This document shows positions 1-64,000 of a DNA stretch of 64,000 bases, piece after piece. Below the pieces are notes generated by a model that was given only the letters and a program-made list of their open reading frames with translations, searched no databases and was not told the origin of the DNA. This stretch comes from Terripilifer ovatus (GTDB taxonomy: Bacteria; Pseudomonadota; Alphaproteobacteria; Rhizobiales; Beijerinckiaceae): positions 248,001 to 312,000 of the forward strand of contig JARHVB010000008.1 in NCBI GenBank assembly GCA_029222685.1, in the 5' to 3' direction. The stretch's first letter is position 1, and each line of letters begins with the position of its first letter. Made by a program: the position numbers and the translations under genes.

Positions 1-181
1 CCACTATGGAGACCGTATCGCCGACCTTGTAGGCCTTGTTCTCATCATGCGCATGATAATTCTTGGTCCGGCGCACGGTCTTCTTGAGCAGCGGATGCGT
101 GAAACGGCGCTCGACCTTGACGACAACCGTCTTGGCCTGCTTGTCGCTCACGACGACGCCCTGGAGAATTCGCTTCGGCAT
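1..181 (-). CDS. rpsQ: 30S ribosomal protein S17 (3' end outside window)
   Basis: S17 binds 16S rRNA early in assembly of the small subunit. The start is the ATG at 179-181, giving [20 protein letters not shown], the usual bacterial S17 beginning; the basic segment with [19 protein letters not shown] follows about 28 residues in. Only about 60 codons are inside the window and the stop lies beyond position 1. It is the last visible gene of the S10 operon, 11 bp after rpmC, which is its usual place. Confidence 0.96.
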
Positions 182-192
182 CTCGTTTGTCC

Positions 193-405
193 TTACTTCT
201 TCGCCGCGTCGCGCTTCTGCGCCGCAATGGTCTTGGCCCGGGCGATATCGCGACGCACGACGCGAACCCGCGACGTGTTTTCAAGCTGACCGGTGGCGCG
301 CTGGAAACGCAGGTTGAACTGCTCTTTCTTGAGCTTCATCACCTCGTCGACCAGCTGGTCTTCGGTCATGGCGCGGATATCGGAGAGGCGCTGATTGGTT
401 TTCAT
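193..405 (-). CDS. rpmC: 50S ribosomal protein L29
   Basis: L29 is a small helical-hairpin protein near the exit of the 50S peptide tunnel. This 70-residue product has the family pattern: an N-terminal helix with [12 protein letters not shown], the [19 protein letters not shown] core, and the C-terminal [15 protein letters not shown] helix. The length is normal. It lies between rplP and rpsQ with gaps of about 10 bp, so it is read as part of the S10 operon transcript. Confidence 0.97.
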
Positions 406-415
406 CTCGTCGTCC

Positions 416-829
416 TCACTCTGCGATGCGCTGGATGAAGCGCGTCTTGATCGGCAGCTTGGCTGCGGCCAAGGTCATCGCCTCACGCGCGATATCGAGC
501 GGCACACCGTCGATCTCGAACATGATGCGGCCAGGCGCGACGCGGGCTGCCCAGAATTCCGGCGCACCCTTGCCTTTACCCATGCGCACTTCGGTCGGCT
601 TCTTCGACACCGGCACGTCCGGGAAAATGCGGATCCACACGCGGCCGGCACGCTTCATGTGACGGGTCATGGCGCGGCGGGCGGCTTCGATCTGGCGCGC
701 GGTGACGCGCTCCGGCTCAAGCGCCTTCAGACCGAACTGTCCGAAGTTCAGCTCGAACCCGCCCTTGGCCGTGCCACGGATACGGCCCTTGAAGGCCTTT
801 CTGAATTTGGTGCGCTTGGGTTGCAACAT
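416..829 (-). CDS. rplP: 50S ribosomal protein L16
   Basis: L16 sits at the A-site side of the 50S subunit and organises the tRNA-binding architecture. The 137-residue protein begins [20 protein letters not shown] and shows the conserved [27 protein letters not shown] and [19 protein letters not shown] regions. Length and order (after rpsC, before rpmC) are standard. The gap from the rpsC stop is 29 bp. Confidence 0.98.
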
Positions 830-858
830 TGTTTTAAGCTCTCGATGTCCTCAGGCGC

Positions 859-1611
859 TCAGGCCGCGTCGCGGTTGTTACGACCTTCGCGGCCTTCACG
901 GCCTTCACGACGCGGACGACGCTCATTACCGCCGCCGCTGTTATCCAACTCGCTCTGGCGCTTGTCCTGAGCCATCGGGTCATGCTCAAGGATTTCGCCC
1001 TTGAAGATCCAGACCTTGATGCCGCAGGTGCCATAGGCCGTATGCGCGGTGCCAACGCCGTAATCGACATCGGCGCGCAGCGTATGCAGCGGCACGCGAC
1101 CTTCGCGATACCATTCCAGGCGCGCGATTTCGGCACCGCCGAGACGGCCCGAGCAGTTGATCCGGATGCCCTGGGCGCCCAGACGCATGGCCGACTGAAC
1201 GGCCCGCTTCATGGCGCGACGGAAGGCGACGCGGCGCTCGAGCTGCTGGGCGATCGAGTCGGCGACCAGGGTCGCGTCGATCTCGGGCTTGCGCACCTCG
1301 ACGATATTGATCACGACTTCCGATTCCGTCAGCTTCGAAACCAGCTTGCGGATCTTGTCGATATCGGCGCCCTTCTTGCCGATCACCACACCCGGACGGG
1401 CGGAATGGATCGTCACGCGGCACTTTTTGTGCGGGCGCTCGATGATGATCTTCGACACAGCCGCCTGCTTCAGCGCCTTCATCAGCGCGGCACGGATGGC
1501 GATGTCTTCGTGCAGCAACTTGCCGTACTCGGCGCGCGAGGCGAACCAGCGCGAATCCCAGGTGCGGTTGATGCCGAGACGCAGGCCGACCGGATTGACT
1601 TTCTGTCCCAT
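859..1611 (-). CDS. rpsC: 30S ribosomal protein S3
   Basis: S3 lines the mRNA entry channel of the 30S subunit. The start is the ATG at 1609-1611 ([16 protein letters not shown]), the universal S3 beginning; the 25 further in-frame codons upstream run through the end of rplV and are not used. The KH domain contains [18 protein letters not shown] around residues 60-80. The C terminus carries an Arg/Gly-rich tail ([17 protein letters not shown]), a common alphaproteobacterial extension. Length is 250 residues. Confidence 0.97.
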
Positions 1612-1621
1612 CGTTCTCTCC

Positions 1622-2008
1622 TCAGGCCTTCGCTTCGGCGGGCACTTCGCGAACCACAATGGTGAGGTTCGAGAAGGTCTTTTCAATGCTGCCGGCGCGG
1701 CCGCGGGCGCGGGCGTGAAAGCGCTTCATAACAAGCGCCTTACCCACATGCGCCTCGGCGACGACGAGATCATCGACATCGAGCGAGTGATTGTTTTCGG
1801 CATTGGCTATGGCGCTCTGCAGCCCCTTGCGCACCTCGACCGAAATCCGCTTGCGCGAGAATTCCAGATCGGCGAGCGCCGCATCGACCTTCTTGCCGCG
1901 AATGAGCTGGGCGAGAAGATTGAGCTTCTGTGGGCTGACGCGCAGCATGCGCACCACCGCCTTGGCCTCGTTCTCGCCTAGAGCGCGTTCTGTCTTCGGC
2001 TTCGACAT
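1622..2008 (-). CDS. rplV: 50S ribosomal protein L22
   Basis: L22 contributes its long beta-hairpin to the wall of the nascent-peptide tunnel. The 128-residue product has the family core [20 protein letters not shown] near residues 20-40 and the hairpin segment [20 protein letters not shown] near the C terminus. It starts 1 bp after the rpsS stop codon, which suggests translational coupling within the operon. Confidence 0.97.
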
Positions 2009-2009
2009 A

Positions 2010-2288
2010 TCAGCCTCTCTTAGCCTTCTTGTCCGCGGAATGACCGTGGAACGTGCGCGTCGGCGAGAATTCGCCGAACTTGTGGCCGATCATGTCCTCG
2101 TTCACGTTGACCGGGATATGCTTGTGGCCATTGTAAACGCCGAACGTCAGACCGACGAACTGCGGCAGGATGGTGGAGCGACGGCTCCAGATCTTGATAA
2201 CTTCGGAGCGGCCGGAAGCACGCGACGTCTCTGCTTTCTTGAGCAGATAGCCGTCGATGAACGGACCTTTCCAGATCGAGCGTGCCAT
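2010..2288 (-). CDS. rpsS: 30S ribosomal protein S19
   Basis: S19 pairs with S13 in the head of the 30S subunit near the A-site tRNA. The 92 residues begin [20 protein letters not shown] and contain the conserved [19 protein letters not shown] and [14 protein letters not shown] motifs. It starts 3 bp after the rplB stop. Length and position are standard. Confidence 0.98.
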
Positions 2289-2291
2289 GGA

Positions 2292-3131
2292 TCAGCCCTT
2301 CTTCTTGCTCTTGTGACGCGAGGTCACGATAAACTTGTCGGTCGACTTGTTCGAACGGGTCTTCTTGCCCTTGGTCGGCTTGCCCCAAGGGGTCACCGGG
2401 TGACGGCCACCGGACGTGCGGCCTTCACCACCACCATGCGGGTGATCGACCGGGTTCATGACGACACCGCGGTTATGCGGGCGCTGGCCGAGCCAGCGAT
2501 GACGGCCGGCCTTGCCGAGCGTCGCGTTCATATGGTCCGGGTTCGACACGGCGCCGATGGTACCGAAGCACTGGCCGTGCACCAGGCGCTGCTCACCCGA
2601 ATTCAGACGCATGATGACCATGCCCTGATCGCGGCCGACGATCTGCGCGTAAGTGCCCGCGGAGCGGGCGAGAACGCCGCCCTTGCCGATCTTCATCTCG
2701 ATGTTGTGCACGATCGTGCCCACCGGGATGTTCGACAGCGGCATCGCATTGCCGGGCTTCACGTCGACCTGATTGCCGGAGATGACTTCATCGCCGACCG
2801 ACAGGCGCTGCGGCGCCAGGATGTAAGACAGTTCGCCGTCCGCATATTTGATCAGCGCGATGAACGCTGTACGGTTCGGGTCATATTCCAGACGTTCGAC
2901 CTTCGCCGCGACGTCGAGCTTGCGGCGCTTGAAGTCGACGAGACGGTAGGACTGCTTGTGTCCGCCGCCGCGGAAACGAACCGTGATGCGGCCGTAGTTG
3001 TTGCGGCCGCCCTTGGAGGACTTGCCTTCCGTCAATGTCTTGACAGGCTTGCCCTTCCACAGCTCGGAACGGTCGACGATCACCAGCTGGCGCAGGCCCG
3101 GAGTGATCGGCTTGAAGTGTTTCAGTGCCAT
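2292..3131 (-). CDS. rplB: 50S ribosomal protein L2
   Basis: L2 is an rRNA-binding protein close to the peptidyl-transferase centre. The 279-residue product starts [20 protein letters not shown]. It shows the OB-like and SH3-like domains, with [20 protein letters not shown] in the middle. The C-terminal signature [19 protein letters not shown] contains the functionally important histidine region. Length is usual. It follows rplW by about 20 bp. Confidence 0.98.
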
Positions 3132-3151
3132 CGGTCTAATCCTTGCTCCGC

Positions 3152-3463
3152 TCAGAGACCGGTCGTCACGTCGATCCGGTGGCCCTCGGCGAGGGTCACA
3201 ACGGCGCGCTTGACGTCGCTCTGGGTGCCGCGACGGCCGCGGAATACCCGGGTTTTGCCCTTGCGGACATTGGTGTTCACACTTTCGACCTTGACGTCGA
3301 AAAGGCGCTCGACCGCAGCCTTGATCTCAGGCTTCGTCGCTTCCCTGCGCACCTTGAAAACAACCTTGTTGTGCTCTGACGCCATGGTCGCCTTCTCGGT
3401 GATCACCGGAGAAACGATCACGTCGTAATGACGAGCGTCCGCGAAACGCGCTGCTTGAGTCAT
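3152..3463 (-). CDS. rplW: 50S ribosomal protein L23
   Basis: L23 lies at the tunnel exit and is the docking site for trigger factor and SRP. The 103-residue protein has the typical [12 protein letters not shown] start of the fold (residues 16-27) and the [19 protein letters not shown] loop. Its start overlaps the rplD stop (ATGA type), so the two genes are translationally coupled. Confidence 0.97.
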
Positions 3464-4080
3464 TTGAACCGCGCCTCCAGCGCATCGATCGCCGCCTTGG
3501 TCAGCACGAGCTTTTCGCGGCGGAAAATGTCGTAGACGTTGATGCCCTGGACGGGCAGCACGTCGATATTGGGAATGTTGCGGGCCGCCAGGCTGAAGTT
3601 CGCCTGCAGCTCGGCGCCGTCGATGATCAGGGCATTGTTGAGCCCCAACTTCTCGAAGGAAGCCAGCAACGACTTGGTCTTCGGCTCGGCGAGTTCGGCC
3701 GAGTTCCAGACCACGATGCCGCCGTCCCGGAATTTCTGCGACAGGGCGTGACGCAGCGCCAGCGCACGCACCTTCTTGGGCATGTCATGCGCATGGCTGC
3801 GCACCACCGGACCGAAGGCGCGGCCACCGCCACGGAACTGGGGAACGCGCATCGAACCGTGACGAGCGCCGCCAGTACCCTTCTGCTTGTACATCTTCTT
3901 GGTCGTGCGGTTGATGTCCGCACGGTTCTTGACCGCATGGGTGCCGGCGCGCCGGGCGGCGAGCTGGTAGCGGATCATCCGCGCGATCAGGTCGGCGCGC
4001 GGCTCGAGGCCGAAAATGGCGTCATTCAGTTCGATCGAACCGGACTGGCCGCCGTCAATGGATGAGATATCGAATTTCAC
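3460..4080 (-). CDS. rplD: 50S ribosomal protein L4
   Basis: L4 reaches into the peptide tunnel; in enterobacteria it also represses the S10 operon. This 206-residue product carries the extended rRNA-binding loop with [20 protein letters not shown] around residues 65-85 and the [21 protein letters not shown] helix. Length is normal. It starts 3 bp after the rplC stop. No enterobacterial-type S10 leader was recognised upstream, so autogenous control cannot be claimed. Confidence 0.97.
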
Positions 4081-4083
4081 GGC

Positions 4084-4806
4084 TCAGCCCTCCTTCTTTT
4101 CTTCGCTTGGGGCTGCATCGCTCGGAGCATCGGCCAGTTTGAACTTGCCTGGCTGCGGCGCTTCCTTGGGGAGCGGCTTCTTGATGGAATCGCGCATGTG
4201 GATATATCCGCCGGCGTGACCGGGCACAGCGCCTTCAACCAGCACCAGACCGCGCTCGACGTCCGTCTGGACGACGCGCAGGTTGAGCGTGGTGACGCGT
4301 TCGACACCGAGATGGCCCGCCATCTTCTTGTTCTTGAAGGTTTTGCCGGGATCCTGACGGCCGCCGGTCGAACCATGCGAACGATGCGAGAGCGACACAC
4401 CGTGGGTGGCGCGCAGACCGCCAAAGTTCCAGCGCTTCATCGGGCCGGCGAAGCCCTTGCCAAGCGTCGTGCCGCTGACATCGACGAACTGCCCCGCAAC
4501 GAAATGATCGGCGGTGATTTCGGCGCCGACCGGAATCATCTTGTCTTCCGGCACGCGAAATTCGGCGAGCTTCATCTTCGGCTCGACCTTGGCGCGCGCA
4601 AACCGTTCACGCTCCGCCTTGGGAACGTTCTTGACCTTGGCGCGGCCGATACCAAGCTGAAGCGCGGTATAGCCGTTCTGATCCTTGGTCCTGTGCGCGA
4701 CGACCTGGCAGCCGTCGAGCTTCAAAACCGTGACCGGCACATGTTCGCCTGCATCTGTGAAGACGCGGGTCATGCCGACCTTCTGTGCGATGACACCTGA
4801 ACGCAT
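4084..4806 (-). CDS. rplC: 50S ribosomal protein L3
   Basis: L3 helps build the peptidyl-transferase centre. The chosen start is the ATG at 4804-4806 ([16 protein letters not shown]), which matches family N termini; seven further in-frame codons upstream are less likely. The conserved [20 protein letters not shown] segment carries the glutamine that is methylated in many bacteria. The last 30 or so residues form an acidic/lysine-rich extension ([15 protein letters not shown]) found in many alphaproteobacterial L3 proteins. Length is 240 residues. Confidence 0.96.
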
Positions 4807-4858
4807 TGTTCTAGTCCTTAAAGGCACATTTCTTGAAGAGGTGCCCGGTTACCTGATC

Positions 4859-5167
<309 letters not shown>

Positions 5168-5248
5168 CATTTCATTCCCTTGCAGCTGTCAGTCCCGACA
5201 AGCCTATGCCGACCGGGATTGCAGGCCTGCACTGAGGCCCCCGGATAT

Positions 5249-5272
5249 CACGCGGCGCCGGAGCGCCGCGTG
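5249..5272. other. Perfect 10-bp hairpin between tuf and rpsJ
   Basis: The arms CACGCGGCGC (5249-5258) and GCGCCGCGTG (5263-5272) are exact complements around a 4-base loop. The hairpin lies 11 bp after the tuf stop and about 80 bp before rpsJ. No T-run follows on the minus strand, so it looks more like an RNA processing or attenuation stem than a classical terminator. That role is an inference. Confidence 0.6.
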
Positions 5273-5283
5273 AAACACGCTCC

Positions 5284-6474
<1,191 letters not shown>

Positions 6475-6637
6475 GGTCTCTTCCGGTCTTCCAATGTTAA
6501 ATCCGCCAAATTCAAAACGATGGCCAAACGCGCGGCGGAAAAGCCGCGGTTCGATAGAAAGTTTTCGCTCCCACCGCAAGCGAAATGACGCGGCGCCCAG
6601 CAAAGCGACAATCGCCGTGGCGAAAACATCTGTAAAA

Positions 6638-7753
6638 TCAAGCGACCGCGGCGATCATCCGGCGGTAATCGTCCAGGCTTGGCTTGTAGGACGCCGTTCG
6701 GTTGAAATGCGTCGCCAGCGCCGCCTGTGACACTTCTTCGAGATCGCGCACATGATATCCGGCTGCGCCAAGACCCAGCGGAAGCCCGAGATCCCTGCTC
6801 AGCGCCACGACCGCCGCCGTCGGCGAGCTGCCGCGCGGCAGATCCATCGCGGCAGCGATTCGCTGCGCCCGCTCCGGCGCATGCACCGCGACCAGATCCG
6901 TGCTGGCGATGACGCCGATATTGCTTAAAACGCCGTGATTGACGCCCTGGTCGCCGCAAGCGATGGCGATGGCATGGGCCGGGCCCAGGCCGCGCTGCAA
7001 GGCAATGCCGCCGATCAGCGCCGCGCTCATGATCTCATACCGGGCTTTGGGATCCCGACCATCGCTGACGGCCCTGCGCAGGTTGCGGAACACCCGGCCG
7101 ATGCCGTCATAGGCCATCGCCTCCGCCAGCGGATTGTCGGCTAGGGCGAAAACGCTCTCGATGCAATGGGAAAGCGCATCCATGCCGGTGGCGGCGGTCA
7201 ATTTGGGCGGCAGGGTATAGGTCAGTTCCGGATCGCAGATCGCCACTTTCGGCACGATGAAGGGTGAAGCCGCGCCGCCGCCCCGCTCGCTGGCGGTCGA
7301 GTGAATGCTGGAAGCGGGCGAGGCCTCGCTGCCGGTGCCGGCCGTTGTCGGCACGGCGATGAGCGGCGCGACGTCAGCCGAGACGCTGCCCGGCTTGCCC
7401 ATGTAATCCTCGGGCCGCCCGCCCTGATTGGCCAATATTGCCAGCATCTTTCCGCTGTCGATAACGGAGCCGCCGCCAAGCGCCACCACGCCGTCGCACT
7501 TGCCTTCGCGGTAAACGTCAAGCGCCAATAGCACGCCTTCGGAAGTCGGATTCTCCGGAATCGCATCAAATACCACAAAGGAAATCGTCGGCTTGAGCAC
7601 ATCCTCGATGCGTTGCAGCACGCCACAGGCAGCCAGATTGCGATCGGTGACGATCAGTGGCCGCGAGACACCAAGCATCTTGAGTTCCTGCGGCAGGATA
7701 CAGATCGCCCCGAATTCCAGATGAATGCGCGGCAATGTCAGCAATGGCGTCAT
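6638..7753 (-). CDS. Iron-containing alcohol dehydrogenase / maleylacetate reductase-like
   Basis: A 371-residue member of the group III (iron-dependent) alcohol dehydrogenases, which interconvert alcohols and aldehydes or reduce maleylacetate with NAD(P)H. The start is the ATG at 7751-7753 behind a GGAGG ribosome site. The nucleotide-binding [10 protein letters not shown] lies at residues 93-102 and [10 protein letters not shown] at 135-144. The expected metal ligands are present: Asp192, His196, His260 and His273. A short insertion rich in Ser/Gly lies at about 150-163. The gene is divergent from a GntR regulator, which probably controls it. The substrate cannot be read from the sequence. 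Confidence 0.88.
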
Positions 7754-7825
7754 TGAAAGTTCCTCCAGTCCACCCCGTCTTAGCCGCGCTGCCGCCACCG
7801 GTCCATTTCAGCATGAGCTGACCAT

Positions 7826-7837
7826 TTGGGATCCCAA
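7826..7837. promoter_or_regulatory. Probable GntR operator palindrome next to a TTGACA box
   Basis: TTGGGATCCCAA is a perfect 12-bp palindrome in the 133-bp divergent region between the alcohol dehydrogenase (minus) and the GntR gene (plus). A consensus-like TTGACA hexamer starts at 7838, directly beside it and facing the GntR gene. FCD-type GntR proteins usually bind short palindromes of this size, so autoregulation and control of the dehydrogenase are likely. This is inference. Confidence 0.5.
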
Positions 7838-7886
7838 TTGACAAAACGGGAGCCCATGAGGCAGGATCAGCTACACGGAGCGCGAC

Positions 7887-8606
7887 ATGAGCCAGCAATC
7901 GCAAGCGGTGATGCAGATCCGGGAGATGATCCTGCAGGGACGGCTGGCGCCCGGCGAGCGCCTGGCCGAAGCCGGCGTCGCCAATATGCTTGGTCTCTCG
8001 CGCACGCCGGTGCGCCAGGCCCTGCCGGTGCTGGCCGAGGAAGGCCTGCTCGTCCCCGCCGGCGCCCGCGGCTATAGCGTCCGTGCCTTCACCACGCTGG
8101 AAATTCTCGAGGCCGTGGAAGTGCGCGGCGTACTCGAAGGCATGGCGGCACGCATCCTCGCCGAACGCGGTGCCTCGCGCGGACTGCTGCGGGCTCTGCG
8201 CGACAGCGTCGACCAGGGCGACGAAATATTCGCCAAGCGCCACCTCGTCGAGGCCGACGAGGCGACCTACAGCATGATCAACCTGAAATTCCATCGCACC
8301 ATCACCGACGGTGCCGAGCATGGCTTTCTGCGCGAGGCGCTCGAGCGTGCCGACCGCGTGCCCTTTGCCTCCCCCGCCGCCATCGCTTTCGACCGCCGCA
8401 ATCTCGAAGAGATGTTCGACATGCTCTGGCACGCGCACCGGCAGCACCACGCCATCCTCGACGCCATCACCAATGGCGAGGGCAGCCGCGCCGACGCCCT
8501 GTTTCGGGAGCATATTTTTTCGCAAAAGCGCAGTATGAAGCTCTCGCGAGGCATGAGCCCGCATGACATCGATCAGCCCTCCCGGCAGCGGGTGGAAAAG
8601 GGCTGA
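7887..8606 (+). CDS. GntR-family transcriptional regulator, FCD (FadR/VanR) type
   Basis: A 239-residue ligand-responsive regulator. The N-terminal winged helix (about residues 1-70) contains GRLAPGERLAEAGVANMLG and SRTPVRQALPVLAEEGLL, the typical GntR recognition region. The C-terminal all-helical FCD domain (about 80-225) has the metal/ligand-site pattern with His in LKFHRTI and in HRQHHAIL. FCD regulators usually sense organic acids or sugars acids. It is transcribed away from the iron alcohol dehydrogenase and towards the LivK-type binding protein gene, 22 bp downstream, so both are candidate targets. The ribosome site is GGAG. Confidence 0.92.
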   Translation: MSQQSQAVMQIREMILQGRLAPGERLAEAGVANMLGLSRTPVRQALPVLAEEGLLVPAGARGYSVRAFTTLEILEAVEVRGVLEGMAARILAERGASRGLLRALRDSVDQGDEIFAKRHLVEADEATYSMINLKFHRTITDGAEHGFLREALERADRVPFASPAAIAFDRRNLEEMFDMLWHAHRQHHAILDAITNGEGSRADALFREHIFSQKRSMKLSRGMSPHDIDQPSRQRVEKG

Positions 8607-8628
8607 CGAAGCAGACGAGGGAGGGATT

Positions 8629-9777
8629 ATGAAGAAGCTTATTACGGCGGCACTAATGGCCGGCCTGTTGGCCGCGGGCGGCGCACAGGCGCAGCAGACC
8701 GTCAAGATCGGCCTCATCGCGCCGATGACCGGCCCGCAGGCCGCGGCCGGCCGCCAGATGGTCGCCGGCGCAAAACTCTATATGGCGCTCAACGGCAACA
8801 AGGCCGGCGGCAAAACAGTTGAACTGATCGTCAAGGACGACACCGGCGTCGCCGACATCACCCGCCGCCTGGCGCAGGAGCTCATCGTCAACGACAAGGT
8901 CGCCGTCATCACCGGCTTCGGTTTGACGCCGCTGGCCCTGGCGGTCGGCCCCGTCATCACCCAGGCGAAAGTGCCGGCGGTGATCATGGTCGCGGGCACC
9001 GCAGCCATTACTGGCACCTCGCCCTATTTCGTGCGCATCAGCTTTACTCTGCCGCAACAGACCATCCCCAGCGCTCTCTGGGCGGCCGAAAACGGCATCA
9101 AGTCCGTCGTCTCGCTGGTTGCCGATTACGGCCCCGGCATCGACGCGCAGGACGCCTTCAAGAAGAAGTTCGAGGAAAAGGGCGGCAAGGTGCTTGAGCA
9201 ATTGCGGGCGCCGCTTCTCAACCCGGATTACGCCCCGTTCCTGCAGCGCGCCAAGGATCTCAAGCCCGATGCGCTGATGCTGTTCGTGCCGGCGCCCCAG
9301 GCCGGCGCGCTGATGCGCCAGGTGATGGACCGCGGCTTTCCGCAGGCCGGCATCAAGGTCATCGGCCCGGGCGATGCCTTCGACGACGAACAGCTCAACG
9401 CCATGGGTGACGGCGTGATCGGCTCGGTAACGTCCTACAATTATTCGGCCGCGCACGACTCGCCGGAGAACAAGAAGTTCGTCACCGAGTTCAAGAAAGC
9501 CAATGACAACGTTCGCCCCAACCTGATCGGTCTCGGCGGCTATGACGGCCTGCACGCCATCTACGCGGCCCTCGAAAAGACCAAGGGCGAGACGGACGGG
9601 CCGAAACTGCTCGAGGCATTCAAGGGCCTCACCTGGACCAGCCCGCGCGGCCCGGTGACCATCGACCCGCAGACCCGCGAACCGATTCAGAACATCTATA
9701 TCCGCAAGGTCGAACGCAAGGACGGCGAGCTCTATCACATCGAATTCGCCACCTATCCGAACCAGAAGACGCCGTAA
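8629..9777 (+). CDS. LivK-type ABC transporter substrate-binding protein
   Basis: Periplasmic type I binding protein of the branched-chain amino acid/amide (HAAT) family. The start is the ATG at 8629 behind GAGGGAGGG. A signal peptide covers about residues 1-22 (MKKLITAALMAGLLAAGGA then AQAQQ). The mature domain opens with VKIGLIAPMTGPQAAAGRQM, the family signature, and has the two-lobe pattern with GLTPLALAVGPVITQAKVP and NLIGLGGYDGLHAIYAALEK. Length is 382 residues. No permease or ATPase gene accompanies it. It is followed by a MetE-C-like gene, and the two are probably co-transcribed. The ligand is unknown; such orphan proteins often bind aromatic or organic acids. Confidence 0.9.
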   Translation: MKKLITAALMAGLLAAGGAQAQQTVKIGLIAPMTGPQAAAGRQMVAGAKLYMALNGNKAGGKTVELIVKDDTGVADITRRLAQELIVNDKVAVITGFGLTPLALAVGPVITQAKVPAVIMVAGTAAITGTSPYFVRISFTLPQQTIPSALWAAENGIKSVVSLVADYGPGIDAQDAFKKKFEEKGGKVLEQLRAPLLNPDYAPFLQRAKDLKPDALMLFVPAPQAGALMRQVMDRGFPQAGIKVIGPGDAFDDEQLNAMGDGVIGSVTSYNYSAAHDSPENKKFVTEFKKANDNVRPNLIGLGGYDGLHAIYAALEKTKGETDGPKLLEAFKGLTWTSPRGPVTIDPQTREPIQNIYIRKVERKDGELYHIEFATYPNQKTP

Positions 9778-9783
9778 GCAACA

Positions 9784-9819
9784 ACCGTGCGGCGGACACG
9801 ACTGCATCTGCCGCACGGT
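9784..9819. other. Intercistronic stem-loop between binding-protein and MetE-like genes
   Basis: ACCGTGCGGC (9784-9793) and GCCGCACGGT (9810-9819) form a perfect 10-bp stem with a 16-base loop, starting 6 bp after the binding-protein stop. There is no T-run. Stems in this position often protect the abundant binding-protein mRNA from 3' decay and reduce downstream expression; that role is inferred here. Confidence 0.5.
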
Positions 9820-9854
9820 CCATTGTCAGTTCGTCAGTCACCGAGGGAAATCGC

Positions 9855-10973
9855 ATGTCCAAAGGTCCTTTCCGCGCCGATCAGGTCGGCAGTCTGTTGC
9901 GCCCACCGGCCGTCAAGGAAGCTCGCGCCCAAAAGGCCGCCGGCCAAGTCAATGCCGAAGAGCTGCGCAAGGTCGAGGACACGGCGATCCGCCATGTGGT
10001 GAAGCTGCAGGAAGACGCCGGCATGAACGCGATCACCGACGGAGAGATCCGCCGCGCCATCTGGCATGTGGATTTCCTCACTGGCTTCGACGGCATCGAG
10101 GCGACCCAGGGCGATTATGCCGTCAGCTTCAAGGGCAAGGGCGGCGAGACCCAGAGCACAAGTTCGATGATCGCCGTCACCGGCAAGGTCGGCCGTTCGA
10201 AGCCGATCATGGTCGATCACTTCAAGTTCCTGAAATCGGTGACGACGAAGACGCCGAAATTCTGCATCCCCTCGCCGACCTATATGCACATGCGTGGCGG
10301 CAAGAAGGTCGTGGCCGACAGCGCCTATCCCGATCAGAACGAGTTCTGGGTCGATATGACCAGGGCCTATCGCGCCGAAGTGGCCGATCTGGTCGCTGCA
10401 GGCTGTACCTATCTGCAACTCGACGACGTGTCCTTCGCCACCATGTGCGATGCCGGCGTGCGCAAACAGATGGCGTCCGATGGTCTCGATCCCGAGAAGC
10501 TGCCTGAAACCTATGCCAACATCATCAACGGCCTCATCGCCGGGCGCGACGACAATCTCACCGTGACGCTGCACACCTGCCGCGGCAACCACGACAGCAT
10601 GTGGATGGCTGAAGGCGGCTATGAAGCCGTCGCCGACGCCCTGTTCAATGTCACCGAGGTCGATGGCTTCTTCCTCGAATATGACACCGACCGTGCCGGC
10701 GGCTTTGCGCCCCTGCGCTTCTTCCCCAAGGGCAGGAAGAAACTCGTGCTCGGCCTCATCAGCTCGAAGGAAGCGGCGCTCGAATCGAAGGACATGCTGA
10801 AGCAGCGCATCGACGAAGCCTCGAAATACGTGGCGCTCGACCAGCTCTGCCTCAGCCCGCAATGCGGCTTCGCCTCCAGTGCGCCCGGCAACCGCATCAC
10901 CGAAGAGATCGAGAAGAAGAAGCTCGAATTGGTGGTGGAAGTCGCGAACGAGGTTTGGGGAACGGCAGCATAA
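9855..10973 (+). CDS. MetE C-terminal-domain-like (cobalamin-independent methionine synthase family) protein
   Basis: A 372-residue stand-alone version of the MetE catalytic barrel, of the YxjG/YxjH type, that would transfer a methyl group to a thiol such as homocysteine. It starts MSKGPFRADQVGSLLRP, the family opening. Zinc ligands expected of MetE are all visible: His and Cys in LHTCRGNHDS, Glu in FFLEYDTDRAG, and Cys in LSPQCGFASS. The folate-binding N-terminal half of full MetE is absent, so the methyl donor is probably not 5-methyl-THF-polyglutamate. It lies 77 bp after the LivK-type binding protein. The real substrate is unknown. Confidence 0.85.
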   Translation: MSKGPFRADQVGSLLRPPAVKEARAQKAAGQVNAEELRKVEDTAIRHVVKLQEDAGMNAITDGEIRRAIWHVDFLTGFDGIEATQGDYAVSFKGKGGETQSTSSMIAVTGKVGRSKPIMVDHFKFLKSVTTKTPKFCIPSPTYMHMRGGKKVVADSAYPDQNEFWVDMTRAYRAEVADLVAAGCTYLQLDDVSFATMCDAGVRKQMASDGLDPEKLPETYANIINGLIAGRDDNLTVTLHTCRGNHDSMWMAEGGYEAVADALFNVTEVDGFFLEYDTDRAGGFAPLRFFPKGRKKLVLGLISSKEAALESKDMLKQRIDEASKYVALDQLCLSPQCGFASSAPGNRITEEIEKKKLELVVEVANEVWGTAA

Positions 10974-10986
10974 ATATGCCAATGCC

Positions 10987-11103
10987 TGTCATCCCCGACG
11001 CCGCGTAGCGGCGAGCGGGGATCCAGGAGTCCAAAGCAAGAAGCAATGGAACTGCAGGAGCATCTGGATTCCCGCTCATGCCTGCGGCACGTCGGGAATG
11101 ACA
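10987..11103. repeat. Family A dispersed repeat, inverted pair in a convergent gap
   Basis: Two 40-bp units face each other. Unit one (10987-11026) begins TGTCATCCCCGACG and ends GCGGGGATCCAG; unit two (11064-11103) is its imperfect reverse complement, beginning CTGGATTCCCGC and ending GTCGGGAATGACA. The pair can form one long hairpin. It sits between the converging MetE-like and SDR genes, where it may end transcription in both directions. A second pair of the same family lies at 33040-33140. Confidence 0.8.
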
Positions 11104-11124
11104 AACCAAAAGCCGAGGGGGAGA

Positions 11125-11826
11125 TCAGAACTTTTCTACCCACGGGCGCAACTCCACCTCCCAGGTCCAGGCATTGCGCGGTTGCCGGATGATCTGCAGA
11201 TAGGTCGCTGCAATCGCATCGGGATCGAGCAATGCATCAGGCGCATCCGATGGCGGCGTGCGGCCGGCACGGGCAATGCCGCCGTCGATGATGAAATGCG
11301 CCACATGCACGCCCTTGGGCGCAAGTTCGCGCGCCATGCTCTGGGCGAGGCCGCGCAGGGCGAATTTGCCCATGGCGAAAGCAGCCGACAGCGGAAAGCC
11401 CTTCACGCTTGCAGAAGCTCCGGTGAGCAGGATCGTCCCCTGCCCTTGTGCCAACATGCGCTTTGCCGCCTGCTGTGCCACGAGGAAACCGCCGAAGGCG
11501 CTGACATCTAGCGCCTTGTGCACATCGTTCACGTCAAGTTCGGCGATCGGTCCGCGCGCCCGTGCACTGGCGTTATAGACCACCACATCCGGCGCCCCCA
11601 ACGTGCGGTCGACCGTGTTGAACAAGGTCGCCACGCCGGCTGCATCGGTCGCGTCGCAGCTCCACGCCTTGGCGCCGGTCTCCTCGCAAAGCGCTGCAAG
11701 CTTGCCGCTGTCGCGCGCGGCGAGCCCCACCTGCCAGCCCTCGCGCGACAACAGCCGCGCCAGCGAGGCGCTGAGCCCGCTGCCGGCGCCGACGATCAAT
11801 GCTGACTTTTTGTTTGTATCCGTCAT
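11125..11826 (-). CDS. SDR-family oxidoreductase lacking the catalytic tyrosine
   Basis: A 233-residue classical-SDR-like protein with a Rossmann fold. The cofactor motif is GAGSGLSASLARLL at residues 13-26, and the NNAG motif appears as YNAS (84-87). Ser138 in TGASAS is the expected catalytic serine and Lys154 the lysine. However, the YxxxK tyrosine is replaced by Phe150 (FAMGK), so the normal proton donor is missing. It may bind NAD(P) without normal SDR chemistry. The gene follows the AAA ATPase gene with a 24-bp gap and has a GGAGA ribosome site, so it is probably in one operon with that gene and the glutathionyl-hydroquinone reductase. Confidence 0.85.
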   Translation of the reverse strand: MTDTNKKSALIVGAGSGLSASLARLLSREGWQVGLAARDSGKLAALCEETGAKAWSCDATDAAGVATLFNTVDRTLGAPDVVVYNASARARGPIAELDVNDVHKALDVSAFGGFLVAQQAAKRMLAQGQGTILLTGASASVKGFPLSAAFAMGKFALRGLAQSMARELAPKGVHVAHFIIDGGIARAGRTPPSDAPDALLDPDAIAATYLQIIRQPRNAWTWEVELRPWVEKF

Positions 11827-11850
11827 GGCTCTATCTCCAACTCTACACGG

Positions 11851-12975
11851 CTAATCGTCCTCATCGTCATCTCCATCGCGAAATTCGCCGCCAATAGTCA
11901 GCCCCTCGATGGCCGTGGCACCCTTGGCCTTGATCACCCGACGCAGAGGCACCGGACTTTCGCGCTGCAACGCCTGCATCAACTGTTCCGAATGGGTGAC
12001 GATCCAGATGTCCGCGCGACGCGCCGCCTTGGCGACGAGCCGGGCGAGTGGCGGCAACAGCGAGGGATGCAAGCTGGCTTCCGGCTCGTTCAGCGCGATG
12101 AACGGCGGCAGTCGATAGCCCAGGAACACGGCAAGCAGGCAGATATACTTCAATGTTCCGTCGGACAGTTCATGCGCCTTGAACGGACGCGGCATATCTG
12201 CCAGCTGCAGCGCGAATTCGCACCAGCCGTTCTCCTCCCAGGCCCGAAGTTTCGCACCCGGAAATGCATCCTCTACCGCTTCCTGCAGATCGGCGACATC
12301 ACGTCGGATGGCGAAGAGTGTCGCCAGCGCTGCGGCCAGATCGCTGCCATCGGCGCCAAGCGACGGTGTTGTGATCGCGAGGCAGGGCTTGCGTATGGGT
12401 GACGCCGCATCGGTTCGAAAATCATGATAGAAACGCCAGCCGAGCATGGCGTTCCTGATCAGGTCGATCTCGGGACACCCCTTGCCTTCCATGAAATTGG
12501 CGAGCGCTGTCTCCGACGGCAACAGCGCATTCTTGTGGTCGCTCCATGCGCCGTTCTCGTCGCGGACGCTGACCAGCGCATTCTTGCGTTCCATCAGCAG
12601 GAGCTTGCGCTTTCCCTGCACCGTCTCGATGCTCTCCGACTTGATCATCGGCTCGCTCGGAAATGCCGCCTCCGTCGGCGCGGGAAATCCAAGTTCGATG
12701 GAATATTTGATGCGTTCGAATCTTGCCGCCAGGCGAAGCCGCCCATCCTCGCCGCGCTTGCGGACGCCGGACCAGCAGACGGATTCCAGCCCGCCTTCAT
12801 CGGCGATGGTGCGTGTGATCCGGCCCGTGGCCGCATCGCGCAGCAGCGATAGAGATTTATAGAGATTGGATTTGCCGACGCCATTCTCGCCCACGAATAC
12901 GGACAGGGGCTGAATGGGCATGAAGAGGCCGCGGATGGAGCGATAGTTGGCAATCGAAATTTCGGTCGGGCGCAT
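11851..12975 (-). CDS. AAA-family (RecF/OLD-like, AAA_21) ATPase
   Basis: A 374-residue stand-alone ABC-type ATPase resembling predicted ATPases related to RecF and OLD nucleases. Walker A is GENGVGKS at residues 29-36, the ABC-signature-like LSDGTLKY at 270-277, Walker B FIALNEPEASLHP at about 292-304 (Asn in place of the usual Asp) and the switch histidine in VTHSE (His328). No TOPRIM nuclease domain follows; the protein ends in an acidic tail (GDDDEDD). It lies 6 bp after the glutathionyl-hydroquinone reductase gene and before the SDR gene. The role is unknown: DNA-related, defence or regulatory functions are all possible. Confidence 0.85.
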   Translation of the reverse strand: MRPTEISIANYRSIRGLFMPIQPLSVFVGENGVGKSNLYKSLSLLRDAATGRITRTIADEGGLESVCWSGVRKRGEDGRLRLAARFERIKYSIELGFPAPTEAAFPSEPMIKSESIETVQGKRKLLLMERKNALVSVRDENGAWSDHKNALLPSETALANFMEGKGCPEIDLIRNAMLGWRFYHDFRTDAASPIRKPCLAITTPSLGADGSDLAAALATLFAIRRDVADLQEAVEDAFPGAKLRAWEENGWCEFALQLADMPRPFKAHELSDGTLKYICLLAVFLGYRLPPFIALNEPEASLHPSLLPPLARLVAKAARRADIWIVTHSEQLMQALQRESPVPLRRVIKAKGATAIEGLTIGGEFRDGDDDEDD

Positions 12976-12981
12976 CGCGTT

Positions 12982-13956
12982 TCAAACCGCAAATCCTGCC
13001 CTGTCGTGAGGTGCGGCATAATCCACCGGCGTTCCCTTCGGCACGATGCCCGACGGATTGAGACGCGTGATCGAGTAATAATTGGCGATATACTGCCGCG
13101 GCTTGATCGTCGCCATCACGCCCGGATACTGGCAGAGTTCGCGCATATAGTTCGACAGGTTGTGATAATCGGCGATGCGCTGCCGGTTGCATTTGAACAG
13201 CGGAAAATAGGCGACATCGAAGCGAACGAGCGTCGGCAGCAGCCGCCAGTCGGCCTCCGTCAATTGCGAGCCGCACAGATAGCGCTGCCGCCCGAGCAAA
13301 CCCTCCAGTTCATCGAGCGTCGTGAACACGTCGTCGAAGGCCTTTTCGTAAGCCTCTTGCGATTGGGCGAAGCCGCAGCGATAGACGCCGTTGTTGACGG
13401 TCGCATAGACCTTGGCGTTCATCCGGTCGATGTCGTCGCGCAGGGCTTGCGGATAAAAGTCCTTGTCGTTGCCGGCGATGCCGACAAAGGCGCTGTTGAG
13501 CATGCGGATGATTTCGGAAGATTCATTATTGACGATGCGCTTCGTCTGCTTGTCCCACAAGGTCGGTACCGTCACCTTGCCGGTATAATCCGGCTTGCTC
13601 GCCGTATAGGCCTCGTGGAGGTAATGAAAGCCGTTGACTTGGTCGGCCGTGCAGTCCGGCCAGGCATCACGCCTCTCGAATGTCCAGCCATAATCGCGCA
13701 GGTCAGGCAGCCCCCAGGTGACGCTGACCGCGCTCTCGAGCTGTTTGACCGCGCGCATCAGCAAGGTGCGGTGCGCCCATGGGCAGCCGAAGGTCACGTA
13801 AAGATGATAACGCCCCGCCTCTGCCTTGAAACCTGAAGATCCATCGGCGGTGACGCGATCGCGGAAGGCGCTGTCGGCCCGCAGGAAATCGCCGCTCGCG
13901 GCAGTTTCCTGCGCCAGCCGCTCGTCACGCCAGACGCCGTTGACCAGAATGCCCAT
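12982..13956 (-). CDS. yqjG: Glutathionyl-hydroquinone reductase (omega-like GST, YqjG/PcpF family)
   Basis: A cytosolic enzyme that reduces glutathionyl-hydroquinones and so rescues quinone-glutathione adducts. The thioredoxin-like domain holds the catalytic motif FGCPWAHR with Cys58. It is followed by the family-specific segments FHYLHEAYTASKPDYTGKVT and VPTLWDKQTKRIVNNESSEI, and the C-terminal helical GST domain contains LTEADWRLLPTLVRFD and NYMRELCQYPGV. Length, 324 residues, is typical. The start has a GGGAG site. It heads a probable three-gene operon with the AAA ATPase and SDR genes. Function would fit detoxification of quinones made in aromatic degradation. Confidence 0.93.
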   Translation of the reverse strand: MGILVNGVWRDERLAQETAASGDFLRADSAFRDRVTADGSSGFKAEAGRYHLYVTFGCPWAHRTLLMRAVKQLESAVSVTWGLPDLRDYGWTFERRDAWPDCTADQVNGFHYLHEAYTASKPDYTGKVTVPTLWDKQTKRIVNNESSEIIRMLNSAFVGIAGNDKDFYPQALRDDIDRMNAKVYATVNNGVYRCGFAQSQEAYEKAFDDVFTTLDELEGLLGRQRYLCGSQLTEADWRLLPTLVRFDVAYFPLFKCNRQRIADYHNLSNYMRELCQYPGVMATIKPRQYIANYYSITRLNPSGIVPKGTPVDYAAPHDRAGFAV

Positions 13957-13984
13957 CGAAACTACTCCCGTGCGTAGCGCTCCG

Positions 13985-14016
13985 TCCCATCCGGGGCAAT
14001 CTGCCTGCGGATGGGA
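13985..14016. promoter_or_regulatory. 9-bp inverted repeat in a divergent intergenic region
   Basis: TCCCATCCG (13985-13993) and CGGATGGGA (14008-14016) are exact complements separated by 14 bp. They lie about 30 bp upstream of the glutathionyl-hydroquinone reductase start and 200 bp upstream of the binding-protein gene. This may be an operator or a leader hairpin. The rest of the 259-bp region shows nothing recognisable apart from the GGGAGG ribosome site of the next gene. Confidence 0.35.
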
Positions 14017-14215
14017 TGCGGCGCAAGGAGCTCCCTTGCAACGCAGCCCGGCTTTGCCCGCACTTCAACAAAACCATCCGTCCACGGAATTTTCTTCCCT
14101 TGCCGCCACCTGGCGGCCTTGTTCGGCATTGCCCGGCCGCGGCAATGGCCTTAGGCTCCCGCCGCTGCCGCCCACACTCCTGCGACAAGGCTCGGCGGCG
14201 CCATAGGGAGGTTTT

Positions 14216-15166
14216 ATGTTTCTACGCCCGGTCATGCTCAGCGCCGCACTTGTTCTGTCCACCGTCGCATCGCAGGCGGAGACACTGAAGGTCGCCATCT
14301 CCCAGCGCGGGTTCTGGGACAGTTCCTTCATCGACATGGGCCTGAAGGAAGGAATGTTCAAAAAGGAAAATCTCGAGATCGAGCCCTTCTACACCGAAGG
14401 CGGCGCGACGACGCTGGATGCGGTCATGTCGGGCAGCGTCGACATCGCCATGTCGAATGGGTTGCTGGGCGTCATAGGCCGCTACGCCAAGGGCGCCCCG
14501 ATCCGCGTCATCTCGGCCGAATTCACCGGCGGCAGTGACGCCTTCTGGTATGCCCGCGCCGACAGCGGCATCAAGAGCTTCAAGGACACGAACGGCAAGA
14601 CGATCGGATTTTCATCCAACGGCTCGTCCACCAACCTCATGGTCCTGGCGCTCATCAAGCTTGCCGGCACGAATGCCAAAGCGACCCCGACGGGCGGCGC
14701 GCCGGCGACCTATGTGCAGGTCACGACCAAGCAGATCGATATGGGCTGGTCTGTCCCGCCCTTCGCCCTGCAGGATGTGCTCGACAACAAGCTGGTGATC
14801 GTGGGACGCGGCTCCGACATCCCCCAGCTTGCCAACCAGACCGTGCGCGTCAATGTCGTCACCGAACAGGGACTGAAGACCAAGCGCGATGCGCTGCAGC
14901 GTTTCATGAAGGTCTACAATGCTGCCGTCGACTTCGCCTACACCAACCCCAAGGCCCTGGAATATTTCGCCGCCGAGAACAAGATCACCGTCGACTTCGC
15001 CAAAAAAGTGCTGGAGTTCTATCCCCGCGCCGCCGTGCAGACAACGGAGGTCAAGGGCCTGGACCTGACGGTGCGCGACGCGATCTCCTTCAAATATATG
15101 GCGCCGACCGCCACCACCAAAGACCTCGCTGGATTGATTGACATCGTCGCACCGGCAGGAAAATAG
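14216..15166 (+). CDS. NitT/TauT-type ABC substrate-binding protein (SsuA/ThiY-like), paralog 1
   Basis: A 316-residue periplasmic type II binding protein. A signal peptide ends near residue 22 (LSTVASQAETLKV). The domain opens LKVAISQRGFWDSSFIDMG and includes the ligand-cleft pattern DAVMSGSVDIAMSNGLLGVIG and the hinge GKTIGFSSNGSSTNLM. It has a strong GGGAGG ribosome site. It is clearly paralogous to the protein at 31957-32919 (shared IAM/VGxG, FSSNGSS, IDxGWS.PP and NQTVR blocks). No permease or ATPase gene is nearby. The family carries sulfonates, nitrate, taurine and pyrimidines; the ligand here cannot be told. Confidence 0.9.
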   Translation: MFLRPVMLSAALVLSTVASQAETLKVAISQRGFWDSSFIDMGLKEGMFKKENLEIEPFYTEGGATTLDAVMSGSVDIAMSNGLLGVIGRYAKGAPIRVISAEFTGGSDAFWYARADSGIKSFKDTNGKTIGFSSNGSSTNLMVLALIKLAGTNAKATPTGGAPATYVQVTTKQIDMGWSVPPFALQDVLDNKLVIVGRGSDIPQLANQTVRVNVVTEQGLKTKRDALQRFMKVYNAAVDFAYTNPKALEYFAAENKITVDFAKKVLEFYPRAAVQTTEVKGLDLTVRDAISFKYMAPTATTKDLAGLIDIVAPAGK

Positions 15167-15427
15167 CGGCAACGCCGACGCTGTGGAAGGCGGAGAAGCG
15201 GCGAGCTGCCTCTCCCCTTCGGTCGAACGGCTTTCCTCCACAAATTTCATCGCCGTTCCGCCGGACAACGCCGCCCGGATGCCGGAACGCTTCCCTTGGG
15301 CCGCGACTGGCACCAAGACATCGATTTAAACTGTACTTCGGAACCCGCGAGGGGCTGGCCCGTTATGAGCAACGATACGGCTTGGCCGTTTTGTCGTGCC
15401 CATTGTGCTGCCTTTCCGGAGTCGCGA

Positions 15428-16597
15428 GTGCGCCTGTTCGAATGCCAGTCCTGCCAGAGTGTCATCTATTTCGAGAACCGCGCGTGTCAGTCTTGCGGAC
15501 ACCAGCTCGGTTACCTGCCGCACGCCAACGCTTTGTCGGCGCTGGAGCAGGCACCCGACGGATCGTGGTCGGCGCTCGCGGCACCCGGCGAAGCGTGGCG
15601 CTTCTGTGCCAATGCCGAGCATGACGTGTGCAACTGGCTCATTCCGGCCGACGCACCGGACCTTTACTGTCTCGCCTGTCGCCACAACGAAATGATCCCG
15701 GATATCTCCGATCCGGGCAACCTGTCGTCCTGGCGGCTGATCGAGCAGGCCAAGCACCGCCTGTTCTATTCCCTCCTGCGCCTGAACCTTCCGCTTGCAA
15801 CCCGTGCCGAAGATCATGCTCACGGCCTGATCTTTCGTTTTCTTGCAGACCCCCCGCCGCACCTCGGACCCAAAATCATGACCGGCCATGACAACGGGGT
15901 TATCACCCTGGCACTTGGAGAAGCCGATGCTGTCGAGCGGGTGCGGCGGCGGCAGGAACTGGGCGAATTGTACCGCACTCTGCTCGGCCATTTCCGGCAC
16001 GAGATCGGACATCACTATTGGGACATTCTTGTACGCGACGGCGGACAACTTGACTCATGCCGCGAGATCTTTGGCGATGACACCGCCGACTATGAAACAG
16101 CCCTGAGAAGCCACTATCAAAACGCCGCTCCGCCGGACTGGCAGGACAACTTCGTTTCGTCCTATGCCACCATGCATCCCTGGGAGGATTTCGCCGAGAC
16201 CTGGGCCCATTATTTTCACATCGTCGACACGCTGGAAATGGGCAACGCGTTCGGAATTACGGTGAAAGCCAAGGTCCATTCCAGCAACGGCATCGCGACA
16301 AAACTCGATTTCGATCCCTATCATTCCGAGTCGATGGAAAGAATCATCGATGCCTGGCTCCCGTTCGTGTTCGCCATGAACAACGTCAGCCGCGCCATGG
16401 GCCACCAGGACATATACCCGTTCGTGATCGCGCCGCCTGTCATTCGCAAGCTCGATTACATTCACCGTCTGGTAAGCGCGCGCCTGCAGCGGCGGACGAA
16501 CGAGGACATACCGGTCGAGTCCATCGAGGCCTTCGAAGATCGCCAATCCGGGTCCGCGGCCCTGCCTCAGGAACCGGCCTTCGTCGAGCAGCAATAA
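15428..16597 (+). CDS. Zinc-ribbon and zinc-metallopeptidase domain protein (DUF2248-like)
   Basis: A 389-residue cytosolic protein, taking the GTG at 15428 (MRLFECQSCQSVIYFENRAC), which fits family N termini and has CCGGAG upstream; an ATG at 15365 would add 21 residues. Cysteines at 6, 9, 20 and 23 form a zinc ribbon, and a second group lies at 60, 68, 81 and 84. The metallopeptidase motif HEIGHHYWD (His191, Glu192, His195) is followed by DFAETWAHYFHIVDTL. In other genomes the family often sits beside circularly permuted ATP-grasp genes; none is present here. The 261 bp upstream hold no recognised element. Confidence 0.85.
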   Translation: MRLFECQSCQSVIYFENRACQSCGHQLGYLPHANALSALEQAPDGSWSALAAPGEAWRFCANAEHDVCNWLIPADAPDLYCLACRHNEMIPDISDPGNLSSWRLIEQAKHRLFYSLLRLNLPLATRAEDHAHGLIFRFLADPPPHLGPKIMTGHDNGVITLALGEADAVERVRRRQELGELYRTLLGHFRHEIGHHYWDILVRDGGQLDSCREIFGDDTADYETALRSHYQNAAPPDWQDNFVSSYATMHPWEDFAETWAHYFHIVDTLEMGNAFGITVKAKVHSSNGIATKLDFDPYHSESMERIIDAWLPFVFAMNNVSRAMGHQDIYPFVIAPPVIRKLDYIHRLVSARLQRRTNEDIPVESIEAFEDRQSGSAALPQEPAFVEQQ

Positions 16598-16600
16598 CGG

Positions 16601-17038
16601 TCAGCGCACCGCGCCCCACAGCAGGTCCCAGTCATCGCCGGAAATATCCAGGATCCGGCCATCAGTCTCGTGAAATTTATTGGGTACCTGGAACATGGCA
16701 AGCGTCAGCGCGCCATGCGGAGCAGCCGCAACATGCCGGCTGCCGGCTTCGCGCCAGACGAATTCGCCGGCTCGTACCTCAAGGCCAGCGGCCGGTCCCT
16801 CAGTATCGACAAGCACACCTTCCAGCACATAGGTCTGCTCGATCTTGACATGCTCGTGATCGGGCAGAACCGCACCGGGCTGAAAGCGCATCAACGCCGT
16901 CACCAGGCCGGTCTCCTTATTGAAGAGGAGCAGTTTGGATTCGCAGCCGGGGAACCGCGTCGCACGCCATTCCATGCTGTCGGGACGCACCACATGCGAG
17001 TGGCTGTCGCCGTCCAATTCCTCGGTAATTGCGTTCAT
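16601..17038 (-). CDS. Cupin-domain protein (ChrR-like cupin)
   Basis: A 145-residue single-domain cupin. The metal-binding pattern is visible: GAVLPDHEHVKIEQTYVLEG (His, His, Glu) at about residues 55-74 and, in the second motif, GSRHVAAAPHG with its histidine near residue 101. Such proteins resemble the C-terminal cupin of the ChrR anti-sigma factor, but the N-terminal zinc anti-sigma domain is missing. A GAGGCG ribosome site precedes the ATG. It ends 3 bp from the converging metallopeptidase gene, with no terminator between them. Confidence 0.85.
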   Translation of the reverse strand: MNAITEELDGDSHSHVVRPDSMEWRATRFPGCESKLLLFNKETGLVTALMRFQPGAVLPDHEHVKIEQTYVLEGVLVDTEGPAAGLEVRAGEFVWREAGSRHVAAAPHGALTLAMFQVPNKFHETDGRILDISGDDWDLLWGAVR

Positions 17039-17112
17039 GACAATTTCGCCTCACCTGATTCAGCAAGGCTATCACCAAGCAAGACCAGCGCCAAACAACG
17101 ACTTGGCCCTTC

Positions 17113-17976
17113 TCAGCGCTTTCCGTAGACGAAAAATCCGCGGCCGGTCTTGCGGCCGAGATAGCCGGCGTCGCACATCTGCTTCAGCAGCGGACTCGGA
17201 CGGTATTTCGGATCGTCAAAGCCAGCTTGCAGGGTCTGCATGATGTTGAGCACGACGTCGAGGCCGATCAGGTCGGCCAGCGAAAGCGGACCCATCGGAT
17301 GATTGGCGCCAAGCTTCATCATTTCATCCACGTCCGCCGCCGAGGCGACGCCCTCATGAACGCAATTGATGGCCTCGTTGATCATCGGCACCAGAACGCG
17401 GTTGACGACGAACCCATAGCTGTCCTTTGAAACATGGGCGGTCTTGCCGAGCGAGGCAGTGAGTTCGACGACGGTGTCACAGACGCTGTCGCTGGTCTGC
17501 ATGGCGCGGATGATCTCCACCAGTTGCATCAGCGGCACCGGATTGAAGAAATGCATCCCGATGACACGTGAAGGGTTCTTTGACGCAGCGGCGAGTTTCG
17601 TCACCGAGATGGACGAGGTATTCGTCGCAATGATCGCATCTTCGGCGCAGAGCTTGTCGAGTTCGTGGATGACGCCGGCCTTGATGTCGTAATTCTCCAG
17701 AACGGCCTCGATCACCATCTGGCAATCGGCGAGATCGGCGAGGTCGGTCGTCGGCCGGATATGGGAGAGGATGGCGGCATGCTTATCCGCGCTCAGCTTT
17801 CCCTTCGACGCCAGACGATCGAGGCTGCTGGTGATGGCGGCCATGCCGCGGTCGAGGAATTCGGGCTTGAGGTCTCTCAGGACCACATTGCAGCCTGCGG
17901 ATGCGAACAATTGCGCGATGCCGTTGCCCATGGTGCCGGCCCCGATGACGCCGACGCGCGAAATTTTACCAGACAT
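17113..17976 (-). CDS. 3-hydroxybutyryl-CoA dehydrogenase
   Basis: An NAD-dependent 3-hydroxyacyl-CoA dehydrogenase of 287 residues, the length of the short-chain enzyme Hbd/PaaH that oxidises 3-hydroxybutyryl-CoA to acetoacetyl-CoA or the reverse. The start is the ATG at 17974-17976 (MSGKISRVGVIGAGTMGNGI). The Rossmann motif GAGTMGNGIA, the SNTSS-type motif ATNTSSISVTKLA, the catalytic histidine in IGMHFFNPVPLMQLVE and the C-terminal NHPMGPLSLADLIGLD are all present. It is divergent from the PHA-synthase-like operon, with which it would share acyl-CoA substrates, and a perfect inverted repeat lies between them. Confidence 0.93.
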   Translation of the reverse strand: MSGKISRVGVIGAGTMGNGIAQLFASAGCNVVLRDLKPEFLDRGMAAITSSLDRLASKGKLSADKHAAILSHIRPTTDLADLADCQMVIEAVLENYDIKAGVIHELDKLCAEDAIIATNTSSISVTKLAAASKNPSRVIGMHFFNPVPLMQLVEIIRAMQTSDSVCDTVVELTASLGKTAHVSKDSYGFVVNRVLVPMINEAINCVHEGVASAADVDEMMKLGANHPMGPLSLADLIGLDVVLNIMQTLQAGFDDPKYRPSPLLKQMCDAGYLGRKTGRGFFVYGKR

Positions 17977-18055
17977 GAAAGCCCGCCTTGTTGGAAGCCC
18001 CGCCCGCCACAGCCGGCAGGCCACAGTAAACTCTGTCGACCATAAGTTTAGCGCG

Positions 18056-18088
18056 TCTGTGACAGGCTGTCGTCAATTCTGTCACAGA
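18056..18088. promoter_or_regulatory. 10-bp perfect inverted repeat, candidate shared operator
   Basis: TCTGTGACAG (18056-18065) and CTGTCACAGA (18079-18088) are exact complements with a 13-bp spacer, in the 271-bp divergent region between hydroxybutyryl-CoA dehydrogenase and the DUF3141 operon. The TGTGACA/TGTCACA halves could be bound by a dimeric regulator acting on both sides. No regulator gene is adjacent. Confidence 0.5.
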
Positions 18089-18247
18089 TATGGCTCCGCC
18101 AGGTTTGCGCGATGTTCATCAGGCCGTCACTTGAGCTGTCGATAGTCGCGGTGAAGACGCACCTGCGTCCGAAAAGCCCGCGTGACCGGCTCTATCATCC
18201 TGACGCTTGACACTGCGCCGAGACGGATTTGTGGATCGGGGAATTCC

Positions 18248-20536
18248 ATGGACATTCAATCTCTGAACGACGCGATCACCATCAACCGGAACAATGCGAT
18301 AGCGCTGTCGCGGCTATGGATGAACCACTCCTCGCGCATCGCCGACGAAAACCTCGCCCTCCTCACCGCGCGCGCGACCAAGGCGGCCGCATTCAAATGG
18401 TCCCACGATACCAATCCCTGGGAAGCCTGGACCAACTATGCTACCGACGCGGCGCAACGCGGCGTCCTCTTCCTCGACGTGCTGCGCCAGCGCGGCAACG
18501 CCTTCAACGAGGCGGTGGGCAAGGACATTCCTCCGGCGCTCGACTTCAAATACGACGTGGTGATCGACGGCCGCACCCTCCCCAGGCCGGTCAACTATTC
18601 GCTGGTCGTGATCACGCCGCCGGACGGCGTCACGATCGACCCGGACAGGCGCCCGTTCATGATCGTCGATCCGCGCGCCGGCCATGGCGCCGGCATCGGC
18701 GGCTTCAAGCCCGAGAGCCAGGTCGGCGATGCCTTCCATAACGGCCATGCGGTTTACTTCGTCATCTTCCGGCAATGGCCGGAGCCCGGCCAGACGCTGG
18801 CCGACGTCCGCGATGCCGAAGCGGCCTTCCTGAAAGAAATTCGCCGTCGTCATCCACAGGCGGAGAAGCCGGTCGTCATCGGCAATTGCCAGGGCGGCTG
18901 GGGCTGCATGCTGCTCGCCGCCTCGCATCCCGACGACATCGGTCCGATCGCGATCAATGGCGCACCGATGTCGTACTGGGCCGGTCATTCGGGAAGGAAC
19001 CCGATGCGCTACACCGCCGGCCAGGTCGGCGGCGTCTGGCCGGCGATACTGATGGCGGATCTCGGCAACGGCGTGTTCGACGGATCGCTGCTGGTGCAGA
19101 ACTTCGAAAACCTGAACCCGGCGAACACGCACTGGTCGAAGCTCTACAATCTCTATTCGAAGGTCGACACCGAAACCGAACGGTTCCTGGAATTCGAGCG
19201 CTGGTGGAGCGGCTTCTTCATGATGAACGAAGAGGAGATCCGCTGGATCGTCGAGAATCTTTTCGTCGGCAACCGGCTCGCCCATGGGCAGGCCCATTTC
19301 GAAGACGAACGCATCGATCTGAAGAACATCCGTTCGCCGATCATCGTATTCGCATCGCACGGCGACAACATCACACCGCCGCCGCAGGCGCTGAACTGGA
19401 TCGCCGACACCTATCATGATGTCAACGAAATTAAAGCGCGCGGCCAGCGCATCGTCTATCTGCTGCACCCAAGCATCGGCCATCTCGGCATTTTCGTCTC
19501 CGCCAAGGTCGCCGGCCGCGAACATGAAGCCATCACCGATACGATGCGTGCCATCGAGGCCCTACCGCCCGGCCTTTACGAACTGGAGCTGGAGCAAGGC
19601 GAGGACCGGCTGCACGTCAAGTTCGCGCCCCGCTCCGTCGATGACATCATGAAGCTGGACGACGGCCGCGGTGACGAGGAAATGTTTTCCGCGGTGGCCA
19701 ATATCTCGGAGGTCAACGCCACGCTTTACGAAAAGCTGGTGCGGCCGCTGGTGCGCTCGCTCGTCACGGATCAGACAGCGAAGCAGTTCTTTGCGGCGCA
19801 ACCGATGCGGACCGAGCGTGTGGCCTATTCCGATCTCAACCCCCTCATGCAGCCGGTGAAGGCGCTCGCCGAGCATGCCCGCACCGGACGCAAGCCCGTT
19901 CAGGCCGATAATCCGTTCCTGGCAATCGAGCACCTCGTCTCGGAAAGCATCGAACAAGGCTTGAATGTCTACCGCGATATGCGCGATTCCATGCAGGAGA
20001 TGGCGTTCCATATGATCTATTCGTCGCCGTTCATGCGCATGATCGGGGCGCAGGGCCTGGCCACTCGCCATGAAGCGGTCGCGGACAATCTGCTCGACCT
20101 GCCCGAAGTCCGCGACGCATTGGAACATCTGGAAGACGGCGGCGAGGCCGAGGGCGCGGTCCGCATGCTCGAACTGCTGTCGGGCGCGCGCGGCTATGTT
20201 CGCCGCACCCGCCTTGAGCGCGAGCTGCAGATCTTCGCCACCGAGGAACCGTTCTCCAGCATGGATGAGGCCAAGCGGGCGAAGCTGATCCATACGCAAT
20301 CGCTGGTCGTCCAGTTCGCCCCTGAAAAGGCCAAGAACAGCCTGCCGCGCCTGCTCAAGACGCCGGAGGAGCGTGAACGCGCCCTCGATCTGGTCATGCG
20401 TGTGGCGGGGCCTGTTGAGACGATGAACCCGAAGGCGCTCTCCCTCTATCACGAATTCGAAGTCATGCTGGGCCGTAAGCCCTCTGTGGCGTCGAACGTC
20501 ACGGAGGACGCCGACGTCTTGCTGAAATCCGCGTAA
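18248..20536 (+). CDS. DUF3141 protein, PHA-synthase-like alpha/beta hydrolase
   Basis: A 762-residue cytosolic protein related to polyhydroxyalkanoate synthases. The start is the ATG at 18248 (MDIQSLNDAITINRNN) behind GGGGAA. The alpha/beta-hydrolase core has a lipase-like box GNCQGGWG with Cys214 as nucleophile, as in PhaC rather than the serine of lipases. The likely triad partners are Asp in FASHGDNITPP and His in HPSIGHLGIF. The long C-terminal half (about 450-762) has no recognised domain. It heads an operon with the MaoC-Pta fusion, acetate/butyrate kinase and PPK2. Acyl-CoA thioesterase, PHA-related or acyltransferase activity are all possible; none is proven. Confidence 0.85.
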   Translation: MDIQSLNDAITINRNNAIALSRLWMNHSSRIADENLALLTARATKAAAFKWSHDTNPWEAWTNYATDAAQRGVLFLDVLRQRGNAFNEAVGKDIPPALDFKYDVVIDGRTLPRPVNYSLVVITPPDGVTIDPDRRPFMIVDPRAGHGAGIGGFKPESQVGDAFHNGHAVYFVIFRQWPEPGQTLADVRDAEAAFLKEIRRRHPQAEKPVVIGNCQGGWGCMLLAASHPDDIGPIAINGAPMSYWAGHSGRNPMRYTAGQVGGVWPAILMADLGNGVFDGSLLVQNFENLNPANTHWSKLYNLYSKVDTETERFLEFERWWSGFFMMNEEEIRWIVENLFVGNRLAHGQAHFEDERIDLKNIRSPIIVFASHGDNITPPPQALNWIADTYHDVNEIKARGQRIVYLLHPSIGHLGIFVSAKVAGREHEAITDTMRAIEALPPGLYELELEQGEDRLHVKFAPRSVDDIMKLDDGRGDEEMFSAVANISEVNATLYEKLVRPLVRSLVTDQTAKQFFAAQPMRTERVAYSDLNPLMQPVKALAEHARTGRKPVQADNPFLAIEHLVSESIEQGLNVYRDMRDSMQEMAFHMIYSSPFMRMIGAQGLATRHEAVADNLLDLPEVRDALEHLEDGGEAEGAVRMLELLSGARGYVRRTRLERELQIFATEEPFSSMDEAKRAKLIHTQSLVVQFAPEKAKNSLPRLLKTPEERERALDLVMRVAGPVETMNPKALSLYHEFEVMLGRKPSVASNVTEDADVLLKSA

Positions 20537-20585
20537 CGCTGCCGCCAGATCCAATCCAGGACAGGCAGGAACAGGAGTGCAGTCG

Positions 20586-22016
20586 ATGGCCGCATTGTCG
20601 CACAGAAACACGACATTCGACGAACTTGCCGTGGGACAAACGGCCAGCATCGAACGGTCGGTCACCGCCGACGACCTCTACGTCTTCGCCTATGCGTCGG
20701 GAAACACCAATCCGATGCATATGCCCGGAGCGGATGTCGACCAGGATGGACACGCCGACACGGTTGCGCCGTCGCTGTGGGTCGGCGCACTGGTATCCTC
20801 TGTCCTGGGCACGATCCTGCCCGGCGCCGGCACGCTCTATCGCAGCCAGACGTTCCAGTTCAAGGGACGAGCGAAACTTGGCGACCGGCTGATCATCTCG
20901 GTGCGCTGCATCGAAAAGCGCGAGAAGCCGCGCGCGGTCTTCGAAACCCGTGTCGAAAAATCTGATGGCACGCTCATTCTCGAAGGCGTCGGCGAGATCG
21001 AGGCGCCGATCGCCTCGGTGGTGCTGCCGAAACGGCAATTGCCGCTGCTGATGCTCGACCGGCACGAACATTTCTCCCGCCTTGTGCAGCGCTGCCGCCG
21101 CCTGGCACCCATGCCCACCGCCGTGGTCTGTCCCGACGACGCCAACTCGCTCGGCGGCGTGATGCTGTCCATGCAGGAAGGTCTGATCGCGCCCTTCCTG
21201 ATCGGCGCGCGCGGCAAGATCCAGCGCGCCGCCGATGCGGCCGAAGTCGACATTTCCGCGCTGCCGCTGATCGATATCGAAGACCATTCCGAAGCGGCCA
21301 AGCGCGCCGTCGCGATGGTCAATGCGCGCGAGGTCCGCGCCATCATGAAAGGCAATGTTCATTCCGACGAACTGCTCGGCCAGGTCGTCAAGAAGGATGG
21401 CGGCCTCCGCGGCACGCGGCGCATCAGCCACGTCTTCGTCATGGACGCGCCGACGCGCAGCGACCTGATTTTCATCTCCGACGCGGCCATCAACATCGCG
21501 CCCGACCTGACGACGAAGGTCGATATCGTCCAGAACGCCATCGACCTCGCCATCGCTTGCGGCCTTACCCAGGCGAAGGTCGGCATTCTGGCAGCGGTTG
21601 AAACCGTGAATGTCAACATGCCCTCGACGCTCGAAGCGGCGGCCCTGGCCAAGATGGCCGACCGCGGGCAGATCACCGGCGCGCTGGTCGACGGGCCGCT
21701 CGCCATGGACAACGCCGTCGACGTCGAAGCGGCGCGCACCAAGGGCATTGTCTCCACGGTCGCGGGCCACGCCGATGTACTGATCGTGCCGAACCTGGAA
21801 GCCGGCAATATGCTGGCGAAACAGCTCACCTTCGTCGCCCGCGCCGAGGCCGCGGGCCTCGTCGTCGGCGCCGGGGCGCCGATCATCCTGACGTCGCGTG
21901 CAGACAACGACAAATCGCGGGTCGCCTCCTGTGCTGTGGCGCAGCTCTACGACTACTGGCGGCAGCACGGTGAACCGCTGCTGGATGTCGAAGCCGTGCC
22001 GGAAGCGGCTGAATAG
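20586..22016 (+). CDS. Bifunctional MaoC-like enoyl-CoA hydratase / phosphate acyltransferase
   Basis: A two-domain fusion of 476 residues. The N-terminal MaoC hot-dog domain (about 1-150) has YASGNTNPMHMPG, with the Asp/His-type hydratase region represented by NTNPMH. The C-terminal phosphate acetyl/butyryltransferase domain (about 165-470) has VVCPDDANSLGGVM, VMDAPTRSDLIFISDAAIN, ALVDGPLAMDNAVD and VVGAGAPIILTSRADND. It should hydrate enoyl-CoA and convert acyl-CoA plus Pi to acyl-phosphate. The start ATG at 20586 has AGGAG 8 bp upstream; a GTG three codons earlier is possible. It is followed after 8 bp by the acyl kinase, forming a CoA-ester to ATP pathway. Confidence 0.92.
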   Translation: MAALSHRNTTFDELAVGQTASIERSVTADDLYVFAYASGNTNPMHMPGADVDQDGHADTVAPSLWVGALVSSVLGTILPGAGTLYRSQTFQFKGRAKLGDRLIISVRCIEKREKPRAVFETRVEKSDGTLILEGVGEIEAPIASVVLPKRQLPLLMLDRHEHFSRLVQRCRRLAPMPTAVVCPDDANSLGGVMLSMQEGLIAPFLIGARGKIQRAADAAEVDISALPLIDIEDHSEAAKRAVAMVNAREVRAIMKGNVHSDELLGQVVKKDGGLRGTRRISHVFVMDAPTRSDLIFISDAAINIAPDLTTKVDIVQNAIDLAIACGLTQAKVGILAAVETVNVNMPSTLEAAALAKMADRGQITGALVDGPLAMDNAVDVEAARTKGIVSTVAGHADVLIVPNLEAGNMLAKQLTFVARAEAAGLVVGAGAPIILTSRADNDKSRVASCAVAQLYDYWRQHGEPLLDVEAVPEAAE

Positions 22017-22024
22017 GAGCTGGC

Positions 22025-23257
22025 ATGTCGCAGCAAATCCTCACCATCAACGCCGGCTCGTCCTCGTTGAAATTCGCGATCTTCGACGCGGACAGCATGG
22101 ATTGCACCGCCATCGGCATGATCGACGGCCTCGGCACCGATCCGAATTTCGTCATGAAGGACGGGGATGGCAGCAAGCTGCTGTCCGACATGCTGGAGGG
22201 CGACCACTTCGTTGCCGACCACGCCGGCGCGTTACGCACCGTGCTTGCAGCGATCGCCGAACATCTTCCCGAAGCCAGGATCGTCGCGGTCGGCCACCGC
22301 GTCGTGCATGGTGGGCTGGTCCATTCCGCGCCGGTCGTGGTGGATAACGACATCCTGCGCCAGCTTGCCGACCTGGTTCCTCTTGCGCCTCTACACCAGC
22401 CGCACAATCTGTCCGGCATCACCGCTGCCAAGGCCGCCTTTCCCGGCGTCCCGCAGGTCGCCTGCTTCGATACGGCGTTTCACCGCGCACATCCATTCGT
22501 CAACGACGCCTTCGCCCTGCCCCGCGCGCTCTACGACGAAGGCGTGCGGCGCTATGGTTTTCACGGGCTCTCCTACGAATATGTCACCGGCAAGCTCACG
22601 GAAATCGCTCCCGACCACGCCGGAGACCGGATCATCATCTGCCATCTGGGCTCCGGCGCCTCGATGTGTGCCCTGCGCCATGGCCGGTCGGTCGCATCGA
22701 CCATGGGATTCTCGGCACTGGACGGACTGCCGATGGGCACGCGTCCGGGGCAGATCGATCCCGGTGTCCTGTTGTACCTGATGGACCACAAAGGCATGGA
22801 CGCCCAGGCCATCTCGAACCTGCTCTATAAGGAGAGCGGAATGAAGGGCCTGTCAGGTATTTCCAACGACATGCGCGACCTCGAAGCGTCGGACGATCCG
22901 CAGGCCAAACAGGCGGTCGATTATTTCGTCTCCAGCATACGCCGGGAGATCGGCGCGATGACCGCCGTGCTCGGCGGGCTCGACGCCATCGTCTTCTGCG
23001 GCGGCATCGGCGAAAACTCACGGACAATCCGCCAGTCCGTGCTGGCAGACATGGAATGGCTCGGAATCGAAATTGACCGGGAAGCCAATCGCGAGGGAGC
23101 CGAGCTCATTTCTTCCGGCGGGTCGCTGGTCAGCGCCTTCGTGATCCGCACCAACGAAGAGCTGATGATCGCCCGGCATACCGCCGAATGCCTGGCACGA
23201 CCGACGTCGCTCCAGAACACCGGCCTTACCGGCAAAACACCTGCGCAGTCATACTGA
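22025..23257 (+). CDS. ackA: Acetate/propionate (short-chain fatty acid) kinase
   Basis: A 410-residue ASKHA-fold kinase that makes ATP from acyl-phosphate. Motifs in order: INAGSSSLKF (residues 7-16), VGHRVVHGG, HLGSGASMCALRHGRSVAST (phosphate loop), MGTRPGQIDPGVLLYL, and VFCGGIGENSRTIRQ near the C terminus. It lies 8 bp behind the MaoC-Pta fusion, so acyl-CoA to acyl-phosphate to acid plus ATP is encoded in one transcript. The name ackA follows the family; butyrate or propionate could equally be the substrate. Its 3' end lies 47 bp from the ppk2 start. Confidence 0.93.
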   Translation: MSQQILTINAGSSSLKFAIFDADSMDCTAIGMIDGLGTDPNFVMKDGDGSKLLSDMLEGDHFVADHAGALRTVLAAIAEHLPEARIVAVGHRVVHGGLVHSAPVVVDNDILRQLADLVPLAPLHQPHNLSGITAAKAAFPGVPQVACFDTAFHRAHPFVNDAFALPRALYDEGVRRYGFHGLSYEYVTGKLTEIAPDHAGDRIIICHLGSGASMCALRHGRSVASTMGFSALDGLPMGTRPGQIDPGVLLYLMDHKGMDAQAISNLLYKESGMKGLSGISNDMRDLEASDDPQAKQAVDYFVSSIRREIGAMTAVLGGLDAIVFCGGIGENSRTIRQSVLADMEWLGIEIDREANREGAELISSGGSLVSAFVIRTNEELMIARHTAECLARPTSLQNTGLTGKTPAQSY

Positions 23258-23304
23258 TGTTACAAGGAAAGGTTTCTGTAACAATATCAAACAGGACAGA
23301 AACA

Positions 23305-24219
23305 ATGAGCTTGGACGAAAAGAACCAGTTGGACCGCATCAAGGCGGAAATCACCGACAGCTTCGACGAAGAGTTGGAGATGCAGTTGGAAGAAGACCGG
23401 CTCGATGAATTGGTCGCCGAAGGCATGTCCAATGGGCATGAGTCCACATTAGATAGGAAAGTCTATTTCCGCGAGCTGTTCCGGCTTCAGCACGAACTCG
23501 TCCGGCTGCAGGACTGGATTCAGTACAAGAAGCTCAAAGCCCTCGTCATCTTCGAAGGCCGCGATTCAGCCGGCAAGGGCGGCGCCATCAAGCGCGTCAC
23601 CCAGCGCCTCAATCCCCGCGTCTGCCGCGTCGTTGCCCTGCCCGCCCCGACGGAACGCGAGCGTCATCAGTGGTATTTCCAGCGTTACGTCCAGCATCTG
23701 CCGACGGCCGGCGAAATGGTGCTGTTCGACCGCAGTTGGTACAACCGCGCCGGCGTCGAGCGCGTGATGGGCTTCTGCACACCGGACGAACTCGAAGAAT
23801 TCTTCCGCTCGGTTCCCGAATTCGAAGCCATGCTGGTGCGCTCAGGCATCACGCTGATCAAGTACTGGTTCTCGATCACCGACGAAGAGCAGGAATTCCG
23901 CTTCAAGATGCGCATCAACGACCCGCTGAAGCAGTGGAAGCTGTCGCCGATGGACCTGGAAAGCCGGGTGCACTGGGAAGACTATACCAAGGCCAAGGAA
24001 GAGATGCTGGCGCGCACCCATACGCAGACCGCGCCCTGGTCGGTGGTGGAGGCGGTCGACAAGAAGAAAGCCCGGCTTAACTGCATATCGCACCTGCTCT
24101 CGCAGTTCGCCTACGGCGATGTGCCCAAGGAAGAGATCGAACTTCCCCCGCGCATGCGTCACGACAATTACAAGCGCACGCCGGTTCCGCCGGAGCTCTA
24201 TGTACCGGACGTGTTCTGA
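23305..24219 (+). CDS. ppk2: Polyphosphate kinase 2 (PPK2)
   Basis: A 304-residue PPK2 that transfers phosphate between polyphosphate and nucleoside diphosphates. The start is the ATG at 23305 with AGGA upstream. Walker A is EGRDSAGKGG at residues 84-93 and the Walker-B-like FDRSWYNRAGVE at 141-152, with the lid region RFKMRINDPLKQWKLSPMD after it. The acidic N-terminal 50 residues are rich in Glu/Asp. It ends the operon; it could store ATP made by the acyl kinase as polyphosphate or run in the ATP-forming direction. Subclass is not decided by sight. Confidence 0.94.
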   Translation: MSLDEKNQLDRIKAEITDSFDEELEMQLEEDRLDELVAEGMSNGHESTLDRKVYFRELFRLQHELVRLQDWIQYKKLKALVIFEGRDSAGKGGAIKRVTQRLNPRVCRVVALPAPTERERHQWYFQRYVQHLPTAGEMVLFDRSWYNRAGVERVMGFCTPDELEEFFRSVPEFEAMLVRSGITLIKYWFSITDEEQEFRFKMRINDPLKQWKLSPMDLESRVHWEDYTKAKEEMLARTHTQTAPWSVVEAVDKKKARLNCISHLLSQFAYGDVPKEEIELPPRMRHDNYKRTPVPPELYVPDVF

Positions 24220-24233
24220 TCCCATGGACCGGG

Positions 24234-24345
24234 CCTTCTCCCGTTCTACGGGAGAAGGTGGCCCTTGCGCAGCCTGCCTGCACGGAGCCAAGCGGAGCTT
24301 GTCTCCGCTTCGGCGAAGGCAGGCAAGGCCCGGATGAGGGTAGCT
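24234..24345. repeat. Family C dispersed repeat, copy 1, in a convergent gap
   Basis: A 110-bp element beginning with the hairpin CCTTCTCCCG...CGGGAGAAGG, followed by GTGGCCCTTGCGCAGCCTGC, a second hairpin around GCGGAGCTTGTCTCCGC, and GCCCGGATGAGG. It fills the gap between the converging ppk2 and TonB receptor genes. An almost identical copy lies at 38879-38988, also between converging genes. Probably a bidirectional terminator or REP-like element. Confidence 0.85.
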
Positions 24346-24354
24346 TCCGCAACC

Positions 24355-26709
24355 TTAGAACTTCGCTGTCAGGCTGACGCGCACCGTGCGCCCCTGGCCC
24401 GGAGAAATATTGTTGTTGCCGTCAGCCGACGCCCAATAACCTTTGTTGAAAAGGTTCTCGACATTGAGCTGCGCTTTCACGTTGTCAGTGACCTTGAAGT
24501 AGAGGCCGGTATCGACGCGCACGAACCCGGGTAGTTTCACCTGATCATCCGATGCCGCAAAGGAGTCGGAAAAATAGATGACCCCGAGCGCCGCACTCAC
24601 CCACGGGTTGAACTGATACTTGTTCCACAGCGAAACTTGATTGTAGGGAACAAGTTGTACGCGGTTGCCAGGAACGATGGTCGGAGATGATTTACTCGTT
24701 ACGCGCGCATCAGTGTAGGCGTAGCCGAGCGATGCCTGCCAGTCGCCTGTCACAAAACCCGTGAGGCTCGCCTCAAATCCCTGAATTCTTTGCGCGCCGG
24801 AGGGAACGGAAATGCCGCCGCCAATGGGGAACGGCACATTCGTCCGGTTCAGGTTGTAGATTGCCGCAGAGGCGAGCAGTCGCGGGTTGATGTTCCATTT
24901 GGCGCCCAGTTCCACATTCTCGAACTTTTGTGGATCGAGGATCAGATTGGTCGAATTCAAAGAACTGAACTGATCGCCCGAGGCCGGGAGGTAGGAAACG
25001 CTGTAGGCTGTGTACACCGAAACGTTGTCCCATGGCTTCAAAATGGCTGCCGCTTGCGGCGACAGCTTCGTATCGACCCGCGAGCGCAGTGTATTCGTAT
25101 TCTGATCGAGAGCCGACAGATCGAAGCGATCGACGCGGACACCGCCGATGAGCTGCAGCCACTTGGTCACATCCACAGTATCGCGGACATAGGCCGACTC
25201 GGTATTGAGGCGATACTTGCTGTTGCCGTCGGTTGAGAGATGCTGAAAGATGACCGGACCGAAATACGTGGGCGCGAATGGATTGACGGCGACCGTCGTT
25301 GCGCCCCCTCCGAAAGTTCCGGTGTTTCGCGCGTCTATACCTTCCTGCCGGCCGAATTCGGCTCCGAATGCGAGCGTGTGAAAGACCGGCCCCGTCGCCA
25401 CCTTGTAGGTGAAATCCGTCTGGTTGATGAGATTTCGCCGGTTGGTCCAATGCTGATAGGCGGAGAGATTCACCGACGTCGCAGCCGCATTGACGGCGCC
25501 GCCAGGATAGACGTTCTGATAGAATTTGTGGTAGTCGGCAAAGATCGTCGCATTCCGCACCGTCAATCCGTTGCCGAAATCATGGTCGATGGAAGCCATG
25601 ACCGAGTCGACGTTAGCCTTTGCCTTGTTGTAGTACGGACTGCCGTAAAACGTGCTGAGATTGCCTGCCGGCGCGAACGGCGGTGACGGAATGACTCCGT
25701 TGGCCCAGGACGGATTGCCGCGATCGGCGATGCGATCGTCGTGGTAGTGCTCGTAGCTCAGCTTGATTTTAGTGGCGTCATCGGGCTTGAAGGTCACGGT
25801 CGGGTTGAAGCCGAACCGCTCCAGGTTCGTGAAATCGCGAAACGTATCCGACTTTTCGTAGAACATGTTCAGGCGCGCGGCGACATTGTCGGTAAGCGCA
25901 TTGCCCGCGTCGAGAGAGACGCGGCGATCGTTGTAGGAACCGAACTGCGTGCTGGCTTCCAATATCCTTTGGCCGTCGGCCTCCTTCAGCGTACGGTTCA
26001 GGAGCCCGCCACCCGCACCGCGCCCGAACGTCAGGGCACTCGGCCCCCTCAGCACTTCGACACTCTGCGTATTATAGAGATCGCGGTAGATCTGCACGTC
26101 GTCGCGGAAGCCGTTGACGAAGAAGTTGGCACTCGAGTCGACGCCGCGGATGACGAGTTCGTCGCGGTTGCCTTCGCCCTGGTGCACGGCGACGCCCGGA
26201 ATATAGCGCGTCACGTCCGTCAGGCTGCCGTAGCTCTGGTCCTTGATCTGGTCCTTGGTCACGACGTTGAGCGACTGCGGAATATTGAGGATCGGGGTGT
26301 TGGTCTTCGTCGCGGTCGCCGTGCTGTTGGTGTAGACGCCGACCGTCCCTGTCTGTGCGTCTTGTCCCTGGGGCGTCGGCGGGGAGGCAGCCGCGACGGT
26401 GGGCGGCGCCGCTGTTCTGGTCACGGTGCGCGTCCTGACCCTGCGCTCCGGCGCGCGCCGTCGCGCAACCGGGACCCGCGACGGCGCCTGAGCGACCGGC
26501 ACCGTGCGCCGCCTGACCTGGCGCTGAACAGGCGCATCGACCGTGACGCCCGGGAGCATCCCGGGGGCTGCGCTCTGTGCGTACGAAGCCTGTGGCGCCG
26601 CGACCGCCATCGCAAGATAGCTCACAGTCGCAAGCGCTGACACGCCGGCAAGCCGCCAGACAGGAAGAACATCACTCACACTTGCCCCCAGAGTTTCGTC
26701 GTTCATCAT
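24355..26709 (-). CDS. TonB-dependent siderophore receptor (ferrichrome/coprogen-type)
   Basis: An outer-membrane gated barrel of about 784 residues for a ferric siderophore. After an N-terminal hydrophobic segment (ATVSYLAMAVAAPQASYAQ) comes an unusual Arg/Pro-rich stretch (about residues 65-115). The plug follows: TPILNIPQSLNVVTKDQIKD, DVTRYIPGVAVHQGEGNRDE, LVIRGVDSSANFFVNGFRDD and VEVLRGPSALTFGRGAGGG. The 22-strand barrel then runs to a C-terminal Phe (VSLTAKF), as expected for BAM recognition. No good ribosome site exists; ATG at 26709, 26706 or 26724 and TTG at 26733 are all possible starts. No TonB, ExbBD or uptake operon is adjacent. Confidence 0.92.
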   Translation of the reverse strand: MMNDETLGASVSDVLPVWRLAGVSALATVSYLAMAVAAPQASYAQSAAPGMLPGVTVDAPVQRQVRRRTVPVAQAPSRVPVARRRAPERRVRTRTVTRTAAPPTVAAASPPTPQGQDAQTGTVGVYTNSTATATKTNTPILNIPQSLNVVTKDQIKDQSYGSLTDVTRYIPGVAVHQGEGNRDELVIRGVDSSANFFVNGFRDDVQIYRDLYNTQSVEVLRGPSALTFGRGAGGGLLNRTLKEADGQRILEASTQFGSYNDRRVSLDAGNALTDNVAARLNMFYEKSDTFRDFTNLERFGFNPTVTFKPDDATKIKLSYEHYHDDRIADRGNPSWANGVIPSPPFAPAGNLSTFYGSPYYNKAKANVDSVMASIDHDFGNGLTVRNATIFADYHKFYQNVYPGGAVNAAATSVNLSAYQHWTNRRNLINQTDFTYKVATGPVFHTLAFGAEFGRQEGIDARNTGTFGGGATTVAVNPFAPTYFGPVIFQHLSTDGNSKYRLNTESAYVRDTVDVTKWLQLIGGVRVDRFDLSALDQNTNTLRSRVDTKLSPQAAAILKPWDNVSVYTAYSVSYLPASGDQFSSLNSTNLILDPQKFENVELGAKWNINPRLLASAAIYNLNRTNVPFPIGGGISVPSGAQRIQGFEASLTGFVTGDWQASLGYAYTDARVTSKSSPTIVPGNRVQLVPYNQVSLWNKYQFNPWVSAALGVIYFSDSFAASDDQVKLPGFVRVDTGLYFKVTDNVKAQLNVENLFNKGYWASADGNNNISPGQGRTVRVSLTAKF

Positions 26710-27269
26710 TAGTGCGACCGACATCGCCAACAAACATCGGTCGCAAAACGGCTACGCCGGAGCCGATGCGAAGCGCAGTCGTATCGGCGGCTGAGCCCGA
26801 AAAGATCGCCTGTGATGTGGATTCAGGAAGGACGACCCGGCTGCCGAAGCACCACCGTCACAGGCCAGGCATTCGATCAGCCGTCTCCTTGAGCCCCACT
26901 CAAGCATGGCGACAAAACGGCGAAAGCAGGCTGAATGCAATCCGGCTTTTTACACGCATGCGTGAGCTTTTAATCAGTCTAAATTGAAGCTTGCTCAGTT
27001 TTTATTTATTCTAAAATGAAGCCGTGCGCGAAATGGCCCTGATTTGCGCTCCAAAGAATGTCACGGACCGCTGATCTGCCTACCGGCATGTTCTGATCCC
27101 GCTTTATCCTTGTCAGAGAAATCACCGAAAGCCGGGATACTGTGGCTGAGCTGCAACACGCAAAACGCGCCAGCCGAGGCCGTGCGCGTCAATGCTGTTT
27201 CGGGTTTGGTACTGTAGCGAAGCGAGATGCGCTCGCGCCGCCCGCGAACATGCGTCCAATCAGATCCGG
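26710..27269. promoter_or_regulatory. 560-bp gene-free leader region of the TonB receptor, with inverted and direct repeats
   Basis: No gene was found here. Three structures are visible. (1) TGCGACCGA (26713-26721) and TCGGTCGCA (26737-26745) form a perfect 9-bp stem directly before the receptor start. (2) CACGCATGCGTG (26953-26964) is a 12-bp palindrome. (3) TCTAAATTGAAGC (26978-26990) and TCTAAAATGAAGC (27010-27022) are direct repeats 32 bp apart in an AT-rich stretch, reminiscent on the minus strand of TTTAGAA-type iron-response boxes. Iron regulation of a siderophore receptor is expected, but the regulator is not identified. Confidence 0.45.
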
Positions 27270-27533
27270 CTATCTGCCGATCGGATCGCCATCATCATCC
27301 TCGTCGGCGTTGTGGTTGGGATCACTCACATAGACGCGGCAGCCTTCGACAAAGGAGTTGGAGCGGCCGCGGCAGGCCGCCTCTTTCGTTATATGGCGGC
27401 TTTCGGCCCATCTGTAACCCGCGGCATGCGATACGCACCCGTCCGTACACTCGTACCCGCCAAACTCCTTCCCTGCCTGGGCCGGTCCGAGCAGTGCCGC
27501 CGTAAAAATGCCGGCAGCCAAAAACGTCTTCAT
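27270..27533 (-). CDS. Small secreted cysteine-rich protein
   Basis: An 87-residue protein of unknown function. The signal peptide is MKTFLAAGIFTAALLGPAQA with an AQA cleavage site. The mature part has four cysteines arranged as YECTDGC near its start, then C in KEAACRG and C in SFVEGCRVYV, with HAAGYRWAE between, a pattern seen in small secreted proteins of Hyphomicrobiales. The tail is acidic (NADEDDDGDP). Probably two disulphides in the periplasm. It is transcribed alone. Confidence 0.8.
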   Translation of the reverse strand: MKTFLAAGIFTAALLGPAQAGKEFGGYECTDGCVSHAAGYRWAESRHITKEAACRGRSNSFVEGCRVYVSDPNHNADEDDDGDPIGR

Positions 27534-27713
27534 ATCGAACTCCTGATTGAGCAGGAGCCTTAACCATTCCAGGCCTGATTTTGCAATGCCTGAAATGCCG
27601 CATGCTGTGTGCCTCTCGACATCGAAGCAACACGGCAGGCCCGCATCGCGGGCACTCGCCTTCAGTCGCGAAACTCATTACAGTCTGCACGATAACAAAG
27701 GGAGGATTCGGGC

Positions 27714-28706
27714 ATGGATGCTCAACTGTGCCGTTGGCGCGCGAACATTGCCGTCATCGCTGTGAGTTTGCTGATCGGCGCGTCCTGCGCGGCACATGCG
27801 CAAAGCGATGCGAACTATCCCAACAAGCCCATTCGCGTGATCGTGCCCTTCGTTGCCGGCGGCGGCAACGATATCTTTGCACGGCTCGTCGGCGCCAAGG
27901 CCTCTGAAATTCTCGGCCAGCAGTTGATCATCGAGAACCGGCCGGCGGCGGGCGGGCGGGTGGCTGCGGAATATGTCGTTTCTCAGCCCGCGGACGGATA
28001 CACGCTTTACATCGGCGCGAGCGGCAATATGTCGGTCGCGGCAGCCGTCTATCCCGATCTTGCCTATTCCCCGCTCAAGAACTTCATTCCGCTCACCATG
28101 ATCGCGGACTTCCCGCTTGTGCTGATCGTGCCGCCGAAATCCTCGATCAAGACGGTCCCGGATCTGGTGGCTTTCGCCAAGGCCAACCCGGACAAGTCGA
28201 CCTACGGAACGACCTCGCCGGCCTTCACGCTCACAACCGAGATTCTGAAAATGAAGACCGGCATGCCCGGTGTCGCTTCGCCGTTGAAGGGCAGTTCGGA
28301 GATGGTTCAGTGCGTCAATCAGGATCTCTGCCTGCTGGCCTTCCCCGATCCGCCGCCTTCCGTCTCGCAGGCGCAGGACGGCATGGTGCGGGCCATCGCC
28401 GTCACCGGCGACAAGCGTTCGTCGCAGCTTCCTGACGTACCGTCCATGACGGAGCTCGGCTATCCGGAAGTCAACACCAAGCTCTGGTCCGGCGTGCTAG
28501 TGGCCGCCGGCACGCCGCAACCCATCGTCGACAAGCTGGTCGATGCTTTCCAGAAGGCGATCCGCGACAAGGACGTCAGCGCCAGGCTCGTTCAGCTCGG
28601 CGCCAACCCCGGCGGCAATTCCCCCGAAGAGTTCCGCAAGCTGATCGCGTCCGACATCGCCACCTACAGCGCGGTCGTCAAGGCTGCCAACCTGAAGTTC
28701 CAGTAG
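27714..28706 (+). CDS. Bug-family tripartite tricarboxylate transporter binding protein
   Basis: A 330-residue periplasmic receptor of the TctC/Bug family. The signal peptide spans about residues 1-30 (to AAHAQ). The family signature NYPNKPIRVIVPFVAGGGND and GQQLIIENRPAAGGRVAAEY follow, then PADGYTLYIG. A GGGAGG ribosome site precedes the ATG at 27714. No TctA or TctB membrane genes are nearby, which is normal for the expanded orphan Bug proteins. One internal segment (MVQCVNQDLCLLAFPDPPPS) carries two cysteines that could form a disulphide. The ligand is unknown, probably a carboxylate. Confidence 0.92.
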   Translation: MDAQLCRWRANIAVIAVSLLIGASCAAHAQSDANYPNKPIRVIVPFVAGGGNDIFARLVGAKASEILGQQLIIENRPAAGGRVAAEYVVSQPADGYTLYIGASGNMSVAAAVYPDLAYSPLKNFIPLTMIADFPLVLIVPPKSSIKTVPDLVAFAKANPDKSTYGTTSPAFTLTTEILKMKTGMPGVASPLKGSSEMVQCVNQDLCLLAFPDPPPSVSQAQDGMVRAIAVTGDKRSSQLPDVPSMTELGYPEVNTKLWSGVLVAAGTPQPIVDKLVDAFQKAIRDKDVSARLVQLGANPGGNSPEEFRKLIASDIATYSAVVKAANLKFQ

Positions 28707-28723
28707 GACGCGGACTGCACACG

Positions 28724-28751
28724 AAAGGCCCCGGCATCACCGGGGCCTTTT
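28724..28751 (+). terminator. Rho-independent terminator of the Bug gene
   Basis: AAAGGCCCCGG (28724-28734) and CCGGGGCCTTT (28740-28750) form a perfect 11-bp stem with a 5-base loop, ending in TTTT. It begins 18 bp after the stop codon. Confidence 0.85.
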
Positions 28752-28844
28752 GCGCATGGGAACCTTGCCGCCGTCATCCCGTTACCGCATCATCGACCGA
28801 TCTCCTCTCCCTTCGCGCAAGCCGCTCCACCGGAAGGACATGCG

Positions 28845-29318
28845 ATGGCGAAAAACACGATTTGCGTCTGGTACGACAAGGACGCCGAGGCTGCCGCGAC
28901 CTTCTACGCCACGGTCTTTCCTGACAGCCAGGTCGGTGCAGTCCACCATGCACCCGGCGATTATCCCTCCGGCAAGAAGGGCGATGTGCTGACGGTGGAG
29001 TTCACGGTGGCTGGCGTTGCCTGCCTCGGCCTGAACGGCGGCCCTGTGTTCAAGCACACAGAAGCCTTCTCGTTCCAGATCGCCACCGACGATCAGGAAG
29101 AGACAGACCGCTACTGGAATGCCATCGTCAATAACGGCGGTCAGGAAAGCGCCTGCGGCTGGTGTAAGGACAAATGGGGCGTGTCTTGGCAGATCACACC
29201 GCGCGTGCTTACCGAGGCACTGGCTGTGGGCGGCGACGAAGCCAAACGCGCCTTCGCCGCGATGATGGGCATGAAGAAGATTGACGTCGCGGCGATCGCA
29301 AAAGCACGGCGCGGGTGA
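28845..29318 (+). CDS. VOC-family (PhnB / 3-demethylubiquinone-9 methyltransferase-like) protein
   Basis: A 157-residue vicinal-oxygen-chelate-fold protein. It opens ICVWYDKDAEAAATFYATVF, shows the GVACLGLNGGPVFKHTEAF strand and ends the fold with the family hallmark GWCKDKWGVSWQITP. Despite the Pfam name, members of this family are generally not methyltransferases and the function is unknown. The ribosome site is GGAAGGAC. It converges on the small gene at 29345 with only 26 bp between them. Confidence 0.88.
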   Translation: MAKNTICVWYDKDAEAAATFYATVFPDSQVGAVHHAPGDYPSGKKGDVLTVEFTVAGVACLGLNGGPVFKHTEAFSFQIATDDQEETDRYWNAIVNNGGQESACGWCKDKWGVSWQITPRVLTEALAVGGDEAKRAFAAMMGMKKIDVAAIAKARRG

Positions 29319-29344
29319 AAGATTACCCGGCCGCACGCTCTCAC

Positions 29345-29599
29345 TTACGCAGCTCGTGCGCGTTGCGCAGGATTTGGCGACACCTTGAGGATGGTTCGAA
29401 ACAGAAGACCCTCCGAGATCGTCGGCGATTCCGCGGGCGCGATTTCACGCGCAACCTCATCGATGCGATAGGAGCCGTACCCAAGCGGCGTCAGATCGAT
29501 CGTCTGACCTGCAGTATAGGTCTCACACTGCGTCGATTTGATACCTGACCGCCAGACAACATTACCATTCTCCAGCAAAACCAGCTCAAAATTATCCAT
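29345..29599 (-). CDS. Small hypothetical protein (84 aa)
   Basis: Not recognised. The 84 residues start MDNFELVLLENGNVVWRSGI and look like a small beta-rich cytosolic domain with no signal peptide or membrane segment; the C terminus is basic (NPAQRARAA). Support for a real gene is a good ribosome site (GGAAGGAC, 7 bp from the ATG) and a tight fit to the end of the VOC gene. Confidence 0.55.
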   Translation of the reverse strand: MDNFELVLLENGNVVWRSGIKSTQCETYTAGQTIDLTPLGYGSYRIDEVAREIAPAESPTISEGLLFRTILKVSPNPAQRARAA

Positions 29600-29700
29600 C
29601 GGATGTCCTTCCAGTTGGATAGTTCGGATTAGCCCAACGTGAAGTCGGCGCCGGTGTTCCAGTTTATTTTAAGAAATATGACGGCAGCAATTTGCAAAGG

Positions 29701-29750
29701 AGCCCTCATCCTGAGGAGCACGCGCAGCGTGCGTCTCGAAGGACGAGGGC
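29701..29750. repeat. Family B dispersed repeat, single copy
   Basis: Begins AGCCCTCATCCTGAGGAGC, has a central GC-rich palindrome (ACGCGCAGCGTGC) and ends TCTCGAAGGACGAGGGC. It is the only unpaired copy of the family in the window, lying between two tandem minus-strand genes. Confidence 0.8.
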
Positions 29751-29815
29751 GTTACGCGACATCGATCCACCGTCATGCCCGGGCGACACGCGCGGGAATA
29801 CGATTGGTCAGCTTC

Positions 29816-30808
29816 TCACGCCATCGCGGGCTCGGCCGCGAACTGTGGCATGACTTCCTCCTTGAACAGGCGGAAGCTGCGGCGAAGGCGCGACTGGTCG
29901 ACGACATTGATGAGGAACCCGCAGATCATCAGACCTGCACCGGCATCGGCGAAGGCCTTGATCTGGCGCGCGACGGTCTCCGGACTGCCGCAGATCATGT
30001 CATCAGGATTGCGCGCGATCGCGCCACTCGGATTGCCGGCGAAAAAGGCCTCGGCTTCCGACCTCGCCTGTTCATCTGTATCCGCAATGTGGATCGCCTT
30101 GCCCACCGAAGACCATTCCTTGGCAAGCCTGATCGTCTCGGCGTCATGGCCGGCGGCGGCAAGGCCCGCGTGATAGCCCGCCAACTGCTCCCGCGCGACC
30201 ACGGGATCCTTGATCGCGGTGAACATCGGCCAGCCGCGCGCGGCCGCATCGGCAATTGCCGACCCGTTCAGCGTCGCCCGCGCCAGGATGGGACGCGGCT
30301 TGCGGAACGACGACGGATTCACGGGCGCGTCCAGCCGCCCGCGATCCGAACCGACGGCAATCTCGAGTGGTCCGCCCGTACCGTCATAAGCCCAGACATC
30401 GAGGACCGTCTTGATACCCTGCTCGAACAAGGTGTGGCGCTCCGCCAGGTCACGGCCGAACAGGATCAGGTCAGTATCCTTGAAGCCGGACCCGAAAACG
30501 ACAACCAGCCGCCCGCTGTTCAACTGGTCGATCAGGTTGCACGATTCCACCAGGCGGACCGGATGATGCAGCGCCGGGTTCACCGTTGCGAGCACGATCG
30601 TCGCCTGTGTCAGCCGCGGCGCCAGCGCGCATGCGAACAGCAGCGAATTCTGATAGCCCTGGTTCTCGTAGAGATGATGCTCGGTGAGCGAAATCGCCCC
30701 GAACCCGCTGGCGTCCGCCTCCAGCGCAAGATCGGTCAGGCAGTTGAGGAGCGGCAGTTCATTCCGCTTGTCCTGAATGCGGGTGCTGAGATGCATGGAG
30801 AATTTCAT
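29816..30808 (-). CDS. LLM-class (luciferase-like) flavin-dependent oxidoreductase
   Basis: A 330-residue FMN- or F420-dependent monooxygenase-like protein with the bacterial luciferase TIM barrel. The start is the ATG at 30806-30808 (MKFSMHLSTRIQDKRNELPL). Family motifs: FGAISLTEHHLYENQGYQNS, LATVNPALHHPVRLVE, LIDQLNSGRLVVVFGSGF and, near the C terminus, GSPETVARQIKAFADAGAG. It appears monocistronic. Substrates of the class include alkanesulfonates, long-chain alkanes and nitriloacetate; nothing here allows a choice. Confidence 0.9.
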   Translation of the reverse strand: MKFSMHLSTRIQDKRNELPLLNCLTDLALEADASGFGAISLTEHHLYENQGYQNSLLFACALAPRLTQATIVLATVNPALHHPVRLVESCNLIDQLNSGRLVVVFGSGFKDTDLILFGRDLAERHTLFEQGIKTVLDVWAYDGTGGPLEIAVGSDRGRLDAPVNPSSFRKPRPILARATLNGSAIADAAARGWPMFTAIKDPVVAREQLAGYHAGLAAAGHDAETIRLAKEWSSVGKAIHIADTDEQARSEAEAFFAGNPSGAIARNPDDMICGSPETVARQIKAFADAGAGLMICGFLINVVDQSRLRRSFRLFKEEVMPQFAAEPAMA

Positions 30809-30995
30809 GGCGGGCGTGCGTCCTTGGTATCTGGAGGGCTGATATTGCCGCCAGCATGCCCGGATTGACCCGCAGGTCAATGGCTTTGCGAAGTCATGCT
30901 GCCATTCGGAAACGTAACATCTGGCCGAGGCACTCCGTGGCGTTTTTTCAGGCGTTCATGCCCATGGATCGTTCACCGCGGTGCTCGCAACTACA

Positions 30996-31574
30996 TTATT
31001 CGGAAGACTTTTCGTTGCGCTTCAATTTTTCTTCGAAAAGGCCCCGCTCACTTGCGGTCATCGGGGCTGCCGTTCCGCCCTCCCTTTCGTCATTCACTCC
31101 ATCACAGCCCGCTATGGCCGAGCAAAATTTGTGAAGCTTATAGTATCCGCCGCACCAGTTTATCGAATACGTCTTGGTTTTGGGATTGCCTGAAATCGTC
31201 GCTGTGATCAGCTTAGAGGACGATGCCGCCTCGAAAAGAAGGCTGGCATAGCCACAGTTGGCACCCTCATCCCCGCCCAACGTGACGATCTTGAAGCGTT
31301 TTGGGAAAGGCTTCTGATCTTTGGGTTGCTTTACCAACTCGACGTTGCTGACTGCCGCAGGGTCTCCATCGATTGCCCTCGGGGCTATGCGAAAATCCAA
31401 CACTTTGACAGTGACAGCCGTAGCTCTAATGGCCTCCTGCTGTTTCTCGTATCTGCTTTGCATCTCGCGTGTCGCGCCCATTCGCCGAGGGCAGTCACAT
31501 GCCAATGCAAACGCCGGGAATTGAGCGGCAAAAGCGATTATGGCAAAGAGGCATATGCGCGTAGCGTTACCCAT
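30996..31574 (-). CDS. Secreted protein with NTR/TIMP-like cysteine pattern
   Basis: A 192-residue exported protein of unknown function. The signal peptide ends in FALA, and the mature protein begins directly with Cys26-Asp-Cys28. Further cysteines lie at 107 (ANCGYA), 141 (INWCGG), 151 and 157. A CxC at the mature N terminus followed by a CGY block and a strand motif KLITATISGN resembles the netrin/TIMP (NTR) fold; this is a visual comparison only. The region is visibly less GC-rich than its neighbours, which may mean recent acquisition. It ends in a charged tail (ERGLFEEKLKRNEKSSE). The start is the ATG at 31572-31574. Confidence 0.7.
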   Translation of the reverse strand: MGNATRICLFAIIAFAAQFPAFALACDCPRRMGATREMQSRYEKQQEAIRATAVTVKVLDFRIAPRAIDGDPAAVSNVELVKQPKDQKPFPKRFKIVTLGGDEGANCGYASLLFEAASSSKLITATISGNPKTKTYSINWCGGYYKLHKFCSAIAGCDGVNDEREGGTAAPMTASERGLFEEKLKRNEKSSE

Positions 31575-31647
31575 CACGGCTCACGTTTAGATCCTCGCGC
31601 GCATCGCTTCAGCGCCGAGTCGCAATGTCGATTTTTACAGGGCAAAT

Positions 31648-31721
31648 TGGAGCGGGTGAAGGGAATCGAACCCTCGTATTCAGCTTGGAAGGCTGCTGCT
31701 CTACCATTGAGCTACACCCGC
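31648..31721 (-). tRNA. tRNA-Gly (anticodon TCC)
   Basis: On the minus strand the acceptor stem GCGGGTG (from 31721) pairs with CACCCGC, the D arm is GCTCAATGGTAGAGC, the anticodon loop CTTCCAA has TCC at 31687-31689, the T arm contains GGGTTCGATTCCC, and the CCA end is encoded (31648-31650). Length is 74 bases. Confidence 0.97.
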
Positions 31722-31956
31722 GACGACAGCGAAGGCCGCGTGTCGGCGGCTGCCCGAAGCAGCCGACGCAGGGGTTTATAGGCGGGCGTATTTTCCCATT
31801 CAAGCGGTTTGCGGATTTTCCCGCTGCCAATCTGCAACCCGCCGGCCTGCCCCCGGCAGCCCGGAAAGATTCCGGATTGACACCCGCCCGATGGGCGGCG
31901 ACCAATGGCGCCAGGACAGCGGCAGCCACAGGCGCCGCGCCCATGGGGAGGATCGT

Positions 31957-32919
31957 ATGTTCCGGAATTTCAAGGCATTAGGAACGGGGCTGACCCTGGC
32001 GCTGGTTTGTGCTGCCACAACACCCGCCACGGCCGAGGACCTGTTGAAGATCGCCATTCCCCAGCGCGGCAACTGGGACACGTCCATCTGTGACATCGGC
32101 CAGAAGGCCGGCATCTTCGCCAGGCGGGGCATCCGGATGGAGACGTTCTATACGGCGGGCGCCGGCGAGACGAACCAGTTGCTGATTTCCGGCAGCGTCG
32201 ACATTGCTGTCGGCACCGGCACGTCCGGAATTATGGCGGCCTTCGCCAAGGGCGCGCCGGTGCGGCCGATCTCGAATGCCATGACGGGGGCGGATGACAT
32301 CTTCTGGTATGTGCCGGCGAATTCGACGATCAGGAGCCTCAAGGACGCCGCCGGCAAAACCATGGCCTATTCGTCCAACGGCTCCTCGTCGAACCTCGGC
32401 GCGCTGGCGCTGATCCGCCAGTCGGGCGTCGACATCAAGGCCATCGCGGCGGGCACCGCGCCGTCCACGTACACGCAGGTCATGTCCGGCCAGATCGACA
32501 TCGGCTGGTCGGCGCCGCCCTATGTGGTCGACGACGTCAAGAGCGGCAAGGTGCGCATGATCGCCAGGGAGAGCGACCTCGAAGCCTTCCGCAACCAGAC
32601 CGTGCGCATGAACTTCGCCAATCTCAACACGCTCACCAGGCACGGCGACGTGGTGAAGCGCTTCCTCACCGCCTATGACGAAACCATCGACTGGATGTAT
32701 TCGAACCCGGATGCCCTGAAAACCTATGCGGACTTCGCGCAGATCAGCGAAGCGCAGGCGAAGATTATCCGCGACGAATATTTCCCCAAGAACAACCTGA
32801 CCTCGAAGCGCCTCTCAGGCCTCGACAACGCCATGGCCGACGCCGTGGCGCTGAAGTTCATCCCCGCGCCCTTCAGCAAGGAGCAGATGGACGAGTTTCT
32901 GAAGTATTATAACAAGTAG
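31957..32919 (+). CDS. NitT/TauT-type ABC substrate-binding protein, paralog 2
   Basis: A 320-residue periplasmic binding protein, starting at the ATG 31957 with GGGGAGGA upstream. The signal peptide ends near residue 27 (TTPATAEDLLKI). It opens LKIAIPQRGNWDTSICDIGQ and shares the blocks ISGSVDIAVGTGTSGIM, YSSNGSSSNLGALALI, QIDIGWSAPPYVVDDV and RNQTVRMNF with the protein at 14216-15166. The leaders of the two genes also look alike near the ribosome site. No transporter partners are present. The upstream 235 bp, shared with tRNA-Gly, contain a GC-rich hairpin around 31742-31767. Confidence 0.9.
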   Translation: MFRNFKALGTGLTLALVCAATTPATAEDLLKIAIPQRGNWDTSICDIGQKAGIFARRGIRMETFYTAGAGETNQLLISGSVDIAVGTGTSGIMAAFAKGAPVRPISNAMTGADDIFWYVPANSTIRSLKDAAGKTMAYSSNGSSSNLGALALIRQSGVDIKAIAAGTAPSTYTQVMSGQIDIGWSAPPYVVDDVKSGKVRMIARESDLEAFRNQTVRMNFANLNTLTRHGDVVKRFLTAYDETIDWMYSNPDALKTYADFAQISEAQAKIIRDEYFPKNNLTSKRLSGLDNAMADAVALKFIPAPFSKEQMDEFLKYYNK

Positions 32920-32940
32920 TGTCTTTGGTTGCGGCCTGAC

Positions 32941-33252
32941 GCCCTCGTCCTTCAAGACGCCTGCTGCGCAGGCTCCTCAGAGCCTGACTGAAAAGTCAGC
33001 TCAGCACCGCTGTCCACCGCGAGTTACAGCCCTTGAGTCCTGGTTTCCCGCTCGCGCTTCGCGCGTCGGGAATGACATTGGTTGCAGCATGTCGCCGCGG
33101 TGTCATCCCCGACGCGTCGCAGGCGCGAGCGGGGATCCAGAAGCCAACGGGATAACGTCGGCCCGTCGCTGGCAGCATAACAAGCCCTTTGGCACGGCTG
33201 TGCATTTTCAGTCAGGCTCTCAGGAGCGCGCGAAGAGCGCGTCTCGAAGGGC
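32941..33252. repeat. Nested palindromic composite of family B and family A repeats in a convergent gap
   Basis: The 333-bp gene-free gap between two converging binding-protein genes is nearly all repeat. Outer arms are family B copies: 32941-32993, with the inner end CTGACTGAAAA, and its inverse at 33206-33252 with TTTTCAGTCAG. Inside lies a family A inverted pair (33040-33077 and 33101-33140). The whole can fold as one long hairpin with an inner hairpin. The right arm touches the stop codon of the gene at 33253. Confidence 0.8.
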
Positions 33253-34287
33253 TCACCTGAAATACTCGTTGTAGACATCCGTCCAGTGCGGCAACTGCTT
33301 GTCGAGCTCCTCCGGCGACAGGAACGTCGCCTTGAAGTTCACGCCGTCGGGCCGCAGGGTCGGATCCTTCGGCGGCACGTCGGGATGCACCGGCAGTTCG
33401 CCGGCATCCGCGAACACTTTCTGGCCTTCCAGCGAGACGATATAGTCGATGAGCAACTTGCCCGCATTCGGGCTCGGCGCGTCCTTCAGCACCGACATGG
33501 CGGAATAGACCAGCAGGGCCGGCTCCATCTTGATCCAGCTCACCGGCGCGCCGAGGCGTGCGCTGGTCACGGCGTGATTGTTGAAGATCTCGAGCGCGAT
33601 CGGATATTCGCCGGCAATCACCAGATCGAGCACCTGCCGCCCCGAGACGCTGAGGCCGGTGATGTTCTGCTTCGCCAGTTGCGCCAGATAGGGGCGCGCC
33701 TTGTCTTCGCCCATGGCGTGGATGACCGCGCCGACAAAGCCCTGCCCCGCCGAACTCGACGGCGATGTATTCCACGCCATCTTGCCCTTCCATTTCGGAT
33801 CGAGCAGATCCTGAAAGGTCTTCGGCTCAGTGCCCCTGGGCACGAGGTTGGTGTTGAAGCCCGGCGTCAGCACATAAAGATTGTTCGCCACCCAATAGCC
33901 CTCGGGATCGAACAGTTCTTTCGGCAGCTTCACGTCCGGCACCCACTTCATCGCCAGGCCAGACTTCTTCAGGATCACGGACGTCTGCGTGCCGTCGACA
34001 ATGCTCGCCTGGACCTTGCCGGCCTTGGCCTCATTGGTGACGCGCAGCGCGATCTCCGCCGCATTGGCGCGCACATAGGTAACACGGATGCCGTATTTCT
34101 TCTCGAAGAGTTCGGCGATCGGCCGCACGATCTGCGGAATGATCTGCGCCGTATACCAGGTGACCTGGCCTTCCTTCTTCGCCGCGTCGATCAAGGCCTG
34201 GTCGGCGGCATGAGCGGAGAAGCTCCATGGCGCTGCCAGCCCCAACCCGAGAAAAAATGCCAAAGCCTTGCCCTGTGTAGCGATCAT
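33253..34287 (-). CDS. Family 1 extracellular solute-binding protein (Fe3+/polyamine type)
   Basis: A 344-residue periplasmic binding protein of the AfuA/FbpA/PotD-like class. The start chosen is the ATG at 34285-34287, 5 bp from AGGAC; another ATG precedes it. The signal peptide runs to about residue 27 (SFSAHAADQA). The mature part opens LIDAAKKEGQVTWYTAQI, and LFEKKYGIRVTYVRAN, TFQDLLDPKWKGKMAW and GKLLIDYIVSLEGQKVFADA are family features. No permease or ATPase gene is near. The ligand may be iron, a phosphonate or an organic molecule; not decidable. Confidence 0.9.
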   Translation of the reverse strand: MIATQGKALAFFLGLGLAAPWSFSAHAADQALIDAAKKEGQVTWYTAQIIPQIVRPIAELFEKKYGIRVTYVRANAAEIALRVTNEAKAGKVQASIVDGTQTSVILKKSGLAMKWVPDVKLPKELFDPEGYWVANNLYVLTPGFNTNLVPRGTEPKTFQDLLDPKWKGKMAWNTSPSSSAGQGFVGAVIHAMGEDKARPYLAQLAKQNITGLSVSGRQVLDLVIAGEYPIALEIFNNHAVTSARLGAPVSWIKMEPALLVYSAMSVLKDAPSPNAGKLLIDYIVSLEGQKVFADAGELPVHPDVPPKDPTLRPDGVNFKATFLSPEELDKQLPHWTDVYNEYFR

Positions 34288-34434
34288 CATGTCCTCCCTG
34301 AAGCGCATCTTTGGCGCGCGCCGTTCCCAGCCGACAGGTTCCGCGCTCTTGACCGCCGCGTCAAGACACGGCCAGCCTGTTGACAAAGGGAAGCTTCAAA
34401 TCGCTTGTCTATTGCCCGGAAACAGGGATCGAGC

Positions 34435-35727
34435 ATGAGCGAGAGCACGACTTCACCTCGGCGTCATCGCGTCGTCATCGTCGGCGGTGGTTTCGGCGGC
34501 CTTGAGACGGCCAAAGCCCTCAAAGGCGCGCCTGTCGACATCTGCCTGATCGACCAGCGCAATCATCACATCTTCCAGCCGCTGCTCTATCAGGTGGCGA
34601 CGGCTTCGCTGGCCACATCTGAGATCGCCTGGCCGATCCGCAGCATCTTCCGCGACCGCCGCGATATCACGACGATCCTGGGGCGCGTCGTCGGCGTAAG
34701 CACGCAGGGCCGCAGCGTCTTCCTCGAAGACGGCACCGCTGTTCCCTATGACACGCTGGTGCTCGCGACCGGCGCCCGTCACGCCTATTTCGGCCACGAC
34801 GAATGGGAGCCGTTCGCGCCGGGCCTGAAGACGATCGAGGATGCGACCCTGATCCGCCGCCGCATCCTGCTAGCCTTCGAGCGCGCCGAGCGCGAGCAGG
34901 ATCCGGCGCGGCGCGCAGCGCTGCTTACCTTCGTTGTCGTCGGCGGCGGCCCGACCGGGGTGGAACTGGCGGGCACGATCGCCGAGCTGGCGCGCACCAC
35001 CCTGCCGAAAGAGTTCCGCCACATCGACACCACCACGTCGCGCACCGTGCTGATCGAAGCAGGACCACGCATTCTCTCAAGCTATCCCGACGATCTCTCC
35101 GACTATGCGCAGACATCGCTGCAACAGCTCGGCGTCGAAGTCGAACTCGGACGCCCCGTAAAGGACTGCTCGGCCGACGGCGTCGTCTATGGCGATCGTA
35201 CCCTGCCCGCGGCCACCATCATCTGGGCCGCCGGCGTGCGCGCCTCACCCGCCGCGGAATGGCTGGGTGCTGCGGCCGATCGCGCCGGCAGGCTTCAGGT
35301 GTTGCCAGACCTCACCGTGCCGGACCATCCCGAGATCTTCGCCATCGGCGACACCGTCGCGATCGCCGGGCCGGACGGGAAGCCTGTTCCGGGCATCGCG
35401 CCCGCCGCCAAGCAGGCCGGCACCTACGTCGGCCGCGCCATCAAGGCCCGGCTCGCGCGCAAAGCGTTTCCGGCTTTCGTCTACAAGCATCAAGGCAGCC
35501 TGGCGCAGATCGGCAGGAGCCGGGCGGTGATCGACTTTGGCTGGATCAAGCTGCGCGGCTGGCTCGCCTGGTGGATCTGGGGTATCGCCCACATCTACTT
35601 CCTGATCGGCCTGCGCACACGCCTGTCCGTCGCGCTCAACTGGCTCTGGATCCATACCTTCAATCAACGCAGCGCCCGCCTGATCACCCAGCGCGACGAG
35701 CTTGGCGGCAGCAGGCGCCTGAAATGA
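34435..35727 (+). CDS. Type II NADH dehydrogenase (NDH-2-like FAD oxidoreductase)
   Basis: A 430-residue membrane-associated flavoprotein that passes electrons from NADH to quinone without pumping protons. Starting at the ATG 34435, it has the FAD motif VVIVGGGFGGLETAKAL (about residues 13-29), the NDH-2 pattern NHHIFQPLLYQVATASL, the NADH-binding VVVGGGPTGVELAGTIAEL, and the second FAD motif FAIGDTV. The C-terminal KLRGWLAWWIWGIAHIYFLI segment is the amphipathic membrane anchor. Length is typical. It is divergent from the binding-protein gene and upstream of the BoxR-like gene. Confidence 0.93.
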   Translation: MSESTTSPRRHRVVIVGGGFGGLETAKALKGAPVDICLIDQRNHHIFQPLLYQVATASLATSEIAWPIRSIFRDRRDITTILGRVVGVSTQGRSVFLEDGTAVPYDTLVLATGARHAYFGHDEWEPFAPGLKTIEDATLIRRRILLAFERAEREQDPARRAALLTFVVVGGGPTGVELAGTIAELARTTLPKEFRHIDTTTSRTVLIEAGPRILSSYPDDLSDYAQTSLQQLGVEVELGRPVKDCSADGVVYGDRTLPAATIIWAAGVRASPAAEWLGAAADRAGRLQVLPDLTVPDHPEIFAIGDTVAIAGPDGKPVPGIAPAAKQAGTYVGRAIKARLARKAFPAFVYKHQGSLAQIGRSRAVIDFGWIKLRGWLAWWIWGIAHIYFLIGLRTRLSVALNWLWIHTFNQRSARLITQRDELGGSRRLK

Positions 35728-35732
35728 GCTAG

Positions 35733-35744
35733 ATAATGCATTAT
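35733..35744. promoter_or_regulatory. 12-bp palindrome upstream of the BoxR-like gene
   Basis: ATAATGCATTAT is a perfect palindrome lying 6 bp after the NDH-2 stop and about 90 bp before the regulator gene, in an AT-rich promoter-like stretch. BzdR/BoxR regulators recognise TGCA-containing sites and repress their own genes, so this is a candidate autoregulatory operator. Inference. Confidence 0.5.
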
Positions 35745-35834
35745 ACTACAGAAAATGGAGACAATTCCGCGTTGCCGTTAAATCACCTATGTATTATTTT
35801 TCCGGCACCGCGACCAGACAGCCCAGGATAGCCA

Positions 35835-36764
35835 TTGGTCAATCCACACTCCGACATCCGGCCGGCGGCCGCTCCCGATCACGCCGAACGTCCCGCAGGC
35901 GAGGTGCCGGACGCCGCCTATCTCTTCGATCTCGGCCAGCGCGTGCGGCGTATCCGGGCCATCAGGGGCATGTCGCGCAAGGTTCTCGCTCAGGTTTCGG
36001 GGATTTCCGAACGCTATATCGCCCAGTTGGAAGGCGGCATGGGCAATGTCTCCATCGTGCTGCTGCGCCGCATCGCCGCCGCCGTGAGCATGCCGGTCGA
36101 AGACCTTGTCATGGACGCCTCCGACGACTGGGCCGCCATCCGGCGGATGCTGCGTTCGGCGGCGCCGGAACGCATCGCCCGGGCGCGGCAGATTCTCGCC
36201 GGCCAGGGCCTGCCGCTCGACAGCCATCCGCAGCCCATTCCACCCGGCCGCATCGCCCTTGTCGGCCTGCGCGGCGCCGGCAAGAGCACGCTTGGCGAAA
36301 TCGTCGCCGGACGGCTCGGCTGGAAATTTCTCGAACTGAACCGCGAGATCGAACGCTCGCTCGGCCTCTCCGTCACCGAAATCTACAAGCTCTACGGACA
36401 GGATGGTTATCGCCGGCTGGAACTCGCCAGCCTGCGCGAGATCGTCGCCGGCACGACCGGGCCATTGCTGCTCGCCACCGGCGGCGGCATCGTCGCAGAG
36501 CCATTGTCCTATGAACTGCTGCTGTCCTCGTTTCACACCATCTGGGTCAAGACTTCACCGGACGAACATATGAACCGCGTCCGCGAACAGGGCGACCTGC
36601 GCCCCATGGCCAATGACAGCACCGCCATGCAGGAACTGGTGACCATTCTCACCAATCGCGAACCGCTCTATGCGCGCGCGGAGGCTGTCGTCGATACCGC
36701 CGGCCGCAGCGTCGAGCAAAGCGCCAGCGACCTCGCCATGGCCATCGCCACGTTGAGAAAATAA
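35835..36764 (+). CDS. BoxR/BzdR-like regulator: XRE helix-turn-helix fused to shikimate-kinase-like domain
   Basis: A 309-residue transcriptional regulator. The start is probably the TTG at 35835, with AGGA 7 bp upstream; the next in-frame ATG is internal to the helix-turn-helix. Residues about 30-90 form the XRE DNA-binding domain (LGQRVRRIRAIRGMSRKVLA then VSGISERYIAQLEGGMGNVS). Residues about 138-305 resemble shikimate kinase, with Walker A GLRGAGKST (144-152) and LLLATGGGIV. In BoxR and BzdR this domain senses benzoyl-CoA and represses the box or bzd genes. No boxABC genes are in the window; the downstream partner, 28 bp away, is a FadJ-type enzyme. Confidence 0.9.
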   Translation: MVNPHSDIRPAAAPDHAERPAGEVPDAAYLFDLGQRVRRIRAIRGMSRKVLAQVSGISERYIAQLEGGMGNVSIVLLRRIAAAVSMPVEDLVMDASDDWAAIRRMLRSAAPERIARARQILAGQGLPLDSHPQPIPPGRIALVGLRGAGKSTLGEIVAGRLGWKFLELNREIERSLGLSVTEIYKLYGQDGYRRLELASLREIVAGTTGPLLLATGGGIVAEPLSYELLLSSFHTIWVKTSPDEHMNRVREQGDLRPMANDSTAMQELVTILTNREPLYARAEAVVDTAGRSVEQSASDLAMAIATLRK

Positions 36765-36792
36765 ACCCGCAACTTTTCACAATGGACCGATC

Positions 36793-38877
36793 ATGAACGC
36801 CGATGTCCCCGTCGTGCGCAGCGAACTGCGCGGCGCGATTGCTCTCGTCACCATCGACAATCCGCCGGTCAACGCCGCCTCGCTGGCCGTTCGCACCGAA
36901 CTCAAGACCGCGATCGAACGGCTCGGCAACCAGCCGGACGTCGGCGCCATCGTCATTGCCTGCGCCGGACGCACGTTCACCGCCGGCGCCGACATCCGCG
37001 AATTCGGCAAGCCGCTGGTGCCGCCCATCCTGTTTGAGACCTGCGCCGCCATCGAAGCCTGTCCGAAGCCGGTCGTCGCCGCCGTACATGGAACAGCGCT
37101 TGGCGGCGGCTTTGAAATCGCGCTGGCCTCGCATGCCAGGCTGATGAAACGCGACGCCAGGCTCGGCCTGCCGGAGGTCAAGATCGGCCAGGCGCCGGGC
37201 GCCGGCGGCACGCAACGCCTGCCGCGCATCATCGGGCTCGCCAAAACCATCGACGTCGTCACCACGGGGCGTATGATCGCCGCCGACGAAGCGCTGAGCC
37301 TGGGCATCGTCGATCAGGTGGTCGATAACGACGTGGTCGACGCCGCCCTCGCCCATGCGCAAACGTTGGTCGGTACGCGGCCGACGCGCACTTGTGACAG
37401 GCAAGTGCCACCTTTCGATCAAGCTGAAATCGACCAGGTCATCAAGGATGTCGACAAGCGCGCCCGCGGCCAGCAATCGCCCGGCGAAGCGGCGCGTCTC
37501 GTGCTCGCAGCAGCCAGAATGTCCGTGCCCGAAGGCGTCGCGCTGGAACGCGAGGTCTTCGCCAGGCTCGTCGTCTCGCAGCAGGGCCAGGCGCTGCGGC
37601 ACATTTTCCTCGCCGAGCGCGCCGCCGCAAAGGTCGATGGACTGGAGAACGCCAAGCCCATCGATATCCGCCACGTCGGCGTTGCCGGCGCCGGCACCAT
37701 GGGCGCGGGTATTGCCGTGGCGCTGGCTGATGCCGGCTACAAGGTCACCGTGGTCGAGCGCGACGAGGCAGCGGTTGCGGCGGGACGCGCGCGCATCGAG
37801 GGACTCTATGCGCGCCTGCAGAAATCCGGCCGCCTCGACGAGGCAAGCCTGCGCGAACGGCTGTCGCGCGTCGAGCTTGCCGGCACATTGCAGGCCTTCG
37901 CGCCGTGCGATCTGGTGATCGAAGCCGTGTTCGACGATCTCGAGGTGAAGCGCACTCTGTTCGGCGCGCTCTCGAAGATCGTGCGTCCCGACGCCATCCT
38001 CGCAACCAATACCAGCTATCTCAATCCGGACTTCATCGCCGACGCCGCGACCAATCCGCAGCGCATCATCGGCATGCATTTCTTCGCGCCGGCCAATGTG
38101 ATGCGGCTGCTCGAAGTCGTGCGCATGGCGCAGACATCGCCGGACGTCCTGGCGACCGCGCTCGCCGTCGCGCGCAAGCTGCGCAAACTCGCCATCGCGT
38201 CCGGCGTCTGCCCCGGCTTCATCGGCAATCGCATCTACGCCATGTACCGCCGCCAGTGCGAATACATGCTCGAGGAAGGCGCGCAACCGCGCGACATCGA
38301 CGATGCCATGGAATCCTTCGGCCTGCCGATGGGCCCGTTCCGCGTCTTCGACATGTCCGGCCTCGAAATCGCCTGGGCGCAGCGCAAGCGCCTGGCGCCG
38401 ACGCGCGACCCGCGTGAGCGCTACGTCGACATCGCCGACCAGCTCTGCGAGCAGGGCCATTTCGGCCAAAAGACCGGCGCCGGCTGGTATCGCTATGACA
38501 ACGGCGTGCGCAGCGACCATCCGCTCGTGCGCGAACTCATCGACAAGGCCGTGACGCGACGCGGTGGCGAACGCACGACGTTCACGGCCGAAGACATCCG
38601 CATCCGCCTCATCGCCGCCATGGCCTGCGAGGGCGCGAAAATCCTGCGCGAAGGCATAGCGGCGCGCGCGTCCGACATCGACCTCGTCTTCGTCAACGGC
38701 TACGGCTGGCCGTCATGGCTCGGCGGCCCGATGTTTCAGGCAGACCAGATCGGCGCCAAACGCATCCTCGCCGAGATCGAACAGATGCAGACGCGCGACG
38801 GCCCCGGCTGGGAAGCAGATGCGGTGATCGTCGAAGCGGCACAATCCCGCGGCCCTATGTTTCCTGCGGCGCTCTGA
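36793..38877 (+). CDS. Multifunctional enoyl-CoA hydratase / 3-hydroxyacyl-CoA dehydrogenase (FadJ-like)
   Basis: A 694-residue beta-oxidation enzyme. The N-terminal crotonase domain (about 1-190) has the oxyanion-hole region TFTAGADIREFG and both catalytic glutamates, Glu108 (GGGFEIA) and Glu128 (LPEVKIG). The dehydrogenase follows from about residue 292: GVAGAGTMGAGIAVA for NAD binding, ATNTSYL, and catalytic His429 in IGMHFFAPANVM. The C-terminal helical domains contain GPFRVFDMSGLEIAW and FVNGYGWPSWLGGPMFQAD. It is co-transcribed with the BoxR-like gene, suggesting that the CoA-thioester product of an aromatic pathway is processed here. Confidence 0.93.
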   Translation: MNADVPVVRSELRGAIALVTIDNPPVNAASLAVRTELKTAIERLGNQPDVGAIVIACAGRTFTAGADIREFGKPLVPPILFETCAAIEACPKPVVAAVHGTALGGGFEIALASHARLMKRDARLGLPEVKIGQAPGAGGTQRLPRIIGLAKTIDVVTTGRMIAADEALSLGIVDQVVDNDVVDAALAHAQTLVGTRPTRTCDRQVPPFDQAEIDQVIKDVDKRARGQQSPGEAARLVLAAARMSVPEGVALEREVFARLVVSQQGQALRHIFLAERAAAKVDGLENAKPIDIRHVGVAGAGTMGAGIAVALADAGYKVTVVERDEAAVAAGRARIEGLYARLQKSGRLDEASLRERLSRVELAGTLQAFAPCDLVIEAVFDDLEVKRTLFGALSKIVRPDAILATNTSYLNPDFIADAATNPQRIIGMHFFAPANVMRLLEVVRMAQTSPDVLATALAVARKLRKLAIASGVCPGFIGNRIYAMYRRQCEYMLEEGAQPRDIDDAMESFGLPMGPFRVFDMSGLEIAWAQRKRLAPTRDPRERYVDIADQLCEQGHFGQKTGAGWYRYDNGVRSDHPLVRELIDKAVTRRGGERTTFTAEDIRIRLIAAMACEGAKILREGIAARASDIDLVFVNGYGWPSWLGGPMFQADQIGAKRILAEIEQMQTRDGPGWEADAVIVEAAQSRGPMFPAAL

Positions 38878-38878
38878 T

Positions 38879-38988
38879 CCTTCTCACGCTGGCGGGAGAA
38901 GGTGGCCCTTGCGCAGCCTGCCTGCGCGAAGCCAAGCGGAGCTTGTCTCCGCTTCGGCGAAGGCAGGCAATGGCCGGATGAGGATGGC
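38879..38988. repeat. Family C dispersed repeat, copy 2, in a convergent gap
   Basis: Nearly identical to 24234-24345: CCTTCTCACG...CGGGAGAAGG hairpin, GTGGCCCTTGCGCAGCCTGC, AGCGGAGCTTGTCTCCGCTT and GGCCGGATGAGG. It separates the converging FadJ-like and hpaI genes and touches both ends. Confidence 0.85.
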
Positions 38989-38990
38989 TC

Positions 38991-39755
38991 TCAGCGCTTG
39001 TACTTCGCCGCCAGCGCGGTCGTGCCCTGGGCTAGAACGGTGACGTCCGATCCCACGGCGAGAAACAGCGTGCCCAGTTCCAGGCACTTGCGCGCAAACG
39101 GCTCGTTGACCATCAGAATGCCCGGCGCCTTGTCGGCCTTGGCGATGCGCCTGATGCAATCCTCGATCACCTTCAGCACATCGGGATGCATCGGATCGCC
39201 AAGATGCCCAAGCGCCGCCGACAGATCGGACGGCCCGATGAAGACGCCATCGACGCCTTCCACCCCCGCGATCGCATCAAGATTGTCGAGACCTTTCACG
39301 GTCTCGACCTGCACCAGCAGGCAGATCTCGTCATTGGCGCGGTTCAGATAGTCGGGCACGCGGCCGAACTGCGCCGCCCGCGTCAGGGTGGCGACGCCGC
39401 GCACGCCCTGCGGCGGATAGCGCACGGCCCGCACAAGCTGCTCCGTCTGTTCCACTGTCTCGACGATCGGAACCAGGATCGTCTGCGCGCCGATGTCGAG
39501 CAACTGCTTGATGAGATGCGTCTCACCGATCGGCGGCCGCACGATGGCATGCGCCAGGGTGCCTTTGATCGCCTGCAGTTGCGAGGCGATGGTGGGAATA
39601 TCGTTGGGCGCATGCTCGCCGTCGACGACGAGAAAATCGAAACCGGCGCCGGCGCAGAGTTCCGCCGAGATCGGATTGGCAAGCGCCTGCCACAGGCCGA
39701 TCTGCGCCTTCTTGGCCTTCATCGCTGCCTTGAACGGATTGTGTATCTCGAACAT
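38991..39755 (-). CDS. hpaI: HpcH/HpaI aldolase (4-hydroxy-2-oxo-heptane-1,7-dioate aldolase)
   Basis: A class II, metal-dependent pyruvate aldolase of 254 residues. In the homoprotocatechuate pathway it splits 4-hydroxy-2-oxoheptanedioate into pyruvate and succinic semialdehyde. The start is the ATG at 39753-39755 behind GAGG. Motifs: QIGLWQALANPISAELCAGA, FDFLVVDGEHAPNDIPT, VRGVATLTRAAQFGRVPDYL, LVQVETVKGLDNLDAIAGVE and DGVFIGPSDLSAALGH. It is the last gene of the operon, 7 bp after hpaH. Related aldolases act on other 4-hydroxy-2-oxo acids, but the hpaH partner supports this assignment. Confidence 0.92.
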   Translation of the reverse strand: MFEIHNPFKAAMKAKKAQIGLWQALANPISAELCAGAGFDFLVVDGEHAPNDIPTIASQLQAIKGTLAHAIVRPPIGETHLIKQLLDIGAQTILVPIVETVEQTEQLVRAVRYPPQGVRGVATLTRAAQFGRVPDYLNRANDEICLLVQVETVKGLDNLDAIAGVEGVDGVFIGPSDLSAALGHLGDPMHPDVLKVIEDCIRRIAKADKAPGILMVNEPFARKCLELGTLFLAVGSDVTVLAQGTTALAAKYKR

Positions 39756-39762
39756 ATCAACC

Positions 39763-40572
39763 TCAAGCAAAATGGCAGCTTACGGTGCCCCAGGGGCCGT
39801 AATCCGCGTGGAAGGTATCGCCCTTGCGTGCTTCGATCGGACGGATGAAAGAACCGGCGAGCACGGTCTGGCCCGCCTCCAGCGCGCCGCCATGTTCAGC
39901 CAGCCGATTGGCGAGCCAGGCAATGCCCAGGGCCGGATGGTTGAGCACACCGGCCGCAAGCCCGGTCTCCTCAACCTGCGCATTCTTGAACACGATAGCG
40001 CCGATCCAGCGCATGTCCGCATCCATCGGCCGGAACGGCCGCCCGCCAAGCACGATGCCGGCGTTGGCGGCATTGTCGGCAATCGTATCGAAGACCGTGC
40101 GTGTGACTTTTGTTTGCGGATCGACGCGCAGGATGCGCGTGTCGAGAATTTCCAGCGCCGGCGTCACATATTCCGTTGCGTTGATGACATCGAACAAGGT
40201 GCAGTCCGGCCCGGCAAGCCGCGATTTCAGAACAAAGGCAAGCTCCGCCTCGATGCGCGTCGCAATAAAACGGTCGGTCGGAATATCGCTGGCGTCCTGA
40301 AAGAACATATCGTCGAGCAGCACGCCGGAATCCGGCATATCGATATTGAGCGCCGATTGCATCGCCTTCGATGTCAGGCCGATCTTGTGGCCCCTGACCT
40401 TGCGACCCTGCGTCAGCTTGAGATCCATCCAGGCCTTCTGAATGGCATAGGCACCCGTCATGTCGAGGCCGGGATGATCGAGGCTGAGCATGCGGATCTG
40501 CTTGCGCGTGCGCTCGGCCTCCGCAAGCCGCCCGGCCGCCGCAACAATCTCCCGGCCCGTCAGCACGCTCAT
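39763..40572 (-). CDS. hpaH: 2-oxo-hept-3-ene-1,7-dioate hydratase
   Basis: A 269-residue hydratase of the HpaH/MhpD family that adds water to the enol of the meta-cleavage product before HpaI. Strong family blocks: KVRGHKIGLTSKAMQSALNI, DSGVLLDDMFFQDASDIPTD, RIEAELAFVLKSRLAGP, INATEYVTPALEILDTRI, DTIADNAANAGIVLGGRPF and GVLNHPALGIAWLANRLAEH. The Glu-x-Glu metal site lies in RIEAELAF. Its start overlaps the stop of the fumarylacetoacetate-hydrolase-family gene (ATGA). Confidence 0.94.
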   Translation of the reverse strand: MSVLTGREIVAAAGRLAEAERTRKQIRMLSLDHPGLDMTGAYAIQKAWMDLKLTQGRKVRGHKIGLTSKAMQSALNIDMPDSGVLLDDMFFQDASDIPTDRFIATRIEAELAFVLKSRLAGPDCTLFDVINATEYVTPALEILDTRILRVDPQTKVTRTVFDTIADNAANAGIVLGGRPFRPMDADMRWIGAIVFKNAQVEETGLAAGVLNHPALGIAWLANRLAEHGGALEAGQTVLAGSFIRPIEARKGDTFHADYGPWGTVSCHFA

Positions 40573-41480
40573 GAGTTTTCGTCCTCGACGCCGTTGCGCA
40601 GCACGCCGATCCCGTCGGCCTCCACCTCGACCACATCGCCGGGCTTCAGCCAGATCGGCGGCGAGAAGCGCGCGCCGGCTCCCGTCGGCGTGCCGGTGAC
40701 GATGAGATCGCCCGGCAGAAGCGTGGCGAATGTCGAGACATAGGAAATCAGATAGCGGAAATCATAGATCATCCGCGAGGTGCGATCGTCCTGGCGGATC
40801 TCGCCGTTAACCTTGGTCGTCAATCGGATGTCGGCGATCTGGCTTTCATCGCGGAAGGGCACGATCCACGGCCCGATGCTGCCGCTGCGATCGAAATTCT
40901 TGCCCTGGGTGACGTTGAAGCGCGAATGGCGCAGCCAGTCGCGGATCGTGCCTTCGTTGCACAAAGTCACGGCAGCGACATGATCGAGTGCCTGCACCCG
41001 CGCGATGCGACGGCCTGGCTTGCCGATGACCAGGGTCACCTCGCCTTCGTAATCGAGCTGCTCCGATTCCGGCGGCCTGACGAGATTTTCGCCATGGCCG
41101 ACGAATGAGGTCGGAAAGCGCAGGAAGATGCTCGGATAGGCGGCGGCGGACTGGGCGTCCTTATATTCCTCGTTACGGTCGGGATAATTGACGCCGATGC
41201 AGATGATCTTCTGGGCATTGCCGAGCGGTGGCAGATAGGTCAGCGCCGAGAGCGGGTGATCGGCAGGCGTCGCGACATTTGCCTCCACCATTGCCTGCAG
41301 GGCATTCGCTTCGACGACATGCTTCAACGTCGGAAATCGGGTGGCGTGGCGGGCGCCCAAATCGACGAACCCGTCGTCGCGCACCAGCCCCCAGGTCGGC
41401 GGCGTGGCGGCAAGCGTGCGCGTCGGAGGTCGCATCCCTGCAAGTCTGACCGCCGCCAATCTGCCCGCCTGCTGTGTCAT
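40569..41480 (-). CDS. Fumarylacetoacetate hydrolase-family protein
   Basis: A 303-residue member of the FAH superfamily (C-C hydrolases, decarboxylases, isomerases). The catalytic fold begins IICIGVNYPDRNEEYKDA and continues with SIFLRFPTSFVGHGENLVRP, the metal-binding LDYEGEVTLVIGKPGRRI (Glu-x-Glu), GKNFDRSGSIGPWIVP and LLPGDLIVTGTPTGAGARF. Between the dehydrogenase and hpaH it could be the HpaG-type decarboxylase/isomerase or an acylpyruvase. The FAH family is too broad to decide. Its stop overlaps the hpaH start. Confidence 0.87.
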   Translation of the reverse strand: MTQQAGRLAAVRLAGMRPPTRTLAATPPTWGLVRDDGFVDLGARHATRFPTLKHVVEANALQAMVEANVATPADHPLSALTYLPPLGNAQKIICIGVNYPDRNEEYKDAQSAAAYPSIFLRFPTSFVGHGENLVRPPESEQLDYEGEVTLVIGKPGRRIARVQALDHVAAVTLCNEGTIRDWLRHSRFNVTQGKNFDRSGSIGPWIVPFRDESQIADIRLTTKVNGEIRQDDRTSRMIYDFRYLISYVSTFATLLPGDLIVTGTPTGAGARFSPPIWLKPGDVVEVEADGIGVLRNGVEDENS

Positions 41481-41518
41481 TCCCTGCCCCGAACCGTGTC
41501 TGGTACAGGCTTAGCAAG

Positions 41519-42487
41519 TCAGTGGTCGACTTCCAAGCCCGTCGGCACGGGAACATTCTCGCTTTCAAGCCCAATGCCCGAGGCACGCGCCTGCGTCTCG
41601 AGCAAGGCGGCAAAATCCATGTCGAGATAGGCTTTCGGGTCCGGTTTCAGGGAAGCCGCGCCGAAATGCGCCTGGATCGCCTCACGCGCTGCCGACGTGA
41701 GCGGCATCGGCACATCGTGTTTGCGCCCAGCCGTCAGCCCGAGGTCCATATCCTTGCGCAAAAGCTCCGGCGTAAAGGTCGTCGTCCAGTCGAGATTGAC
41801 CAGTGCGTTGCTCTTGTAGCGCATGAAGGTCGAGCCCATCACGCTATTGTTCATGAATTCGAGGAAGGCATGGCGCGGCACGCCGTGCTTTTGCGCCAGG
41901 ATGGTGATCTCGGCGAGATTCTGGATCACCACGCCGAGCATGACATTATGCGCGATCTTGCAGATACGCGCCAGCTCGCCTTCACCCACATAGGAAGTGC
42001 CGGCCAGCGCGAACGTGTCGATATAGGGCTTGGCGATCTCGAACGCCTCGCGCGGGCCCGACGCCACCGCTGACAGTTTTTTCGCCTTCACGCATTTGCC
42101 GTTGCCGGAAACCGGCACGGCCAGAAACTGCGCACCCACCTCACCCAGGCGCGCCGCGATCCTGGCGGAGTCCTCAACACCGATCGATGAGCAATCGACG
42201 AAGATCTTCGGCACCTTGCCCTTGCCGCCGGTCGCGACGCCATCGGGGCCGAAATAGATATGCTCCAGATCCTTGCCGGTGGACACCATGGTGAAGAGAA
42301 TATCCACGCCGGCAAGATCGGACGGTGCATCGACGAGCCTGGCGCCCTTGGAGGCCAGCGGCTCGGCCTTGGACTTCGTGCGGTTCCACAACTGCACTTC
42401 ATTGCCGGCCTTCAGAAGCAGTTCCGCCATGGGCGTGCCCATGCGACCCATGCCGATCCATCCGAGGCGATGCTTGTTCTCACGCAT
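41519..42487 (-). CDS. 3-hydroxyisobutyrate dehydrogenase-family NAD(P) oxidoreductase
   Basis: A 322-residue beta-hydroxyacid dehydrogenase. The Rossmann motif is LGWIGMGRMGTPMAELLLKA at residues 8-27, the substrate-binding FLAVPVSGNGKCVKA follows, and the catalytic lysine lies in ICKIAHNVMLGVVIQNLAE. The usual substrate motif DAPVSGG is altered here to AVPVSGNGK, so the substrate may differ from hydroxyisobutyrate or tartronate semialdehyde. It lies between the E2 and FAH-family genes of the operon, with gaps of 20 and 38 bp. Its step in the pathway is not known. Confidence 0.88.
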   Translation of the reverse strand: MRENKHRLGWIGMGRMGTPMAELLLKAGNEVQLWNRTKSKAEPLASKGARLVDAPSDLAGVDILFTMVSTGKDLEHIYFGPDGVATGGKGKVPKIFVDCSSIGVEDSARIAARLGEVGAQFLAVPVSGNGKCVKAKKLSAVASGPREAFEIAKPYIDTFALAGTSYVGEGELARICKIAHNVMLGVVIQNLAEITILAQKHGVPRHAFLEFMNNSVMGSTFMRYKSNALVNLDWTTTFTPELLRKDMDLGLTAGRKHDVPMPLTSAAREAIQAHFGAASLKPDPKAYLDMDFAALLETQARASGIGLESENVPVPTGLEVDH

Positions 42488-42507
42488 TGGTTTGCCCTCT
42501 TGGGTGG

Positions 42508-43794
42508 TTAGAACTCTGCCGTCCAGTCGCGCGTTTCGATAATGCTCTTCACGCTTGCCAGAAATGATGCGGAATAGGCACCGTCGAAGGCGCGATGATC
42601 GAAGCTCTGCGCGACAATGCCGACCGGCCGTGCCACGATCGCTTCGCCCAGCTCCGTCTCGACAACGACGGCACGCTTGACGATCGTATCGGTGGACAGA
42701 ATGGCTGCCTGCGGCGCATTGATCAGCGGCGCCGTGAACAACGTGCCGAAACTGCCGTTGTTGGAGATTGTATAGGTCGCGCCTTCGAGATCATCCGGGG
42801 TCAGCTTGCCGGCGCGCGCTTTTTCCGACAGCTTCTGAATGGCCCGCGCCAGACCGGCGACGTTCATGCTATCAGCATCTTTGATCACAGGGACGACCAA
42901 CCCTTGATGGGCAAGGTCGACGGCGATGCCGAGATGGATCTCGCTCGCGACAAGCAGCGTATCGCCGTCGACGGACGAATTCACCCGCGGCCATTGGCGG
43001 ATGGCAAGACACACGGCGCGGGCGATGAACGGCAGGAACGTCAGGCTCGCGCCATGCTGCGCGCGCCACGCCTCTTTTCGCTGGTCGCGCAATTTCGCGA
43101 CGGCGCCGAAATCGATCTCGATGGTCTGGAAAACATGCGGAATGTTTTGCCAGGCCCGCGTCAGATGCCGGGCTGTCTGCTGGCGGATGCGATTGAGCGG
43201 TTGGCGCTCGCGCGGGCCGGTGATCGGCAAGGCCGGAGCCGATTGGGATTGACCGACGAGCACCGCCTGCACATCGGCAGCAGCGATCCGGCCCCTGCCC
43301 TGCGAGCGCACGTGCGCCACAAGACGATGGAGATCGACGCCGTGCTGCGCGATCAGGCGGCGCGCCAACGGCGTTGTACGAACGCCCTGGGCAATCTCGG
43401 CGCGGCCGAAATTGCGTGTCGGCGTGAACACTTCGTTGAAAGGCGCAAAGCCCCGTTCGGCGAGAGTGCCGTGTGCTTTGCCCGCAGGTGATACAGCCGG
43501 CGCGGGTTTTACCGAAACAGCCGCAGACTTGCCAATTGGCTCCGCGCGCCTCGCCGCTGGTTTGCCTTCGCCGATCACCGCGATGACGGCGCCGACCGGC
43601 GCCGTCTCTCCTGCGGCATAAACGATCTGCGAAACGACGCCGGATTCGATTGCCTGCACCTCCATCGAAACCTTATCGGTTTCGATTTCCAGCAGATTCT
43701 CGCCTGCTTCGATCCGGTCGCCCGCTTTCTTGAACCAGGCCGAGATCGTGCCCTCGGTCACGGTCTCTCCCAGTTGCGGCATCAGCACATCCAT
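42508..43794 (-). CDS. 2-oxoacid dehydrogenase E2 (dihydrolipoamide acyltransferase)
   Basis: A 428-residue E2 core protein. The single N-terminal lipoyl domain has the lipoylated lysine at 41 in EIETDKVSMEV. A peripheral-subunit-binding domain lies at about 140-180 (TTPLARRLIAQHGVDLHRLV). The catalytic domain ends with SFDHRAFDGAY, containing His400 and Asp404. With the E1alpha and E1beta genes upstream it should form a pyruvate, acetoin or branched-chain dehydrogenase. No E3 gene is in the operon, so a housekeeping dihydrolipoamide dehydrogenase must serve. Placement after the aldehyde dehydrogenase gene, not directly after E1, is unusual. Confidence 0.92.
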   Translation of the reverse strand: MDVLMPQLGETVTEGTISAWFKKAGDRIEAGENLLEIETDKVSMEVQAIESGVVSQIVYAAGETAPVGAVIAVIGEGKPAARRAEPIGKSAAVSVKPAPAVSPAGKAHGTLAERGFAPFNEVFTPTRNFGRAEIAQGVRTTPLARRLIAQHGVDLHRLVAHVRSQGRGRIAAADVQAVLVGQSQSAPALPITGPRERQPLNRIRQQTARHLTRAWQNIPHVFQTIEIDFGAVAKLRDQRKEAWRAQHGASLTFLPFIARAVCLAIRQWPRVNSSVDGDTLLVASEIHLGIAVDLAHQGLVVPVIKDADSMNVAGLARAIQKLSEKARAGKLTPDDLEGATYTISNNGSFGTLFTAPLINAPQAAILSTDTIVKRAVVVETELGEAIVARPVGIVAQSFDHRAFDGAYSASFLASVKSIIETRDWTAEF

Positions 43795-43815
43795 CGCAGA
43801 CCGCCCCGCTCAGCC

Positions 43816-45267
43816 TTACCAGGCAACCGATATGTATTGGGTCTCGAGAAATTCCATCAGCCCGGCATGCGCACCTTCGCGGCCGATGCCCGACTGCTTC
43901 ACACCGCCAAAGGGCGCCGCCGGATCCGACACCAGCCCGCGATTGAGCCCGATCATGCCGTATTCAAGCCGCTCGCTCAGCGCCAGGCCACGCTTCAGGT
44001 CTTTCGTGAACAGATAGGCGACGAGGCCATATTCGGTGTCATTGGCGCGGCTGATCATTTCGTCCTCCGAATGAAAACGCTGCAGCACGGCAACCGGCCC
44101 GAAGATCTCATCGCGCAGACATTCCGCGGTGTCCGGCACATTGACGAGAACCGTCGGCGCATAGAAATAGCCCTTGCCGGGGACAGGCTCGCCTCCGGTC
44201 AGGATCTCGGCGCCCTTCGCCACCGCATCGGCGACGAAATGCTCGACCTTGTCCCTGGTTTCCGCATTGACGAGCGCGCCCACCTCGACGCCCTCTTCAA
44301 GGCCGTTACCGATCTTCATCCGCCGCATTCTATCCGTCAGCCGCGCGGCAAAAATATCGTGCACTTCCTCGTGCACATAGAAGCGGTTGGCGGCCGTACA
44401 GGCCTCGCCGATATTGCGCATCTTGGCGATCATCGCACCCTCGACCGCCGCATCGATATCGGCGTCGGCGCAAACGATGAACGGCGCATTGCCGCCAAGC
44501 TCCATTCCGGTATTCACCACATTGTCGGCTGCGCCATGCAGCAGCTTGCGCCCCACCGCCGTCGATCCGGTGAACGAGATCATGCGCACGCGCGGATCAT
44601 GCAGAAGCTTGTCGACCAGCGCGCCGGAACTGCGTGACGGCAGGATATTCACGACGCCCGGCGGCACGCCCGCCTTTTCCAGAATGGGCATCAGCGCCAG
44701 CATGGTCAGCGGTGTCTCCGATGCCGGCTTGACGACCACCGGACAGCCGGCAGCCAGCGCTGGGCCGATCTTGCGCGTCGCCATGGCGGCGGGAAAATTC
44801 CACGGCGTCACCAGTACGGCGATACCGATCGGCTTGTGCTGCACCAGAATGCGGGCGCCGCTGGAAGGCGCGCGCATCACATCGCCGAGATTGCGCACCG
44901 CCTCTTCCGCATACCAGCGAAAGAATTCCGCCGCATAGGCGACCTCGCTGCGCGAATCCGACAGCGCCTTGCCGTTCTCCAAGGTGATGATCCGTGCCAG
45001 GCGCTCCTGTTCGGCCATCATCAGCTCGAACGCCTTGCGCAGAACCTCGGCACGGACGCGCGGCGTGCGGCCGGCCCAGTCGGAGAAGGCAGCTTCGGCT
45101 GCATCCAGCGCTTTCATGCCGTCGTCCACCGTAGCGCTGGCGACCGATGTGAGGACCTGCTCCGTCGCCGGGTTCATCACATCGAAGCGCTCGCCGTCCG
45201 AAGCATCGACGAACTTGCCGCCGATAAAAAGACCGGTCGGAATATCCATGATCGGTTTCGCATCCAT
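43816..45267 (-). CDS. Aldehyde dehydrogenase, succinate-semialdehyde dehydrogenase-like
   Basis: A 483-residue NAD(P)-dependent aldehyde dehydrogenase, the GabD length. The oxyanion Asn157 lies in TPWNFPAAM, Lys180 in VVKPASETP, Glu256 in MELGGNAPFIV and the nucleophile Cys290 in GEACTAANRFYVH. The C-terminal PFGGVKQSGIGREGAHAGLM is typical of GabD-type enzymes. In this operon it would oxidise the succinic semialdehyde released by HpaI to succinate. A role as HpaE (5-carboxymethyl-2-hydroxymuconate semialdehyde dehydrogenase) is the main alternative. Confidence 0.91.
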   Translation of the reverse strand: MDAKPIMDIPTGLFIGGKFVDASDGERFDVMNPATEQVLTSVASATVDDGMKALDAAEAAFSDWAGRTPRVRAEVLRKAFELMMAEQERLARIITLENGKALSDSRSEVAYAAEFFRWYAEEAVRNLGDVMRAPSSGARILVQHKPIGIAVLVTPWNFPAAMATRKIGPALAAGCPVVVKPASETPLTMLALMPILEKAGVPPGVVNILPSRSSGALVDKLLHDPRVRMISFTGSTAVGRKLLHGAADNVVNTGMELGGNAPFIVCADADIDAAVEGAMIAKMRNIGEACTAANRFYVHEEVHDIFAARLTDRMRRMKIGNGLEEGVEVGALVNAETRDKVEHFVADAVAKGAEILTGGEPVPGKGYFYAPTVLVNVPDTAECLRDEIFGPVAVLQRFHSEDEMISRANDTEYGLVAYLFTKDLKRGLALSERLEYGMIGLNRGLVSDPAAPFGGVKQSGIGREGAHAGLMEFLETQYISVAW

Positions 45268-45302
45268 GGTAATTCTCCTTCGTGGCGATCAGTTCATCGC
45301 AA

Positions 45303-46280
45303 TCAACTCATCGACCTTGTGATCTTTTCCACGATACGTTTTGAGGTTGGCAGAACCATGTCTTCCAGATTGTCGGCGGCCGGCAAGGGAATATGCGGCG
45401 TGGTGATGCGCACGATCGGACCGTCGAGATCGTAGAAGGCTTCGTCGGCTGCGATGGAGGCGATCTCGGCGCCCCAGCCGAGCAGACGGGGATTTTCCTC
45501 GACCGTGAACAGACGGCCGGTCCTGGCGATCGAACCCAGAATAGTCTGCGTATCGAGCGGCACCAGCGAGCGCACATCGATCACCTCACAGTCGATGCCA
45601 TGCTCGCGCGCCAGCACCTCTGCCGCATCGAGCGCGCGAGGCACCATCAGCGCCAGCGCCAGAATGGTGGCGTCGCGGCCCGGCCGCAGTATTTTGGCGG
45701 TGCCCAGAGTGTCGAGAATTTCGCCGTCGGGGACTTCGCCCTTCACCGCATAAAGCGATTTGTGCTCGTAGAAGATCACCGGATTCTGGTCGCGCACCGA
45801 AGCCGCGAGCAATCCGACCACGTCGACCGGGCTCGACGGCGCAACCACTTTCAGCCCCGGGATCATCATCGACCAGTTTTCGACCGACTGCGAATGCTGC
45901 GCGCCGAAGCGCGAGCCCGCGCCATTGCCTGTGCGCACCACCAGCGGACAGCCCATCTGACCGTTGGTCATATATCTCGTCTTTGGGAATTCATTGGCGA
46001 TGAAATCGAAACAGACGGCCAGGAAATCCGAGAACATGATCTCCGCGATTGGCCGCAAGCCTGTCATCGCCGCGCCCATGGCAGCCCCCAGAATGGCCTG
46101 TTCGGAGATCGGCGTGTCGCGCACGCGCTTCGGGCCGAACCGGTCATAGAGGCCGACCGTCGCCTTGAACACCCCGCCGGGCTTGCCGACATCCTCGCCG
46201 AGGAACACGACGCGCTCGTCGCGCTCCATCTCCTGGGCGATGCCGCGCGCCACCGCGTCGCGATAGCTCAGTTCCGCCAT
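45303..46280 (-). CDS. 2-oxoacid dehydrogenase E1 beta subunit
   Basis: A 325-residue thiamine-diphosphate enzyme subunit. It opens AELSYRDAVARGIAQEMERD and shows VFLGEDVGKPGGVFKATVGL, RVRDTPISEQAILGAAMGAA (with the catalytic-site Glu), RPIAEIMFSDFLAVCFD and the C-terminal TVEENPRLLGWGAEIASI. The start overlaps the end of the E1 alpha gene by 13 bp, so the two are translationally coupled. Sequence style fits the AcoB/PdhB group; the oxoacid cannot be decided. Confidence 0.93.
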   Translation of the reverse strand: MAELSYRDAVARGIAQEMERDERVVFLGEDVGKPGGVFKATVGLYDRFGPKRVRDTPISEQAILGAAMGAAMTGLRPIAEIMFSDFLAVCFDFIANEFPKTRYMTNGQMGCPLVVRTGNGAGSRFGAQHSQSVENWSMMIPGLKVVAPSSPVDVVGLLAASVRDQNPVIFYEHKSLYAVKGEVPDGEILDTLGTAKILRPGRDATILALALMVPRALDAAEVLAREHGIDCEVIDVRSLVPLDTQTILGSIARTGRLFTVEENPRLLGWGAEIASIAADEAFYDLDGPIVRITTPHIPLPAADNLEDMVLPTSKRIVEKITRSMS

Positions 46281-47278
46281 GCCCAGCCTCCATCGGCATA
46301 GACATCCGTGCAGAGAATGTCCTCGGGCGGCGGCGCCGCCGCCTTGCAGGCTTCCGTCGCCTCGTTCACCTGTGCCTCCACCCGCCGCTCGATCTCAGCA
46401 ATGTCGGCCTCGGCAATACCGAAGTCGGCCAGCCGCTGGCGATAGAGCTTGATCGGATCGTGCTTCAGCCATTCCTCCAATTCGCCCTTTGGGCGATAGG
46501 CGCCGGGATCGGCGCGCGAATGGCCGGAATGACGATAGGTCTTGCATTCGATCAGTGACGGGCCTCCCCCGGCGCGCGCCTTGGCGAACGCGGCCTGCGC
46601 CGTGCGAAACACCGCGTCGGCATCGTTGCCGTCGACGATGATGCTCTCCAGCCCATAGGCCGAAGCGCGATCGGCTGCGGGGTGCCGCACCGCCGTCACA
46701 TCGCCGATCGGCGTATATTCCATATAGAGATTGTTCTCGCAGACGAAGACGACCGGCAGCATCCAGACCTTGGCGAAATTCAGCGCCTCGTGGAACGCGC
46801 CGATGTTCGTCGTGCCGTCACCGAAAAAACAGACGCTGACATCCTCGTGGCCAAGGTATTGCGCCCGCCAGGCGGCGCCGCAGGCGATCGGCAGATGTGC
46901 GCCGATAATCGCATAGGAACCCATGACTCCATGTTCGGCCGAGGTCAGATGCATGGAGCCGCCCTTGCCCCGCATCAATCCGTTGTCGCGCTGCATCAGT
47001 TCGCCCAGCACTTTCTCCATCGGCGTGCCGCGCGCCAGCGTATGGGCATGGCCGCGATAGGTGCAGAAGGAAAGATCGCCCTTCTTCATCGCCCCGGCGA
47101 AGCCTGCCGCAATCGCCTCCTGTCCAAGCGAGAGATGGCTGGTGCCTTTCACCAGGTTCTGCAGAAAAAGATCGTAGGCGCGCTTTTCGAACAGCCTGAT
47201 CTCGACCTGCAGACGATAGAGCTCGCGCCGCTTGTCGCCGCCGATATCGTCGTTTGTCGTGGCTTCGGACATCGACAT
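46268..47278 (-). CDS. 2-oxoacid dehydrogenase E1 alpha subunit
   Basis: A 336-residue subunit that carries the thiamine-diphosphate motif GDGTTNIGAFHEALNFAKVW (GDG at 153-155, ending with NN in FVCENN). The phosphorylation-loop-like YRHSGHSRADPGAYR lies near residue 260. The start is the ATG at 47276-47278 behind GAGGCG; an internal ATG two codons later is possible. It is the first gene of the eight-gene operon that runs to hpaI. The 236 bp upstream contain a family B repeat pair. Confidence 0.93.
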   Translation of the reverse strand: MSMSEATTNDDIGGDKRRELYRLQVEIRLFEKRAYDLFLQNLVKGTSHLSLGQEAIAAGFAGAMKKGDLSFCTYRGHAHTLARGTPMEKVLGELMQRDNGLMRGKGGSMHLTSAEHGVMGSYAIIGAHLPIACGAAWRAQYLGHEDVSVCFFGDGTTNIGAFHEALNFAKVWMLPVVFVCENNLYMEYTPIGDVTAVRHPAADRASAYGLESIIVDGNDADAVFRTAQAAFAKARAGGGPSLIECKTYRHSGHSRADPGAYRPKGELEEWLKHDPIKLYRQRLADFGIAEADIAEIERRVEAQVNEATEACKAAAPPPEDILCTDVYADGGWAWRN

Positions 47279-47312
47279 GTTACGCCTCAAACTTTGACCG
47301 AACAAAACAGGA

Positions 47313-47473
47313 GCCCTCATCCTGAGGAGCGCCTGAAAGGCGCGTCTCGAAGGACGGGGGCGTCAGCCGCAAACTCTCGACCGGCGTGTCCAGACATAAA
47401 GCGATTGGTTGACCGCGGCCCATCGCCCCCGTCCTTCGAGACGGCGCTGAGCGCCTCCTCAGGCTGAGGGCTT
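47313..47473. repeat. Family B repeat, inverted pair between M24 and E1 alpha genes
   Basis: Unit one (47313-47361) begins GCCCTCATCCTGAGGAGCGC and ends TCTCGAAGGACGGGGGC; unit two (47425-47473) is its inverse, beginning GCCCCCGTCCTTCGAGACGG and ending CTCAGGCTGAGGGCTT. They are 63 bp apart in a 236-bp gap between two genes on the same strand, so this pair may end transcription from the M24 gene. Confidence 0.8.
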
Positions 47474-47514
47474 CTGTTAGCTTGTTGCCGCTCATCGCAA
47501 CACACATCACCACC

Positions 47515-48813
47515 TCAATACCTGTTCGCGATCGGCAGATCTTCCGCCGGAAACAGGCTGATGACCTGACAGCCCTTGTCGGTGACGACGACTTCTTCCT
47601 CGATGCGCGCCGCCGAGTAGCCGTCGGTCGCCGGACAATAGGTTTCGAGCGCGAAGACCATGCCGGTCTTGATCTCCATCGGATTGTCGAGCGAGACGAG
47701 ACGCGAGATGATCGGTCGCTCATGCAGCGCCAGCCCGAGGCCGTGACCGAACTGCAGTCCGAACGCCGCCAGCTCGCTGGGAAAGCCGAATTCTTCCGCC
47801 TTCGGCCAGACCTTCGCCACCGTATCCGTGGAAACGCCCGGCTTGATCAGCGCAATCGCCTTGTCGAGCCATTCGCGGCACGTCTTGTAGGCGTCGCGCT
47901 GCGCGTCGGTCGCGCGGCCGACATTGAAGGTACGATAATAGCAGGTGCGATAGCCCTGGTAGGATTGCAGGATATCGAAGAACGCCTGATCGCCAGGCCT
48001 TATAATGCGATCGGTGAAATTATGCGGATGCGGATTGCAGCGCTCGCCCGAAATGGCGTTGATGGCCTCAACGTCGTCAGAGCCCATTTCGTAGAGCATC
48101 TTGTTGGCCAGCGCGACGATGTCGTTTTCGCGGATACCCGGCTTCAGCTCTTCCGAGATCATGTGATAGACGCCGTCGACCATGGCGGCCGCCTGGTTGA
48201 GCAGAACGATCTCGTCGATATTCTTGATTTCGCGGGCGTCGAGCATGATCTGCTGGCCATCGACGACCTTCATTCCCGCCTTTTGCAATTCAAAGAACAT
48301 CGCCGTTTCGGCCAGATCGACGCCGACCGGCATGTCGGCGACGCCGGCCTGTCGCAGCAGATCCATGACTTCTTCGGCGTGGAATTTCATCAGGCCGACG
48401 GAGGGCGGCACCGTGCCGCGCATGCCGACCATGCCGGCCCGCCAGTTATCGGCAGGAAACCAATCGCAATAGACCTTGTGGTGAACCGCAGCCGAGCCGA
48501 AATCCCAGACGATGGGATCGTTGTCGCCAGCCAGCAGCGCAAAACGACAAAGCTTGTCGCGCTCCCATTCGCCGATCTTGGTGCCGCTGACGTAGCGGAT
48601 GTTGTTCACGTCGAACAACAGCAGAGCGCCGCAAGGTGAGTTCCTGAGCGCCTGCCGTGCCCGCGCCAGCCGGTACGTGCGCAGGCGGTCGTGATCGATG
48701 CGGCGCTCGAAATCGACCGACGTATGCCCGAAAGCAGGAATCGCGCGCTCCCATCGCCAGTGCGGCACAAGATCTTCCGGTTTCAGGATATTGGGTCGCA
48801 AAGCATTCGCCAT
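47515..48813 (-). CDS. M24-family (creatinase/aminopeptidase P-like) protein with altered metal site
   Basis: A 432-residue pita-bread-fold protein; the start is the ATG at 48811-48813, with another ATG at 48825. The creatinase N domain spans about residues 1-200 and the M24 domain 205-420. Of the five metal ligands of M24 peptidases, Asp280 (FFDILQS), His357 (FGHGLGLALHE), Glu390 (FALETYC) and Glu405 (ARIEEEV) remain. The second Asp is replaced by Cys291 in GYRTCYYRTF. Like creatinase it may act as a C-N hydrolase, or as a lyase of the DddP kind, rather than a peptidase. It is divergent from the LacI regulator with an operator between. Confidence 0.87.
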   Translation of the reverse strand: MANALRPNILKPEDLVPHWRWERAIPAFGHTSVDFERRIDHDRLRTYRLARARQALRNSPCGALLLFDVNNIRYVSGTKIGEWERDKLCRFALLAGDNDPIVWDFGSAAVHHKVYCDWFPADNWRAGMVGMRGTVPPSVGLMKFHAEEVMDLLRQAGVADMPVGVDLAETAMFFELQKAGMKVVDGQQIMLDAREIKNIDEIVLLNQAAAMVDGVYHMISEELKPGIRENDIVALANKMLYEMGSDDVEAINAISGERCNPHPHNFTDRIIRPGDQAFFDILQSYQGYRTCYYRTFNVGRATDAQRDAYKTCREWLDKAIALIKPGVSTDTVAKVWPKAEEFGFPSELAAFGLQFGHGLGLALHERPIISRLVSLDNPMEIKTGMVFALETYCPATDGYSAARIEEEVVVTDKGCQVISLFPAEDLPIANRY

Positions 48814-48872
48814 GGTCGTTTCCATCCCTGCCTGTGCCGTTTGCGGCATGCGTGCGTATTCAGCAAATTTTT

Positions 48873-48886
48873 TGCAATCGATTGCA
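48873..48886. promoter_or_regulatory. LacI-type operator 1
   Basis: TGCAATCGATTGCA is a perfect 14-bp palindrome with a central CG, the style of LacI/GalR operators. It lies between the M24 gene (start 60 bp away) and the LacI gene (120 bp away). A half-site CGATTGCA occurs at 48956-48963, closer to the regulator start. Confidence 0.7.
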
Positions 48887-49005
48887 CCCTATCGAATCCT
48901 GTGCTTTGTTGTCAATGCGCGGCATTGGCCGTGCGAAGACGGGCATACTGGAAAACGATTGCATAAGCCCGTTCAGGCTTATCAAAATCCAGACGGCGGA
49001 GAATC

Positions 49006-50079
49006 ATGAGGAAGCGGCGGGCGACCTTGAAGGATGTGGCCGAGTTGGTGGGCGTTCATGTCTCCACGGTTTCGCGCGCGCTCAATCCGGAAACGCGACA
49101 CCTGATTACCGCGAGCATCGCCCAGAAGATCGCTGCCGCCAGTCGCGCGCTCGATTATCGTCCCAATAGCGCCGCCTACAGCCTGCGCACCAACCGCACC
49201 CGAATCATCGGTGTCGTCGTACCCGACATCACCAATTCGATTTTCCCTCCAATCATTCGGGGCGTCGAAGATGCACTGGCCGAGCACGGCTATGCGACAC
49301 TCGTCATCAACACGGATGGACGTACCGAGCGCGAAGCAACGGTCATCGAAGCGCTGGCCTCACGCGGTGTCGACGGTCTCGTCGTCGCCAGCGTCGAGCG
49401 GGACGACCACACGGTGCGTCAACTGGCAGCCTTCGGCACCGCCATCGTCACCGTCAATCGCCGCATCGACGACCTGTCGATATCCTCGGTCACCAATGAC
49501 GAAGAGGACGGCGTGCGAATGATGCTGACGCATCTTGCCTCGCTGGGCCACAAGAACATCGTCAGCCTTGCGGGCAGCCAGAATTTCTCGACCGGGCAGC
49601 GCCGGCAGACGGCCTTCCTGGATCACGCCGGGAAGGTCGGCATCAGCACCGATCCCTCGCTCACGGTCTTCTCGAACGGCTTCAACGAGAATGCCGGCGA
49701 GCGGTGCATGGAAGAAGTGCTGGCGCGACGCACGGATTTCACCGCCGTTCTGTGCGCCAACGACAGGCTCGCCATCGGGGCGATCGCTGCCCTGCGGCGC
49801 GGCGGGCTGTTGTGCCCCACGGACATTTCCGTCACCGGCTTCAACGATATGGCGATGGTCGATCGCATCGATCCGCCGCTGACGACCATCCGTATCCAGC
49901 AGCACCGCGTCGGCTATGCGGCTGCCGAACTGCTGTACGAACAGATGAGGGATCGCACGCGCACCCATGCGCCCCGGCATGTCATCATGCCGGTCGAGCT
50001 TGTCGTGCGCGGTTCGACGGCGCCTCCCCCGCGCACCAGCGCCGCGGCCGCTGGCCCGCGCGCAAGGGTCCGCGTTTGA
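49006..50079 (+). CDS. LacI-family transcriptional regulator
   Basis: A 357-residue repressor. The helix-turn-helix lies at residues 7-26 (TLKDVAELVGVHVSTVSRAL) with the hinge helix in SAAYSLRTNRTRIIGVVVPD. The sugar-binding-protein-like effector domain covers about 60-330, with FTAVLCANDRLAIGAIAALR and DISVTGFNDM as family features. A basic, Ala/Arg-rich tail follows. The ribosome site is GGAGAA. Matching operator palindromes on each side of the gene (48873 and 50111) suggest it controls itself, the M24 gene and the downstream binding-protein gene. Confidence 0.93.
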   Translation: MRKRRATLKDVAELVGVHVSTVSRALNPETRHLITASIAQKIAAASRALDYRPNSAAYSLRTNRTRIIGVVVPDITNSIFPPIIRGVEDALAEHGYATLVINTDGRTEREATVIEALASRGVDGLVVASVERDDHTVRQLAAFGTAIVTVNRRIDDLSISSVTNDEEDGVRMMLTHLASLGHKNIVSLAGSQNFSTGQRRQTAFLDHAGKVGISTDPSLTVFSNGFNENAGERCMEEVLARRTDFTAVLCANDRLAIGAIAALRRGGLLCPTDISVTGFNDMAMVDRIDPPLTTIRIQQHRVGYAAAELLYEQMRDRTRTHAPRHVIMPVELVVRGSTAPPPRTSAAAAGPRARVRV

Positions 50080-50107
50080 AGCAAAGCTTGTGCAAGCCAA
50101 AGTCATG

Positions 50108-50125
50108 TATGCAAGGACTTGCATA
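50108..50125. promoter_or_regulatory. LacI-type operator 2
   Basis: TATGCAAGGACTTGCATA has 8-bp arms that are exact complements. Its core TGCAA-N4-TTGCA is the same as operator 1 at 48873. It lies 29 bp after the LacI stop and about 100 bp before the binding-protein start, a suitable place to repress that gene. Confidence 0.65.
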
Positions 50126-50225
50126 AGCCTCCCGTCTCTGGAAAGTTAACCGCCAGGAACTGCGGATCTTGAACCGGCGCGACCAGACGCCGGAAGCAAA
50201 GCCGCCAATGGGAGGAAACATCGAC

Positions 50226-51254
50226 ATGCGCCTGCACGCCCTCATTACCGCTGCCGCAATCGTCCTGTCGGGCACGGCATTTGCGCAGACGAAGGTCACC
50301 ATCGGCGGCACGGGATCGGCCACCGACGTCGGCCTTTGGGTCGCCGACAAAAAGGGCTATTTCCGCGACGAGAATATCCAGGTCGAATTCATCACCTTCG
50401 ACTCGGCCGTGCGCATGGTCACCTCATTGGCATCAAACAGCCTGGACGTAGGTGCAGGCGGCCACTCGGCTGGTCTCTTCAACGCCATCGGCCGCGGCAT
50501 CGACATCCGCATCGTTTCCGACAAGAGCCAGAATGTAACCGGCCGCGGCAGCCAGAAACTGATCGTCCGCAAGGACCTTGTCGACTCCGGCCGCTACAAA
50601 TCTCTGGCCGATCTGAAAGGCATGAAGATCGCGGTATCCGCGCCGGGCGGATCCGCTGCAACAGTCATCCTCAAATTCCTCGAAAAGGGCGGGTTGAAAC
50701 CCGACGACGTAGAGCAAGTCTCGCTGAGCTTCCCGCAAATGTCGGTCGCGCTGCAGAACAAGGCCGTGGATGCGGCGCTGCCGGCCGAGCCTTCGGTGAC
50801 GCAGGCTCTGCGCACGGGCGCTGCCGTCGCCGTGGCGAACGACTATGACGTCTACCCGATCCATCAGATTTCGGAGATTTTGTATTCCAGTAAATTCGCG
50901 ACGGCAAACCCGGATGTGGCGCGCCGCTTCATGCGCGCCTTCCTGCGCGGCGTGCGCTATCATAACGACAGTCTGAACAATAAAGGCGAGTTCACCGGCG
51001 CGCGCGGCGACGAGATCGTCTCCATCCTCACCGAATATGGCCCATACAAGGATGCCGCAATCTGGCGGTCGTTCATCTTCGCCTATTGCAATCCGGACGG
51101 CGCTTTGCACCTCCCAAGCCTCAAGGAAGACCTCACCATTTTCAAACAGCAGGGTCTCATCGAACAACCGAAGGTCGAAATCGACCAGATGGTGGACACA
51201 TCCTTCGTCGCTTGGGCCGTGAAGGAGTTGGGACCTTATAAAAAAGCGCCGTAA
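50226..51254 (+). CDS. NitT/TauT-type ABC substrate-binding protein, paralog 3
   Basis: A 342-residue periplasmic binding protein starting at the ATG 50226 with GGGAGGAAA upstream. The signal peptide is about residues 1-20 (to GTAFAQ). It opens KVTIGGTGSATDVGLWVADK with KGYFRDENIQVEFITF and the cleft motif LASNSLDVGAGGHSAGLFNA. The hinge is GMKIAVSAPGGSAATVILKF. It is more distant from the 14216 and 31957 proteins than these are from each other. The LacI-type operator upstream links it to the M24 gene, so its ligand may be the M24 substrate. No permease or ATPase gene is present. Confidence 0.9.
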   Translation: MRLHALITAAAIVLSGTAFAQTKVTIGGTGSATDVGLWVADKKGYFRDENIQVEFITFDSAVRMVTSLASNSLDVGAGGHSAGLFNAIGRGIDIRIVSDKSQNVTGRGSQKLIVRKDLVDSGRYKSLADLKGMKIAVSAPGGSAATVILKFLEKGGLKPDDVEQVSLSFPQMSVALQNKAVDAALPAEPSVTQALRTGAAVAVANDYDVYPIHQISEILYSSKFATANPDVARRFMRAFLRGVRYHNDSLNNKGEFTGARGDEIVSILTEYGPYKDAAIWRSFIFAYCNPDGALHLPSLKEDLTIFKQQGLIEQPKVEIDQMVDTSFVAWAVKELGPYKKAP

Positions 51255-51365
51255 GTGCTGATATTTCGCCTGCATCCCCGCACGGCCGATACATAGAATC
51301 GCCACATACGCCCTTGCATGATGCAGACGATTTTGCGCTCCTTCTTTGCGTTTTCGGGATGCAAC

Positions 51366-51713
51366 ATGCGTCTGCTTTGCTTTCCTTCTGTCTTCTTATC
51401 GTCGTTTCTCGCCGCCGCAGCGCTCGCAACCATCCCGACCAGGGCAGACGCCAAACTCGCGCGATGTTTCACGACGGACGACGGCTATTACGACTGCGAC
51501 ATCAAGGCGACCGACAAGGACGGCAGTTTTGAAATCAGCGCACCGAAAAAGCCGCGCTACGGGCTGATCATGGACGAGCCTGGCCTGGCTTCCGCTTTTG
51601 TCATGCGCGGCACGAGCCGCAACGTCGCTCTGCCCGGCAAGTTCAAGCGCAACAAGCAGGACCTTGCATGCTGGTACAACGCCGAAACCCGCGTGCGCAT
51701 CTGCGTCTGGTAG
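51366..51713 (+). CDS. Small secreted protein, 115 aa
   Basis: An exported protein of unknown function. The chosen ATG at 51366 gives a signal peptide MRLLCFPSVFLSSFLAAAAL ending at RADA; an ATG at 51318 would add 16 residues. The mature part has four cysteines: RCF, YDCDI, LACWYN and RICVW at the very C terminus, suggesting two disulphides. Similar one-domain secreted proteins are common in Hyphomicrobiales. It ends 22 bp from the converging acyl-CoA dehydrogenase gene. Confidence 0.72.
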   Translation: MRLLCFPSVFLSSFLAAAALATIPTRADAKLARCFTTDDGYYDCDIKATDKDGSFEISAPKKPRYGLIMDEPGLASAFVMRGTSRNVALPGKFKRNKQDLACWYNAETRVRICVW

Positions 51714-51735
51714 ACGTTTCGCGGCAGCGCCGGGG

Positions 51736-53988
51736 CTATCCGAGCCCCAGTACCCGACGCGCCATCAACAGCCGCTGCACTTCAACAGTGCCGCCATAAA
51801 TGGTGACGCGCCGGTTCTGCAGATAGGTCAGACCGGGGAAGGATTTGTCGCCGTCGCCACTGGCAACAGCCAGCGCGGCCTCGCTGCCATAGGCCTCTGC
51901 GAGCAATTCGCACAGCTCCTGCTGCAATTCCGCCGAAACCAGTTTGGCGAAGGCAAAATCCGCATTCGCTTTGGTGCGACTCTCGGCGAACGAGACGATC
52001 TGCGAGAACACGGCGCAAAGCGCCACGTAGTCGATTTCGGCGCGGGCGAGACGGTCGCGAAAACTGTCGTCGTCCATGACACCGGTCGCGCGCGCGGCTC
52101 GCTTCACCTTGCCGAGCAGTTGCGCACATTTCTGCGGATTGGCGCCATTGAGCCGTTCTTTCTCGAGCAGTGCGGTCGCCACCCGCCAACCATCGTCGAT
52201 GGAGCCGACGACATTTGAGACGGGCACGCGCACATCGTCGAAAAATACTTCCGCGAATTCCTCATCGCCGGCGATAGTGCGGATCGGAAGGGGCTTGATG
52301 CCCGGCGTCTTCATGTCGATCAGAATGAAGGTGATGCCGGCCTGCTTCTTCACATCCGGATTGGTGCGAACCAGTGCAAACATCCAGTCAGCGTGATGCG
52401 CCCATGTGGTCCAGATCTTCTGGCCATTGATGACGAAGTCGTCGCCATCGCGCACGGCGCGCGTGCGCAGGCTGGCAAGATCGGAGCCGGAGCTAGGCTC
52501 GGAATAGCCCTGGCACCAGATCGTATCGCCGGACAGCATTCCCGGCAGATGCCGCGCCTTCTGCTCTGGCGTGCCGAACACCTGCAGGATGGGACCGAGA
52601 TGATAGATCGCCTGGCCTGAGATTTCCGGCGCGCCGGCCTTGCCAGCCTCGTCGTAGAGCACAATCTGCTCGCCGACCGTGGCGCCCATGCCGCCATAGT
52701 CCTTCGGCCAGTTGGGCGCGACCCAGCCGCGCGCGGCGAGCTTCCTGTGCCAGCCGCAGGCCTCCTCGAAACTCGGCCGGCTCGGCAGATGCCGCAGACG
52801 GTCGGGCAAATTGGCCTCGAACCAGTCGTGAACCTCCTGGCGGAACGCCGCCTCACGGGGGCTGTCCTCGCGGAATTTCACCTCTGTTGTCTCGCCTGCC
52901 CCGAACATGCGCGCCGCGACGATCTTGCGGTGCTCGCTCGCAGTGCCGTAGGCGGTGGAGAGCGCCATGCCGCGTTTGAGATGCAGGCCGATATCATGCT
53001 CGTCGGTGAAGCCGATGGCGCCGTGCAACTGGATCATGTCGCGCGTCACCGCGGTTGCCGCAGCACTCGCCTTCGCCTTGGCGCCCGACGTCATCAGCAC
53101 GGAGGCGGCGCCGCCGCCAAGCGCCAGGCGCGCGGCTTCGTTCACCAGCGAGCGCGTCAACGAAATCTGCACATGGGCATCCACCGCGCGGAACTGCAGC
53201 GCCTGAAACGCCCCGAGAGGCTTGCCGAACTGTTCGCGTGTCTTGAGATGGTTGAGGGTGATTTGCAGCGCCGCGTCCATCAGGCCGACGAGTTCGGCAG
53301 CAGCGGTCAGGCCAAGGAAGATACGTAGCTCAGCGGCAAGCGCGGCGGCACCGGACGACAGAATATGTGTCGCAGCAACGCCGCAATTCTCGAACGTCAG
53401 CGTGCCTGTGCTCATGCCATCGACGGTCCGGCTCGAGGCGACCTTCAGCCCGGCCGTCTCCGCACGCACGAAGGCCAGACCTTCCGTACCGTTGAGATCG
53501 TAGCCGACAATGAAGGCATCGGCAGCGGCGGCGGCAAAGACGCCGCCGCGCACGCCATCCAACACGATGCCGGATGAGGCGCCCGCATGCGCCTTGACGC
53601 TGGCGCTCGCGGTGCTGGCAAGCGCCGGAACGAACAGCCTGCGGCCCTCCACCGCCTCGGCGAGTTCAGCGACATCGACGGCGCCTGAAAAAGCTGCCGC
53701 GCCTTTGAGCCCCACTATCAGCGAGACATAGGGGATGGAGGCAAGATGCCTGCCAAATTCCTCGGCGACGACGCAGGCTTCCACAAGGCCCAGGCCGCCG
53801 CCGCCCTTTTCCTCAGGCACGAGAATCGACAGCCAACCATCGCCGCCGGTGTGCGCAAGGGCTTCATCATCGCGGCCCGCCGCGCGCTCGCGCAGCCTGC
53901 GAAGTCGCGCTGCCCCAAACACCTGCGCTGCAAACCGCCCGGCGCCTTCGCGGATGGCCTTGATGTCATCTTCATTCGTTCCGGACAT
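51736..53988 (-). CDS. Tandem fusion of two acyl-CoA dehydrogenases
   Basis: A 750-residue flavoprotein made of two consecutive acyl-CoA dehydrogenase modules. Module 1 (about 1-365) has the C-terminal helical part GLMDAALQITLNHLKTREQF and QLHGAIGFTDEHDIGLHLKR but a degenerate N-terminal part. Module 2 (about 370-750) has a full FAD site: IWCQGYSEPSSGSDLASLRT and IKPLPIRTIAGDEEFAEVFF, ending TIYGGTVEVQRLLMARRVLG. The usual catalytic YEGT glutamate reads YGGT. Related heteromeric dehydrogenases act on steroid or bulky acyl-CoAs. The start is the ATG at 53986-53988 behind GGGGAAG; 73 upstream in-frame codons are not used. Confidence 0.9.
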   Translation of the reverse strand: MSGTNEDDIKAIREGAGRFAAQVFGAARLRRLRERAAGRDDEALAHTGGDGWLSILVPEEKGGGGLGLVEACVVAEEFGRHLASIPYVSLIVGLKGAAAFSGAVDVAELAEAVEGRRLFVPALASTASASVKAHAGASSGIVLDGVRGGVFAAAAADAFIVGYDLNGTEGLAFVRAETAGLKVASSRTVDGMSTGTLTFENCGVAATHILSSGAAALAAELRIFLGLTAAAELVGLMDAALQITLNHLKTREQFGKPLGAFQALQFRAVDAHVQISLTRSLVNEAARLALGGGAASVLMTSGAKAKASAAATAVTRDMIQLHGAIGFTDEHDIGLHLKRGMALSTAYGTASEHRKIVAARMFGAGETTEVKFREDSPREAAFRQEVHDWFEANLPDRLRHLPSRPSFEEACGWHRKLAARGWVAPNWPKDYGGMGATVGEQIVLYDEAGKAGAPEISGQAIYHLGPILQVFGTPEQKARHLPGMLSGDTIWCQGYSEPSSGSDLASLRTRAVRDGDDFVINGQKIWTTWAHHADWMFALVRTNPDVKKQAGITFILIDMKTPGIKPLPIRTIAGDEEFAEVFFDDVRVPVSNVVGSIDDGWRVATALLEKERLNGANPQKCAQLLGKVKRAARATGVMDDDSFRDRLARAEIDYVALCAVFSQIVSFAESRTKANADFAFAKLVSAELQQELCELLAEAYGSEAALAVASGDGDKSFPGLTYLQNRRVTIYGGTVEVQRLLMARRVLGLG

Positions 53989-54170
53989 TTCTTCCCCGCC
54001 GTTCTGCAATCCAGCGGCCTGATAGCACAAGCTTCCGCGCACTGCGATGGCGCGTGCTGTATCGCATTGCGGCGCAACTGGACCAGATCGCGGCCACGCG
54101 TCATAATCGCACCACGGGCCGCAATTTGCGAAATATGGCCATGAAGGAAGTCGACCAGCGGAGGAAATGC

Positions 54171-55121
54171 GTGAAGAAAATCGCCCTCGAGGAACATTGT
54201 ATGACACCGGGCCTCGCCAGCTATTGGGAACCGACGATGGCGGACGTGCCGCCGGAAATTTACCAGCGTATCCGCACGCGGCTGCACGACTATTCGGAAA
54301 TGCGCCTGCGGGAGATGGATGAAGCAGGTATCGAAAAGGCGATCCTCTCGGCAGCGGGCCCCGGCGTACAGGTCGAGCCGGACACGCGCACCGCGCTGAA
54401 GACCGCCGCTGAGGCCAACGACTATCTTGCCGGCCAGATCGCGCCCAACAGCAAGCGCCTCTACGGCTTCGCCCATATCGCCTTGCAGGATCCCGCCGAA
54501 GCGGCGAAGGAACTCGAACGCTGCGTCAAGCAACTCGGCTTCAAGGGCGCGATGATCAACGGCCACAGCAACGGCCATTATCTCGACGAGCGGCAGTTCG
54601 ATCCGTTCTGGGCCAAGGCCGAGGAACTGCAGGTGCCGATCTATCTGCACCCCGCTGACCCGCCGGTTCAGTACAATTCGTTCGGGAACTACGATTCGCT
54701 GCGGCGCGCCACCTGGGGCTGGACGGTGGAAACCGGCACGCATGTGCTGCGCATGGTCTTCGGCGGCGTCTTCGACCGGTTTCCCAAGGCGACGCTGGCG
54801 GTCGGCCACCTCGGCGAGACCCTGCCGTTCCTGCTCTGGCGTCTCGACAGCCGCGCCAAGCTCTATGGCGTGAAACTCAAGCGCGAGCCTTCCGACTACA
54901 TTCGCGAGAATATCGTGGTGACGATCTCGGGCATGTATTCGGCCGAGCCGTTCAACTGTGCCATTGCCGCGCTTGGCCAGGACCGGGTGATGTTCTCGGC
55001 CGATTACCCCTTCGAGCCCTGGGTCGTCGCCGGCAATTTCATGGATGATGTGAAAGTCGACGAGAAAGTCCGCGCCGATGTGGCGTGGAACAACGCGGCA
55101 AAACTGTTCGACGTCGGTTAA
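54171..55121 (+). CDS. Amidohydrolase-2 family protein, gamma-resorcylate decarboxylase-like
   Basis: A 316-residue TIM-barrel metalloenzyme of the ACMSD/LigW group of nonoxidative aromatic acid decarboxylases and hydrolases. The GTG at 54171, behind GGAGG, gives MKKIALEEHC, the family N terminus. Metal-site residues are visible: Glu7 and His9, His160 (IYLHPADPP), His213 (VGHLGE) and Asp278 (FSADYPFE). The PWxxE-like region FGGVFDRFPKATLAVGH is also present. It is divergent from the acyl-CoA dehydrogenase fusion and converges on ligJ. Likely a decarboxylase of a hydroxylated benzoate; substrate not certain. Confidence 0.88.
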   Translation: MKKIALEEHCMTPGLASYWEPTMADVPPEIYQRIRTRLHDYSEMRLREMDEAGIEKAILSAAGPGVQVEPDTRTALKTAAEANDYLAGQIAPNSKRLYGFAHIALQDPAEAAKELERCVKQLGFKGAMINGHSNGHYLDERQFDPFWAKAEELQVPIYLHPADPPVQYNSFGNYDSLRRATWGWTVETGTHVLRMVFGGVFDRFPKATLAVGHLGETLPFLLWRLDSRAKLYGVKLKREPSDYIRENIVVTISGMYSAEPFNCAIAALGQDRVMFSADYPFEPWVVAGNFMDDVKVDEKVRADVAWNNAAKLFDVG

Positions 55122-55137
55122 ACGCCTGCGGCATGAT

Positions 55138-55266
55138 GCCCTCGTCCTTCGAGACGCAACGCTAACGCGTTGCTCCTCAGGATGAGGGCTTTTGACAGGT
55201 TGTACAAATTCCCCAGAAGCCCTCATCCCGAGAGCGCCTGAAAGGCGCGTCTCGAAGGACGAGGGC
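55138..55266. repeat. Family B repeat, inverted pair in a convergent gap
   Basis: Unit one (55138-55188) begins GCCCTCGTCCTTCGAGACGC and ends CTCAGGATGAGGGC; unit two (55218-55266) is the inverse, beginning AGCCCTCATCCCGAGAGC and ending TCGAAGGACGAGGGC. They separate the converging amidohydrolase and ligJ genes and could terminate both transcripts. Confidence 0.82.
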
Positions 55267-55278
55267 GATGGGCCGCAA

Positions 55279-56274
55279 TCAAATCCTGAAGAACGACTTC
55301 GCATTGTCCTCGAAGATCATCTTCTTGTCGCCGTCACTGAGCCAATCGAAGCTCTTGATGACCGGCACGATGTCATCGAACGTCTTGCCCGTCTTCGGGT
55401 TCAGCGATGAGCCGACACCAGGGCATTCGGCGCCATACATGCAGCGATCGGCGCCGACGGTTTCGATCAGCAGCCGCAGGCCGGCTTCCGAATAAAGAAC
55501 AGTGTCATAGTAGAGGTTGCGCATCGCCTCGATGAAATCGACCCCACGCCGCGAAGCGCCCGACTGGAAACGCCCGATCTGGTAGGGAATGGCGCCGCCG
55601 CCGTGCGAGCAGACGATCTTCAGCTTCGGAAAATCCTTGAACACCGTTGAATTGGCGAGGCCGAAAACCGCGATCGATTCCTCGTTGATGAAGTGCAGCG
55701 TATAGGGCGTGCGCTCCGACTTCGATCCGGTGGCATGGATATGCGCCGCCACATCGAGCTGGCACAGTTTTTCATACAGCGGATACCAGTAGCGGTCGCC
55801 GAGCGCGGGCGCTTCTTCGCCGCCGTTTTCATAAGGATCGGGGTTGAGCAGACAGCCCTTGAACCCGAGCTTGGTGACGCAGCGCTCCAGTTCCGGCAGG
55901 GCGGCTGTGATCGGCTCGCCCGCCGCCTGCGGCAGGCCGCACATGCCGAAGAACTTGTCGGGGAAGAGTTGCACCGAGCGGGCGATAATATTGTTGGTTT
56001 CCTCGGTGAACCAGTGCACCAGACGCGACGGCTTGACGCTATGCATCATCTGGAACGGCCGCGGCGAAATGAGCTGTTTGTCGATGCCAAGCCGGTCCAT
56101 CATCGGAATATGCGCGACCGGACCCATTTCCTTGCGGAAATACGATTCCTTGATCTCCTCGTCGCTGACTTCGGGCATTTTGCGCCCGTGTTCGCCGCGG
56201 TGCGACATGATCGAGGCTTTATAGACCCACAACGCCGCCGGCGCGCTGACATGGGCGTGGCAATCGATAATCAT
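55279..56274 (-). CDS. ligJ: 4-oxalomesaconate hydratase
   Basis: A 331-residue amidohydrolase-fold hydratase that converts 4-oxalomesaconate to 4-carboxy-4-hydroxy-2-oxoadipate in the protocatechuate 4,5-cleavage and gallate pathways. It begins MIIDCHAHVSAPAALWVYKA and matches LigJ blocks throughout: DKQLISPRPFQMMHSVKPSR, GFKGCLLNPDPYENGGEEAP, GDRYWYPLYEKLCQLDVAAH, CSHGGGAIPYQIGRF and MYGAECPGVGSSLNPKTGK. Metal ligands include His6 and His8 of the N-terminal HxH. No ligAB, ligC, ligI or ligK gene is in the window, so the rest of the pathway must be elsewhere. Confidence 0.9.
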   Translation of the reverse strand: MIIDCHAHVSAPAALWVYKASIMSHRGEHGRKMPEVSDEEIKESYFRKEMGPVAHIPMMDRLGIDKQLISPRPFQMMHSVKPSRLVHWFTEETNNIIARSVQLFPDKFFGMCGLPQAAGEPITAALPELERCVTKLGFKGCLLNPDPYENGGEEAPALGDRYWYPLYEKLCQLDVAAHIHATGSKSERTPYTLHFINEESIAVFGLANSTVFKDFPKLKIVCSHGGGAIPYQIGRFQSGASRRGVDFIEAMRNLYYDTVLYSEAGLRLLIETVGADRCMYGAECPGVGSSLNPKTGKTFDDIVPVIKSFDWLSDGDKKMIFEDNAKSFFRI

Positions 56275-56319
56275 CCCTCTTTCCTCCCGTACAGTCTCAG
56301 GTCGGAATATGGCATTGCC

Positions 56320-56349
56320 AAAAAGAAAATAGCAAATGGTTTGCTTTTC
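56320..56349 (-). terminator. Putative terminator of the sox operon
   Basis: Read on the minus strand, about 60 bases after the soxA stop, GAAAAGCAAA pairs with TTTGCTATTTTC (10 bp with a 2-base bulge, 3-base loop) and is followed by TTTTT. The stem is AT-rich and therefore weak. It could instead be an operator of the ligJ gene, which starts 46 bp further down. Confidence 0.45.
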
Positions 56350-56410
56350 AGGATTGGCCGGCGCGGAAAGTTCCGTATATCCGAACGCTTATCTACCGGC
56401 GTCTTGAAGC

Positions 56411-57202
56411 TCAGGGCCTGACGCCCGGCGCTTCCATCGTCATGCCGCGCGCACGCCACATCAGATAGAGCTCCAGATTGACAAATTCCTGGTCGCCGTA
56501 AGCATAGGGCTCGGCGCGCATGCCGATCATGCAATTGCGCAACCGCCGCTGCAGCGAACCGACCGTCTGCCATTCCAGCCGATAGAGCGGATAGGCAGTC
56601 GGGTGGGCCTGCGGCAGCAGCGCGCTGCCGAGCTTTTGACCCCAGTTATCCGTGTGGCACTGGGCACACGACAGGTTGAGCTGGCCAACCCGTTCGCTAT
56701 AGAGCTTCTCCCCCGCCTCGCGGAACGGCCTCGTGCGGCTGTCGTCCTTCGCCTCGATGGGCATGCCTTTCGACTGCCGCGCCAGATAGGCCGTCAACGC
56801 CAGAAGATCGCGGCTCTCATAGGCCAGTGGCGAGGCCTTCTGCTGCTCCGTGCGGCAGAGATTGATGCGCTGCTCGAGATTGATGACTTTGGATGACGTC
56901 TCGTCGAAAGCAGGATAACTCGCGGCAACGCCCTTCATGCTCGTTGCTGCGTCCCGGTGACACGATGAACACGACTTGTTAGCGGTGCCGGCCGGCTTGC
57001 TCCACAACGTTTCTCCCTCGAGCACCCACAGCATCGCCGGATTCGACGTGTCGTCGTTCTGCATGTCCTGGGTTTGCCGGCTCATGAATTCGGAACCGGA
57101 TTTGCGAGCCGCCAGGGGAATTTCGTCTCCGCTTGCAAACGGACCGGCCAGCAGAACGGCCATGCAGGCCATGATCATACGAAGCCGGCGGGGCCGCATC
57201 AT
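56411..57202 (-). CDS. soxA: SoxA, diheme cytochrome c subunit of SoxXA
   Basis: SoxA with SoxX forms the periplasmic cytochrome that couples a sulfur substrate to the SoxY cysteine. The 263-residue protein has a signal peptide (to about residue 25), heme motif 1 CSSCH (78-82), heme motif 2 CAQCH (179-183) and the active-site heme-ligand cysteine Cys224 in RNCMIGMRAEPY. Family blocks SYPAFDETSSKVINLEQRIN and WQTVGSLQRRLRNCM are clear. The ATG at 57200-57202 overlaps the soxZ stop. It is the last gene of the operon, after soxE-F-X-Y-Z. It has two heme motifs, as in the diheme SoxA group. Confidence 0.95.
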   Translation of the reverse strand: MMRPRRLRMIMACMAVLLAGPFASGDEIPLAARKSGSEFMSRQTQDMQNDDTSNPAMLWVLEGETLWSKPAGTANKSCSSCHRDAATSMKGVAASYPAFDETSSKVINLEQRINLCRTEQQKASPLAYESRDLLALTAYLARQSKGMPIEAKDDSRTRPFREAGEKLYSERVGQLNLSCAQCHTDNWGQKLGSALLPQAHPTAYPLYRLEWQTVGSLQRRLRNCMIGMRAEPYAYGDQEFVNLELYLMWRARGMTMEAPGVRP

Positions 57203-57519
57203 TCGACGGTGATCTGCTTGGTCTCGACCGCTTCGAAGCCATTGTCGCCACGCCAGGCGAGGACGATCTCGCCGCTGTCCGTCGCCCGTGTCGAGAAGGA
57301 GATGAATGGATTGGCGGCAATGGCCGGCGAATACTTCGCCTTGAAGACCTCTTCGCCATTGTAGGTGCAGGTGAACGTCTGAATGATATCGCGCTGAATA
57401 ATCTTGCCGTTCGTACCAACGCGAAAGCCCGATTCCATCGGATGCGAGATCAACGCCTTGATCTCGATAATATCGCCGCGCCTTGCATTGGCGGGAACGT
57501 TGACGAGGGCGCGCGCCAT
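57199..57519 (-). CDS. soxZ: SoxZ, sulfur carrier complex subunit
   Basis: SoxZ is the partner of SoxY in the periplasmic carrier. The 106-residue product starts MARALVNVPANARRGDIIEI and has the family segments ALISHPMESGFRVGTNGKII, FTCTYNGEEVFKAKYSPAIA and FSTRATDSGEIVLAWRGDNG. No signal peptide is present; like other SoxZ it should be exported with SoxY. The ATG at 57517-57519 overlaps the soxY stop by one base; a GTG one codon upstream is possible. Its stop overlaps the soxA start. Confidence 0.94.
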   Translation of the reverse strand: MARALVNVPANARRGDIIEIKALISHPMESGFRVGTNGKIIQRDIIQTFTCTYNGEEVFKAKYSPAIAANPFISFSTRATDSGEIVLAWRGDNGFEAVETKQITVE

Positions 57520-58010
57520 CACAGAATATCCTCAAGACAGGCAGCTAAAGTCACGATAACATCCGCATTGTCGAACCAGAACGACCCGTCGTTCATCTCG
57601 GCGACCGCGGTAATCTTCTGGCTGTCGGCAAGCTTGATGCGCGTGGCGAAACTCGCCCTTCCGCAACGGGGGCCCATGGTGCAGGTGATCACATCCGGCT
57701 GCGGATTCTTTTCGTTCACAACATGGATCACCCTGACGTAATTGTCATCGGTCATTGGGCTGTCAACCGAAACGGTCATCGGCACTGTATTGCCATTGTC
57801 GACCAGCGGCGGCAGATCGAGCGTAACCTTGCCCTTGGTCATGGGCTTGCCGCCAGTGATCTCATCGACGAGTTGCCGCATCATATCGGGCGTCGCCCGT
57901 GCCCTCTGCGCGCCGGCAGCGCCAAGCACCAGACCTAGGCCCAACTGCCCCGTCCGCAAAATGAAGATCCGCCGCGTCGGTTCGAGCATTGTTTCAGCAA
58001 CCCGTTTCAT
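57519..58010 (-). CDS. soxY: SoxY, sulfur-carrying subunit with non-canonical C terminus
   Basis: SoxY carries sulfur intermediates on a C-terminal cysteine. The 163-residue protein has a Tat-like signal (TRRIFILRTGQLGLGLVLGA, cleavage near ARA) and the SoxY fold, with PMTVSVDSPMTDDNYVRVIH and FATRIKLADSQKITAVAEMN. Normal SoxY ends in GGCGG. Here the aligned end reads VTLAACLEDIL, so Cys158 is kept but the flanking glycines are Ala-Ala and five residues follow it. Two further cysteines (110 and 116) are unusual. The start overlaps the soxX stop (ATGA). Confidence 0.9.
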   Translation of the reverse strand: MKRVAETMLEPTRRIFILRTGQLGLGLVLGAAGAQRARATPDMMRQLVDEITGGKPMTKGKVTLDLPPLVDNGNTVPMTVSVDSPMTDDNYVRVIHVVNEKNPQPDVITCTMGPRCGRASFATRIKLADSQKITAVAEMNDGSFWFDNADVIVTLAACLEDIL

Positions 58011-58492
58011 CGCAACGTCATCAGAAAGGCGATGACATCCTCGATCTGATCGGCATTCAGGATCGGCTTGCCGGCAAAACCCGGAGCTACCCGCGTCAAG
58101 CCGTCGGTACGATAATAGGATGGCATGATCGTGTCCGGATGCAAACGTCGCCCGTCGGCAATCCGCAGCCGCAACTGGCTTTCGTTGAGCCGCACCCCTG
58201 CCCCGGCAAGGCTCGGCGCCAAAGTGCCTTGGAATCGCTCCTCCGGGAATGGCCCCGAATGGCAGAGCAGACAAAGGCCCGTCTGGCGGTTGACGACGAT
58301 GGCGCGTCCCCGCGCTGCATCGCCAGGGGATCCGCTTAAAGATTTCGCGATGCCGCCGTCCTCGACCACGAATTCTCCCGGCATTTGTTGCGCCATTGCC
58401 GCTGTCGCATTTGCTGCGGCAAATAGAAACCAGGCCAGGCAGTGCAAGCCTCTAGCCAAAGACTTCAGCCGTGATCGTATTGAACCAGCCAT
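58007..58492 (-). CDS. soxX: SoxX, monoheme cytochrome c subunit of SoxXA
   Basis: A 161-residue periplasmic cytochrome. The signal peptide runs to about residue 34 (NATAAMAQQ). The heme motif is CLLCH at 74-78, and the axial Met123 lies in DTIMPSYYRTDGLTRV, a SoxX signature. The chosen ATG (58490-58492) lies 41 bp inside the end of soxF, which shows tight packing; no later Met gives a signal peptide of normal length. The soxX stop overlaps the soxY start. Confidence 0.93.
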   Translation of the reverse strand: MAGSIRSRLKSLARGLHCLAWFLFAAANATAAMAQQMPGEFVVEDGGIAKSLSGSPGDAARGRAIVVNRQTGLCLLCHSGPFPEERFQGTLAPSLAGAGVRLNESQLRLRIADGRRLHPDTIMPSYYRTDGLTRVAPGFAGKPILNADQIEDVIAFLMTLR

Positions 58493-59735
58493 CGGCAAGA
58501 CGGGCTTCCTGGGCACGGAAATCCGCCGGCGCATCAAGCGGGCTGGTGCCGCCGGCACCATCGATGTCGGCCAGCAATCCGTTCGTCGGCTTGTAGACGC
58601 CGGCGACGGTGATCCCATAGTCGGGCGCTACGACGCTGTAACAGGTGTTGATCAGCCGCGGCTCCGCCGGCTTGCCATTGGCGAGCATGGTGACGACGGC
58701 GGCGGCGCAGACTTTCGCCTGGGCATTGGCGGAGAATGCCGACTTCGGCATGGCGCCTGCAATCGAGGCATCGCCGACCACGTGAATGCCCGGACGCAGC
58801 TTCGATTCAAACGTCACCGGATCGATCGGGCACCAGCCGCTGCGGTCGGCAACACCCGCCAGTTCAGCGATATGCCCTGCCTTCTGCGGCGGGATCACGT
58901 TGGCCACCGCCGCCTTGTAGGTGGAAAAATCCGTCGTCAATGTCATCGCCGCCGGATCGACGGAGGTCACCTTGCCGCCGGTCGACAGCGAAACCCACTC
59001 CACCATGTCGCTGTAAAGCGCCTTCCAGACGTTCTGGAACAGGCGCTGTTTGGAGAACACATCCTTGGCATCGAGGATAATGAGCTTGGATTTCGGCTTT
59101 TTGGTTTTGAGATAGTAGGCGATGAGGCTGGCGCGCTCGTAAGGTCCGGGCGGACAGCGGAATGGATTGGCCGGCGACGAGATGACGACCACACCGCCGT
59201 CGTCCATCGCCTCGAGCTGACGCCGCAGCAGCAGGGTCTGCTCACCAGCCTTCCATGCATGCGGCATGATCGCGGCCGCCGCCTCGTTATAGCCAGGCAG
59301 CCCGTCCCAGCGGATGTCGACGCCGGGCGAAAGCACCAGCCGGTCGTAAGTCAACGTCGCGCCGTCGGCGAGCGTCACGCGCCTGGCGTCGGCATCGACG
59401 CCCGTTGCGGCGGTAAAGGCAATCTCGACGCCTGTTTTGCCGAGATTGTCGTAACCGAACTCCTGCTGCTTCAGATCGCGCAGGCCGGCGATGACGAGAT
59501 TGCTGAACGGACAGGCCGTGAATGTCCGGTTCGCCTCCACCAGCACGACGGAAAGCGCAGGATTGAAACGTTTGAGCATGCGCGCGCAGGTGGCGCCGCC
59601 AAAGCCGCCGCCGATAACGACCACGCGGCCGGCCGCACCCTGCGCAAGCGCCGGACGGGAGAGCGAGGCCATGGATAGGCTGGCCGCCGCCGTTCCGATG
59701 AATTTACGTCTGTCGAGCCTGACGGTCTTGCTCAT
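58452..59735 (-). CDS. soxF: SoxF, sulfide dehydrogenase flavoprotein (FccB-like)
   Basis: The flavoprotein subunit of flavocytochrome c sulfide dehydrogenase, which oxidises sulfide or sulfane sulfur in the periplasm. A Tat signal DRRKFIGTAAASLSM lies at residues 8-22. The FAD motif is VVVIGGGFGGATCARML, and redox-active cysteines are expected in FTACPFSNLVIAG and in RLINTCYSVVAPDYG. FRCPPGPYERASLIAYYLK and GDASIAGAMPKSAFSANAQA are family-specific. Length is 427 residues. It starts 5 bp after soxE. Confidence 0.94.
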   Translation of the reverse strand: MSKTVRLDRRKFIGTAAASLSMASLSRPALAQGAAGRVVVIGGGFGGATCARMLKRFNPALSVVLVEANRTFTACPFSNLVIAGLRDLKQQEFGYDNLGKTGVEIAFTAATGVDADARRVTLADGATLTYDRLVLSPGVDIRWDGLPGYNEAAAAIMPHAWKAGEQTLLLRRQLEAMDDGGVVVISSPANPFRCPPGPYERASLIAYYLKTKKPKSKLIILDAKDVFSKQRLFQNVWKALYSDMVEWVSLSTGGKVTSVDPAAMTLTTDFSTYKAAVANVIPPQKAGHIAELAGVADRSGWCPIDPVTFESKLRPGIHVVGDASIAGAMPKSAFSANAQAKVCAAAVVTMLANGKPAEPRLINTCYSVVAPDYGITVAGVYKPTNGLLADIDGAGGTSPLDAPADFRAQEARLADGWFNTITAEVFG

Positions 59736-59740
59736 CCGGC

Positions 59741-60040
59741 TTAATCCTTCCGCGCTGCATACCACGACGCAATGGCGCGGATTTCATCGTCCGTGAAACC
59801 TTTCGCCACCCGGTCCATCACCGTCGCCGGCGTTTTGCCGTTCTTGAAGGCAAGCAGCGAGGCGACAAGATCGTCCGCATTGCGGCCGACGATCCCGGGC
59901 GCCGGCGTTTGTACGTTCGCGCTTGCCGGATGACACCCCGAACAGGACAGGGCACCAGCCGGTGCGTCGAGGCCTTCCGCCCAAGCGCCGTGTCCGCAGG
60001 CGCACATCAGGATCGCGGCGAGGAGGAATCGAAGAGGCAT
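59741..60040 (-). CDS. soxE: SoxE, cytochrome c subunit of sulfide dehydrogenase
   Basis: A 99-residue periplasmic c-type cytochrome. The start ATG at 60038-60040 gives a signal peptide MPLRFLLAAILMCACGHGAW with cleavage near AEG. The heme motif is CSGCH (33-37) and the axial Met is probably in KTPATVMDRVAKGFTDDEIR. It pairs with SoxF directly downstream. It is placed 51 bp after the molybdenum hydroxylase large subunit, so it could also accept electrons from that enzyme; this is inference. Confidence 0.9.
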   Translation of the reverse strand: MPLRFLLAAILMCACGHGAWAEGLDAPAGALSCSGCHPASANVQTPAPGIVGRNADDLVASLLAFKNGKTPATVMDRVAKGFTDDEIRAIASWYAARKD

Positions 60041-60091
60041 TACTTTTCCCAACAAAAAGGAAGGGCGGCCCGTGGACCGCCCTGACAATGC

Positions 60092-62266
60092 CTACACAGA
60101 TTTGAGACTGTGATTCATCAACGGCAGATCGCGAATGCGCTTGCCGGTGGCAGCGAAGATCGCATTCAGCACCGCCGGGGCCGCAACCGCGATCGTCGGT
60201 TCGCCGACGCCACCCCAGAAGCCGCCCGACGGCATGATGATGCATTCGACTTTCGGCATTTCGTCGATGCGCATCATGTTGTAGCTGTCGAAATTCGTCT
60301 GTTCGATCGCGCCGTCCTTGACGGTGCATTCGCCGTACAGCATCGCCGTCAGGCCGTAGACGAAGGAGCCTGCGATCTGCCGTTCGATCTGCGCCGGGTT
60401 GACGGCATAGCCACAATCGGTGGCGCCGACGATGCGCAAAATCTTCAACTGCCCTTCCGGACTGACCGTCACATCAGCCACTGCCGCAACATAGCTGCCG
60501 AAGCCCATGATCTGCGCCACGCCCTGGAAGACGCCCTTCGGCGCCTTGCCGTAATTGGCTTTGGCGGCAGCCGCGTCGAGCACGGCGCGATGTTTCGGCT
60601 TCAACATCTTGCGGCGGAACTCGAGGGGATCCTGCCCGGCTTCCTTGGCAAGCTCGTCCATGAAGGATTCCACATAGACGGCGTTGTGGTTGAGATTCAC
60701 GCCGCGCCAGAAGCCGGCAAGAATATGGGTGTTGCGCATCGCATGATCGATCAGCACGTTCGGAATGGTATAGCCGAAATTGCCTTCGGGCGCGCTTGGT
60801 GTCAGGCCCTGGAATACGGCCGGATCCATGCCGTTCTGCAGCGCCTGCGGCAACAGCGACGCGAGGATCGACTGTCCTGAAATGCGCATATGCAATGCCG
60901 TCAGATTGCCCGCGGCATCGAAACCGCCGGTCATCTTGCATTGCGTCACCGGATGATAGGCGCAATGCGTCATATCTTCCTCGCGCGTCCAGATCAGCTT
61001 CACCGGTGTTCCCGGCATTTCCTTGGCGATTTTCACCGCCTGCGTCACATAGTCGGTGCGCGCGCGCCGGCCGAAGCCGCCGCCAAGATGCACCTTGTAG
61101 ACATCGCATTTGTCGACGGGCAGACCCGCTGCTTCCGCGACCGCCGCCAGCGCGCCTTCGCCGTTCTGCGTCGGACACCAGACCTCGCACTTGTCCGCCG
61201 TGTAGAGAGCCGTCGTGTTCATCGGCTCCATGGTGGCGTGATGCAGATACGGGAAGGAGTAGACCGCCTCATACTTCTTGGCCGCGCCTTGCAGAGCAGC
61301 CGGCGCATCGCCGGTCTTGTTGCCGACGAACGCCTGGTCGGCGGAAAGTCCTTCCTTCAGCATGTCGGCGATCGTGGCGCTCGACACTTTGGCATTCTCG
61401 CCCAGGTCCCAGGTCTTCGGCAGGGCGGCGAGCGCCGTCTTGGCGTTCCAGAACGTGTCTGCGACCACCGCGACGCTGCTGTCGCTGACGCGAACAACGG
61501 ATTTGACGCCGCGCATGGATTTGACCTTGTCGGCATCGAACGACGTCAGCTTGCCGCCGTTGACCGGACAATCATGAATGGCAGCGATGACCATTCCGGG
61601 CAGCTTGATGTCGATGCCATAAACCTGCTTGCCGGTGAGCTTGTCGACCGTGTCGAGGCGTTTCACCGGCTTGCCGATCAGCTTCCAGTCCTTTGGGTCT
61701 TTCAGCTTGACGTCCTTGGGCGGGTCGAGCTTGCCGGCGGCGCTCGCCACCTTGCCGAAGGTGGTCTTGCGGCGCGACCCCTTGTGCGTGATGACGCTGT
61801 TGGCCGCCGTGCATTCGCCCGCCGGAACCTTCCATTCGTTAGCCGCGGCCTGAATTAGCATTTCGCGGGCGATGGCGCCGCCCTTGCGGACGTATTCCTG
61901 CGACTGCCGGATGCTTTGGCTGCCGGTGGAATTGTAATTGCCCCACACGCGCTTGCGCGCGACATTGGTGCCGGGAGTGGGATATTCCCACGTCACCTTC
62001 GACCAGTCGCATTCCAGTTCTTCCGCCACCATCTGCGCCAGTCCGGTCAGCGACCCCTGGCCCATCTCCGAGCGGGCGATACGGATGACAACTGTGTCGT
62101 CAGGCTTGACCACGACCCAGGCATTCACCTCCGGCGTGGCATCCGCCGCCAAAGCATCGGGCATATAGTTGAAGCCGAGCGAGAAGCCGCCGGTTGCAGC
62201 AGCCGCGCCGACGAGAAACGAGCGTCGATCGAATTTTGGCAAGTCGAATTTCGGCATGTCGTTCAT
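60092..62266 (-). CDS. Xanthine dehydrogenase-family molybdopterin-binding subunit (IorB-like)
   Basis: A 724-residue large subunit of a molybdenum hydroxylase of the isoquinoline 1-oxidoreductase/aldehyde oxidase type. The start ATG at 62264-62266 gives a Tat-like signal FDRRSFLVGAAAATGGFSLG, so it is probably periplasmic. Molybdopterin-binding segments include IARSEMGQGSLTGLAQMVAE, VHLGGGFGRRARTDYVTQAV, GFWRGVNLNHNAVYVESFMD and VGATDCGYAVNPAQIERQIA. The active-site Glu689 lies in GGVGEPTIAVAAPAVLNAI. The partner 2Fe-2S subunit lies 11 bp upstream, and soxE follows 51 bp downstream. Substrate unknown. Confidence 0.92.
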   Translation of the reverse strand: MNDMPKFDLPKFDRRSFLVGAAAATGGFSLGFNYMPDALAADATPEVNAWVVVKPDDTVVIRIARSEMGQGSLTGLAQMVAEELECDWSKVTWEYPTPGTNVARKRVWGNYNSTGSQSIRQSQEYVRKGGAIAREMLIQAAANEWKVPAGECTAANSVITHKGSRRKTTFGKVASAAGKLDPPKDVKLKDPKDWKLIGKPVKRLDTVDKLTGKQVYGIDIKLPGMVIAAIHDCPVNGGKLTSFDADKVKSMRGVKSVVRVSDSSVAVVADTFWNAKTALAALPKTWDLGENAKVSSATIADMLKEGLSADQAFVGNKTGDAPAALQGAAKKYEAVYSFPYLHHATMEPMNTTALYTADKCEVWCPTQNGEGALAAVAEAAGLPVDKCDVYKVHLGGGFGRRARTDYVTQAVKIAKEMPGTPVKLIWTREEDMTHCAYHPVTQCKMTGGFDAAGNLTALHMRISGQSILASLLPQALQNGMDPAVFQGLTPSAPEGNFGYTIPNVLIDHAMRNTHILAGFWRGVNLNHNAVYVESFMDELAKEAGQDPLEFRRKMLKPKHRAVLDAAAAKANYGKAPKGVFQGVAQIMGFGSYVAAVADVTVSPEGQLKILRIVGATDCGYAVNPAQIERQIAGSFVYGLTAMLYGECTVKDGAIEQTNFDSYNMMRIDEMPKVECIIMPSGGFWGGVGEPTIAVAAPAVLNAIFAATGKRIRDLPLMNHSLKSV

Positions 62267-62277
62267 GGTCGCGCCCC

Positions 62278-62727
62278 TCAAGCTTTCGCGGCGGCGTGAA
62301 TCGCCTGCCGGATCTGTTGATAGGTGCCGCAGCGACAGATGTTGGTCAGCGCGGCATCGATGTCGGCGTCGGTCGGCTTCGGCCGGTCTTTCAGCAAGGC
62401 CGAGACGGCCATGATCATCCCGCTCTGGCAGTAACCGCATTGCGGAACTTCGTTGTCGAGCCAGGCCTTCTGCACTTTGGTCATGACGTTGTTGACGGCG
62501 AGACCTTCGATCGTGGTGATTTTCTTGCCGGAGACCATGTTGACCGGCACCGAGCACGAACGCGTAGCCACGCCATCGATATGCACCGTGCAGGCGCCGC
62601 ACTGGGCGATGCCGCAGCCGTATTTGGTTCCCGTGAGACCAAGCGAATCGCGCAACACCCACAATAACGGCGTGCGCGGATCGACATCGGCCTGATACGG
62701 CTTACCGTTAACGTTGAGAGACGCCAT
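62278..62727 (-). CDS. 2Fe-2S subunit of xanthine dehydrogenase-family enzyme (IorA-like)
   Basis: A 149-residue small subunit with two 2Fe-2S clusters. The plant-type cluster uses Cys38, 43, 46 and 58 ([24 protein letters not shown]). The second uses Cys96, 99, 130 and 132 ([17 protein letters not shown]). The start ATG at 62725-62727 has GGAAGGGAAGAAG upstream. It carries no signal peptide and would be exported with the large subunit through Tat. It is the first gene of the eight-gene unit ending with soxA. Confidence 0.94.
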
Positions 62728-62783
62728 GATCTTCTTCCCTTCCAACTGTGATCACTTGATGCGATCGACAAATTCCCAAGCAG

Positions 62784-62809
62784 TTCCAAGGTAGCCAACT
62801 ACCTTGGAA
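62784..62809. promoter_or_regulatory. Perfect 11-bp inverted repeat upstream of the molybdenum hydroxylase-sox operon
   Basis: TTCCAAGGTAG (62784-62794) and CTACCTTGGAA (62799-62809) are exact complements with a 4-base spacer CCAA, 57 bp upstream of the first gene. A related partial copy TTCCCAAGCAG lies just beside it (62773-62783). It could be an operator for a dimeric regulator or a leader hairpin. No regulator gene is adjacent. The remaining part of this 285-bp region shows no other gene. Confidence 0.6.
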
Positions 62810-63012
62810 TTAATCTAGCCTACGATCTGTCGATTGGGGAAATCGCAATTTCGCGAGCAGGAAGCACTGCGAGAGTCAGCGCGATGGGGTTGATCGGCGT
62901 GCAAATTTTGCATGCACCTTGAAGCAAATCCGGCGCGGTCCGATATTACCGCAACGCACAAAATATTTCGTCCAAACGCCGACATCGGAAATATCCGGAT
63001 GGCCGATATCCA

Positions 63013-64000
63013 TCACGGCATCAGCGCGTCGACGATCTTGCGAACTTCCTCTGTGCGGTCGCGGGGAATGACGAGCACGCCGTTCGGCGTCGCCACCACT
63101 ACAAGACCTTCCACCCCGATCACGCCAACGGAAATACCTTCGGCAAAAATCAGGTTGCCCGTGCTGTCGGAAGCGACCGCAGCGCCATGCAGGCTGTTGT
63201 TGTCGGCGTCGCGCGCCGATTGCTCCCAGATCGATGCCCAGGATCCAAGATCGCTCCATATAAAATCCACGGGAACGACCGCGGCATTGTCGGCCTTTTC
63301 CATCACTGCATAGTCGATGGAGATCGACTGACATTTGCGGAATTGATCGAGCGGCAGCCGGATATGCCGGCCGCTTGGCTTGGCGGCCGCATAGGCGGCG
63401 CGCGATTGCTGCAGCAGATCGGGGGCATGCCTGGCCAATGCGTCGATCATCGCCGCAGCTCGGAACAGGAACATGCCGGCATTCCAGAGATATTCGCCGG
63501 ACGCGAGATATTCCTCCGCAGTTTCCCGATCAGGCTTTTCGACGAAGCGTTTAACGCGAGAGCAACCGCTGTCGATGGCGTCGCCGACATTGATATAGCC
63601 ATATCCGGTTTCCGGCTTTACCGGACGGATGCCGAGCGTCACGATAAAGCCCTGTTGCGCCGCGGACAGGCCGCGCAAAATACTGTCGCGGAAATGCTGC
63701 TGATCCGGAATCGCATGGTCGGACGGCAGGATCAAGAGCACGGCATCGGGATTGGTCGCCAGCGCATGCAGGCTGGCGATGGCGATGGCCGGCGCGCTGT
63801 TGCGTCCGATCGGCTCGACGATCACCGCGCTTGCATCGATATGGATTTCTTCGAGCTGTTCGATCACATAATCTTCGTGCCGCGCATTGCAGATGACCAC
63901 CGGTTCCGCAAAACGACCATCGGCGCCGCCATGCACGCGCAGGCACGTCTGCTGGAACATGGTGTCATCGTCGATCAGGCGATGAAACTGCTTCGGCTTC
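63013..64000 (-). CDS. manC: Mannose-1-phosphate guanylyltransferase (5' end outside window)
   Basis: A nucleotidyltransferase that makes GDP-mannose from mannose-1-phosphate and GTP. Translation stays open to the window edge, where KPKQFHRLIDDDTMFQQT corresponds to the end of the N-terminal PKQF motif of the family, so the true start lies about 25 codons beyond position 64000. Visible blocks: VEPIGRNSAPAIAIASLHAL, LILPSDHAIPDQQHF, VKRFVEKPDRETAEEYLASG, YLWNAGMFLFRAA, ISIDYAVMEKADNAAVVPVD and WSDLGSWASIWE. The C terminus lacks the cupin isomerase domain of the bifunctional type II enzyme. Confidence 0.93.
   Translation of the reverse strand, partial: KPKQFHRLIDDDTMFQQTCLRVHGGADGRFAEPVVICNARHEDYVIEQLEEIHIDASAVIVEPIGRNSAPAIAIASLHALATNPDAVLLILPSDHAIPDQQHFRDSILRGLSAAQQGFIVTLGIRPVKPETGYGYINVGDAIDSGCSRVKRFVEKPDRETAEEYLASGEYLWNAGMFLFRAAAMIDALARHAPDLLQQSRAAYAAAKPSGRHIRLPLDQFRKCQSISIDYAVMEKADNAAVVPVDFIWSDLGSWASIWEQSARDADNNSLHGAAVASDSTGNLIFAEGISVGVIGVEGLVVVATPNGVLVIPRDRTEEVRKIVDALMP

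Follow-up and report, generated by a model that had tools for sequence, protein, structure and literature searches.

A variant of the Sox system organised around a molybdenum (Mo) hydroxylase is conserved across genomes, and it is undescribed in the literature that was searched. We analysed it in a stretch of 64,000 nucleotides from Terripilifer ovatus (assembly GCA_029222685.1, contig JARHVB010000008.1, positions 248,001 to 312,000), which is called the window in the following. In this module the SoxY carrier protein bears an altered arm, and this alteration goes together with the presence of the Mo large subunit, here named MoL. A dedicated partnership of SoxYZ and MoL is very probable. As the best explanation of the whole, we put forward with somewhat less than even confidence a Sox-derived periplasmic module in which SoxYZ with its altered arm serves an exported MoL, combined with thiol chemistry.

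The module consists of eight packed genes on the minus strand, extending over 56411..62727 of the window and running from the 2Fe-2S subunit and MoL through a cytochrome c and SoxF to SoxX, SoxY, SoxZ and SoxA (Table 1). Both the genes and their order, as proposed in an earlier note on this DNA, were recovered by family matches and coordinates, and the four overlaps it had pointed out are real: 41 bases between SoxF and SoxX when the ATG at 58492 is taken as the SoxX start, 4 bases (ATGA) between SoxX and SoxY, 1 base between SoxY and SoxZ with the ATG start (4 with a GTG start), and 1 base between SoxZ and SoxA. The remaining genes are separated by 11 bases (2Fe-2S gene to MoL), 51 bases (MoL to cytochrome) and 5 bases (cytochrome to SoxF). 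A chance origin of this gene order is excluded, since the same order recurs in many unrelated genomes.

Table 1. Genes of the Mo-Sox operon, with positions counted from the first letter of the window.
Feature	Positions	Strand	Evidence
2Fe-2S subunit of Mo hydroxylase (149 aa, 8 Cys)	62278..62727	-	Fer2_2 E 1.4e-27 and Fer2
MoL, Mo-cofactor large subunit, xanthine dehydrogenase family (724 aa)	60092..62266	-	MoCoBD_1 and MoCoBD_2
Small monohaem cytochrome c (99 aa)	59741..60040	-	Single CxxCH at residue 33
SoxF / flavocytochrome c sulfide dehydrogenase flavoprotein (427 aa)	58452..59735	-	FCSD_central E 1.1e-49 and FCSD-flav_bind
SoxX, monohaem c-type cytochrome	58007..58492	-	TIGR04485 73.9 bits, cut-off 61
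SoxY variant, arm ends VTLAACLEDIL	57519..58010	-	TIGR04487 199.4 bits, cut-off 172
SoxZ	57199..57519	-	TIGR04490 86.8 bits, cut-off 76
SoxA, dihaem	56411..57199	-	TIGR04484 241.9 bits, cut-off 110; two CxxCH, Cys223

The haem, cysteine and Mo-site motifs of the operon proteins are intact. The names given earlier to SoxX, SoxZ and SoxA hold at the family cut-offs, and the label soxE is weak, as this small cytochrome c has one CxxCH and no Pfam or NCBIfam family match at E 0.001; from the position of its gene it is probably the cytochrome partner of SoxF. SoxF itself matches the solved chains 5n1t_A (491.8 bits) and 1fcd_A (422 bits). In an alignment to 1h31_A, both haems of the dihaem SoxA are kept and Cys223 falls on a cysteine of 1h31, which makes a disulfide-type coupling to SoxY plausible.

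The reading of SoxY as an ordinary SoxY had to be given up. Its carrier cysteine is retained, and the arm around it is of the AAC(I/L)E type in place of GGCGG, the protein ending in AACLEDIL. The protein stays below the model for true SoxY (96.9 bits, cut-off 125) and below TIGR04557, the quinoprotein-associated SoxYZ-like carrier (60.1 bits, cut-off 140), and passes the curated cut-off of NCBIfam TIGR04487, the 'SoxY-related AACIE arm protein', a family of which it is thus a member and which, as far as its entry shows, carries a name without a function. Structure models reached a mean pLDDT of 73.1 for MoL and 80.7 for SoxY, with about 51 for the SoxY arm, so that the pose of the arm in the model is not interpretable.

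The link between this arm and the Mo enzyme was followed across other genomes. When loci were divided by SoxY tail into those other than GGCG and those with GGCG, MoL was found on the same stretch in 90 of the 95 loci of the first class, in which relatives came from the best-scoring entries of ranked SoxY lists, loci L189-L194 were chosen for a variant-like profile match, and most of the class and Burkholderiales loci were covered for 1.5 kb on each side only. Of the other five, two (L070, L073) are truncated where their contig ends and three (L085, L095, L116) are without MoL; L100 was left out of the recount because it is the same place as L014. MoL was present in none of the 25 GGCGG-type loci, of which 20 are a control set hand-picked from GGCGG-type or lower-scoring matches in the window's own order and covering 10-11 kb, and 3 cover 1.5 kb on each side only. 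The picture is similar in the single surveys. Among named genome contigs with SoxY, 14 of 15 loci carry the 2Fe-2S subunit and MoL beside sox genes, and the fifteenth, L024, is of the GGCGG type and lacks MoL. In the own order the TIGR04487 cut-off was passed in 17 of 297 genomes; these 17 loci, together with L042 and L043 just under the cut-off, all have MoL within the 20 kb covered, and L066, a GGCGG locus of the same order, is without it. The cut-off was also passed in 21 of 385 genomes of the class and in 18 of 300 genomes from the order of a Burkholderiaceae MAG, and the class and Burkholderiales surveys yielded 58 further loci. The same eight genes are present on a plasmid of Methylobacterium sp. 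NMS14P and on one of Neorhizobium galegae, in the latter with a frame change that splits MoL and with the cytochrome likewise in two frames. Moreover, a search of 21 whole genomes with a profile of 15 MoL proteins found a MoL of the clade on another contig in the genomes of L095 and L116 (1161 and 1149 bits), and the best MoL-like match in 17 genomes with a GGCGG SoxY, classed by their best SoxY only, reached 612.8 bits.

This survey bears out the claim of a Mo hydroxylase and a partial Sox system as a conserved unit, and what the source genome and its relatives show is not the combination of a complete soxBCD set with an absence of conserved linkage. It also bears on the plainest reading, namely that the genes are nothing special, ordinary neighbours of a Mo enzyme and drifting remnants of a Sox system. 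The missing SoxB and SoxCD and the existence of lone MoL genes would agree with such a decay; the conserved order, the catalytic motifs intact across many genomes and above all the association of SoxY tail and enzyme refute it in practice, and we give it hardly any credence.

MoL belongs to the xanthine dehydrogenase family, as had been claimed, since MoCoBD_1, MoCoBD_2 and a two-cluster 2Fe-2S subunit were all found, and its N-terminus, RRSFLVGAAAATGG, resembles a Tat signal. Enzymes of this family hydroxylate carbon. The active-site motifs PTQ (367), GGGFGRR (395), R521 and GEP (E689) are present, and we take their catalytic roles to be those of the family. The nearest solved chain is 8gy3_C, the large subunit of an aldehyde dehydrogenase (226.8 bits), and MoL stays under the NCBIfam equivalog cut-offs for xanthine, aldehyde and CO dehydrogenase (best 172 bits vs 780). 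It shares with the exported aldehyde dehydrogenase and isoquinoline 1-oxidoreductase types (8gy3) the 2Fe-2S and MoCoBD composition, the motifs and the Tat-like leader; it differs from them by E370, N512 and W684, by the lack of a fused cytochrome domain and by the tie to SoxYZ. A quick tree of 61 MoL rows splits the 56 that stem from sox loci or are lone relatives from the 5 Mo hydroxylases used as outgroup. The first to branch off are 8 Burkholderiales rows whose sox link is to SoxYZ alone, and 2 more SoxYZ-only rows as well as 4 lone Rhizobiaceae rows nest within the sox-linked clade. The residues E46, W50, R62, R104, E370, R511, N512 and W684 are invariant or almost so in the sox-linked rows and occur in none of the 5 outgroup rows, several of the clade-specific residues lying within a few positions of Q367, R521 and E689. 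E370, N512 and W684, which adjoin the active-site motifs, are common to the 48 main-clade and the 8 SoxYZ-only rows, and H438, N524 and N526 are fixed solely in the 48 main-clade rows. These clade-own active-site residues suggest a special substrate, which may be organic or organosulfur as the earlier note supposed.

MoL distances correlate with those of SoxY (r 0.609, n 60) as closely as with those of the 2Fe-2S subunit of the same enzyme (r 0.605, n 59), and they also follow SoxZ (r 0.562), SoxA (r 0.668), SoxX (r 0.546) and SoxF (r 0.603, n 21); for each partner 0 of 999 permutations gave a value as high. The correlations also reflect shared ancestry, which by itself would produce part of them.

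SoxB and SoxC are absent from the window, as the note had stated, and a profile search of the whole source assembly (7,197,898 bases, 99.43% complete) agrees, returning 0 candidates for SoxB and no SoxC over the cut-off. The best SoxC-family match (177.7 bits vs 420) is SorA, which is encoded together with SorB on the operon's contig about 72 kb away (SorA 703.9 bits, cut-off 600; SorB 122.2 bits, cut-off 93). An origin of the missing functions from SoxB or SoxC genes elsewhere in this genome was therefore rejected. The assembly holds a single SoxY, 26 stretches matching MoCoBD_1 and, on contig C16, a further SoxA-like protein that reaches only 50.5 bits against a cut-off of 110.

The absence of SoxB and SoxCD is, however, not the defining trait of the module, and its use as a hallmark fails among the relatives: SoxB was over the cut-off in 44 of 61 module genomes, split into 23 of 33 (25 of 35 if two non-module genomes are included) and 21 of 28, and SoxC in 35 of 59. 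In the other 17 of the 61 the module occurs without SoxB, among them five genomes of at least 98% completeness (the source genome G000, G285, G247, G065 and G167) and several MAGs of unstated completeness; the module is independent of SoxB in many genomes.

MoL and SoxC are both Mo enzymes that draw oxygen from water. MoL might thus take the place of SoxCD and oxidise SoxY-S-S- to SoxY-S-SO3- with oxygen from water, the sulfite then exiting to SorAB. This would suit a source genome without SoxC over the cut-off and with SorAB, and an operon that holds SoxXA, SoxYZ and a sulfide-oxidising flavoprotein. However, the presence of SoxC in more than half of the module genomes (35 of 59, as given above) argues against a simple replacement, carbon is the usual target of the family and the glutamate motif GEP is kept in MoL, and no release step is known that would do without SoxB. 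We consider this replacement unlikely.

Several components vary between loci. SoxF homologues were found on at least 33 of the 90 MoL-bearing stretches, most of which are short. SoxX and SoxA are absent from the stretch in 16 of the 90 MoL-bearing loci. Once L013 and L191, which are truncated by contig ends, are set aside, 14 loci have MoL, SoxY and SoxZ without SoxX and SoxA, 11 of which cover 9-16 kb (L190 is among the SoxYZ-only loci). The simplest loci hold just the 2Fe-2S subunit, MoL and SoxYZ. SoxA was over the cut-off in 13 of 13 SoxYZ-only genomes searched, and also in 149 of 300 genomes from the order at large, and in 6 of 6 inspected cases it sits in another sox cluster, so that it was rejected as proof of loading by SoxXA in these genomes. 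As SoxXA is absent from the 14 loci, with SoxA located elsewhere in the cases inspected and common in the order, loading by SoxXA is unproven.

Flank comparisons across loci revealed no transporter or catabolic gene generally conserved beside the module. Neighbours are lineage-specific only; they include transporters, enolase-superfamily proteins and, in some Rhizobiaceae-like loci, two-component genes together with a cytochrome, and the idea of a conserved third-party gene that would name the substrate was rejected. Two amidohydrolase genes adjoin soxA in the window; they do not belong to the conserved unit, and among the relatives compared the amido2 query had no match outside the source genome.

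The loci with SoxYZ alone bear on another alternative, in which SoxYZ carries carbon rather than sulfur: an aldehyde would add to the SoxY thiol, MoL would oxidise the adduct to a thioester, and hydrolysis would follow. The SoxYZ-only loci would then load without SoxXA, the nearest solved chain of MoL is an aldehyde dehydrogenase, and a SoxYZ-like carrier is also tied to carbon-oxidising quinoprotein dehydrogenases in the part of PMC12997753 that treats it. This alternative leaves SoxXA and the sulfide-dehydrogenase flavoprotein without a role, and the flank comparisons showed no conserved neighbour that could be a dedicated hydrolase. It appears rather improbable to us.

On five Rhizobiaceae plasmid stretches the 2Fe-2S subunit and MoL occur while sox genes are absent over about 7-10 kb, which speaks against a strict dependence; one of these MoL genes (L169) spans two frames. 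As the four that were placed in the tree are nested in the sox-linked clade, MoL may work by itself or in trans. An XdhC gene was observed near one lone MoL and, by similarity, near L059.

The Mo of xanthine oxidase family enzymes bears an equatorial sulfur ligand, as stated in an excerpt of PMC2997495, and SoxYZ, assisted by SoxXA and SoxF, might therefore supply the sulfur that upholds this sulfido ligand of MoL after export. SoxYZ is a carrier of sulfane sulfur, and the minimal loci contain nothing of the module but SoxYZ, MoL and the 2Fe-2S subunit. Against this stand the 26 MoCoBD_1 stretches of the source genome beside its one SoxY, by which exported relatives manage without SoxY, the existence of XdhC-type maturation together with the XdhC genes just mentioned, and the clade-own active-site residues, which suggest a special substrate. 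We regard this role in cofactor upkeep as improbable.

The chemistry we tentatively propose for the module, as one possibility and the simplest synthesis, is that SoxY holds a thiol substrate while MoL oxidises one of its carbons. SoxXA would oxidatively couple the thiol to the SoxY cysteine, and the SoxY arm would offer the sulfur-bound organic group to MoL, which would hydroxylate the carbon with oxygen from water, the electrons leaving via the 2Fe-2S subunit and then c-type cytochromes. The carbon part would be released and the sulfane sulfur would remain on SoxY, from which it could be removed by the flavocytochrome formed by SoxF and the cytochrome, as sulfite for SorAB, or by ordinary Sox where present. 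The periplasmic location and a direct contact between SoxYZ and MoL are likewise what we infer.

Compared with known systems, the module resembles the Paracoccus-type Sox system (soxXYZABCD) in that SoxX, SoxA and SoxZ pass the same family cut-offs and the SoxY cysteine is kept. It differs in the arm, which is AACLE and not GGCGG, in the unrelated Mo enzyme that leads the operon, and in the lack of SoxB and SoxCD in the operon or, over the cut-off, in the source genome, where the absence of SoxCD rests on the search for SoxC. A SoxYZ-type carrier coupled to a carbon-oxidising dehydrogenase has been described for Pseudomonas putida PP_2677 (TIGR04557), according to a section of PMC12997753; there, SoxYZ is fused and the enzyme is a PQQ enzyme, whereas the window encodes separate SoxY and SoxZ and a Mo enzyme. 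In SAR324, SoxYZ lies beside flavocytochrome c in an incomplete Sox system, for which a new mechanism was suggested, and no Mo enzyme is described in the relevant excerpt (PMC4782131). A hand-over of sulfur by SoxYZ is reported for Hyphomicrobium in an extract of PMC11582611. In the searched open-licence literature, no mention of TIGR04487, of an AACIE arm or of 'SoxY-related' was found, and among the matches listed there was no description of Sox joined with a Mo hydroxylase. The link between TIGR04487 and a Mo hydroxylase is added by the present analysis.

SoxB is the usual marker in Sox surveys, and a survey of SoxY removed sequences without the GGC motif, so that carriers of the AACIE type were left out there (PMC11237559). 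If our reading is true, part of the Sox genes annotated as partial or degenerate would form an intact system that employs a different enzyme and perhaps acts on a different substrate. To name MoL as partner makes TIGR04487, whose function has long been without a name, directly testable. Tentatively, an undescribed periplasmic pathway may exist in which a re-tooled Sox arm presents thiol-bound organics to a Mo hydroxylase and SoxB is not needed, and the module points to undescribed sulfur handling outside the inner membrane, often without SoxB.

In the loci L146-L156, MoL, SoxY and SoxZ are present and SoxXA is absent; the SoxY arms include TACGG, AGCGL, SDCGL and AACLEELPA, and enolase-superfamily proteins adjoin some of these loci. 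On Rhizobiaceae plasmids (L047, L166-L169), the genes for the 2Fe-2S subunit and MoL are found alone with a c-type cytochrome upstream, and two-component genes accompany the pair in several of them. An XdhC family gene adjoins such a lone MoL, and a protein similar to this XdhC is found downstream of a full module in a relative (L059).

A sox cluster of a different kind is present in Burkholderiales-order genomes (L177-L180, L182), with a SoxA that is 28-30% identical where called and with an adjoining MoaC gene (MoaC confirmed for L177). No SoxB over the cut-off was found in the genomes of L177-L180. Short putative TusA- and rhodanese-like proteins also adjoin this cluster.

Within the window, the immediate downstream neighbours of soxA are two Amidohydro_2 genes, the products of which are 26% alike over L067:6316-7011; the pair is not conserved together with the module.

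Features near the module, in related loci and elsewhere in the own genome (L175)
Feature	Location	Strand	Remark
XdhC family	L169:9434-10357		annotated
XdhC-similar protein	L059:7760-8800		
SorA + SorB sulfite dehydrogenase	L175:4085-5676		own contig C78, outside window
Amidohydro_2 protein	window 54195-55118	+	family match
Amidohydro_2 protein	window 55279-56274	-	family match
Two acyl-CoA dehydrogenases end to end, single open frame	window 51739-53994	-	like PimD and PimC, under both family cut-offs
NMT1-like periplasmic binding protein	window 50169-51254	+	
LacI-type regulator	window 49006-50079		adjoins NMT1-like gene

The SorAB encoded in the own genome is a possible sink for sulfite.
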